From the IMG/VR virus record IMGVR_UViG_3300034980_000276, positions 1 through 34,541 of that record: DNA of 34,541 bases. One strand, 5' to 3'. Shown here piece by piece: positions 1-34,541 of this stretch. The notes under the pieces were generated by a model. That model was not told where the DNA came from and did no database searches. It saw nothing but the letters and a program-made list of their open reading frames with translations. Each line of letters opens with the position of its first letter. Positions within the stretch are counted from its first letter, which is position 1. This DNA comes from a virus. A program made the position numbers and the translations under genes.

Positions 1-44
1 GCGGGGACATTCTCGTATCTGGTGATTCTGTTTTTGAAGTTCAT
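1..44 (-). CDS. Truncated hypothetical CDS at the window edge
   Basis: An ATG (44-42) overlaps the TGA stop of the upstream minus-strand gene as ATGA, the usual sign of translational coupling. It is preceded on that strand by an AGAGGA ribosome-binding site about 6 nt away. Only the first 14 residues (MNFKNRITRYENVP) are present before the window ends, so no function can be assigned. It would be the most distal visible gene of the leftward operon. Confidence 0.45.
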   Translation of the reverse strand, partial: MNFKNRITRYENVP

Positions 45-391
45 ATTGCGTCCTCTTTCTCCACGTTATACATTATGACGCGCCGCGTCCAACCCTGAAT
101 GGTAAAATCGTCTTGGGCCGCTAATTTACCTATCTGCTGCCCGATTTCGGGGGTGATCCTAAAGAAAACGGGCATCTCCTTGGACTTCTTACTCAGCTTC
201 ACGCGGGACCTCCATGCAAATACGTCTCCATCATCTGGGCTAGTCTTCTCCATCCATCCACGAATGATCGTCGCTGGGCTGGTCTTCGCCTTCAAGGCAA
301 GTCGGCTGAGGCGCGATGTGTAGATTTGTGGGATATGAGCGCACACTAGCATACTCTGAGACGTATTCTCGGACATTCTTACTTTCGACAT
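41..391 (-). CDS. Tandem ribbon-helix-helix DNA-binding protein (putative)
   Basis: The 116-aa protein holds two similar segments, each a short beta-like strand followed by two helices. The first is at residues 14-48 (strand VCAHIP, then a basic helix, then PATIIRGW). The second is at residues 74-108 (strand VFFRIT, then PEIGQQIGKLA, then FTIQGWTRRV). This is the layout of Arc/CopG ribbon-helix-helix regulators, which normally work as dimers, so a fused copy could act as a single-chain pseudo-dimer. The basic linker (KLSKKSK) separates the halves. The start is uncertain: ATGs exist at 391, 376 and 352, and the first domain begins right after the last. From 391 the gene overlaps the upstream gene by 152 nt in another frame. 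RHH assignment is by pattern, not by search. A transcriptional repressor of the divergent early region is the likeliest role. Confidence 0.6.
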   Translation of the reverse strand: MSKVRMSENTSQSMLVCAHIPQIYTSRLSRLALKAKTSPATIIRGWMEKTSPDDGDVFAWRSRVKLSKKSKEMPVFFRITPEIGQQIGKLAAQDDFTIQGWTRRVIMYNVEKEDAI

Positions 392-758
392 AATTGCTAC
401 TCTGCTTCATGGCCTTGACGACCATGTCTACCAGACTGCCTTTGGTATCTGGAAGGGGGATCAGGTACTCGAACCTTTCCCATAATCGGTGAATATCTGG
501 ATCCAGGAGGTCGGTCGACCAGGAAGCGGTCGCAGGGTAGGAGGCTCCAGACTCGAAAGGCCCTCCGGCTGCACACGGGCAGGCGAAAGCGACGGTCGCG
601 GATCCGGCGATCTCGTCACCATCGAATCCTTCGAGCTTATTGGCTGCTAGATAATTATAGGCTAGGACGTCCCAGCGCATGGCCCACTTTCCGCTGGGCA
701 CTTTTTGCAGGGCTATGGTGCCGCTGCCCCCACATCTTCCGCAGTCTTGGTACGTCAT
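240..758 (-). CDS. Hypothetical protein with CxxCxGSG zinc-type motif
   Basis: The 172-aa protein begins with CGRCGGSGT (Cys7, Cys10) and carries a second Cys pair in FACPCAAGG near residues 59-65. This resembles a DnaJ-type or zinc-ribbon metal site. The middle is rich in aromatic and acidic residues (LWERFEYLIPLP), and the C-terminus is strongly acidic. I do not recognise the family. No Shine-Dalgarno is seen, but a good promoter (765-793) puts the transcription start about at the ATG, so the mRNA is probably leaderless. The last about 50 codons overlap the next gene (41-391) in a different frame, so either both frames are used or the downstream gene starts later than annotated. Confidence 0.6.
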   Translation of the reverse strand: MTYQDCGRCGGSGTIALQKVPSGKWAMRWDVLAYNYLAANKLEGFDGDEIAGSATVAFACPCAAGGPFESGASYPATASWSTDLLDPDIHRLWERFEYLIPLPDTKGSLVDMVVKAMKQSSNYVESKNVREYVSEYASVRSYPTNLHIAPQPTCLEGEDQPSDDHSWMDGED

Positions 759-764
759 GGAAAC

Positions 765-793
765 ACCATAGCAGTAAATGAACCGCGAGTCAA
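765..793 (-). promoter_or_regulatory. Extended -10 promoter giving a leaderless mRNA
   Basis: On the minus strand there is TTGACT (793-788), a 17-nt spacer ending in TGC, and TATGGT (770-765). Only 6 nt separate the -10 from the ATG at 758, so the predicted +1 falls on or next to the start codon. The -35 overlaps the stop codon of the upstream 51-aa ORF. Confidence 0.6.
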
Positions 794-945
794 GTCAAAT
801 CGTCGCCGAAGGCCAAAAAAAACGAAATAATTCCCGCTAGCAGGCCGACCGTCTTCGAAAGAATGTCGTCGGCGGCCACGCTCATGAATAGAAGCACCAA
901 TCCTGGTAGGATCGTCCACTCCCATCCGGGTAAGCCTTTCCTCAT
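790..945 (-). CDS. Small two-TM protein, holin-like candidate
   Basis: This 51-aa ORF is short but looks real. It starts with ATG at 945, overlapping the TGA of the upstream gene as ATGA, which implies coupled translation. The sequence has two hydrophobic stretches (TILPGLVLLFMSVA, residues 11-24, and TVGLLAGIISFFLAF, residues 32-46) separated by a short polar turn (ADDILSK). It also has a basic N-terminus (MRKG) and an acidic end (GDDLT). A small helical hairpin of this size fits a class II holin or another small inner-membrane lysis or exclusion protein. The adjacent spanin-like protein supports a lysis role, but there is no endolysin in the window, so the function is inferred. Confidence 0.5.
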   Translation of the reverse strand: MRKGLPGWEWTILPGLVLLFMSVAADDILSKTVGLLAGIISFFLAFGDDLT

Positions 946-1220
946 ATTCCCGGCGGGCGCTGGATCCTACCCAGAAACCCGCTCAGAACAACGAGCGCAT
1001 CAGTCTGGGCGTCCACTTTCTGGTTCAGTTGCTCAATCTGGATGTGGGTCGCCCTCGCGCCAAGCTTCAAAAACTTGATGTCTTTTTTGGTTACGCCGCA
1101 TTCCTGGTATTTAACCTTTTCGAACTTTTCCGTGTATTTGAAAATCCACCCTGAAATATAGAATACAGCAAAAAAAAGTAGAACTAGGAAAGTGTAGTAG
1201 AACTTATCTTGTTTTAACAT
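942..1220 (-). CDS. Single-TM coiled-coil protein, i-spanin-like candidate
   Basis: This 92-aa protein has a lysine-containing N-terminus (MLKQDKFYY), one strong transmembrane segment (TFLVLLFFAVFYISGWIF, about residues 10-27) and a charged exterior part. Around residues 55-78 it turns into a heptad-like helix (ATHIQIEQLNQKVDAQTDAL). An N-terminal anchor plus coiled coil is the architecture of Rz-type inner-membrane spanins, although this one is shorter. It is the first gene of the leftward cluster and is followed with ATGA coupling by the two-TM protein. The region 5' of it is the structured RNA described at 1251-1539. The Shine-Dalgarno is poor (GGAG lies 12 nt upstream). The lysis assignment is an inference from topology and neighbourhood. 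Confidence 0.5.
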   Translation of the reverse strand: MLKQDKFYYTFLVLLFFAVFYISGWIFKYTEKFEKVKYQECGVTKKDIKFLKLGARATHIQIEQLNQKVDAQTDALVVLSGFLGRIQRPPGI

Positions 1221-1250
1221 AATAACAGTATGCTCCGAGCACTTGCCCTG

Positions 1251-1539
1251 GGCTTGCGATTAGGCAAACCTCTCCCCTACCCAGCAAGCAAAGAAAATTA
1301 AGCTCACCCGGAGAGGAGAATTTGCCATCACCGGCCGTGCCGAGATTAGGCTTCCCGTTTCCCTGGGTTGCAGGCGGGAATAGCAGACTGCTTGGCTCAA
1401 CTTAGCCATCGATGCGTCCTTCTGCTTACCTCTGACGCTGCCCCTGATCGCTACCACAGTGGGGCGCACTGTTTTAGGTCTGCTGCCGTAGTACGACCGG
1501 ACCTAAAGTGGCCGAGTGGTCATTGCCTCGCTCGGTCTG
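1251..1539 (-). ncRNA. Densely structured RNA (leader or ncRNA), unassigned family
   Basis: Almost the whole stretch downstream of the promoter at 1546-1574 folds into perfect or near-perfect stems, given here in + coordinates. They are 1512-1516/1531-1535; 1473-1480/1500-1507 (8 bp); 1456-1461/1467-1472 (6 bp, 5-nt loop); 1414-1418/1434-1438; 1393-1397/1404-1408; and 1352-1357/1375-1380 with an inner 1362-1365/1371-1374. A long helix pairs 1263-1275 with 1310-1316 plus 1321-1326 (13 bp, one 4-nt bulge). That helix extends to 1256-1260/1327-1331 after a 2-nt bulge. No convincing ORF is present. It lies 5' of the spanin-like gene, so it may be a long 5' leader or a separate RNA; I see no clear terminator between it and the gene. 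It does not match the tRNA, tmRNA, RNase P or cobalamin patterns I can recall. Confidence 0.55.
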
Positions 1540-1545
1540 GTGGGG

Positions 1546-1574
1546 ATCATAGCAGACGTTTTCGGCCAATGCAA
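1546..1574 (-). promoter_or_regulatory. Extended -10 promoter driving the structured RNA and leftward cluster
   Basis: On the minus strand there is TTGCAT (1574-1569), a 17-nt spacer ending in TGC, and TATGAT (1551-1546). The predicted start is near 1539, immediately before the first stem of the RNA. A-tracts at about 1590-1620 lie upstream and could act as an UP element shared with the divergent promoter at 1634. Confidence 0.6.
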
Positions 1575-1633
1575 CCAAATCGGGGGTAAATCGTAAAAAA
1601 AAATGAAAAAAATCGAAAACAGCCAATTTTCGC

Positions 1634-1662
1634 TTGACACGCCCGTCTTAATCTGCTAGGTT
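1634..1662 (+). promoter_or_regulatory. Early rightward promoter, leaderless
   Basis: TTGACA (1634-1639), a 17-nt spacer ending in TGC, and TAGGTT (1657-1662). The ATG of the YqaJ gene is at 1670, 7 nt past the -10, so the mRNA should begin at or within a base or two of the start codon. A-rich DNA at 1590-1620 is placed as an UP element. Confidence 0.65.
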
Positions 1663-1669
1663 AGTAGGG

Positions 1670-2593
1670 ATGCATGACAACAAGATCGTCGTATGTGATA
1701 GTGAAGAGGCTTGGCTGAAGGAGCGTTTCCAGGGCGTGGGCGGTTCAGATGCCGCCACAGTCATGGGGGCTAATAAGTGGAACTCGACATATTCCCTTTG
1801 GGCGCTCAGGACCGGCCTGACGACCGACGACTCGGAGCAATCCGAGCCAGCCTTCTGGGGCACCCTCATGGAAGCCCCGATCCGGGATCATTTCCGCCGC
1901 TGCTATGAGATCGAGGTGGTCGAAGACGAGTCCTTTTCTATGCGACTGGACCCAGAGCACGACTTCCTCCGCGCCAGCCTGGACGGATTGATCCCGCCAA
2001 ACCAGGACATGTCCAAGCTGCCATTCGAGGTTGACTCGTCAGCCTGGGGTGTGTATGAAGGAAAGACAGCATCGCAATACATGACAGAGTATTGGGTCGA
2101 TGGGCCGCCGTCAAACTACTACTACCAGGTTCAGCATTACATGATGGTTACGGGTGCCGGGTATGCGATCATATCCACACTCTTTGGAGGGAACCATTAC
2201 GAAGTGTACCTGGTCAAGAAGGACGAAGGCGTGATCGAAATCATGCGGGAGGCCGAGCTTGATTTCTGGCGGCGCATCCAGGAGAAGGACTCCCCGGAGG
2301 TCGACGGCCACACAGAGACGACGAGCACCCTGAACAGCATCTACGACCCAGATCCGGAGAACGAGATTAACTTCACTGATGAGGCGGGGCAATGGGATGA
2401 TAGAATCCAGGTGTTGAAGGGGGTTATAGCCGAATCGACGGACGAGAAGAAAAAACTCGAAAACCAGTTGCGTTCGGAGTTGGGACATGCTACAGTGGGT
2501 TACTTACCAAGTGGGAAGCACAAGTGGACGTATAAGGCGTCCAAAAAGCGGAGCGGCGAAATAACGCGCACGCTCAGGAGATCGAGAGCATAG
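1670..2593 (+). CDS. YqaJ-family viral exonuclease (recombination)
   Basis: This is a 307-aa PD-(D/E)XK nuclease of the YqaJ/lambda-exo-like family, which resects double-stranded ends to 3' single strands for annealing by RecT-type partners. The visible motifs are typical and in order: the GGSDAA turn at residues 24-29, FWGTLMEAPIRD at 62-73, the catalytic Asp in ASLDG (Asp105), the E-x-K pair in VYEGKT (Glu130, Lys132) and the YYQVQHYM helix at 151-158. The basic C-terminus (KWTYKASKKR) also fits the family. It is the first gene of the rightward operon, and the partner annealase follows with no gap. Translation probably starts on a leaderless message, since no Shine-Dalgarno precedes the ATG. 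Confidence 0.9.
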   Translation: MHDNKIVVCDSEEAWLKERFQGVGGSDAATVMGANKWNSTYSLWALRTGLTTDDSEQSEPAFWGTLMEAPIRDHFRRCYEIEVVEDESFSMRLDPEHDFLRASLDGLIPPNQDMSKLPFEVDSSAWGVYEGKTASQYMTEYWVDGPPSNYYYQVQHYMMVTGAGYAIISTLFGGNHYEVYLVKKDEGVIEIMREAELDFWRRIQEKDSPEVDGHTETTSTLNSIYDPDPENEINFTDEAGQWDDRIQVLKGVIAESTDEKKKLENQLRSELGHATVGYLPSGKHKWTYKASKKRSGEITRTLRRSRA

Positions 2594-3226
2594 ATGGCAT
2601 TTGACATGAAGCAAGCGAGTGATTTTATTGGCGAAGCGATGGCCAGCGGGTTTGCCCGTGGTTGGTATGTGGACCTGCGTTACGAGAAGGATGACTTCCG
2701 TCGGACGTCTGGCTCCAACCCGACCATTGAGCATATCCCTGCCGACGGCGACCGAGGCAAGTTCATGGGGGCGTATTCAATCGTAACCCTTTCGACTGGC
2801 TTCGTGGGCATTGAGTACATGCCCGCCGAGGACATCGAGAAAGCCAAGAAGCAGAGCAAGCGTAATGGCCCCGGCTCACCATGGTCGACATGGTTCGGTG
2901 AAATGGCCAAAAAGTGCGTGGTGAAACGCCACGCTAAAAGATTCCTTCCCAGCGGAGAACAGTTCGATAAGTTCCGCCGCATGGTGGAGGACGATAACGA
3001 GGAGTACCGTGAAGGCGCCCCTCAACAGGCTCCTGGGAACAGCGAGAAGTACATCTCTGGCCACCGACGGGTGGAACTGTGGAATGCGACGAAAGCCAAG
3101 TTTGGCGACGACGAAGAAGCAGCAGCGGTTGGACTCAGAGCGTTGTTTGAGGAGAATTCAGTAGAAGACAAGACGAAGATCACCCCGGTGCAGTTCACCG
3201 CGATGATGAAGACTCTAACGGAATAA
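2594..3226 (+). CDS. RecT-like ssDNA annealing protein, N-terminally short
   Basis: The 210-aa protein matches the middle and end of RecT/Bet-like annealases, which pair complementary single strands made by the exonuclease. Visible marks are WYVDLRYEKDDF at residues 24-35, then PTIEHIP, AYSIVTL and a GIEYMPAEDIEKA strand-helix at 72-84. The RecT signature WSTWFGEMAKKCVVKRHAK follows at 97-115, then FLPS. Family members are usually about 260-300 aa and have roughly 80-90 residues before the first of these motifs, which are missing here. The upstream YqaJ gene ends normally one codon before this ATG, so no lost N-terminus is hidden by a simple frameshift. AGGAG lies about 14 nt upstream. The tail (residues 150-210) is charged and helical. 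Confidence 0.75.
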   Translation: MAFDMKQASDFIGEAMASGFARGWYVDLRYEKDDFRRTSGSNPTIEHIPADGDRGKFMGAYSIVTLSTGFVGIEYMPAEDIEKAKKQSKRNGPGSPWSTWFGEMAKKCVVKRHAKRFLPSGEQFDKFRRMVEDDNEEYREGAPQQAPGNSEKYISGHRRVELWNATKAKFGDDEEAAAVGLRALFEENSVEDKTKITPVQFTAMMKTLTE

Positions 3227-3235
3227 GGAAAATAA

Positions 3236-3616
3236 ATGTCCAGAAATGAAGCAAATCTAGATGGTAATCTAGGCAAAGACCCCGATGTTAGAACGACTGC
3301 TAACGGTAAGAAGTTCGCGAGATTCTCGCTGGCTACTTCCCGCAAGTGGAAAGATAAGGACGGGGAACAGCAAGAGTCGACGGAATGGCACAACATTGTT
3401 TGTTGGGGCTGGTCCGCCGACGTCGCCGAGACGTTGAGGAAAGGTGACCGCGCATTGGTCACTGGACGGATTCAGAACAGGAAGTATGAGAAGGACGGTC
3501 AGGATTGTTACATCACCGAAATTAACTGCTTCACGTTAGGAACGGTTCCGCGTACTGAGCGTAACGATAGTTACAACGATGTCGCGCCTGAACCTAAGGG
3601 CGATATACCTTTCTAA
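3236..3616 (+). CDS. ssb: Single-stranded DNA-binding protein
   Basis: This 126-aa OB-fold protein shows the SSB pattern throughout. It has an N-terminal strand with NLGKDPDVRTTANGK (residues 11-25), the ARFSLATSRKWKDK segment (28-41) and the EWHNIVCWGWSADVAETL motif (50-67). KGDRALVTGRIQNRKYEKDG (69-88) follows. The C-terminus is acidic and ends in GDIPF, close to the bacterial SSB tip DDIPF that docks partner proteins. A clear AAGGA precedes the ATG by 6 nt. It follows the exonuclease and annealase, so it probably coats the single strands they create and use. The linker is short, which is common for phage SSBs. Confidence 0.93.
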   Translation: MSRNEANLDGNLGKDPDVRTTANGKKFARFSLATSRKWKDKDGEQQESTEWHNIVCWGWSADVAETLRKGDRALVTGRIQNRKYEKDGQDCYITEINCFTLGTVPRTERNDSYNDVAPEPKGDIPF

Positions 3617-3617
3617 A

Positions 3618-4151
3618 ATGATCTGCCCTAAGTGCAGTGAAAATCGTACTCAGAGAGATTTCGTCGGTGGAGATAAGGTTTGTATACCTTGCAACACTGG
3701 CGAACTCTCGAAGTACGATATGAGTTCAGAAGCTCGTAGGGTCCTTAATTCTGTAACAAGAGTTAATGACACAGAGAATATATCGACAGATAAGGCTTTT
3801 TTCAAGTTTGGCGGCGAGATGCTTTTAGTGCTAAAGATAGTATCAGGCGCTATAGACACCTTGCTTGAGAAACCGAAAAACGATATAGAAGAAATCTACG
3901 AGTGGCTGAATGACTGGGATTGGGTCGCTGAGAGCGACCCCGGTCGAGACTGGAGTTTCGACTGGTGTGTGGGTATGCTTGCGCTGACGCGGGCGCGATA
4001 TGATGCAGGCAAACTTAGAGAGAGGGTGCAGGCTAATGCCTACGACTACAACAAAGTTTGCGAGATGAAGGAAAGAGCCATACGAGGGTTGGCCAGTCAG
4101 AAGGGGGCCGTCTTATGGAACGATGGCAAACTGGAAGGAAGAGAAGCTTGA
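3618..4151 (+). CDS. Hypothetical protein with N-terminal zinc ribbon
   Basis: The 177-aa protein (from ATG 3618) starts with MICPKC, followed by a second pair in VCIPC about 18 residues later. This C-x2-C...C-x2-C arrangement is a zinc ribbon. The rest is helical. The C-terminal half has WLNDWDWVAESD and WSFDWCVGML, an arrangement that recalls small phage proteins with a 'W..sD...SF..vC..L' pattern; the protein at 4643 has a similar part. A longer in-frame start exists at 3579 inside ssb, but 3618 is preferred because the zinc ribbon then begins at the N-terminus and the gene starts just after the ssb stop. The function is unknown; a nucleic-acid-binding accessory protein is plausible. Confidence 0.65.
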   Translation: MICPKCSENRTQRDFVGGDKVCIPCNTGELSKYDMSSEARRVLNSVTRVNDTENISTDKAFFKFGGEMLLVLKIVSGAIDTLLEKPKNDIEEIYEWLNDWDWVAESDPGRDWSFDWCVGMLALTRARYDAGKLRERVQANAYDYNKVCEMKERAIRGLASQKGAVLWNDGKLEGREA

Positions 4152-4653
4152 CGACTACTCCGTAATTGGGGTAGACGTTGGAAGTACGGCAACGGGCTTC
4201 TGTCGAATTCGGCAGGGGCTCGTTGCTACACATCAGATTAGGCCCAAGGGCGATCTACTCGAAAGGTGCATCGCTATCAGGGCTGAGTTGCGCCTGCTGC
4301 TTGCCGGTTCCGGCAAGGTCGACATCATTTGTGTAGAAAAGCCCTATTCTATGGGCATGAAGGCCGCCAAGGCCCTCGCCGCTGCATCGATATTCATCGA
4401 AGAGGCGATCTACCAAGAACTCCTCACCGACAAGATGGTCATGGTCCCGCCTGCTGTGTGGCAGAAGTACGTGCGCGATAATGTGCCTGGGCTAGACCTG
4501 AAGAACCCTGGCCGCATCAAGGGCAAGACCAAGAAGGTCCTCCACACGGCCCTTTCCGCATCTGTGGCTCCTGGCATATCGACAGACGAGTCGGACGCTT
4601 ACTGGCTGGCCAGGTATGGTTACGACCTCAAAGGAAAAGAGGGTGCAAACTAA
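4123..4653 (+). CDS. RuvC-like Holliday junction resolvase
   Basis: This 176-aa RNase H-fold nuclease would resolve branched DNA made during phage recombination or before packaging. The acidic catalytic set is visible. Asp18 is in IGVDVGSTATGF, Glu72 is in IICVEKPYS, and Asp155 and Asp158 are in TDESDAYWLARYG. The spacing fits RuvC and its phage relatives. A basic stretch (GRIKGKTKK) before the last motif could contact DNA. It overlaps the preceding gene by 29 nt and the following one slightly. Its place after YqaJ, RecT and SSB supports a recombination module. Confidence 0.85.
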   Translation: MANWKEEKLDDYSVIGVDVGSTATGFCRIRQGLVATHQIRPKGDLLERCIAIRAELRLLLAGSGKVDIICVEKPYSMGMKAAKALAAASIFIEEAIYQELLTDKMVMVPPAVWQKYVRDNVPGLDLKNPGRIKGKTKKVLHTALSASVAPGISTDESDAYWLARYGYDLKGKEGAN

Positions 4654-4966
4654 AAAAGATGATAACTCGTCATGGTCGCTGATTGGCGGCGAATGGCCGA
4701 CAGATATTGAGGGTGCGTCCGGGGAGAAGCGTTTAGCCTACGGGCTTTTGCGCGGAGCCATAGAAACGCTGGTTTTAAGGAAGGATGGGTATCTGAGGCA
4801 CCCAGACATAGAGGGGCTTTCTATAACCGACGACTACTGGAATGCACGAGGGTGGATAATGAGCGATGACTTTGAGACGGAGAACATGGAGATAAGGGGA
4901 GTTTGTAAGTCCGTTGGGATCGAGCTTGAAGGACTTAGGGGGTTAATAAGATCAGCAAAGCTATGA
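4643..4966 (+). CDS. Small phage protein of unknown function
   Basis: The 107-aa protein starts at GTG 4643, chosen because AAGGA lies 7 nt upstream; an in-frame ATG at 4616 would add 9 residues and increase the overlap with the resolvase gene. The sequence has a helix LAYGLLRGAIETLVL, then ARGWIMSDDFETEN, and a HTH-like end with VCKSVGIELEGLRGLI. The pattern 'A..WI.sDd ... vC..lgie...lR' recurs in small phage and prophage proteins whose role I do not know. The second half resembles part of the zinc-ribbon protein at 3618, so the two may be distant paralogues. Confidence 0.7.
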   Translation: MQTKKDDNSSWSLIGGEWPTDIEGASGEKRLAYGLLRGAIETLVLRKDGYLRHPDIEGLSITDDYWNARGWIMSDDFETENMEIRGVCKSVGIELEGLRGLIRSAKL

Positions 4967-5241
4967 GATATGGGTTTAAGGAGTGGGTTAAACATCAGCC
5001 GTGTGAAAACTGCGGCGCATATGGTTGCGACCCTGACCACAACCCCACGCGGGGTAGTCGCGCCAACCTGGACCACGATCTGGTGATACCGCTGTGCCGG
5101 GAGTGCCACTCGCTAAAGGGTAACGTCGGCGACAAGACATTCGCGAGGGATTGCTTAAAAAGGGATTACCAGGACATCATCTTTAGACTGTTCGGTAGTT
5201 ATGCATTTGACGTCATGCAAGGGAAATTAAAGAAGTGGTAA
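4963..5241 (+). CDS. HNH-type zinc-binding protein (Ref/DUF968-like)
   Basis: The 92-aa protein has CENCG near the N-terminus, then DPDHNPTRG and HDLVIPLCRECHSLKG. The C-x2-C, DH and C-x2-CH elements match small HNH/treble-clef nucleases such as the DUF968, Ref and NinG-like phage proteins. In phages these sit in recombination operons and are thought to cut or bind branched DNA. The His in DPDH is the candidate catalytic residue. Its ATG overlaps the upstream TGA as ATGA, so translation is coupled. Nuclease activity is inferred from motifs only. Confidence 0.75.
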   Translation: MRYGFKEWVKHQPCENCGAYGCDPDHNPTRGSRANLDHDLVIPLCRECHSLKGNVGDKTFARDCLKRDYQDIIFRLFGSYAFDVMQGKLKKW

Positions 5242-5801
5242 CAGATACGTGGTACGACACCGTTGACCAATTGGAAAACCTAGACGAGATTTATTCTGTG
5301 GCGACGGAGGCCAAGCAGGCCCGGTCGGCGTGCGACTGGATCCTGGGTGAGCTTGCTATCAAGGCAACGCGGGCGGACGTCAGTGACGGCGCGACCACGA
5401 GCCTGAAACACTTCGCCGGGTCCGTCAACGAATCATATGGTAAGATTAAAGACGCCGCGATGGTAGTTAAGAACGTTAGCCGTGAGATGCGCAGCGAGTT
5501 CCTGACGTTAGATTATGGGCACTGGCGCGAGATAGTTAAGCGCTGCTCTAGCGGGCAGGACATCCGTTTCTGGGCCGAAAAGGCTGAGGACGAAGGGCTT
5601 ACGGTCGGCAAGCTACGCGAGCAGCTTACCGGCGAGAAGGAAGTCAGTTACGAATCGATCATGAAGAGGATCTGCAAAGATCTGGCTGTGATCAGCGGTA
5701 ATATAAGCACCGCCGAAAAGGAAGACTTAGGAGGAATGGGTGGACTTGAAGAAGCAATCAGAGCTTTTAGAAGCGCTAGAGAAGCTGTCGGCGGCTTGTG
5801 A
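5235..5801 (+). CDS. Helical hypothetical protein, possible DNA-binding accessory
   Basis: The 188-aa protein begins at GTG 5235, overlapping the previous stop by 7 nt. It is mostly helical: WILGELAIKA (about residues 35-44), then SYGKIKDAAMVVKNV, LDYGHWREIVKRC, and FWAEKAEDEGLTVGKLREQL at about 112-131. The order 'W.lGel ... S..kl....v ... L...H...v ... W...A...g.tv..LR..l' resembles helical proteins common in actinobacterial and phage genomes that may bind DNA through HTH-like units. I do not know a demonstrated function. It sits between the HNH protein and a coiled-coil protein. Confidence 0.7.
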   Translation: MVTDTWYDTVDQLENLDEIYSVATEAKQARSACDWILGELAIKATRADVSDGATTSLKHFAGSVNESYGKIKDAAMVVKNVSREMRSEFLTLDYGHWREIVKRCSSGQDIRFWAEKAEDEGLTVGKLREQLTGEKEVSYESIMKRICKDLAVISGNISTAEKEDLGGMGGLEEAIRAFRSAREAVGGL

Positions 5802-6051
5802 GCTAGTGGTCAAGGCGGATGCGTCTATGGGGGCCTTAAGAGCTAGGCTCGATAAGGCGTCGGCTGTTCAGGAGGTGATGTTTAACGCGCTTGCTGAACG
5901 ACTGGACACACTGGAGCTAGGCTTGGTCGCGACACAGAACGCGATCAATGAGGACAGGGAGACGATCAATCTGTATGGTGAAGCATTAACGTTGTTGGAC
6001 GCGAGGGTGTCACAGTTAGAGATTGACTCCAGTGGCGTACTACCTAACTGA
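5740..6051 (+). CDS. Small coiled-coil protein
   Basis: This 103-aa protein starts with GTG 5740, supported by a strong GGAGG 5-6 nt upstream. It is almost wholly helical with heptad-like runs (LLEALEKLSAACELVV, LAERLDTLELGLVATQNAI, LLDARVSQLEI). The high Ala/Leu/Glu content and lack of catalytic-looking residues suggest an oligomeric structural or regulatory role. It overlaps the preceding gene by 62 nt in another frame, which is long but consistent with the strong Shine-Dalgarno. No family is recognised. Confidence 0.7.
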   Translation: MDLKKQSELLEALEKLSAACELVVKADASMGALRARLDKASAVQEVMFNALAERLDTLELGLVATQNAINEDRETINLYGEALTLLDARVSQLEIDSSGVLPN

Positions 6052-6550
6052 TTACTCGTACCCTAGCGCGCATTTCGCATTGTCAAGGTATTACGGGTTG
6101 CTGCTTTCGTTTCGGTCGCCGACAAGATCTATGCCCATGGATCCGGACGACCTGATAAGCGGCACTAAGATGAGCCAGGATTCTGATACGTTGATCGAGC
6201 TTCAGGACCTAGGGCTGGTCATGAAACTCCTGACGGAGTTAGAACGAGAGGTGCTGAAAGTGGAGTACACGCTGCCGACTCTTCCGATAGATGGAGTGGT
6301 CGACGGTAAGAACAAGTGCTACGCTGTCTTTCTATTGTGCGGGGAGAAGGTTAACGGCGGGACGTACCTGAGGGTAGCCCGTGAGGCTAGCGGGAAAGTG
6401 AGAAAGGAGCTAGAACGAAGAAGATGGATACCGATAGGGAAGACATTCAAGAAGCAGAACCCGGACTCGCTGATGAGGTATGCCCGGAAGTCCTCAAGGG
6501 GCTCACGGAGATCTCGTGTTATGCTAGGGCGGCGGGGAAAAAACAGCTAA
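6032..6550 (+). CDS. Putative late-regulator-like phage protein
   Basis: The 172-aa protein is read from GTG 6032; a TTG at 6023 is possible. It begins with an aromatic patch (YYLTDYSYPSAHFALSRYYG) and has a central helix LLTELEREVLKVEYTLPTLP. That helix looks like the start of sigma-like or RinA/ArpU-type phage regulators ('L..LE..VL...Y'). A second helix (YLRVAREASGKVRKELERRR) leads into a very basic tail (KSSRGSRRSRVMLGRRGK). This combination suits a nucleic-acid-binding regulator expressed just before the late genes, but the assignment is by general pattern and is weak. Confidence 0.6.
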   Translation: MAYYLTDYSYPSAHFALSRYYGLLLSFRSPTRSMPMDPDDLISGTKMSQDSDTLIELQDLGLVMKLLTELEREVLKVEYTLPTLPIDGVVDGKNKCYAVFLLCGEKVNGGTYLRVAREASGKVRKELERRRWIPIGKTFKKQNPDSLMRYARKSSRGSRRSRVMLGRRGKNS

Positions 6551-6669
6551 AAAGATGGATTATGCACAGGGATTTTCCGGCGCTCCAGATGGACGGCTCC
6601 TGGTTCTCGTGCAGGGCCTGGATAGACCGCTGGTGGCTCGATCAGACGATCAGAATTGAGGATGATTAG
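6424..6669 (+). CDS. Small helix-turn-helix DNA-binding protein
   Basis: The 81-aa protein has an acidic N-terminus and then a MerR/excisionase-like HTH. This comprises EISCYARAAGKKQLKRWI (helix-turn-helix, about residues 28-45), a wing with FPALQMDGSWF, and a last helix CRAWIDRWW. This is the shape used by phage excisionases and small terminase-like DNA binders. AAGGAG lies 12 nt upstream of the ATG. It overlaps the end of the preceding gene by 127 nt in another frame and is the last gene before the regulatory gap at 6670-7062, where it could bind. Confidence 0.7.
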   Translation: MDTDREDIQEAEPGLADEVCPEVLKGLTEISCYARAAGKKQLKRWIMHRDFPALQMDGSWFSCRAWIDRWWLDQTIRIEDD

Positions 6670-6680
6670 GCCCGGAAACC

Positions 6681-6716
6681 AATTTGGCCCCCTAGAAGCC
6701 TGATTTGACCCCCCAG
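6681..6716 (+). repeat. Imperfect 15-bp direct repeat
   Basis: AATTTGGCCCCCTAG (6681-6695) and GATTTGACCCCCCAG (6702-6716) match at 12 of 15 positions. Their starts are 21 nt apart, about two helical turns, as expected for paired protein-binding sites on one DNA face. They lie just upstream of a terminator and a promoter candidate. Confidence 0.4.
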
Positions 6717-6718
6717 GG

Positions 6719-6745
6719 ACCCGTATTGATATAGCAGGGTTTTTT
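6719..6745 (+). terminator. Weak intrinsic terminator after the early operon
   Basis: ACCC (6719-6722) pairs with GGGT (6737-6740), with an inner TAT/ATA (6724-6726/6731-6733), and a run of six T starts at 6740. The stem is short and interrupted, so its efficiency is uncertain. It lies 50 nt after the last early gene. Confidence 0.45.
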
Positions 6746-6771
6746 GTATGCTAGGATTAGAGTGATAGGTA
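6744..6771 (+). promoter_or_regulatory. Candidate promoter with extended -10
   Basis: TTGTAT (6744-6749), a 16-nt spacer ending in TGA, and TAGGTA (6766-6771). An ATG follows after 7 nt, the same geometry as the promoters at 765-793 and 1634-1662. An overlapping alternative is TGC-TAGGAT at 6749-6757. It could drive the region leading to the packaging genes. Confidence 0.4.
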
Positions 6772-6778
6772 AAATTTT

Positions 6779-6826
6779 ATGTCCGGAGGCCGCGCCTTCG
6801 CCTGCACCATCAAGGAATGGGTCTAG
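6779..6826 (+). CDS. 15-codon mini-ORF, possible leader peptide
   Basis: ATG 6779 opens a 15-residue frame (MSGGRAFACTIKEWV) ending in TAG at 6824. It lies 7 nt after a promoter -10 and overlaps the 5' arm of the hairpin 6781-6844, which is followed by six T. This is the geometry of a leader peptide that could influence termination. It may equally be chance. Confidence 0.25.
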   Translation: MSGGRAFACTIKEWV

Positions 6827-6853
6827 GTTGCTGGATCTCCGGGCGCCTTTTTT
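6781..6853 (+). terminator. Long-loop hairpin with T-run (attenuator-like)
   Basis: GTCCGGAG (6781-6788) pairs with CTCCGGGC (6837-6844) through 8 bp including one G-U. GCGCC and six T at 6848-6853 follow. The loop of 48 nt contains most of the mini-ORF 6779-6826. It fits an intrinsic terminator or attenuator in the leader of the packaging operon. Confidence 0.4.
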
Positions 6854-6953
6854 GTGATCCCCCCACACGAGGGTGTTAGTGGAATCTCCATAAACATCCC
6901 GTGTCAGTTGCAAACAAGCATCACCATTATCATCCGGCGGTCACTGGATGACG

Positions 6954-6969
6954 GGTTGACTTGTCAACC
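6954..6969 (+). promoter_or_regulatory. Palindromic operator-like site
   Basis: GGTTGAC-TT-GTCAACC is a perfect 7-bp inverted repeat with a 2-bp centre. It overlaps a weak promoter candidate, TTGTCA (6961-6966), 18 nt, TATGCC (6985-6990). A dimeric regulator such as one of the HTH or RHH proteins nearby could bind here; that link is speculative. Confidence 0.4.
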
Positions 6970-7010
6970 TGCTTATTTTGCAGCTATGCCGGACACCGCT
7001 CAAGGTGATG

Positions 7011-7048
7011 CCATCTCTGACCGAGATGGGGTAGTTCGGCTCTTTTTT
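7011..7048 (+). promoter_or_regulatory. Hairpin and T-run just before terS
   Basis: CCATCTC (7011-7017) pairs with GAGATGG (7023-7029) as a perfect 7-bp stem with a 5-nt loop. An alternative CCGA/TCGG pairing overlaps it and is closer to the six T at 7043-7048. Mutually exclusive folds suggest an attenuation or read-through control element. The terS Shine-Dalgarno starts right after the T-run. Confidence 0.35.
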
Positions 7049-7062
7049 AAGGAGTTTGTTTT

Positions 7063-7560
7063 TTGAGTGGCAAGAAAAAGCTTGGTCGACCAATAACCCC
7101 AGAGATTATAGCTGATGCCCAAGAAATAGGCAGCTATCTGGCGGCCGGTTACAAGCCCAGGGACATCAGGACCAAGATGAACCTGACGAAGCGCCAGTGG
7201 ACCTGGCGAATGCGTCACCTAAGGCAGAACTCCAACGACGCCATGGACGTGTGGACGCACCACTCGGCCAAGACGGACGTCAGATATCGACAACTTGAGT
7301 CCATCAGGCAGCAGGCGCTCGCACAGCAGAAGCCCTCCCTTGATGTGGCACGGCGATGCATCTCCGATATGATGCGATTAGATCAACAACTTATTGAGGT
7401 CGGCCAGGAGCTTGGCGTGTACAAGAAGGTGCCCAAGCGGGTCGAACTCACGGTTACGAACCCGTCGCTCGACATACTGTATGACATTGACATCACGGAT
7501 GCCGAGATTGACGACGGCGATACGCCGGTCCTGCGCGGTCCAGGAAAGGTGCTCCACTAA
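7063..7560 (+). CDS. terS: Terminase small subunit
   Basis: The 165-aa protein starts at TTG 7063, well supported by AAGGAG 8 nt upstream. Its N-terminal part is a HTH DNA-recognition unit (ITPEIIADAQEIGSYLAAGY, then KPRDIRTKMNLTKRQWTWR). A central helical oligomerisation region (residues 60-125) and an acidic C-terminus (DIDITDAEIDDGD) follow. In phages the small subunit recognises the packaging site and hands DNA to the large subunit. The assignment rests on the fold pattern, size and position directly before terL. The non-coding gap upstream is a candidate location for the packaging site, though I see no diagnostic cos signature. Confidence 0.75.
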   Translation: MSGKKKLGRPITPEIIADAQEIGSYLAAGYKPRDIRTKMNLTKRQWTWRMRHLRQNSNDAMDVWTHHSAKTDVRYRQLESIRQQALAQQKPSLDVARRCISDMMRLDQQLIEVGQELGVYKKVPKRVELTVTNPSLDILYDIDITDAEIDDGDTPVLRGPGKVLH

Positions 7561-7562
7561 AA

Positions 7563-7619
7563 ATGAGCATTGACAACACCCAGCACTGGGCGACAGCGCG
7601 AGGACACGGGGGGTTTTAG
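7563..7619 (+). CDS. 18-codon ORF filling the terS-terL gap
   Basis: ATG 7563 to TAG 7617-7619 encodes MSIDNTQHWATARGHGGF. Its stop codon directly abuts the terL ATG at 7620, so its translation could feed ribosomes to terL, whose own site is a G-run (GGGGGG). AAAGG lies upstream. It may be a coupling peptide or chance. Confidence 0.25.
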   Translation: MSIDNTQHWATARGHGGF

Positions 7620-9053
7620 ATGCCCCTTCAGGTTAAAAGAGACGGCACCGATACGGTTTGGTCCCAAGAGAATCTCGAAGAGCTTGCGCGCAGGATACCG
7701 CTTTGGCGTAAAGACCCGATCCTCTTTTGTAGGGAGGCTGTGGGGGTCACCCCCAGCAAGCAGCAAGAGCAGATGCTGCGATCTATCAGCGAATTTGACC
7801 CCAGCGCGGGGAAGTTCGGCACATCGATCAGGTCCGGTAAGGGCGTAGGTAAGAGCTTCGGCGCCGTCCTCGTCATGCTCTGGTTCCTGGTGTGCTTCCG
7901 CGACTCGCTCGTTCACGTAACGGCGACAAAAGAAAAAACAATTAAGACGGTCATATGGGGCGAGGCTGAGAAGTTGATCCGCAACTCCGCGTTCCTGTCT
8001 GCGTTCCTGGAGTGGCAAGCTACCACCATCCGGGTGCGCGGCGGTCCCGACCAGTGGCAGGCGTTCATGAACACTGCCAAAACCGTGGAGGCAATCCAGG
8101 GTGAGCACCGAGAGCACATGCTCGTTATATGCGACGAATCAAGCGGAATGCAGGACATGATCCTGGACGCGCTAATCAACGGCATGACCGAAGACCACAA
8201 CTTAATGATGATGATTAGCAACCCGACCTTGTGTCATGGGTTCTTCTATGATTCACACAACGACAACGGGGACCAATGGGACAGGCTGCACTTTAGTGCA
8301 AGAGACAGCGAGCTTGTTTCGAAGGCGCATATTGCGCGACTGGAAAGGAAATGGGGAAGCACTTCCCCCAAGATAGCTATTGACGTAGATGGCGAATTCC
8401 CGGAGATGAGCGACTTCTCCCTATTCTCAGGCGCCTGGTTTGATACGGCGGCTGCGAAGGGGACATTCGGTGATGGCGCAGAGAAGGAGATGGGTGTTGA
8501 CGTAGCTCGGTTTGGAGCCGACTTTACGAGTGTTGCCGTCAGGCAGGGCTCAGACCTAACCTTCCTTGAGCGCTGGCACGGTGCGGACATAACACATAGT
8601 TCTGGCGAGGTCGTACACATCCTGGCCAAAGACCCAGACATAAAGGTTCTCAAGGTTGATGAAATTGGCGTCGGAGGTGGCCTGCTCGATCTCCTTTACG
8701 AGATGCAGGACGACGGCAAGATCAGAGCCGATGTAGAAATCGGCGGAGTCAATGTTGCAGAATCAGCAGACGACGATGATGATTTCGTTATGCTGAGAGA
8801 TCAATTGTGGTTCGAACTAGCTGACCGGCTAAGAGATGGAGCACTGGGAGTGAGCCCCGAAGTAGACGAAGAGCTATTCTCAATATTAAGAAGTGAATGC
8901 TTGCCGGTTGAGTATGCCTACAAGGCGGATGGCCGACGAAAGGTCGACTCTAAAGACGAGATGCGCAAGAAGATCGGTTCGTCGCCGGATTTAACCGACG
9001 CGGTACTTATCGCGTTCAGAGATCAAGAAGTTGGTGTCATCACAGTCGGATGA
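7620..9053 (+). CDS. terL: Terminase large subunit (ATPase and nuclease)
   Basis: The 477-aa protein is the DNA-packaging motor. The ATPase half shows Walker A SGKGVGKS (residues 72-79), Walker B LVICDE (168-173) and the coupling motif SNPT (200-203). The RNase H-like nuclease half shows three acidic positions: Asp294 in MGVDVARFGADF, Asp347 in VLKVDEIG and Asp460 in LTDAVLIAF. The ATPase powers translocation through the portal and the nuclease cuts concatemers. Its length is typical. The HNH protein encoded two genes downstream could assist cutting, as in other HK97-like phages. All key residues appear intact. Confidence 0.95.
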   Translation: MPLQVKRDGTDTVWSQENLEELARRIPLWRKDPILFCREAVGVTPSKQQEQMLRSISEFDPSAGKFGTSIRSGKGVGKSFGAVLVMLWFLVCFRDSLVHVTATKEKTIKTVIWGEAEKLIRNSAFLSAFLEWQATTIRVRGGPDQWQAFMNTAKTVEAIQGEHREHMLVICDESSGMQDMILDALINGMTEDHNLMMMISNPTLCHGFFYDSHNDNGDQWDRLHFSARDSELVSKAHIARLERKWGSTSPKIAIDVDGEFPEMSDFSLFSGAWFDTAAAKGTFGDGAEKEMGVDVARFGADFTSVAVRQGSDLTFLERWHGADITHSSGEVVHILAKDPDIKVLKVDEIGVGGGLLDLLYEMQDDGKIRADVEIGGVNVAESADDDDDFVMLRDQLWFELADRLRDGALGVSPEVDEELFSILRSECLPVEYAYKADGRRKVDSKDEMRKKIGSSPDLTDAVLIAFRDQEVGVITVG

Positions 9054-9189
9054 AATAGAAATCACAAAGGAGCAAATGTTTCTCTTGCGAGAAGCAATTG
9101 ATGCCGTGAAGAAAAACGTCGACGAAGACCTGACTGATGCCGAGGCTCTAGAGTTCATGGCGTTCGATACGATGTGGTCCTTTGAGTGA
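9034..9189 (+). CDS. Small acidic protein between terL and HNH
   Basis: This frame of 51 codons begins at GTG 9034 or at ATG 9076 (37 aa), the latter with AAAGGAG very close. It encodes an acidic helical peptide (ITKEQMFLLREAIDAVKK, then DLTDAEALEFMAFDTMW). The start overlaps the terL end and the stop overlaps the TTG start of the HNH gene, consistent with operon packing. Its function is unknown. Confidence 0.5.
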   Translation: MSSQSDEIEITKEQMFLLREAIDAVKKNVDEDLTDAEALEFMAFDTMWSFE

Positions 9190-9775
9190 TTATGACCCAT
9201 GGCGAGTGATCCGTGTTCTGCTTAAGGCTGGACACAGACCGAAGAACCTAGGGACCCTATATAGTCAACTAGGTGTGTCCGTGCAAGACATTCGCTATGC
9301 GAATTTCAAGCACTGGAAGTATGATGTTAAATCGACACCAGTACACGGGGTCCGGTGCAAGCTATGCCGACAACGAAGGCCGGTATACAAGCAGCAGCGG
9401 TGTGAGCCGTGCTACAGGGAAGACCAGAAGAAGGGCTACTCGGAGGGGGAGAGCCACTATTCATGGAAGGGCGGGAAGAGCAAGGACGCGAAGTTCGCAA
9501 ACAAATCGCCGGAGTGTAAACGCTGGCGACGATGGGTTATGGAGCGTGATGGGCACAAATGCGTTATTTGCGGGGAGCGATTTCCACCGTTTGAAGTGGA
9601 CCACATCATCCCGATAGCGGCACGGCCAGAGCTTAGATATTCAACTTGGAACGGTCGAACCCTTTGTGAGGTTTGCCATAAACGAACCCCGACCTTTGGG
9701 TTCGGTGCGCTAAGGGCGCGCAAACGAATGCGCAAGGGCGTAATATGTATCATGGAGGAGTTCGCGGATGAGTAA
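9182..9775 (+). CDS. HNH endonuclease with two zinc sites
   Basis: The 197-aa protein has three parts. The N-terminal helical region (LLKAGHRPKNLGTLYSQLG) looks like a DNA-reading HTH. A C-x2-C...C-x2-C zinc knuckle follows, with CKLC and CEPC around residues 58-79. The HNH domain has CVICG, FEVDHIIPIA and LCEVCHK (about residues 128-171); the His in VDHII is the catalytic candidate. HNH proteins beside terminase genes are known to assist cos cleavage in HK97-like phages. The alternative is a free-standing homing-type nuclease. The start TTG 9182 overlaps the preceding stop. Confidence 0.85.
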   Translation: MSDYDPWRVIRVLLKAGHRPKNLGTLYSQLGVSVQDIRYANFKHWKYDVKSTPVHGVRCKLCRQRRPVYKQQRCEPCYREDQKKGYSEGESHYSWKGGKSKDAKFANKSPECKRWRRWVMERDGHKCVICGERFPPFEVDHIIPIAARPELRYSTWNGRTLCEVCHKRTPTFGFGALRARKRMRKGVICIMEEFADE

Positions 9776-9989
9776 CGTAGTCAGCATCAACAAGAAAACT
9801 GACGAGAGCAAGCGTAAGCTGGCAGACTACGTGTCCGAGAATTGCGACAACTGGGAGGCGTGCCTCATTATTGCACGCGATGATACTGGTGGATTACAAG
9901 TGGTTACATCCCATGAGGATGAGGTAGAGTTTATTGGAATGGTAGAGATTGCAAAAGCCATGTTAATTAGCGGGCTTGTACATGATTAA
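9768..9989 (+). CDS. Small hypothetical protein before portal
   Basis: The 73-aa protein begins at ATG 9768, overlapping the HNH stop by 8 nt. It ends 8 nt inside the portal gene, so it is packed in the operon. It contains a strand-rich middle (ACLIIARDDTGGLQVVTS) and a helix (GMVEIAKAMLI). Many phages have a short gene with a similar 'ii..d..G...v..s' layout at this position. No function is known to me. Confidence 0.65.
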   Translation: MSNVVSINKKTDESKRKLADYVSENCDNWEACLIIARDDTGGLQVVTSHEDEVEFIGMVEIAKAMLISGLVHD

Positions 9990-11934
9990 AGATCTACCAA
10001 TTCTGTTCGACCATAACGGAGAACCGTTTTCGGCCTCCTATGAGGCTGACGAGGAACGGGGCATGAGCCTCGACGAACTATCCCAGATCTGGAGGACCGG
10101 GCAGGATCTCTCCTCTGCGAACGTCGTTGCTACAGCGCAGTCTGCTTTCGAACACCAGTCCTGGGTCTATGCTTGCGTTAACGCCCTAGCACGAACCATC
10201 GCACAGAATCCTCTCCGGGCTCGACGCCCTGGCGAAAAGAAGGTCGCTGAAAACCTCAGCCCTAAAGAGCAGCGCGCAATCGGCCTACTGAGCAGGCCGT
10301 CTGCTAGAAAAACCGGTTACGACCTCTGGTACGTGACCGAAGCAGCAGCGGATACCGCAGGCACAGCCTTCTGGTATCTAGAGGGCGCTGGCCCCAAGGG
10401 TCAACTACCCAAGCGCATCGTTCCTCTCAGCCCTGCGAAGATAACCATCATGACGAGCAACGACGGCTGGGACGTCGTGGGTTACGTTTACCGCAACCTT
10501 GACGGTTCGAAGATGAACATTCCGCCGTACCAGATCATCCAGATAGGCCCGCCGAACCCATACGACAACATCCAGGGTGTGGCTCCACTACAAGCCGCAA
10601 TGAAAGCCGTGTCTACCGACATGAAGGCCGAGTCTTACAACGCCAAGTTTTTCGATAATGGTGCGCAACCAGGCGGTATATTATCCTCAAGGAAGACCCT
10701 TGGCAAGAGGCAGGCGGACGCGGTGCGCTCTGAGTTCGAGGGTCGGCACCGGGGGAACGCAGGTTCGCACAAGACGGCGATCCTGTCCGGGGAGTGGGAC
10801 TATAAGCAACTGGGTTTAGGACAGAGAGAAATGGAGTTCCTCCAGCAGCGCAAGTTCTCAAGAGAACAGATCGGTGCTGTGTTTGGAGTTCCTGGCGTTC
10901 TGACGAACGACCCCAATAAATCTAACTATGCAACCGCTCACGTAGAGCTACGCATCTTCGCCGACACGAACTGGGTGCCGAAGATCCGCTACTACGAGGA
11001 AGTAATGAGAACTCAGTTCTTCGAGAGATTCGCTCCGGGGATTGAGGCATTCTTCGACCTTTCCGAGGCCCCAGGGCTTAGAGAAGACGTCTCAGACAAA
11101 ATAGATCGCGCCATGAAGCTGAACCGCATGGGTGCCCCCTACAATGAAGCCAAAGAGTTTGTTGGCTTGGACTTAGAGGATGTGCCATGGGGCGAGTCAT
11201 GGTGGGTAAACTCTTCGCTGGTCCCGGCTGATAAACAGATGGAACTAACGGATAAACAACTCGAAGAGGAACCTGAAGAGAAGGCCGAGCCAGAAGAGAA
11301 CGACGTCCCGGCCCAGTTGTTAGACAAGGATCGCATGGCGTATTGGGACTCGATCAGAGCCCAGTTCACCGATGCGGAAGCATCGCTCAAGACGGTGTTT
11401 ACGTCAGTCACGAACGAAAGGTTTATTGAAGAAACAGTGCAGGATGAATCACATCAATTCACTGAGCAAATTTTGGAAGGTTCGTGGAGCTTGGCCCTTA
11501 GGGCGTCGAGGTCCGTGTTCCTAGATTTGGGAATCGAGTATACAGACTCGATTGTGGATGCCATCGCCAAGCAGGCCATCGACTCTTCTCGATCACACGT
11601 TGAGAAGGTCGTAGGGAAGCTGCTTGATACGGATGGGATATCGAAAAAGCAATGCCTGAACCAAGCACGCCGGTTCTGCCGGGTCGTAAGTTTGGCAATC
11701 ATCAACGAGGCTAGGTTCGCTAGCATGAGAGCGTTGGGTATCAGGAAACATGAATGGTTTATGTGCCGTGACCAAACGGAGGTTCGGCATGTTGCGCGTC
11801 ACTTCATAGATGGTGAGCGCGTAGAGATAGGCAGTAGGTTTAGTATTGGTGCGGCTTCCCCGCACGAAGATAATGACGATGACTGTCGTTGTATTACAAT
11901 GCCCGTAACGGGCTCAGGAGTTAAGCATGGATAA
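9982..11934 (+). CDS. Portal protein fused to a MuF-like domain
   Basis: The 650-aa protein (ATG 9982; TTG 9976 possible) has two parts. Residues 1 to about 415 are a HK97/SPP1-type portal, with SAFEHQSWVYACVNALARTI at 55-74, FWYLEGAGP, PPYQIIQIGPPNPYDNI and SREQIGAVFGVPGVLTND. A strongly acidic linker (about 420-440) joins a helical region. This leads to a C-terminal MuF-type motif: WFMCRDQTEVRHVARH with Asp597 and His607, then DCRC near 634-637. MuF domains are usually separate minor head proteins attached to the portal; here both are one chain, so the head vertex would carry 12 MuF domains by design. Confidence 0.9.
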   Translation: MIKDLPILFDHNGEPFSASYEADEERGMSLDELSQIWRTGQDLSSANVVATAQSAFEHQSWVYACVNALARTIAQNPLRARRPGEKKVAENLSPKEQRAIGLLSRPSARKTGYDLWYVTEAAADTAGTAFWYLEGAGPKGQLPKRIVPLSPAKITIMTSNDGWDVVGYVYRNLDGSKMNIPPYQIIQIGPPNPYDNIQGVAPLQAAMKAVSTDMKAESYNAKFFDNGAQPGGILSSRKTLGKRQADAVRSEFEGRHRGNAGSHKTAILSGEWDYKQLGLGQREMEFLQQRKFSREQIGAVFGVPGVLTNDPNKSNYATAHVELRIFADTNWVPKIRYYEEVMRTQFFERFAPGIEAFFDLSEAPGLREDVSDKIDRAMKLNRMGAPYNEAKEFVGLDLEDVPWGESWWVNSSLVPADKQMELTDKQLEEEPEEKAEPEENDVPAQLLDKDRMAYWDSIRAQFTDAEASLKTVFTSVTNERFIEETVQDESHQFTEQILEGSWSLALRASRSVFLDLGIEYTDSIVDAIAKQAIDSSRSHVEKVVGKLLDTDGISKKQCLNQARRFCRVVSLAIINEARFASMRALGIRKHEWFMCRDQTEVRHVARHFIDGERVEIGSRFSIGAASPHEDNDDDCRCITMPVTGSGVKHG

Positions 11935-12988
11935 GTTTGAAGCGGGTTCTGCCTATAGGCACGTACCTGTAGAAACGGAAATTCGGCTCGTCAACAAAGA
12001 GGACCGTATATACGATTTCGTCGCCTCGACTAATTCGGAGGATCGTCACGGCACACGTTTGTTTGGCTGGAAGCTGGATAACTATGCGCGCAACAGCGTC
12101 ATCCTCTGGAGCCACAACGGAGAAATCCCCCCAATCGGGCGCGCATTGCGCACTTGGGTTGACGGCGATGTGCTGAGAATTCGCATTCAGTTCCCGCCGG
12201 AGGGAGTGCATGAGCTTGCCGACACAGTCCGCAGGCTTGTGGAGGAAGATTACCTAAGGAGCGGGTCGGTTGGGTTCATCCCCGGCCGTGTCGTTTACCC
12301 TTGGGAGCGCGAACAAGACGAAGACAGCACGGACGACTCGATCCACCTTCTCGAAAATGAGTTGGTAGAGTACAGTCTAACCCCAGTGCCCTCGAACCCG
12401 GATGCGTTGCAACTGGCAATGAGCCGTGGAATTATCGGCAAGGAGGTCGAGGATTGCTTCGTTATAAACAAGCAGGTTGACGGATCGTCGTTTGACGATG
12501 CGCGTGAGGCGCTTACCCGTTGGCTGGAAACTGAACTGCCGGAGGAGACAGTGGACAAGAAACAAGAAGAAGTCGTTGAGACTGAGGAAGAGTTGGAGGA
12601 GCGGACGATCAGTGAGGAACTCTCTGAGGATCTGAGCACCTACCTTGTTGAGCGGGACGCGCTCATGACGCAGCTTAACGAGCTACAAGGCCTCGTTGAC
12701 GGACACAAGGATGCCGATGTAGGTCTGCAAGCAGAGCTTAAGACAATCACCTCCGAGGTAGAGGAACTGGTGGCAGAGAACACCGACCTCAAGAGTACAA
12801 TCCGCAGCCTCAATGGCAGAATCACAGATTTGGAAGAAGGCGCAACGTCTGCTAACGTATCGCGCCGACTGGCCGACCTTGAGCACAGAGCCAAGGCGGA
12901 AAAAGTTATCTCAGTCGAAGGGGTCGAAGAAGGTCTAGAAATTCCTTCGGATCTCTTTGACAAGATAGATCAGATACATCGCTCGTAA
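11927..12988 (+). CDS. Prohead protease with C-terminal coiled-coil (scaffold-like) extension
   Basis: The 353-aa protein has a HK97-type S78 serine protease domain in residues 10-165. This includes ILWSHNGEIPP with catalytic His63, RSGSVGFIPG with Ser112/Ser114, and the ELVEYSLTPVPSNPDA end. The rest is acidic (EEVVETEEELEE) and then a predicted coiled coil, about residues 245-320 (LVERDALMTQLNELQGLV, LVAENTDLKSTIRSLNG). There is no separate scaffold gene before the capsid, so this extension may act as scaffold and be cleaved during maturation. The gene overlaps the portal end by 8 nt. Confidence 0.88.
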   Translation: MDKFEAGSAYRHVPVETEIRLVNKEDRIYDFVASTNSEDRHGTRLFGWKLDNYARNSVILWSHNGEIPPIGRALRTWVDGDVLRIRIQFPPEGVHELADTVRRLVEEDYLRSGSVGFIPGRVVYPWEREQDEDSTDDSIHLLENELVEYSLTPVPSNPDALQLAMSRGIIGKEVEDCFVINKQVDGSSFDDAREALTRWLETELPEETVDKKQEEVVETEEELEERTISEELSEDLSTYLVERDALMTQLNELQGLVDGHKDADVGLQAELKTITSEVEELVAENTDLKSTIRSLNGRITDLEEGATSANVSRRLADLEHRAKAEKVISVEGVEEGLEIPSDLFDKIDQIHRS

Positions 12989-13055
12989 GAGCTTAGTCGT
13001 CGCTGGTCAATCAATAACATCACGAAACACATAGCATTCCCAAAAGGAGGGAACA

Positions 13056-14255
13056 ATGGATAAAGTTACAAAGAGCGACGACCAGTGGACTGAACTACTG
13101 GGCAAGCTCGAAAAAATGCAGGAGGACACAAGCAGCGCTATCTCGGCTGCTGATGAGTCCACCAAAGAGGAGATGCGCTTCATGAAAGAAGCCCTCGACA
13201 GCACCGTCGAGCGCGTTGCGCACTTCGAAGACAAGATTAACAACCCTGACCAGCGTGAGTACTTCGGCAAGTACGACGTCTCGGAGACTAAGACCCAGCG
13301 TCAAGCGCTTTGCTCGTGGCTCCAGGATGCGTATCGTTCGCGGTTCTCGCCTTCTGGCCAGTATGATCTCAGCGAGTTCACTGCACAACGTGCGGTTCCG
13401 ACTCAGACTGAAGGCTCGGCAACGGAAGGTGGCAACACCGTCCCGTCGCCCCTGGACACTGAGATCCACCGTATTCGTAATGCGGCGGGTGTTGCACGGC
13501 GTATTTGCCGGACGATCCCGATGACGAGTGACACTCTTGACCTGCCGACGATCACGACTGATCCTACAGTCGTCTTCGCTGGAGAAAACACCGAGCCTTC
13601 AAACGCTGGTGTTGTGTTCGGTCAAGAGCAGTTGGTCGCCAAGAAGCTTATCGCCCTCGACCAAATCTCTTCGGAGCTTGCGGAAGATTCGGCGGTTGAG
13701 CTTTTCAGCGTTCTGGTTGAACTCTTCGGCGAAGCGATTGCGCTCAAGGAAGACAATGAAATCTTCCAGGGCACAGGCTCTAACTTCTCCGGTCTTCTGT
13801 CTAAGTGCGGCGCTAGCGTCGTTCCCGCGACAGCATCTTTCGCTGGTATTGGATATGACGACATTGTCAATCTCATGCACTCGGTTGATGATAACCTTGT
13901 ATTCGAAGGAACCTTCGTTTTCCATCCGGAAATCCTGAAGCAGCTTCGTTTGATCAAAGACGGTAATGACAACCCGATCTGGCAGCCCGGTATGACGGCT
14001 GCTGCTCCGGCAACGATTCTTGGGCGACCTTATGAACTCGCGAATCAGATGCCTGGTACGGACGGTTCTGCTGTCGATGCGGTCCTCTACGGAGTTCCGA
14101 GTCGTTATGGAATCATTGGCGACCGTCGCGGTCTTGATGTCAAGTTCTCTGAAGAGCATGGCTTCAACACAGATAGCCGGTATCTGCGCGTAATCGAGCG
14201 TTTGGCCTTCGTTGTTACGAAGACGACCGCTTTCGCGAAGATCACGACTTCCTAA
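13056..14255 (+). CDS. Major capsid protein (HK97 fold)
   Basis: The 399-aa protein has an N-terminal helical delta-like region (residues 1-75, LGKLEKMQEDTSSAISAADE) and then a HK97-fold body. Typical marks are TEGSATEGGNTVPSPLDTEI (about 113-132), LDLPTITTDPTVVFAGEN, KKLIALDQISSELAEDS, IFQGTGSNFSGLL, and a late YGVPSRYGIIGDR segment. The delta region is probably removed by the upstream protease. A perfect AAAGGAGGG site precedes the ATG by about 6 nt, suiting very high expression. A terminator-like hairpin follows at 14270, so most transcripts may end here. Confidence 0.93.
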   Translation: MDKVTKSDDQWTELLGKLEKMQEDTSSAISAADESTKEEMRFMKEALDSTVERVAHFEDKINNPDQREYFGKYDVSETKTQRQALCSWLQDAYRSRFSPSGQYDLSEFTAQRAVPTQTEGSATEGGNTVPSPLDTEIHRIRNAAGVARRICRTIPMTSDTLDLPTITTDPTVVFAGENTEPSNAGVVFGQEQLVAKKLIALDQISSELAEDSAVELFSVLVELFGEAIALKEDNEIFQGTGSNFSGLLSKCGASVVPATASFAGIGYDDIVNLMHSVDDNLVFEGTFVFHPEILKQLRLIKDGNDNPIWQPGMTAAAPATILGRPYELANQMPGTDGSAVDAVLYGVPSRYGIIGDRRGLDVKFSEEHGFNTDSRYLRVIERLAFVVTKTTAFAKITTS

Positions 14256-14269
14256 ACCCGACAAGAGGC

Positions 14270-14300
14270 GGCGGGGGGTTAAACCCCCGTCGTTTCTTTT
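14270..14300 (+). terminator. Intrinsic terminator after the capsid gene
   Basis: An 8-bp G/C stem (14270-14277 with 14284-14291, one G-U) and a 6-nt loop are followed by TTTCTTTT. It lies 15 nt after the capsid stop. Partial termination here would raise capsid mRNA over the accessory genes. Confidence 0.7.
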
Positions 14301-14318
14301 CTTATCCGTGGTGGATTG

Positions 14319-15371
14319 ATGGAAAAAAATGCTAATAAATTATACGGACCGGATCTTGAGGGCTCGAAGCTGGTTTCGCCCTGGCTACATGGTGAGGGGC
14401 TACAAAAGCCGAAAGTGCAAATCGTCAACTACGGAACGCAGCTTGGAGGAAAGCACACCGGATACGGTTACCTCATCCAAGCAACGCGACAACTGTTGCA
14501 GAGCGAAGAAAAAGCAAATCTAGCATTACACTGCTGTTCACCCTTTGGGGTGTTCTCCCAGCGAAACAAAACGAATGTCCTGTCTTCCATGTGGGAGTCG
14601 AAGGACCTGCCGATTCCGGCAGTGAATCGTTTTAGGACCATGGATGCCATATTCACTCCGTCTAAATGGTGTACCAAGGTTTTCAAAGAAATAGCCGACT
14701 GCCCCGTCCACACTGTGCCCCTGTGGGTCGACCCCACCGCGTGGCCTTATCACGAAAGAACCCTCCCAGAAGAGGGCAAGAAGTTCCGTTGGCTCTGGCT
14801 AGCGTCGGCCGATCCTAGAAAGGGTTGGCCTATAGTCGGCAAGATGTGGCAAGAACGCTTTGCCAACAACCCCAACGTAGAGCTTTATATGAAAACTAGT
14901 TCGGACTCCGGCAAGGAGCTTGATGTGGTTAATCATGGCAACACGATTATCGACAGGAGGTTCCTCCCAAGAGACGAACTACAAGAACTTTACAATTCCG
15001 CTCACGGGTTCCTTTATCCCTCTAGCGGTGAAGGGTTCGGATGGACATGCGCTGAGGCGCTTTCCACGGGCCTGCCTGTGGTGGGAACCAGTGTCACCGG
15101 GCACAAAGACTTCTTCGACGAGCGTTACGGCTATGTCGTTTCCACCAAGGGAGGAGTCGTCCCTGGCGACGAACCAACTACCGGCGGCTACGAGGGCTTC
15201 CACATCTATGTGCCAAGCTCCGAGAGCATGGGGGAAAGAATGAATCAGGTAATGAACTCCTATGATAAAGCCCTCAAACGGGCCAAGGCTGGGAGTGCTA
15301 ACATCCAACAGAACTTCACGTTCGAGAAATATGTGGACGGCCTATACTCCGTCTTGGAGAAATATAAGTAA
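14319..15371 (+). CDS. GT-B glycosyltransferase, family-4 type (copy 1)
   Basis: The 350-aa protein has a C-terminal Rossmann half with GT4 marks. It carries RWLWLASADPRKGWPIV (nucleotide-sugar domain entry), then FLYPSSGEGFGWTCAEALST with the E-x7-E pair Glu238 and Glu246, and GLPVVGTSVTGHKDFF. Enzymes of this type move a sugar from a nucleotide donor onto a glycan or protein. The N-terminal half (IVNYGTQLGGKHTGYGY) includes the usual flexible Gly-rich start. Its position after the capsid gene suggests it may modify virion or surface glycans. A paralogue is at 25127; the acceptor is unknown. ATG 14319 is preferred over TTG 14316. Confidence 0.88.
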   Translation: MEKNANKLYGPDLEGSKLVSPWLHGEGLQKPKVQIVNYGTQLGGKHTGYGYLIQATRQLLQSEEKANLALHCCSPFGVFSQRNKTNVLSSMWESKDLPIPAVNRFRTMDAIFTPSKWCTKVFKEIADCPVHTVPLWVDPTAWPYHERTLPEEGKKFRWLWLASADPRKGWPIVGKMWQERFANNPNVELYMKTSSDSGKELDVVNHGNTIIDRRFLPRDELQELYNSAHGFLYPSSGEGFGWTCAEALSTGLPVVGTSVTGHKDFFDERYGYVVSTKGGVVPGDEPTTGGYEGFHIYVPSSESMGERMNQVMNSYDKALKRAKAGSANIQQNFTFEKYVDGLYSVLEKYK

Positions 15372-15772
15372 TGGCCGTCGGCGAATACAATAGAATTGGT
15401 CGCATAGAACCAGGCACACCCACTACGGGGAAAACCGTCTCTGGTATCGAGGACGAAGACGGCGAAATTCTGGAAATTACGGTACGGAAGTGCGTACCGG
15501 GAGTTGCGGAAACCCAGGTCGCCTACACGGCGACAACTAGTAGTACCGAGGCAAAAGCCGCTAATAACGACAGGATAGTCCTGGTCGTACAGAACAACGG
15601 GGCAACAAACGTTTACTTTTCTTTTGCTGGCGCGGCTACGGTCGCGGCAGGCATTGTGCTGGAGCCAGGTGCGGTTCACGAAGAAGTCTGGTCTTGTAAC
15701 GCATTAACAGTTATAGTTTCTTCAGGAACAGAAGAGCTAAGGATTAGGGAAGTTGCCAAGCAATCTGCGTAA
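15371..15772 (+). CDS. Putative beta-rich virion decoration protein
   Basis: The 133-aa protein starts in TAATG overlap with the glycosyltransferase. It has a polar N-terminal arm and a beta-rich C-terminal domain (RIVLVVQNNGATNVYFSFAG, then GIVLEPGAVHEEVW and LTVIVSSGTEELRI). The 'vqN.g..nvyfsf......g..L.pG' pattern recurs in phage head or fibre decoration proteins. It is followed in overlap by a secreted protein, so it may also belong to a surface complex. The exact role is not shown by the sequence. Confidence 0.6.
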   Translation: MAVGEYNRIGRIEPGTPTTGKTVSGIEDEDGEILEITVRKCVPGVAETQVAYTATTSSTEAKAANNDRIVLVVQNNGATNVYFSFAGAATVAAGIVLEPGAVHEEVWSCNALTVIVSSGTEELRIREVAKQSA

Positions 15773-17606
15773 AACATTAGCATTATTATGCATCCTAGGG
15801 ATGCTCTCAGCCTCAGTTGTTGAGGCGCAAGGCATAAAAAGGCGGCCCAGGGAAGCGGGCGCTGGCCTGACGCTAACGGGTAATACCCTTAGCGTCGACG
15901 ACGACGGGCACGACCATGCACTGGCAGCTACAGCCACGGCCCTGGCTGCCAACGGCGCCAACTGCGTGACCAGCACTGAGTTCGCTGTAGGTGTGGACGC
16001 TTCCGGCGTAGCTGAGTGCGAAGCCATTGCAGACGCGGACGTACCGGACACGATTACAATCGACAATTCCACCCTAGCTGCTACGGCTACGGTTGCTACG
16101 ACCTCTACGGTTGACGCTATCGGCTCTGACACGACGGCGCACATACTTGTAGCGACTGACGCTTCGGGCAGCCTGAGCGTCGACACCGACCCAGGCATTA
16201 CCTACGACGCTACCAACGATGACCTGACGGTTGTCGGTGATGTAGCTGCTGCGACCTTCAATAGCGGCACGCTGAGTGGGAACAACAGCGGCGATGACAC
16301 TACGGATTACATCTCCGAGGTCGAACTCGACACCGAAGCGGAGCTTGAATCTCAACTGACCGATGTCACCAACGTGATGACCACCAACACTGGTGACTTC
16401 TCCAGTGCCAACCTGATGACCGCACTCAGCGATGAAGGCTCATCGAGCACCTACCTGAACGGCGGGGGCACCTGGGACGCACCGGCTCCTGCTGCTGATT
16501 CGCTGACATGGTTGCACGATGACTTCTCGCCCACCCTGGCTTCCAACGAAGGCATGGAGACAGACGAGTGCCAGATCGTTGCTACTGCAACGGGTGCTTG
16601 CGTCCTGTGCGAAGGCTCTGGCAAGGACGATGACGAACATCAGTTCTGCTTCCCTGACATAGATCCTACAGACACGACCTATAACATGCTGACCTCATAC
16701 GACTACGGCACACCCGTCAACGTGGGTAACGCTTATGTCGCAACGCTACCTGGTATCGACTTCACGGGAGCGGACTTCAGCGTAGTGGGCACAGGTAAGG
16801 CTTGTCTAGGCGGTTCCGAGGCGGGTTCGTTCTGCACGGTCGATGGTGACTGCGCTGGTTCCCCTGCTGGCGTATGCACCGCAAGCAAGATGGCTACGAT
16901 CAGCCTACACGCAAACGTACTGAAGACCACCTCTACTGATGTGATGCTAGAGAGCACGGATAACGTCATGGACGATGCGAAGCACATCTGCTTGGGCGCA
17001 GGGTCGGACGGTTGCCTAGAATCAAACGGAACCGACGTTGACGTAACGGGCGGGTTCGACATGAGCGCCGCGACGATTCAGATCCCGTCCAACTCAACAC
17101 CATCCGTATCGGTGGTGGGTGAGATCGAAGTAGACAGTGATGACGGTACGCTCCACATCTACTCGGATGCCGAGCACAAGTACTACCCAGGTCGAGGCCG
17201 CCAAGTTTTTACTACTACAAACTGGATTTGGGGTGGTGACACCGTCCTTACAAACGGTAATGACATTTACCCGATGGTGAATGCAATCTGGAGTGGTTCT
17301 TCAGCTAATGAAACTTTCTCACAGCAGCTAGTAAAGGCTGGAATGGTTTGTCACGATTTGTATGTGGATACGCCTGGATGCACCTGGGACGGCACTACAG
17401 TCTTAACAGCCGGTTTTAGAGATGATGCTTCTACAGTTCTCTCTTGTACGATTAGCTCTGGCACCACATGTGATTCGGGAGTAAGCACTGCCACTGTGGT
17501 AAGCGGCAGTAAGATTAATTTCTTCCTTCAGTGCGATGGGGTGGACTGTCCTCCTGACGGAACCTACTGCAACCCCAATATGAATGTTATCTGTGACTTA
17601 GATTAA
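15753..17606 (+). CDS. Secreted Ala/Thr/Asp-rich fibre-like protein with Cys module
   Basis: The 617-aa protein starts at TTG 15753, supported by AAGGA about 11 nt upstream. It opens with a clear Sec signal peptide: basic NLRK, the hydrophobic core TLALLCILGMLSASVV and a cleavage region VEA-QG (residue 25). A long low-complexity Ala/Thr/Asp-rich stretch with fibre-like motifs follows (LTLTGNTLSVDDDG; DATNDDLTVVGDVAAATF). A Cys-rich module (ACLGG...FCTVDGDC, about residues 350-372) and a Cys-containing C-terminal domain close the protein. A signal peptide is very unusual in a phage structural gene, since virions assemble in the cytoplasm. It could be an exported surface or biofilm-acting protein. 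Confidence 0.75.
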   Translation: MPSNLRKTLALLCILGMLSASVVEAQGIKRRPREAGAGLTLTGNTLSVDDDGHDHALAATATALAANGANCVTSTEFAVGVDASGVAECEAIADADVPDTITIDNSTLAATATVATTSTVDAIGSDTTAHILVATDASGSLSVDTDPGITYDATNDDLTVVGDVAAATFNSGTLSGNNSGDDTTDYISEVELDTEAELESQLTDVTNVMTTNTGDFSSANLMTALSDEGSSSTYLNGGGTWDAPAPAADSLTWLHDDFSPTLASNEGMETDECQIVATATGACVLCEGSGKDDDEHQFCFPDIDPTDTTYNMLTSYDYGTPVNVGNAYVATLPGIDFTGADFSVVGTGKACLGGSEAGSFCTVDGDCAGSPAGVCTASKMATISLHANVLKTTSTDVMLESTDNVMDDAKHICLGAGSDGCLESNGTDVDVTGGFDMSAATIQIPSNSTPSVSVVGEIEVDSDDGTLHIYSDAEHKYYPGRGRQVFTTTNWIWGGDTVLTNGNDIYPMVNAIWSGSSANETFSQQLVKAGMVCHDLYVDTPGCTWDGTTVLTAGFRDDASTVLSCTISSGTTCDSGVSTATVVSGSKINFFLQCDGVDCPPDGTYCNPNMNVICDLD

Positions 17607-17607
17607 G

Positions 17608-20600
17608 ATGATGGCTAAGGTCTTAACAATAGCAGCAGCCCTTCTACTCACGGCTACGATGGCTCACGCGGAGCGCGTTTCGCCTCCGTGGGGCTTCGAG
17701 TTCTGTGAGGCCCCTGTTGGGAACTCGGCGCACATCATGGGTTTGCCCTCTGAACAAGGGGACTGCGATCAAGACAACGGGGACTGCACTGGGTCCAGCG
17801 CCCCATACGCCTGTTGCACCGGCCTGGACACCGGCACCTGCGCGTGCTTGAGCGTTGAGGTGACGGGCGCACGACAAGACTGGTGCCAGTACGGCGCGGG
17901 TGCGCTTGACGCGGGGCACGACTGCGCTACCGACGCGGACTGCGAGTTGGAGTGTTGGAACGGATCACCGAACAACGACTGCTACATGCGGCTGTCTGCT
18001 ACCAACCAGGACTCTGTGAACTGGGGCGTAGAAACGTTCACCGCAGCAGACTACACAGCGGTCCACTTCCTGTTCAAGATCGTAGACTGGAGATCCTATG
18101 CTTCGGGCGCATGGCCCTCTATCATACGGTTCTCGCAAGACGGTACTGGCCCCGGAACCAGCATACAAGCGGAACGCTCACTACTACCGAACGGATTCTC
18201 TGACAAGCGATGTAAAGCCGGGACCGACATAGGAACCAGTTGTACCACCGATTCAGATTGCAATAGCGGGTCTGGCGAATGCACAGACACCTACTCTCTA
18301 GCCGCGTACCACTTCTACGCAGGCAACGTCTGCTCTGGTGGTAACAACGACGGAATCAGTTGCACACCATGTACCGACGACTCGGACTGTGGAGTCGATG
18401 ATGAGATCTGCGAGAACCCAGGCCCCCAAGGCGCTTGCGATAACATATGTGATGCGGACACTGCGGGTGAGCAATGGTGTGTGTCTGACTACATAGCGCG
18501 AACACCAGGCAACCTGTCAGCAGGCGAATGGGTAGAGGTGCTAATAGTCGAAGATGACACCGAGGGCACCGCTCAACAGACGCGAGTCACACTGACCGTC
18601 AACGGCATAGAGATGGGGTCTGGACTAGCGGACACTGGGCTTTGCCCAGGTAACTGCGACGGAGGGGGTCACTCTTGCAACTCGAATAGCGATTGTGTCA
18701 ACTGCTCGCCCTCTGAGAACGAGTGTCAGGATCTCGTGAACAACAAACAGAACGGCATCTCCTTTGGCGCTCACGTGTCCGGCCCACTGCCGCTACTCGG
18801 CAGCAAGATGTACTTTGACTACGATGACATACTCGTGGACAACGCTTCCGACTCAGGCATGGCTGTTGTGCGCTTGGTAGACTTCGCACCTGACGGGATG
18901 TCTGCCGCGACGAACGCGGACAGCGACTTCGGTTGTACTGGTACATGCGGTAGCGGCAGCACGCTACACCTCACGGTTGACGAATGGGCTACGGCCACGA
19001 CTCCAGACCACACCGACTTCATCGTAGGTGCTGCTGGCAGCGTGGAAGGCGAGCACCTTGAGTTGCAAGACCTCACGCTTACCACCAACGACGCTGCCGA
19101 TCTGAACGACAACGCATCGATGCACCTGTACTCCTACGTCAAGGACAACTCGAACAAGGGCGCGGGCTCTGGCAAGAACACGGGCATCTGCGTCAGTAAC
19201 AGCGTAGCTGAGGGAGATGACTGCACCGGGATGCGAGTGTTGCTGGGAACAGACCAAATCGACACGGTGAACACGGACGCTACGATCACTATCAACGAAA
19301 CCGGACATGGCCTTGCCAACGGAGCCATCGTGTCGCTTCAGGGCGCTACTGCTTTCGGTGGGCTGTCAGCATCAGAACTGCAAGTCACCGGAGCGATGAC
19401 GATTGTGAACGCCGACTCGTTCACACTAGAAGCGGACTCAACCGCGACTTCTACCACTTCAGGTGGTGGGTCTGTGGCCTACATCTCGTCCGGCTGGTTT
19501 GACGTATCGGATGAAGCGGACGCGACAGAGATCCTGGCCGTGGACCACCACGTATTGGATTACCCAGGTACCACGGGGTGGTCGGACAGTGACGTAGATT
19601 TGATAACACTTCGCCCCGCTACAGATGGCGCGTGCGAAGGCTCAAGCTGCAATGTTAACTTCACTGAGATGGGCGCGACTATAGATGTCGAGATGGACCC
19701 GGTTGTTCTGACCGGCGCGTTCGATGACGTGAACGGTGATGAAGTGAATACGCTCGTTCTGTTTGGTGACAGCACAGCGAACCAAGGATCGTTCCACGGC
19801 CTGCTGCTCTCCAACCTTGCAGCGTTCAACAACATCACGCTCTGCACGAGAGGCAGCACGACTCTGGGTAACTTCGAGACTAGTTTAACGCAGGCGCTTG
19901 ATGGAACTATAGGCACCGACATGAACTGCCGCGTACGCAAAGGCAGCGCAGCCAACGCCGATTACGTCTGGATCATTGGTGGGTACAACACACTCGCGGG
20001 TGGCAACATCGCCAGCAGCAAGTACTGTGTCGGCGGCACAGATCATGGCCGCTGCTGTGATGATGACTGCACGGGCACCTCATTCGCATGTGCAGGCGGC
20101 GGGTCTTGCCAAGAGTACCCAGGCTACTGCCTGAGCGAAGGAGCGGACAACGGCTACCCCTGCCAACTGAACCGAACCAACGGTGGGTGGGCATTAGGTG
20201 GCGCGGATCTTGGTGACACATATTGTTTCAACAGCAACGCTACGAAAGACATCTTCCTGTCCACGACCGACGCTGCCACATGCGCGACCTGCTCTGCAGA
20301 CGCTGACTGCGAAACGGTGATCCCGTGTGTAGCGGATGCCGATTGCCAAACAGAGGTTGCCTATGCAGACGCGACTTGCGTAGGCAGTGTTTGCATAGGC
20401 GAGTGTACTTCTGGCACCTGTGCTGTGTCCATTTCCCTACAAGCGTTCAACCGGGTTGACGCACCAGGCGCGCCGAACGGTGACTGGCTAATAGATGGTG
20501 AGTTGAATACCAACAGTTGCTCTGGATTGTGTGTCGGGTCGAACCCGATAGCAGAGGCCAAGCGCAGCGTTGATACAATCAGGTCGATTGCAGCGGCTAG

Positions 20601-21018
20601 AACCGGAGCGTCAGCCGTAGAGATCATTTGGGGCACTCAACCATCCGGTGACCTGGTGTACACCGGCAAGGGCGCAAACGCCTTCCGCGCCCACAACCAA
20701 GCCCAGCGACACCTTCAAGAATACATCTTGACCACAGCCCACGACAACGGGGACCACTTTATGTCCCACGAAGATGCGTTCCAGGCTTACGTCAGGGCAG
20801 GGACAGGCCCACGCGCTGACCTATTCAACGACGCGGTTCACTGGAGCCAAACCGGATACGACACTATCGTAGACCAGGCGGTTGCCTGTTTCGATAACGA
20901 TGGCGTAACCGTACACGATGGAGTCTGCACTGCAAATGTCTGCTCCGCAGGTATTCGCCCACGACCATGCACCAACAATCTCGACTGCGCGACATGGAGT
21001 TGTGACTTCACGCCATAG
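17608..21018 (+). CDS. Secreted SGNH/GDSL hydrolase with repeated Cys-rich modules
   Basis: The 1136-aa protein has a Sec signal peptide (hydrophobic core VLTIAAALLLTATM, cleavage AHA-ER after residue 21). Residues 100-410 look like a concanavalin-type beta-sandwich (SKMYFDYDDILVDNA). The SGNH hydrolase begins with block I LFGDSTANQ (Ser722), block III IIGGYN (Asn794) and block V DAVHWSQTGYD (Asp1075, His1078). These give an intact Ser-Asp-His triad plus the block III Asn. At least six 'C..D.DC...C' modules are scattered through the chain, several of them inserted between blocks III and V. SGNH enzymes often remove acetyl groups from polysaccharides. Disulfides would form only after export, matching the signal peptide. 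Together with the previous protein it forms a secreted pair inside the head/tail operon. Confidence 0.8.
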   Translation: MMAKVLTIAAALLLTATMAHAERVSPPWGFEFCEAPVGNSAHIMGLPSEQGDCDQDNGDCTGSSAPYACCTGLDTGTCACLSVEVTGARQDWCQYGAGALDAGHDCATDADCELECWNGSPNNDCYMRLSATNQDSVNWGVETFTAADYTAVHFLFKIVDWRSYASGAWPSIIRFSQDGTGPGTSIQAERSLLPNGFSDKRCKAGTDIGTSCTTDSDCNSGSGECTDTYSLAAYHFYAGNVCSGGNNDGISCTPCTDDSDCGVDDEICENPGPQGACDNICDADTAGEQWCVSDYIARTPGNLSAGEWVEVLIVEDDTEGTAQQTRVTLTVNGIEMGSGLADTGLCPGNCDGGGHSCNSNSDCVNCSPSENECQDLVNNKQNGISFGAHVSGPLPLLGSKMYFDYDDILVDNASDSGMAVVRLVDFAPDGMSAATNADSDFGCTGTCGSGSTLHLTVDEWATATTPDHTDFIVGAAGSVEGEHLELQDLTLTTNDAADLNDNASMHLYSYVKDNSNKGAGSGKNTGICVSNSVAEGDDCTGMRVLLGTDQIDTVNTDATITINETGHGLANGAIVSLQGATAFGGLSASELQVTGAMTIVNADSFTLEADSTATSTTSGGGSVAYISSGWFDVSDEADATEILAVDHHVLDYPGTTGWSDSDVDLITLRPATDGACEGSSCNVNFTEMGATIDVEMDPVVLTGAFDDVNGDEVNTLVLFGDSTANQGSFHGLLLSNLAAFNNITLCTRGSTTLGNFETSLTQALDGTIGTDMNCRVRKGSAANADYVWIIGGYNTLAGGNIASSKYCVGGTDHGRCCDDDCTGTSFACAGGGSCQEYPGYCLSEGADNGYPCQLNRTNGGWALGGADLGDTYCFNSNATKDIFLSTTDAATCATCSADADCETVIPCVADADCQTEVAYADATCVGSVCIGECTSGTCAVSISLQAFNRVDAPGAPNGDWLIDGELNTNSCSGLCVGSNPIAEAKRSVDTIRSIAAARTGASAVEIIWGTQPSGDLVYTGKGANAFRAHNQAQRHLQEYILTTAHDNGDHFMSHEDAFQAYVRAGTGPRADLFNDAVHWSQTGYDTIVDQAVACFDNDGVTVHDGVCTANVCSAGIRPRPCTNNLDCATWSCDFTP

Positions 21019-21027
21019 GAGATATTG

Positions 21028-21201
21028 ATGTTAACACTTTTATTCAATGTCGGAGAAGAATCAACCGAGTTAATCGACGCGAAGATAATCGTATTGGAAA
21101 ACCTTACGGACTTCGTCTGCTCTGCGGGCAACACTCACAACGCGGCCCCTTGCGCGACCAACCTCGATTGCGCTACGTGGTCGTGTGACCAGACCAAATA
21201 G
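21028..21201 (+). CDS. 57-aa mini-protein carrying the same Cys module
   Basis: A good AGGAG lies 7 nt before ATG 21028. The protein has a short acidic N-terminal half (MLTLLFNVGEESTELIDAK) and a C-terminal half (VCSAGNTHNAAPCATNLDCA, then TWSCDQTK). That half is nearly identical to the last about 25 residues of the SGNH protein upstream (VCSAGIRPRPCTNNLDCA, then TWSCDFTP). It has no signal peptide of its own. This is a duplicated module or remnant of a larger gene; it could compete with or bind whatever the module binds. Confidence 0.6.
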   Translation: MLTLLFNVGEESTELIDAKIIVLENLTDFVCSAGNTHNAAPCATNLDCATWSCDQTK

Positions 21202-21520
21202 CGTGCGCGTTGAGAAGGTAAGATTTGAGAGTTGCTATTTTTGCGACGACGCTGTCCTAATTGGCGAAGACTACATCGAGATCCGCGAGGAAATGAACAA
21301 GCCGGAAGACCGCTCAGTGGTCGACCCGGAACTGGGCAACAAAGGCCCTATTAACATAAGGGGCATGATCGTGGGTAGACCCAGGGTCGTCATGCTCACT
21401 TCACATTTTATGCACAGAAAGTGCTGGTATCAATACAAATTACACGGGAGCAGGCCCAAGAGACATCGAGGCCAGCCCGTAGGAGAAAGAAATGGCAAGT
21501 CAACTGTACGAACTAGCTAG
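21185..21520 (+). CDS. Small protein with Cys/His metal-like site
   Basis: The 111-aa frame may start at GTG 21185 or GTG 21203. It contains CYFC near the N-terminus and HFMHRKCW about 65 residues later, a C-x2-C...H-x3-C arrangement that could hold zinc. The middle is charged (EDYIEIREEMNKPEDR) and the C-terminus is very basic (KLHGSRPKRHRGQP). It overlaps the mini-protein by 17 nt. I do not recognise the family; a nucleic-acid-binding role is only a guess from the basic tail. Confidence 0.55.
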   Translation: MTRPNSVRVEKVRFESCYFCDDAVLIGEDYIEIREEMNKPEDRSVVDPELGNKGPINIRGMIVGRPRVVMLTSHFMHRKCWYQYKLHGSRPKRHRGQPVGERNGKSTVRTS

Positions 21521-21926
21521 AGAGAAGTTCCTTGAGGGCGACATCGCTTGGAAGTCTGGCGGAGACAACTTCAAGCTCTACTTGATAGACGAGACGGACT
21601 ACACGGTTAACTTCACGACCGACGAGTTCGCTGACGACATCGCGACGGGTGCGAAGGTGGCAACATCTGGCAACCTGTCGAGTTTAACGTCTACCTTGGG
21701 TGTCGCTGATGCTGCGGACGAGACATTCTCGTCAGTCACGGGTGACGCCTGTGACTCGATAGTCATCTGGAAGGATTCAGGAGTGCAGGCGACCTCGCCT
21801 CTGCTGGTATATCTCGATGACCCGGATGTTACCGGGCTCCCGATCACGCCGAACGGTGGAGATATTACGGTCCAGTGGAGCGGCACTGCTGACAAGATCT
21901 TTGTTCTAGGCCCAACCCAGGTTTAA
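21492..21926 (+). CDS. Conserved phage structural protein (unknown)
   Basis: The 144-aa protein matches a pattern common in siphophage structural regions. It has LYELAREKFLEGDIAWKSGG, then FKLYLIDETDYTVNF, ATSGNLSS, GVADAADETFSSVTGD, and LPITPNGGDITVQWS before a hydrophobic end. Such proteins are usually encoded among head or tail genes and are likely virion components, but a precise role is not established to my knowledge. AGGAG lies 7 nt before the ATG. Confidence 0.7.
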   Translation: MASQLYELAREKFLEGDIAWKSGGDNFKLYLIDETDYTVNFTTDEFADDIATGAKVATSGNLSSLTSTLGVADAADETFSSVTGDACDSIVIWKDSGVQATSPLLVYLDDPDVTGLPITPNGGDITVQWSGTADKIFVLGPTQV

Positions 21927-21947
21927 TCACCTGGAAAGGAGTAGCTA

Positions 21948-23051
21948 ATGCCTTTTGCTGCGTGGGAAGCTGGCGGTTTACTGACCGCAGCTTCCGTCGT
22001 CAATGGAGAAACGCTGGGGACGGCCTCAGTAAGTGGCAACTCCGATATACAGGCGACATCAGTAGTAAACGCCGAGACTGTAGGTACGGCGACAGTCACG
22101 GCTGGTGCGGTAACAGCGCAGCCTGACTCAGTAGTAAATGGTGAAACCCTAGGTACGGCTTCTGTCTCTGCTAGTGCCTCGACCCAGCCCGATTCGGTCG
22201 TAAACAGTGAGACTTTAGGCACGGCGTCGGTTACGCCTGGTGCGGTAACGGCCGCGCCCGATTCGCTGATCAATAGCGAGACTCTAGGCACCGCAACAGT
22301 TACGGCTGGTGCGGTAACCGTCACTCCGGATTCGCTAGTAAATAGCGAAACCTTAGGGACGGCCACTGTAAACACCAGTGTTTCGACCCAGCCTAACTCG
22401 GTTGTAAACAGCGAGACGCTAGGCACAGCTTCGGTAGGTGCCAGCACTGCGACCCAGCCTGATTCGCTAGTCAACGGGGAAACCTTAGGGACAGCGACGG
22501 TAACGGCAGGCACTGTAACTGTCACGCCGAGTTCGCTGGTCAACAGCGAAACCCTGGGCACAGCCTCTGTCACTGCGGTGCAGACGCTGACGGCAACTCC
22601 TGTTGTAAACGCCGAGGTCTTAGGTACGGCGGCTGTCACTAGCAGCAGCACGGTAGAATCGAGCGCGGTTGTTAATAGCGAGACGCTAGGAACCGCGACA
22701 GTCGCGGCAGGCACGGTAACTGTTACAGCTAGCTCGCTGGTAAACAGCGAGACTCTAGGCACGGCTACTATAGTCACCGCGCAATCGGTGACGGCAACTT
22801 CGGTTGTTAATAGCGAGACTGTAGGTACGGCGGCAGTCACTTACGACGCAGGGGTGATTTGCTGGACACTTGGCGCGATGACCTTCTCAGGAATGACTTC
22901 AGGAACGATAAGTGTGTCAGAATTGGATGCGAGTTCGGTAATACTGACCGATTACGTCGCGGGCACGACTGAAAGGTCTGAGATGTCCAGCGGCGCTATG
23001 GCGTTGTCTGATATGACCGCAGGAGATATGATCTGTAATGGAAACTCATAA
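21948..23051 (+). CDS. Tandem-repeat (VVNSETLGTA) protein, likely fibre or surface
   Basis: The 367-aa protein is built from 13 copies of a 22-23-residue unit, between residues 16 and about 301. The unit has the consensus SVVNSETLGTA(S/T)V followed by a Thr/Val-rich half. Sequences of this kind can form beta-solenoid or stacked-strand rods in fibres and adhesins. The C-terminal segment differs (MTFSGMTSGTIS; MSSGAMALSDMTAGDM) and ends within the next gene. AAGGAG precedes the ATG by about 7 nt. Repeat-copy variation by recombination is plausible because the DNA repeats are about 66-69 bp. The assignment as a fibre is inferred. Confidence 0.7.
   Translation: MPFAAWEAGGLLTAASVVNGETLGTASVSGNSDIQATSVVNAETVGTATVTAGAVTAQPDSVVNGETLGTASVSASASTQPDSVVNSETLGTASVTPGAVTAAPDSLINSETLGTATVTAGAVTVTPDSLVNSETLGTATVNTSVSTQPNSVVNSETLGTASVGASTATQPDSLVNGETLGTATVTAGTVTVTPSSLVNSETLGTASVTAVQTLTATPVVNAEVLGTAAVTSSSTVESSAVVNSETLGTATVAAGTVTVTASSLVNSETLGTATIVTAQSVTATSVVNSETVGTAAVTYDAGVICWTLGAMTFSGMTSGTISVSELDASSVILTDYVAGTTERSEMSSGAMALSDMTAGDMICNGNS
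21993..22850 (+). repeat. 13 tandem coding repeats of 66-69 bp
   Basis: The repeats lie inside the gene 21948-23051. Each copy encodes a 22-23-residue unit with a strongly conserved first half (NSETLGTA) and a more variable second half. The copies differ mainly at synonymous sites and in the second half, so the array is old or under selection for protein sequence. Confidence 0.85.
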
Positions 23052-23391
23052 AGTCAAAGAGGCGTCAGCGGCGCAATACTCGGCCACCCTTGAGGATGAG
23101 GCGGGTGTAGCGATTGGCTCTGCTTCGATGACAACTTTAACATTAACGATTTTCGACGAGTCGTCGGACACAGCTATTGTAACCGATAGGGATGTTTTGA
23201 ACGCCAACGGTGGAACGCTGAGTAGCGCAGGGGCCTTTGTCTACCTGTTCACGGCTGCCGATAATGCGATCCAGGGAACCTCTTCCATTGAGCCGCACAT
23301 TGCGCTGTTCGAATGGACGTGGAGTTCTGGGACCAAGAGCGGCAACCACTCCGTCAAGCTACTTGTCGAGAATTTTAGGAAGGTGCCGTAA
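23038..23391 (+). CDS. Conserved phage structural-region protein
   Basis: The 117-aa protein overlaps the repeat gene by 14 nt. It has a beta-rich pattern (AAQYSATLEDEAGVAIGSAS, TLTLTIFDESSD, then the helix-strand AFVYLFTAADNAI, and HIALFEWTWSSGTKSG). Similar small proteins accompany siphophage head-tail genes. A virion component or assembly factor is likely; the precise role is unknown. Confidence 0.65.
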   Translation: METHKVKEASAAQYSATLEDEAGVAIGSASMTTLTLTIFDESSDTAIVTDRDVLNANGGTLSSAGAFVYLFTAADNAIQGTSSIEPHIALFEWTWSSGTKSGNHSVKLLVENFRKVP

Positions 23392-23969
23392 TGGTTGAAC
23401 TCTGTCAGTACAGCGATGTTTTGGATTACCCAGGCTTTGTTGACATGTCCCCCGAAAACATGGCGTGGATCGGCCGACTGATCAAGATGTTCTCCGGGCT
23501 GACCGAGACTCTGACCGGGCGCGACCTGGAAAAGAAAGCGCGGACGATACAGGTGTCGCTTGACTATGATACGTCGGCCATGCAGCTTAGAGCATACGGT
23601 CTTTCGACGTCGGCGATCACCTCGATCAACCAGGACAACGACAGGCTTTGGCCGTCGGGCAACGTGGTTGACTCGACTGATTACTACTTCGACACAGACA
23701 CAGGGATCGTCCACAAGGATTACGGGACCTGGCGTACAGGCCGGGGCGTTATCCGGGTGATCTACGACGCAGGCATGGCTACGACCACAGAGGACGTCCC
23801 TGAGGACCTTAGATCGGCCGCAGTGATGCAGGTAGCCTCTTGGTGGCAACATCGCGATGAGCTAGGTCTAGAGCGCCGTGAGTTCGGTTCCTCACAAGTG
23901 AGCGTCCAGAAATCAGACACGCTTCTTCCCCAGGTAAGGGAGATCATCGAATATTACTCGATACCATAA
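23391..23969 (+). CDS. Head-tail connector (gp6-like)
   Basis: The 192-aa protein resembles the HK97 gp6-type connector or DNA-packaging adaptor that docks on the portal. It has the typical N-terminal LCQYSDVLDYPGFVDMSPEN and a helix with IGRLIKMFSGLTE. A central beta insertion (DYYFDTDTGIVHKDYGTW) precedes the late helix DLRSAAVMQVASWWQHRDEL. It is longer than minimal gp6 because of that insertion. The gene starts in a 1-nt overlap with its neighbour. Confidence 0.72.
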   Translation: MVELCQYSDVLDYPGFVDMSPENMAWIGRLIKMFSGLTETLTGRDLEKKARTIQVSLDYDTSAMQLRAYGLSTSAITSINQDNDRLWPSGNVVDSTDYYFDTDTGIVHKDYGTWRTGRGVIRVIYDAGMATTTEDVPEDLRSAAVMQVASWWQHRDELGLERREFGSSQVSVQKSDTLLPQVREIIEYYSIP

Positions 23970-23972
23970 GCT

Positions 23973-24644
23973 ATGGCGATAGGCAAACGATTCTCGTTAA
24001 CCACTGACTTCGGCCTTGCGCTGAAATTCCTGCATAGGGTTGCCAGGGGCGACGAAGTCATGCGCCAATTCGAGCGCAATGTCAGAGCCATCATGGACGA
24101 CATCGCGGTCGAGGTCGAGGAAAGCCTTGACAATCCCTGGAAGAAGGGCTCGGCGGGCTTGGCTAGGCTCTATAAACGTAGTGGTAACCTTGCTGACAGC
24201 ATCCGAGTCGAGGTCGAGGGGCCGTCGACGGGCTTGCATGGTCAGGTAGCGGCAGAGATCAACTTCGGGGACCAGGGCTGGAAAGCCAACCTAATGGAAC
24301 TGGGCACCCGTAGCGCAGGCGGCATACTGGACGACATTACCCCAAAACAGAGTGACTTCCTCTGGATTCCCCAAGACGAGATCCTCGACGAGAGCGGATT
24401 TGCTACGTCGGCGCCGGGCGAGACGCCTACTGGGTTCACCTTCGCCAGGAAGCTGATCTTCGGACCCAACGCTGGCGGATTCTACGGCCGTCGACAGGGC
24501 TCTAGGGACTGGGTAAAACTTTGGCATTTAACAACGAGCGTGGCTATCCCACCGAGGCCCTTTTTGGCGCCAGCGGCGGAGAAGCTCAAAGGCTCGGCAC
24601 AAACAGCTATGGCGAGAGCAGTCCGCGTAGCAATCAAGCAATAG
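23973..24644 (+). CDS. HK97 gp10-like neck or tail-joining protein
   Basis: The 223-aa protein shows the gp10-family order: N-terminal helices (FERNVRAIMDDIAVEVEESL), then LYKRSGNLADSIRVEVEG. LMELGTRSAGGILDDITPKQ and FLWIPQDE follow, with the late IPPRPFLAPAAEKL. Such proteins join the head to the tail or complete the neck. It lies 3 nt after gp6 and before the tail terminator, matching the usual gene order. Confidence 0.75.
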   Translation: MAIGKRFSLTTDFGLALKFLHRVARGDEVMRQFERNVRAIMDDIAVEVEESLDNPWKKGSAGLARLYKRSGNLADSIRVEVEGPSTGLHGQVAAEINFGDQGWKANLMELGTRSAGGILDDITPKQSDFLWIPQDEILDESGFATSAPGETPTGFTFARKLIFGPNAGGFYGRRQGSRDWVKLWHLTTSVAIPPRPFLAPAAEKLKGSAQTAMARAVRVAIKQ

Positions 24645-24656
24645 GAGACGTGGAAC

Positions 24657-25130
24657 GTGGCTGATACAAGCATGAGAGATAAGATCGTGACCCAGGTGTT
24701 GGCTGACTTGGCCGGTATTACAGTTGCCGCCGGGTACAACCACACGGTTCGTCTTGTCGAAGAGCTTAGGGATGCCATGCCTTCCTCGCCGACGACGCCG
24801 TGCATCTACTTCATTGAGGGCATAGAGCGCGCAAGCGAGACAGGGGCCATTGGGTTCTCGTCCAAGAAGCTTAACTTCGGCATCACCTTCGTGGTGCGCG
24901 ACAACACTGAGCCTGGACAGACAGCCAGGAAGATGATCGAGGATGTGATCAAGGCAGTGAGCACGGAGTTCACCATTACGGACTCGGCCTCCAACGTCAT
25001 CCCGATCCAGACAGCCGAACAGAGCAACATGTACATCTTCGAGAAAAGAACCGGCCTGATTCACGCGGGCATTGAGTTCAACGCTACATACAAACACGCT
25101 CTAGGGGATTCGACGAAAGCAGAAGTGTGA
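24657..25130 (+). CDS. Tail terminator or completion protein (putative)
   Basis: The 157-aa protein starts at GTG 24657, with AGGAG about 11 nt upstream. It has a helical N-terminus (MRDKIVTQVLADLAGITV) and a beta core (PCIYFIEGIER; LNFGITFVVRDNTEPGQTAR). A helix KMIEDVIKAV and a late beta segment (HAGIEFNATYKHAL) follow. Size and location directly before the tail tube gene fit a U-type tail terminator. The match is by general pattern, so the name is tentative. Its stop overlaps the next gene as GTGA. Confidence 0.65.
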   Translation: MADTSMRDKIVTQVLADLAGITVAAGYNHTVRLVEELRDAMPSSPTTPCIYFIEGIERASETGAIGFSSKKLNFGITFVVRDNTEPGQTARKMIEDVIKAVSTEFTITDSASNVIPIQTAEQSNMYIFEKRTGLIHAGIEFNATYKHALGDSTKAEV

Positions 25131-26059
25131 AGGTTTTTATTCCAGACTTTTGGACGGAGCAGAAGTGGGGTGTTGCCCGTGGGTATTACCACATCTTCCT
25201 GGAGTTCTCCAAGGGCCTAACCAAGTTAGGCGCCACTATTACCCACGACCCAGAAGAGGACGTGGATATCGACCTATACATATGCCCGCCCGCTGTGTAC
25301 GAGCGCCGTCGATACGCTTCGGTCCTGTACACAATGTGGGAGAACGTACACATTGATCGCAACCACCTTGAGGGCTTTAAGGAAGCAACGCAAGTGGTCG
25401 TCCCTAGCCAGTTCTGCTTCGACCTCTTCCGACCTGAGAGTAAATGTGAGATGTCAATTGTCCCGCTAGGGATAGGCGAAGAGTTCACGTTCAAGAAAAG
25501 GAAGCCAAAGGGTAAGTTCCGTTGGCTGTTTGTTGGTTCTTCCAACTTCAGGAAAGGAACTGATGTAATCCACGATGTTTGGAAGCACTTGCTGAGTAAT
25601 CAAACCATGGAGTTGTACATAAAGACAACTGGTGACGAGACTATTGAGCAAGGGATTTTCCAGATGGACAGCAACGTTATCGTAGACACTCGTAGAGTCG
25701 ACCAATCTGACCTAGTCGACATCTACCACTCCGCTGATGCATTTCTGTTCCCAACTTCTGGAGAGGGCTTCGGCCTGACCCTGGCAGAGGCCATGTCTAC
25801 TGGCCTTCCGTGTATCTGTACTGAGTACAGTGGCCATTTAGATTTCACGGACAAAGACTCGGTGTATTACATTGGGTTGGATCATGGCGGAGAACGGTTG
25901 GCTGCCAATGCAGCAGATCTCGCAAGAGAGATGAAGCACTTGGTGACTGACTATAGAAAGGCTTTGCTGAAAGGCAGAAAAGCTTCTAGAGCCGTATCCC
26001 GGCTGACGTGGGATAGCTCGTGTAGGGGGGTCTACAAAGTTTTAAGAAACACATGCTAG
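25127..26059 (+). CDS. GT-B glycosyltransferase, family-4 type (copy 2)
   Basis: The 310-aa protein is a paralogue of the 14319 gene. It has a shorter N-terminal half (VFIPDFWTEQKWGVARGYY), then the same donor-domain pattern: FRWLFVGSSNFRKGTDVI, TSGEGFGLTLAEAMSTGLP with Glu213 and Glu221 as the E-x7-E pair, and CTEYSGHLDFTD. The two copies share many positions (for example RW at the domain entry, GEGFG, STGLP, SGH/TGH-x-DF). It begins at GTG in a GTGA overlap with the preceding gene and lies directly before the tail tube gene. A second sugar or a second acceptor, perhaps the tail, is a reasonable guess. Confidence 0.87.
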   Translation: MKVFIPDFWTEQKWGVARGYYHIFLEFSKGLTKLGATITHDPEEDVDIDLYICPPAVYERRRYASVLYTMWENVHIDRNHLEGFKEATQVVVPSQFCFDLFRPESKCEMSIVPLGIGEEFTFKKRKPKGKFRWLFVGSSNFRKGTDVIHDVWKHLLSNQTMELYIKTTGDETIEQGIFQMDSNVIVDTRRVDQSDLVDIYHSADAFLFPTSGEGFGLTLAEAMSTGLPCICTEYSGHLDFTDKDSVYYIGLDHGGERLAANAADLAREMKHLVTDYRKALLKGRKASRAVSRLTWDSSCRGVYKVLRNTC

Positions 26060-26071
26060 GAGGCATGACAA

Positions 26072-27061
26072 ATGGCTGAATCAAGATCTAGAATAGTAAA
26101 ATGCAGTGCGATCAAGGAAGACGTAAACGGCGACGGGAAAACTCCCGTTTGGGCCGACGACTCGTTCCTGCTCTACGACAACGGCTCGTTCGTTGACGTT
26201 GAGACGAATACGATTGATATCGTACCGCTGAAAGAAGCATACACACCTGTCAACAGTCTTATCGGACGACAGTTACAAAATTTCTCAGGAAAGAACTTCC
26301 TACAGGGCTCCGGCACAGCAGGAACCGCTCCTAACTACAAGGCGTTATTGACGGCTTGTGCTTTGAGCGAGACTGCCAGCGCTGGTTCGAGCGTCGAGTA
26401 CGCTCCGCAATCGAGCAGCCTCAACTCGTCTAACATCGTTTCCGAACTCGATGGAATCGATTACGAGATGAACGGCTCGATGGGCTCCTTCACCATGTCC
26501 GGCTCTGCCGCGCAGGGTGTGGAAATCAACTGGGATCTTAAGGGGCTCTATACGGCTCCTACGACCGCTGCTGCGAAATCCGGCTTTGCCGCTGGCGCCA
26601 ACCGTGCTGCAACTCTCAAGAGTGCTGCGCTGACCATTGGCACCTGGGACAAGGACGACACCGTGGGCCTCGTGTTCAAGAGTTTCTCTTTTGATCGCGG
26701 TGCGTCGGTAACGGAACGTTCGGACGCTAACTCGTCTGACGGTCTGAAAGGACTGACAATCGAAGGAACCTCGCCGACTCTTGAGTTGGTTGTTGAGGCA
26801 ACGACGATCTACAATCCTGGCACAGCGGCGATGGACCTTTACGCCCTTCTGAAGGCTGGCACAGCGCAGGCTGTAACCTTCGTGTTGGACTCCGGTACTT
26901 CTGGAAACGAAGTGCAGTTCTCTTTCCCTCTTTGGCAGATGACTAACATCGCTGTCTCGGACGGTGAGGGTGGAACCCGATCATGGACGATCAGTGGTAA
27001 GCCTACGCATACCACCGACGATGCCGACGACGGCAACGAGTTCCTGATCACGTACATTTAA
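26072..27061 (+). CDS. Major tail tube protein
   Basis: The 329-aa protein fits the major tail protein by position and composition: Ser/Thr/Ala-rich beta sequence without a signal peptide. Its N-terminal strand set includes FLLYDNGSFVDVETNTIDIV, and a central segment has GTAGTAPNYKALLTACALSE. A repetitive beta second half (VGLVFKSFSFDRGASV; LELVVEATTIYNPG; SFPLWQMTNIAVSDG) follows. A good AGGAGG precedes the ATG by 8 nt. It is followed by three consecutive RNA hairpins and a terminator, and then by the G/GT chaperone genes, as in lambda-like phages. Confidence 0.85.
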   Translation: MAESRSRIVKCSAIKEDVNGDGKTPVWADDSFLLYDNGSFVDVETNTIDIVPLKEAYTPVNSLIGRQLQNFSGKNFLQGSGTAGTAPNYKALLTACALSETASAGSSVEYAPQSSSLNSSNIVSELDGIDYEMNGSMGSFTMSGSAAQGVEINWDLKGLYTAPTTAAAKSGFAAGANRAATLKSAALTIGTWDKDDTVGLVFKSFSFDRGASVTERSDANSSDGLKGLTIEGTSPTLELVVEATTIYNPGTAAMDLYALLKAGTAQAVTFVLDSGTSGNEVQFSFPLWQMTNIAVSDGEGGTRSWTISGKPTHTTDDADDGNEFLITYI

Positions 27062-27098
27062 TCGCCATTGGCGATTAGCGAGCATGGGGCTCGCGATG

Positions 27099-27134
27099 CC
27101 CTGGGGGATGCCCACCACCATCCCCCAGGGTTTT
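27099..27134 (+). terminator. Strong hairpin terminator after the tail tube gene (third of three hairpins)
   Basis: A perfect 12-bp stem (27099-27110 with 27119-27130) and an 8-nt loop precede TTTTCTCTC. Two smaller hairpins lie just upstream: 27061-27066/27070-27075 (6 bp) and 27078-27083/27089-27094 (6 bp). The array could both terminate most transcripts and protect the tail-tube mRNA 3' end. Readthrough feeds the genes downstream. Confidence 0.75.
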
Positions 27135-27182
27135 CTCTCAAATCCTCAGACCGCGTGTGGTGGGGCGGTCTTAGAGGTAGAA

Positions 27183-27674
27183 ATGGCTAATACAACAGAA
27201 GTAGATACTGATCTTTTAGAAATTGGAACTGATCCCGAAGAGTGGATCGACATCGACACGATTAGCGGGCTTGAGATGCAGGTTCGTTATCTTTCCCCCG
27301 AAGTGATTCGTGGGTTGCGCAAGCGCGCTACATCGAAGGTTCGCAATAAGTCGACCCGGCAGATGGAAGATGTTGTCGACGACGACAAGCTGGCCAAAGC
27401 TATGGTGAAGCATGTGGTTCGGGATTGGCGTGGCATGACGGTGGAGAGACTGGAGCAGCTTGTTCCTCTTTCGGCAGCGTCGTCCGCAAAGATCAAGAAG
27501 CTCGGCAAGAAGGGACTCCCCTATTCGGAGGACTACCTTGAAGTCTTGCTCGACAACGCTTACGGCGGGCAGTTTCTGCAAACCGTAATCGAGATCTCCA
27601 TGGACCTTGGTGTGATGAAAGACATCGCACGCGAGCGTCTATCAAAAAACTCCGGCGGCTCGTCGGATACCTAA
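27183..27674 (+). CDS. Tail assembly chaperone G (short form)
   Basis: The 163-aa protein from ATG 27183 is the predicted lambda-G-like chaperone. It is acidic at the N-terminus (MANTTEVDTDLLEIGTDPEE) and helical later (RGLRKRATSKVRNKSTR; KAMVKHVVRDWRGMTVERLE; EDYLEVLLDNAYGGQFLQTV). It ends soon after a perfect slippery site (27644). An upstream ATG at 27084 lies inside the terminator hairpins and is not used here. G and its frameshifted GT form bind the tape measure and the tail tube during tail assembly. Confidence 0.8.
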   Translation: MANTTEVDTDLLEIGTDPEEWIDIDTISGLEMQVRYLSPEVIRGLRKRATSKVRNKSTRQMEDVVDDDKLAKAMVKHVVRDWRGMTVERLEQLVPLSAASSAKIKKLGKKGLPYSEDYLEVLLDNAYGGQFLQTVIEISMDLGVMKDIARERLSKNSGGSSDT

Positions 27675-28024
27675 GACGGGGCTACTGGCCCTCGTCCTGC
27701 GGTCAATGCGACGAGCTTAGAGAGCTAAACGGTGGAGTTGCCCCCTTCGCCCCCGATCCTTGTGAATTCTCTTGTATCTTCCAGAGCTTCGGACATGAAG
27801 CGATGACATGGTACAGTATTTTCAGGAAGGGGACGAAGGGGACAATCGATAAGGAACACGGACCAGTCCGGTGGGAGATAAACTTTTCCGCCGTCGAGTT
27901 TCTTTTCGATGCCTATGGTATAAATAACAGGAAAGAGGGCCTTGAGGTTCTCTACGAGATCATTGGGATCTACGACGACCCTGATATAACGGACGAAGAT
28001 ATATTGTATCCTGAGGAGGAATGA
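27183..28024 (+). CDS. Tail assembly chaperone GT (frameshift product)
   Basis: A -1 shift at 27650 joins the first 156 codons of G to a second frame that is open until 28022-28024, giving about 280 aa. The T part starts LRRLVGYLRRGYWPSSCGQC and has CxxC near its start. An acidic helical end follows (NRKEGLEVLYEIIGIYDD, then EDILYPEEE). The second frame has no proper start of its own apart from an internal ATG at 27803, and its stop overlaps the tape measure start. This is the classic arrangement: the longer GT is made at a low ratio and links the tape measure to the tube. Confidence 0.82.
27644..27650 (+). promoter_or_regulatory. -1 programmed frameshift site A_AAA_AAC
   Basis: In the G frame the codons are TC[A AAA AAC], exactly the X-XXY-YYZ form needed for a -1 slip. 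After slipping, reading resumes at C27650. GC-rich sequence starting 2 nt downstream could stimulate it. Confidence 0.85.
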
Positions 28025-31000
28025 TGGCTAGCATGGGAAGTGACATCGCTGCGCGCATTAGATTGGAAGCTAGTGCTGCGTCTAGTGTTACTAAAGTTAT
28101 CACATCTACCGAGCAACAATTCAAGTCGCTCGGCAAAACCGCCAAAGACACCAGCACCCAGATGGGCGCCCTCTCCGACAAGGAAGAGCGCGCTGCTAGG
28201 GCCACTAAGGACCTTGGCGAGGCAGCGACACACTCCGCAGAAAACATGCGGAAGATGTATCAGGAGTCCGACAATGCCACTGACGGTATTGCGCGGCTAG
28301 GTGCAGCTTCGTTCGCTGTTAACAATATTATCACTGGCCTAACTAAGGTCAGCGGCCGAATGGTCAACGTGATGAAGGACATCGTGTTGACGTCGTCAGT
28401 GTTCGAACAGAAAATGGCAAACGTCGGCACGCTAATGTCGTCGGACGTCACCCCCCGTGTAAAAGAACTCTCAGCCGCAGTAATTGAACTGTCTAAAGAG
28501 TTCGGTGTCGCAGCGGACCAGTTAGGTCTGGCAACCTACCAGGCCCTGTCCGCTGGCATCACGGACACGAGAGACGCGGTCGAAACACTCGAAGCCGCAA
28601 CAAAGTTATCCATCGGCGCACTCGGCACGATGGAAGAGTCAATGAAGATCCTCGCCGCGTCGACCAATGCGTTTGGTTTCGCCGCCGGGTCAACCACCGA
28701 AATTGCCAACGTGATGCAGTTGACTGTCCGACAGGGCGTCACGACCGTTGGACAATTATCACAAGCCTTTGGTGCAGTCGCATCCATCGCAGCCCAAGCC
28801 GGAATATCCCTCAGGGAAATGTCTGCTGCCACAGCAGCGTTAACAACCGCTGGTTTCGATACTGCAACTGCGCAACAAAACTTAAGACAAGCAATCGTTT
28901 CGGTCTTAGCACCAAACGCAAAAATGGTCGAACTGTTCAGACGCATTGGCGTCGAGAGCGGGCAGGCCCTTATCGCCACAAACGGCTTCGTCGGCGCGTT
29001 CGATAAATTGCGCGCTGCGGCTGGGGACTCCGGCTACTTAAAGGAAGCCATTGGGCGAGTGCAGGGCTTCTCGGCCGCAATGTCCTTAACCGGGCTGCAG
29101 GGCGACAAGTTCCGCGAGACGATGGCCTTGATGGCCACAGAGGTCGGTGCGCTTGACGATGCGGTCAAGACGGCTACGGATACGTTCGAGGTTGCTGCCA
29201 ACCAATTCCAGGCTGCGCAGGATTCCTTAAAGATCCGCGTGATGAAAGAAGCGAACGGCGCCATTATACTTGTCACCAAGGGGCTGACCTGGATGGTCAC
29301 TGCCATAGAGACGCTTATCGACAAGCTGGGGATTGTTGGCTCGTATATTACCGGCTTCGTGGGTGCCCTCGCGGTCGTTGTCGTTGGGCTCTTCGCTGCC
29401 ATCGCCGCTGTGGGTACCTTTGGCCTACAGCTTGCGCTACTGAACGTAGCCCTGGTGCAAAGCGGATTGAAGGCGTGGACCTTTAGTCGAGCGATTGTGG
29501 CATTAACCAACGTCATGGTAGTAAAGCCGGTGACGTTCTTGGCTAACTCGGTGCTGTTCCTGGGGAAAACGTTCCTCATGCTGATAAACCCAATGGCTTA
29601 TTACAGGGGGGCTATGTACCTGAACACGCTGGCGACTCTGGTGTTCGGCTCAAGCTTGGCCGTAGTGACTGCCTACTTCACCGTGTTCGTTGCCGCTGCT
29701 GTTGCGGGGGTTGCGTTGGTGTACGTGTTCGGCAAGGCCCTCTGGGACCTGGCCAAGAGCATGGGCGCTAGCTGGGAGGCGATGAAGAGCTTCTTCGGCG
29801 AGGTTAAGGACGGGCTAAATAGGATCATCCCCCACTTAGGGGACTTCATCTCCCTGGGCTGGTTAATGGACGGCGCGAAGTGGGGTTGGAGTTGGATCAA
29901 GGGGCTAGGCGAAGGATTCCTGGGCTTAGGTACGGCCACTATGGAAGCGGAGGAGGGGGTCGAGAGTTTCGAGGAGCGACTCAAAAGTCTGGGCGACGGT
30001 GCCATCTTCACAGAGTTGGCAGGCATGGCGACCAGCATCCGAGAGGCGATGGCCGGGACAGTTGCTGAGGACAACGGCGGGTTCATTCTCCCCGATAAGG
30101 CGATAGAGGGGATAGAGCAGTTCCGACTCGGAGTAGAGCGCGCAACGGAAGACCTGAACCACATGGCTGCTGGCGGTGACAGGAACACTGCGCTTAGGGC
30201 GCTGTTGAATTCACTCCGTGCCGCGAGTGAGCAGTTGGGCGAGAACATTAACGACGGCTCCAACGCCATGAACTACCTCAAAGAGGTATTAGAGGCCACC
30301 GAGAGGAAGTGGTTCGACCTTACCGTGACGCAACGGTCTGCCGCTGATGGTATATTCGAGACGGTGGAAGCGCAGAAGAAACTCCGCGACGAAGTCGAGA
30401 AATCCCATGCGTTAGAAACGGGGCTATACAAAGCAAGGGCCGACGCAGGGAAGACCGTGTTCGACCTCGCGCTAAAGCAAGCCCAGATCGACGGAACGAT
30501 TTACGCGAACCAGGAAAAACTCGCTGCTCTTGCTACTGATGCTGACGCTCGCGCAAGAATAAGTCTTGAACACAAGATCGAGATGCAGAAGAAGATAGTG
30601 GCTGGGGCAAGGGCGCACTACGAAGAAGAGTCAAGGACTGTGCAGACTGCATTAGCCGTGCAGGACATGTTGCTTGCGAAGCTAGCTATGAGGAACGAGT
30701 TCACCCTCAAGTGGGAGAAGGCTCTAAAGGGCGCAAAGACGGAAGCCCAACAAATTGCGGATACCTTCAAGAAGATAGAAAAAGCCCAATCCTTCGACCA
30801 AGCGGCTGCTGACTCAATGGCGGAGCTAGCGCAGCAAAGGGTTGCGACATCAGAAGCCTTGGAAGAGGGCCTCGTCAAGCAGAACATGCTGAAGAAGGCG
30901 GCCCTGCAGGCGGACCTGGACGCCCTCGAAGTGGCCTCACGGACAGCACAGGAGAAACTGAGGGGCCTGGATAATACCGAGGAAGGCTTGCGGGCTCAGG

Positions 31001-34000
31001 CTGCAGTGACGGCAGAGCTAATGCTCATCGACGAGGAAGTCGCAACCATCAACGCGCAGTTGGAGCAACAGGTCAGCACCGTAAAAGACATAGCGGAGGC
31101 GTGGAGAGCGGCGGAGCGAGCGAAGAGCGGAGAGTTCTTCCTGGCTGAGTCCGGGCTGGAGGTCGACGAACTCCGGCGCGAGGTTCTTGAAAACACAGTT
31201 AACATCTCGAACGGCGAGTTGCTGACTGCCAACCAAGCCTTGCTAGACGGAACGCTTAGGATACTGGAAGCCGAGAGGCAGATCGAGTTAGCCGCGCTTG
31301 CGAAAGCCGGTGGACTAGAGTCGGGCAGCGCCGAAGCGCAGATTATCGCCGACAAGCTGACCATCGTCGAACTGAAGATGATTCGCGCAACACAAGAAGC
31401 GGCGAAGTTCAAGCAGGAGTTGACTGGCGCGACGTTCAACATAGGGAAGTCTTTCAACGCAGCCTTTGAGGATCTAATCAAGGGGCTGGCGCAGGGCACT
31501 GCTGAGATCGAAGACATCTTCGACAACCTTTCGGATGCCATAACAGCATCGTTCGCAAAGGCGTTCTCGGACGCACTCATGAAGAAGTTCGAGTTCGATG
31601 ATATCTTCATCAGCAACATCTTCGGCTTGGGCGACGTCGCGGTAGAGGGCGGAGAAAAGATAGGCGAGGGGATGGGCAAAGGCACCGACATAGCCAAGAA
31701 GGGCATCAACGAGGTGGCCGACGCAGCGAAGCATCTACAGAAAGCTTCAGAGAGAGGGTTTCACCCCGGAACCCCGAGCAGGACGAACTTCCCGGCGCAT
31801 CAGGGCGGCGGGCCTGGTGAGAGCGGCTTGGGCATTCTCCCCGCTGAACCAAGTGGGTTCTCGATGGGTGGGTTGATGCAAGCAGCGGGCATCGGCATGG
31901 CTGCCGGTGGCCTTGCGTCGGACCTGGGCGCGTCTAGTGCTCTTTCTGGCGGGATAGGCGGTGCTGCGGGCGGACTAGCCTTAGGCTTACAGGTCACCGC
32001 GATAGGCGGGCCGGTTGGCATGATCGTAGGTGCCATTGTGGGTGTTATTATCGGCGCGATCATGGGGGGCATGGGTCCTTCAGAGTCAGACCTGGTACGT
32101 CGACACTTCGACAAGTTCTTCGAAAGGGTCTTCTCCGAGTTCAATCCGGGCATTAACATCGAGCGAGACATCTCTCGCCGTGGGTTCACTCTTGAAGACG
32201 AGCGTTTCCAGAACTTCTCTGGCAGTCAGCAGTCGCAGATAAAAGCCTTAGCCGTCTTGGCCTCAGGCACCATTGACAATGACGACGTTGGCGCTGCCAA
32301 GAACTACAGGATCGCGGTAGCGCAACTAACAGACGGGTTCGATAAGTCATCGCGGCACTTCCAATCCATCGCACAGGCACTAGCCGGTTCGTTGACTGAC
32401 GGGACCTTTGGTGACGCGGTAGAGACATACATCGCCAACCTCAAGGCGCTAACACAAGACTTCGGCAACGGGCGTGCGGTAGGCAAGCTCCTGGCTGGGG
32501 TTGACACGGTAAACCAGGGCTCCAACGAGAACTTCATTGTGGCTCGTGATGCGGGCGTTTTGGATAACATCCAGGACGGCTTAAAGGCCCTGTTCGATAT
32601 CATCTTTGCTGACGCTGCGGACTCGGTTAAGATCGCTGCTTTGGCATTGTCGAGGCGTATCGAGGCTGACGTCCTGAGGGACGTGCTGGCCGACACGGTC
32701 AACTTTGAACAAGCTGACCCGTCTCGCACAGCGCGGCACATCGAGGCGGGGCTTGAGGACGCGGGCTTTGAAGGCGTCTTCGATAAGATGAAGCAACTGT
32801 TCAAGGCCGGGAAGTTCCAGCAGGACGGTGAGGCGTTATCTGGTAAGGGCGAGTTCGTACAACTCTTGGCTGACTTCGCGAGGGGCGTTCAGATACGACT
32901 CACTAACCCCAGGGGGAACACACACGATCTCTCCAGCTTCGACGCTGCGGGTGCGTATGAGGGGTCGGGATTCCAGGAGCTTACCAACTGGTTGAACGAT
33001 AACTTCGCCGGGATAAAGCTCTTCAGTTTGCCTGAGGTAATCCAGGAAGGGCTGGACTCTGCATTGAGCGCTGCGGGGTCTGAGCTAGACCCAGAGAAGA
33101 AGGACGCATTCGACGCCAGGTTGGAAGTTCTCTTAGGTGAGTTCATGTCAGGGTCGGAGCAGTTCGCGTCGACGGCTGACATACTGAAACAACTGAACCT
33201 TGAGTTCGGGTTGGACCTACAGCTTGACGACTTCCTTGATGCGGAAGCCATGGGCGCGATGGCGCAACGGCTCGCAGAGCTAGCGCTACAAGCGTTCGCG
33301 ATGGTTACGGAAGGCTTCGGTAAGGCTGCGGCCGAGTTCCTCGTTAGTAAGGACATGGAAGCGGCCCAGAAGCAATTCTCGCTCTCCCTGTCCGAGACGA
33401 TGGCTGAAGACATACAGACCAAGTTGAGCGAAGTCTTCGTGAAGAGAGGCCCGTTCGCCGGGATACAGGAAGACGCAGAGAAGCTGCTCTCTAACGTGGA
33501 CAAACAGATCCACGACATCATGACGAACGAGGACTTGACTTCGGACGAAGCCCTGTCCCAGATTGACGACATTATCGGCATGACGGCAGCGCAGTTCGAA
33601 AACCTCGCAGCGCAGGCTGAGATGATGGGTCCTGCTATCGAGAAGTTTGCGGAGATGCAGGAGAAAGTCATCCTTGCCTTCACGACCTTCAACATGGCTG
33701 CGGATCAGGTTGAGGCTTTCCAGGATAACATCAAGAAGCTGATGATTGAGTTCGGCGGGGGCGATTCGGTCGCTCTCCTGAACGAAGAGGCGAAAAAGAA
33801 GCAGAAGGCTGCCAACAGGGCAGTAAGCACACTCTTCAAGACTCGTGGTACTGGCGACATCAGTGCCCTGAGCGACGAAGACCTGAAGAGGATGGTCTTG
33901 AACCTGGAAGCTGCGGCCAACGCGATTGCAGAAGCTGGGCGGGCCGAAATTGCGGCCCTAGAAGAGCGCTTGCGCTTAACCCAACTGTGGGTCGACATGC

Positions 34001-34541
34001 TCCCCAAGGCAAGGGAGATTCTGGAAGACATCCGAGGTAGCGGCGAGGGCGACCAGGCAGACGAGTTTAGGGAGCGGGACTTCCGACTCGACGCCGACAG
34101 GCTAGGCTCCTTGATCGGGCAGTTTAACGCTTCCGACGGTGAGCAGAAAGCTGCAATCGCTGCTAAGATCCTGGACCTGGCGCCTAACGTGCTGGAGCGC
34201 GGACGTAACCTTGGGCTGGACATCTCCGGCATCGAGCACGTCCTTGATTCAGTGCTGTCACAGATAGTGACCATGGGCGTCGAGGCTGAGAACGAGCAAC
34301 TGACGATCCAGAAAGAAATCCTGGCGGTACAGGAAAGAATCCGTAGCCAGCTTGAGTTCCTGAACACGACCTCCGAGGCCGTCATGACGGAGCTTAGGGA
34401 TCGCATCGGCAAGGGTGTCGACGACGTTGCTAGGGAGACAGGGCCTAACGGACCTGCCGAAGCGACGGCGACCGCGACGGATAGAATGGCGGGCATCCTG
34501 AACCGAGGCATCAACGTCGCAGTCATAAAGGGAATGAAAGA
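28024..34541 (+). CDS. Tape measure protein (runs off the window)
   Basis: The frame is open from ATG 28024 (AGGAGG 4 nt upstream; ATG 28021 is also possible) to the end, at least 2172 codons. The N-terminal part is helical with TP901-type motifs: VFEQKMANVGTLM, KEFGVAADQLGLATYQALSA, LREMSAATAALTTAGFDTAT. Hydrophobic segments appear at about residues 437-465 (SYITGFVGALAVVVVGLFAA) and 540-572. A Gly-rich hydrophobic stretch lies near 1280-1355 (GIGMAAGGLAS; GMIVGAIVGVIIGAIMGG). The rest is alpha-helical and coiled-coil. Tape measures set tail length; at about 0.15 nm per residue the tail would exceed roughly 320 nm. The internal hydrophobic segments may help the channel or membrane passage of DNA. 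Confidence 0.92.
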   Translation, partial: MASMGSDIAARIRLEASAASSVTKVITSTEQQFKSLGKTAKDTSTQMGALSDKEERAARATKDLGEAATHSAENMRKMYQESDNATDGIARLGAASFAVNNIITGLTKVSGRMVNVMKDIVLTSSVFEQKMANVGTLMSSDVTPRVKELSAAVIELSKEFGVAADQLGLATYQALSAGITDTRDAVETLEAATKLSIGALGTMEESMKILAASTNAFGFAAGSTTEIANVMQLTVRQGVTTVGQLSQAFGAVASIAAQAGISLREMSAATAALTTAGFDTATAQQNLRQAIVSVLAPNAKMVELFRRIGVESGQALIATNGFVGAFDKLRAAAGDSGYLKEAIGRVQGFSAAMSLTGLQGDKFRETMALMATEVGALDDAVKTATDTFEVAANQFQAAQDSLKIRVMKEANGAIILVTKGLTWMVTAIETLIDKLGIVGSYITGFVGALAVVVVGLFAAIAAVGTFGLQLALLNVALVQSGLKAWTFSRAIVALTNVMVVKPVTFLANSVLFLGKTFLMLINPMAYYRGAMYLNTLATLVFGSSLAVVTAYFTVFVAAAVAGVALVYVFGKALWDLAKSMGASWEAMKSFFGEVKDGLNRIIPHLGDFISLGWLMDGAKWGWSWIKGLGEGFLGLGTATMEAEEGVESFEERLKSLGDGAIFTELAGMATSIREAMAGTVAEDNGGFILPDKAIEGIEQFRLGVERATEDLNHMAAGGDRNTALRALLNSLRAASEQLGENINDGSNAMNYLKEVLEATERKWFDLTVTQRSAADGIFETVEAQKKLRDEVEKSHALETGLYKARADAGKTVFDLALKQAQIDGTIYANQEKLAALATDADARARISLEHKIEMQKKIVAGARAHYEEESRTVQTALAVQDMLLAKLAMRNEFTLKWEKALKGAKTEAQQIADTFKKIEKAQSFDQAAADSMAELAQQRVATSEALEEGLVKQNMLKKAALQADLDALEVASRTAQEKLRGLDNTEEGLRAQAAVTAELMLIDEEVATINAQLEQQVSTVKDIAEAWRAAERAKSGEFFLAESGLEVDELRREVLENTVNISNGELLTANQALLDGTLRILEAERQIELAALAKAGGLESGSAEAQIIADKLTIVELKMIRATQEAAKFKQELTGATFNIGKSFNAAFEDLIKGLAQGTAEIEDIFDNLSDAITASFAKAFSDALMKKFEFDDIFISNIFGLGDVAVEGGEKIGEGMGKGTDIAKKGINEVADAAKHLQKASERGFHPGTPSRTNFPAHQGGGPGESGLGILPAEPSGFSMGGLMQAAGIGMAAGGLASDLGASSALSGGIGGAAGGLALGLQVTAIGGPVGMIVGAIVGVIIGAIMGGMGPSESDLVRRHFDKFFERVFSEFNPGINIERDISRRGFTLEDERFQNFSGSQQSQIKALAVLASGTIDNDDVGAAKNYRIAVAQLTDGFDKSSRHFQSIAQALAGSLTDGTFGDAVETYIANLKALTQDFGNGRAVGKLLAGVDTVNQGSNENFIVARDAGVLDNIQDGLKALFDIIFADAADSVKIAALALSRRIEADVLRDVLADTVNFEQADPSRTARHIEAGLEDAGFEGVFDKMKQLFKAGKFQQDGEALSGKGEFVQLLADFARGVQIRLTNPRGNTHDLSSFDAAGAYEGSGFQELTNWLNDNFAGIKLFSLPEVIQEGLDSALSAAGSELDPEKKDAFDARLEVLLGEFMSGSEQFASTADILKQLNLEFGLDLQLDDFLDAEAMGAMAQRLAELALQAFAMVTEGFGKAAAEFLVSKDMEAAQKQFSLSLSETMAEDIQTKLSEVFVKRGPFAGIQEDAEKLLSNVDKQIHDIMTNEDLTSDEALSQIDDIIGMTAAQFENLAAQAEMMGPAIEKFAEMQEKVILAFTTFNMAADQVEAFQDNIKKLMIEFGGGDSVALLNEEAKKKQKAANRAVSTLFKTRGTGDISALSDEDLKRMVLNLEAAANAIAEAGRAEIAALEERLRLTQLWVDMLPKAREILEDIRGSGEGDQADEFRERDFRLDADRLGSLIGQFNASDGEQKAAIAAKILDLAPNVLERGRNLGLDISGIEHVLDSVLSQIVTMGVEAENEQLTIQKEILAVQERIRSQLEFLNTTSEAVMTELRDRIGKGVDDVARETGPNGPAEATATATDRMAGILNRGINVAVIKGMK

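Follow-up and report, generated by a model that had tools for sequence, protein, structure and literature searches.

The locus raises the question of what function, if any, is carried by a long stretch of non-coding DNA between two divergent gene sets of a phage. The window analyzed is the whole of the stretch available from the phage record IMGVR_UViG_3300034980_000276 (IMG/VR), 34,541 nt, and it is incomplete: its left end truncates the leftward operon, and its right end cuts into a long reading frame, 28021->34541, which runs off the end and is tape-measure-like, judging from its size and position. ORFs directed leftward at 28-34 kb were at first taken to continue the leftward operon, an idea dropped once they were recognized as shadows of this frame. 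Phage genomes are compact, and the intergenic DNA of the window totals 1,764 nt, of which 449 nt are supplied by the gap 1221-1669, the largest in the window. To its left, on the minus strand, lie the small genes 942-1220, 790-945, 240-758 and 41-391; to its right, on the plus strand, begins an operon encoding RecE-like (1670), RecT-like (2594), SSB (3236) and RuvC-like (4123) proteins. The structured part of the gap has a GC content of 0.58, versus 0.41 in the adjoining AT-rich promoter stretch. A second big gap that appears to be non-coding (393 nt) was noticed at 6670-7062, between an 81-aa ORF and gene 7063-7560, which immediately precedes the gene of the large terminase; a 70-aa ORF, 6854-7066, may occupy part of it.

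Coding capacity of the region was rejected on codon usage. Codon scores are negative for all ORFs of at least 27 codons inside the gap, in agreement with the initial annotation, in which no ORF looked real; a shorter ORF of 26 codons, 1516-1596 on the plus strand, has a score of +6.2 bits. The small leftward genes do have coding character by their codon scores. The 49-aa ORF 1409-1260 on the minus strand was rejected as a gene, having a codon score of -6.3 bits and no family match; it lies inside the structured region, carries AAGGA 7 nt ahead of its ATG and has a hydrophobic C-terminal part. A frame of six codons, ATG ACC ACT CGG CCA CTT TAG, is present at 1503-1523 on the minus strand, in the 5'-terminal part of the predicted leader, and possibly represents a leader peptide, although the upstream GAGG is located very near its ATG.

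The stems listed in the initial annotation are all present on the minus strand at their listed positions, according to the sequence and to fold prediction. The bulged helix GGCAAAU-UCUCCUCU / AGGGGAGAG-GUUUGCC (1326-1312/1278-1263) gains 1331-1327/1260-1256 on its outer side and 1308-1302/1289-1283 on its inner side, the latter including three G-U pairs; this helix of 13-18 bp is part of a long imperfect 3' hairpin predicted at 1251-1336. The 8-bp stem UUUAGGUC/GACCUAAA (1507-1500/1480-1473) and the inner 5-bp stem 1497-1493/1489-1485, which together occupy 1473-1507, have probabilities of 0.90 and 0.94. The hairpin UUCCCG/CGGGAA with the inner CCUG/CAGG at 1352-1380 (1380-1371/1365-1352) has probabilities of 0.95 and 0.88, and further helices are formed by 1438-1434/1418-1414 and 1408-1404/1397-1393. 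The 6-bp hairpin with a loop of 5 nt, ACAGUG-CGCCC-CACUGU (1472-1467/1461-1456), is present in the sequence but is outcompeted in the predicted fold, where the mean probability of its core pairs is 0.17. The extent of 1251-1539 originally given for the element proved too short at one end, a closing helix and a candidate ribosome-binding site being located at 1241-1233.

A promoter-like site is found on the minus strand at 1546-1574, with -35 TTGCAT (1574-1569), a 17-nt spacer, -10 TATGAT (1551-1546) and TG at 1554-1553. It was initially described as strong; the site exists, but with 8/12 consensus bases and an extended -10 its strength is moderate. Six minus-strand sites of equal grade occur in the 34.5 kb window, and the chance of one such site in the 449-nt gap is estimated at roughly 1/12. 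For the rightward operon a separate site was read from the sequence; its -35, TTGACA (1634-1639), is perfect, whereas its -10 is weak. The stretch 1545-1669 between the divergent promoter-like sites is AT-rich (GC 0.41) and may be an operator; it contains the repeats AAATCGTAAAAA at 1588 and AAATCGAAAACA at 1610, as well as an imperfect inverted repeat at 1611-1635. No intrinsic terminator was found on the minus strand between 1545 and 942. A weak terminator-like site is present at 786-771 in the leftward operon, and no strong terminators were seen downstream of the leader within the window.

Folding energy was compared with that of shuffled sequences and of other windows of the phage. For the minus strand of 1545-1221, z is -1.8 (5/100 shuffles as good), and for the predicted structured leader, 1538-1229 on the same strand, the start site of which was placed from the promoter, z is -2.6 (6/500 shuffles as good). 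The plus strand of 1538-1229 gives z = -0.3, with 172/500 shuffles as good. The control set, 82 windows taken from other parts of the phage and each 310 nt long, has a mean z of -0.95 (sd 1.8), and 26% of these windows reach z <= -1.8; the value of -2.6 is within the range of the phage's other windows. The description of the region as far denser in structure than expected is therefore an overstatement, the excess stability being modest, and counting stems by eye overestimates the rarity of such a region. In windows of 120 nt only 1225-1344, which is the 3' third with the long hairpin, is strong (z -3.9), and the 5' two thirds of the region have z of about 0. Four 120-nt windows of the plus strand, 28321-28440, 3601-3720, 11521-11640 and 27601-27720, have lower values (z -4.6 to -6.2, 25 shuffles each); they are mostly located within genes or at gene ends.

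The absence of a match to known RNA families, noted from the outset, was borne out by an Rfam 15 scan of the whole window, which gave 0 matches at the gathering cut-off; at E <= 10 a single chance match to a frameshift site (E 9.5) was found in 1200-1680. ARAGORN detected 0 tRNA or tmRNA genes in the window. Only chance matches of 24-29 nt were obtained by blastn against phage and plasmid records, and all 24 loci found by a scan of the viral collection for a 15-mer pattern were judged to be chance; the best of them, L074, was rejected, lying over the beginning of a coding gene that is unrelated. With this one sequence as the basis of a covariance model, the window itself is recovered, and no credible match was obtained in 24 other records, at 25 loci or in 274 genomes from a single class of bacteria; this class was picked via a weak terminase relative, so the result for these genomes carries little weight. 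One match of this model, 15 nt with E 0.29, was rejected as the seed pattern in the record of L074.

The search with neighboring genes revealed relatives of RecE with 25-30% identity and a single clade at the level of the terminase, consisting of L050 and L082, and no such RNA was found at either. Queries with RecT and with gene 942-1220 gave no locus, and the genome collection contained no useful prophage. L050 and L082 are the closest phages found, with a terminase 48% identical, and the gene order in common with L050 was checked. In both phages an unrelated leftward gene overlaps or abuts recE, and the region is without counterpart. This gene left of recE (208-930 in L050 and 229-1047 in L082, both on the minus strand) has a HECCH motif and by eye is zinc-metalloprotease-like. 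The collections may lack records that are very close to the window, so the failure to find a homologue does not imply that the element is unique.

The entire structure is closed by a long-range helix of 7 bp, P1, formed by CCGAGCG (1529-1535, minus strand) and UGCUCGG (1235-1241, minus strand) with a mean probability of 0.49. The candidate ribosome-binding site GGAG (1233-1236, minus strand), proposed 12 nt ahead of the ATG at 1220, which is a long spacing, shares its first two bases with the 3' strand of P1. The 5' strand of P1 can alternatively pair with CUCGG (1512-1516, minus strand) in a local hairpin, 1535-1531/1516-1512, with a probability of 0.35, so P1 and the competing hairpin are of similar predicted weight (0.49 vs 0.35). 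When the competitor was forced, exposure values of 0.64 and 0.46, up from 0, were predicted for the two bases of the site that belong to P1, and the start codon was loosened, but the last base of the site was nearly always paired. Features of a translation-controlling leader were thus found in silico: a gene of the same strand is located directly downstream, no intrinsic terminator lies between, and the structure covers part of the candidate ribosome-binding site.

We tentatively interpret the region as a structured 5' untranslated leader of the leftward operon (942-1220, 790-945, 240-758 and onward), with a proposed switch. This reading fits best because of the promoter-like site just upstream, the absence of an intrinsic terminator before 942-1220 and the closing helix over the candidate ribosome-binding site. 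Pairing potential, lack of a coding signal, position and the absence of an intrinsic terminator are observed in the sequence, and transcription of the leader, its start site, the switch and the effect of the switch are predictions. Transcription would begin near 1538 at the promoter with the extended -10, the control region being divergent and common to the recE operon, and the leader of ~310 nt would fold as a domain shut by P1 (1535-1529 with 1241-1235). Together with the small stem that follows, P1 would mask the candidate ribosome-binding site and the start codon of 942-1220, resulting in low translation; formation of the local hairpin in place of P1 would partly free the ribosome-binding site. 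The balance could be shifted by a protein, by a ribosome on a short upstream frame or by folding during transcription.

The leader reading is favored by the size of the gap, the GC-rich sequence beside an AT-rich promoter, the folding excess of the minus strand only and the z of -3.9 for the 3' hairpin; against it stand a folding excess that is modest and unexceptional for this phage, the lack of a homologue and the closest phages found, which have nothing comparable here. The switch is weakened by the long 12-nt spacing and by the pairing of the last bases of the ribosome-binding site in the competing state. Competition between helices of 5-7 bp for a single strand often arises by chance. The structure is moderately supported as RNA. 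It is quite unlikely, in our judgment, that the region, with its ~310 nt, represents a novel class of phage leader RNA, one switching between the long-range closing helix over the ribosome-binding site and a local 5' hairpin and thereby timing the leftward operon in infection.

The genes that such a leader would control were initially called lysis-like, a label based on small hydrophobic proteins, which holds weakly. The first downstream gene, 942-1220 on the minus strand, encodes a protein of 92 aa with an N-terminal hydrophobic segment, and its resemblance to Rz-like spanins is below threshold (spanin profile, E = 0.21). The one distant relative found for gene 240-758 belongs to another phage, where it adjoins an SSB-like gene in a cassette of the recombination/replication type; by this gene context, the leftward operon may not be lytic but early or replication-linked. 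On the minus strand, ORF 41-391 and gene 240-758 overlap by 152 nt; this overlap would be avoided by a start within the ORF at 253, for a protein of 70 aa; ORF 41-253/391 has a faint, sub-threshold resemblance to ribbon-helix-helix regulators (HicB-like, E 0.06; Arc-like, E 0.24).

Ranked behind the structured leader, and rather unlikely, is the explanation that the region is a long leader of no special note, or intergenic DNA that has decayed, transcribed or not, and that its structure has no selected role. To our knowledge, several stems always form in a GC-rich sequence this long; the z of about 0 over the 5' two thirds, the 26% of other phage windows at z -1.8 or lower, the absence of the region from relatives and the lack of a homologue agree with such an origin. 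It accounts poorly for the largest gap in a compact phage genome, for a folding excess on the minus and not on the plus strand, and for the 3' hairpin with z -3.9. Between the two options offered in the initial annotation, a phage ncRNA or a long regulatory 5' leader, the leader fits best. A free-standing small RNA, produced from the promoter at 1546-1574, cut from the 5' UTR and acting in trans, would have a promoter-like site of its own and a compact fold, P1 closing a few nt from the predicted start; it is improbable given that no intrinsic terminator precedes 942-1220, that the gene starts only 15 nt past the closing helix and that no homologue was found.

More improbable still is an element acting at the DNA level, a replication origin or an operator between divergent operons, whose inverted repeats function as DNA, with the RNA fold a mere by-product. 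The divergent position beside recombination/SSB genes and the AT-rich core 1545-1669 with short AAATCG-A-rich repeats at 1588 and 1610 are consistent with it, but these repeats fall outside the structured part, the three G-U pairs of 1308-1302/1289-1283 would be mismatches in DNA, and the folding excess is restricted to one strand. Least probable is a promoter-proximal antitermination element of the put or nut kind, an RNA modifying RNA polymerase for read-through of terminators in the leftward operon. Such elements are known from lambdoid phages, and several stems do follow directly after the putative promoter of the operon; by eye no clear boxA or boxB is seen, and in the part of the leftward operon that the window contains, cut at its left end, the weak terminator-like site 786-771 is the only one seen. 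Orphan phage leaders are easily missed, because a single sequence yields no covariation. The structured leader is at present a candidate with modest statistical support and, if real, would be one more instance, from a phage, of control by a leader RNA at a divergent switch point of early genes.

Among known systems, the nut and put antitermination sites are promoter-proximal RNA elements of lambdoid phages, and the region shares with them RNA structure near the promoter of a phage operon; unlike them, it has no recognized nut or put sequence elements, and no strong terminators follow within the window. Some large ornate RNAs of the GOLLD type are phage-borne. GOLLD and other large RNAs are described as giant and ornate (PMC12286853); a many-helix RNA in a phage context is common to both, whereas the region analyzed here is ~310 nt long, has no Rfam match and is mostly of ordinary folding energy. 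With structured leaders exerting translational control, similar to riboswitches and ribosomal-protein leaders, it shares a long promoter-proximal non-coding leader, a closing helix, a competing 5' hairpin and, by prediction, a helix overlapping the candidate ribosome-binding site; in contrast to them, it matches no leader or riboswitch of Rfam, and the likeness comes from the predicted fold of one sequence. Candidate structured RNAs were found via long, GC-rich intergenic regions by a pipeline that orders candidates by homologues and covariation (PMC6429828). Although known from one sequence, unlike those candidates, the region is likewise unusually long and relatively GC-rich intergenic DNA with no coding signal, and it belongs to this known kind, the structured RNAs of long, relatively GC-rich intergenic regions screened in that work.
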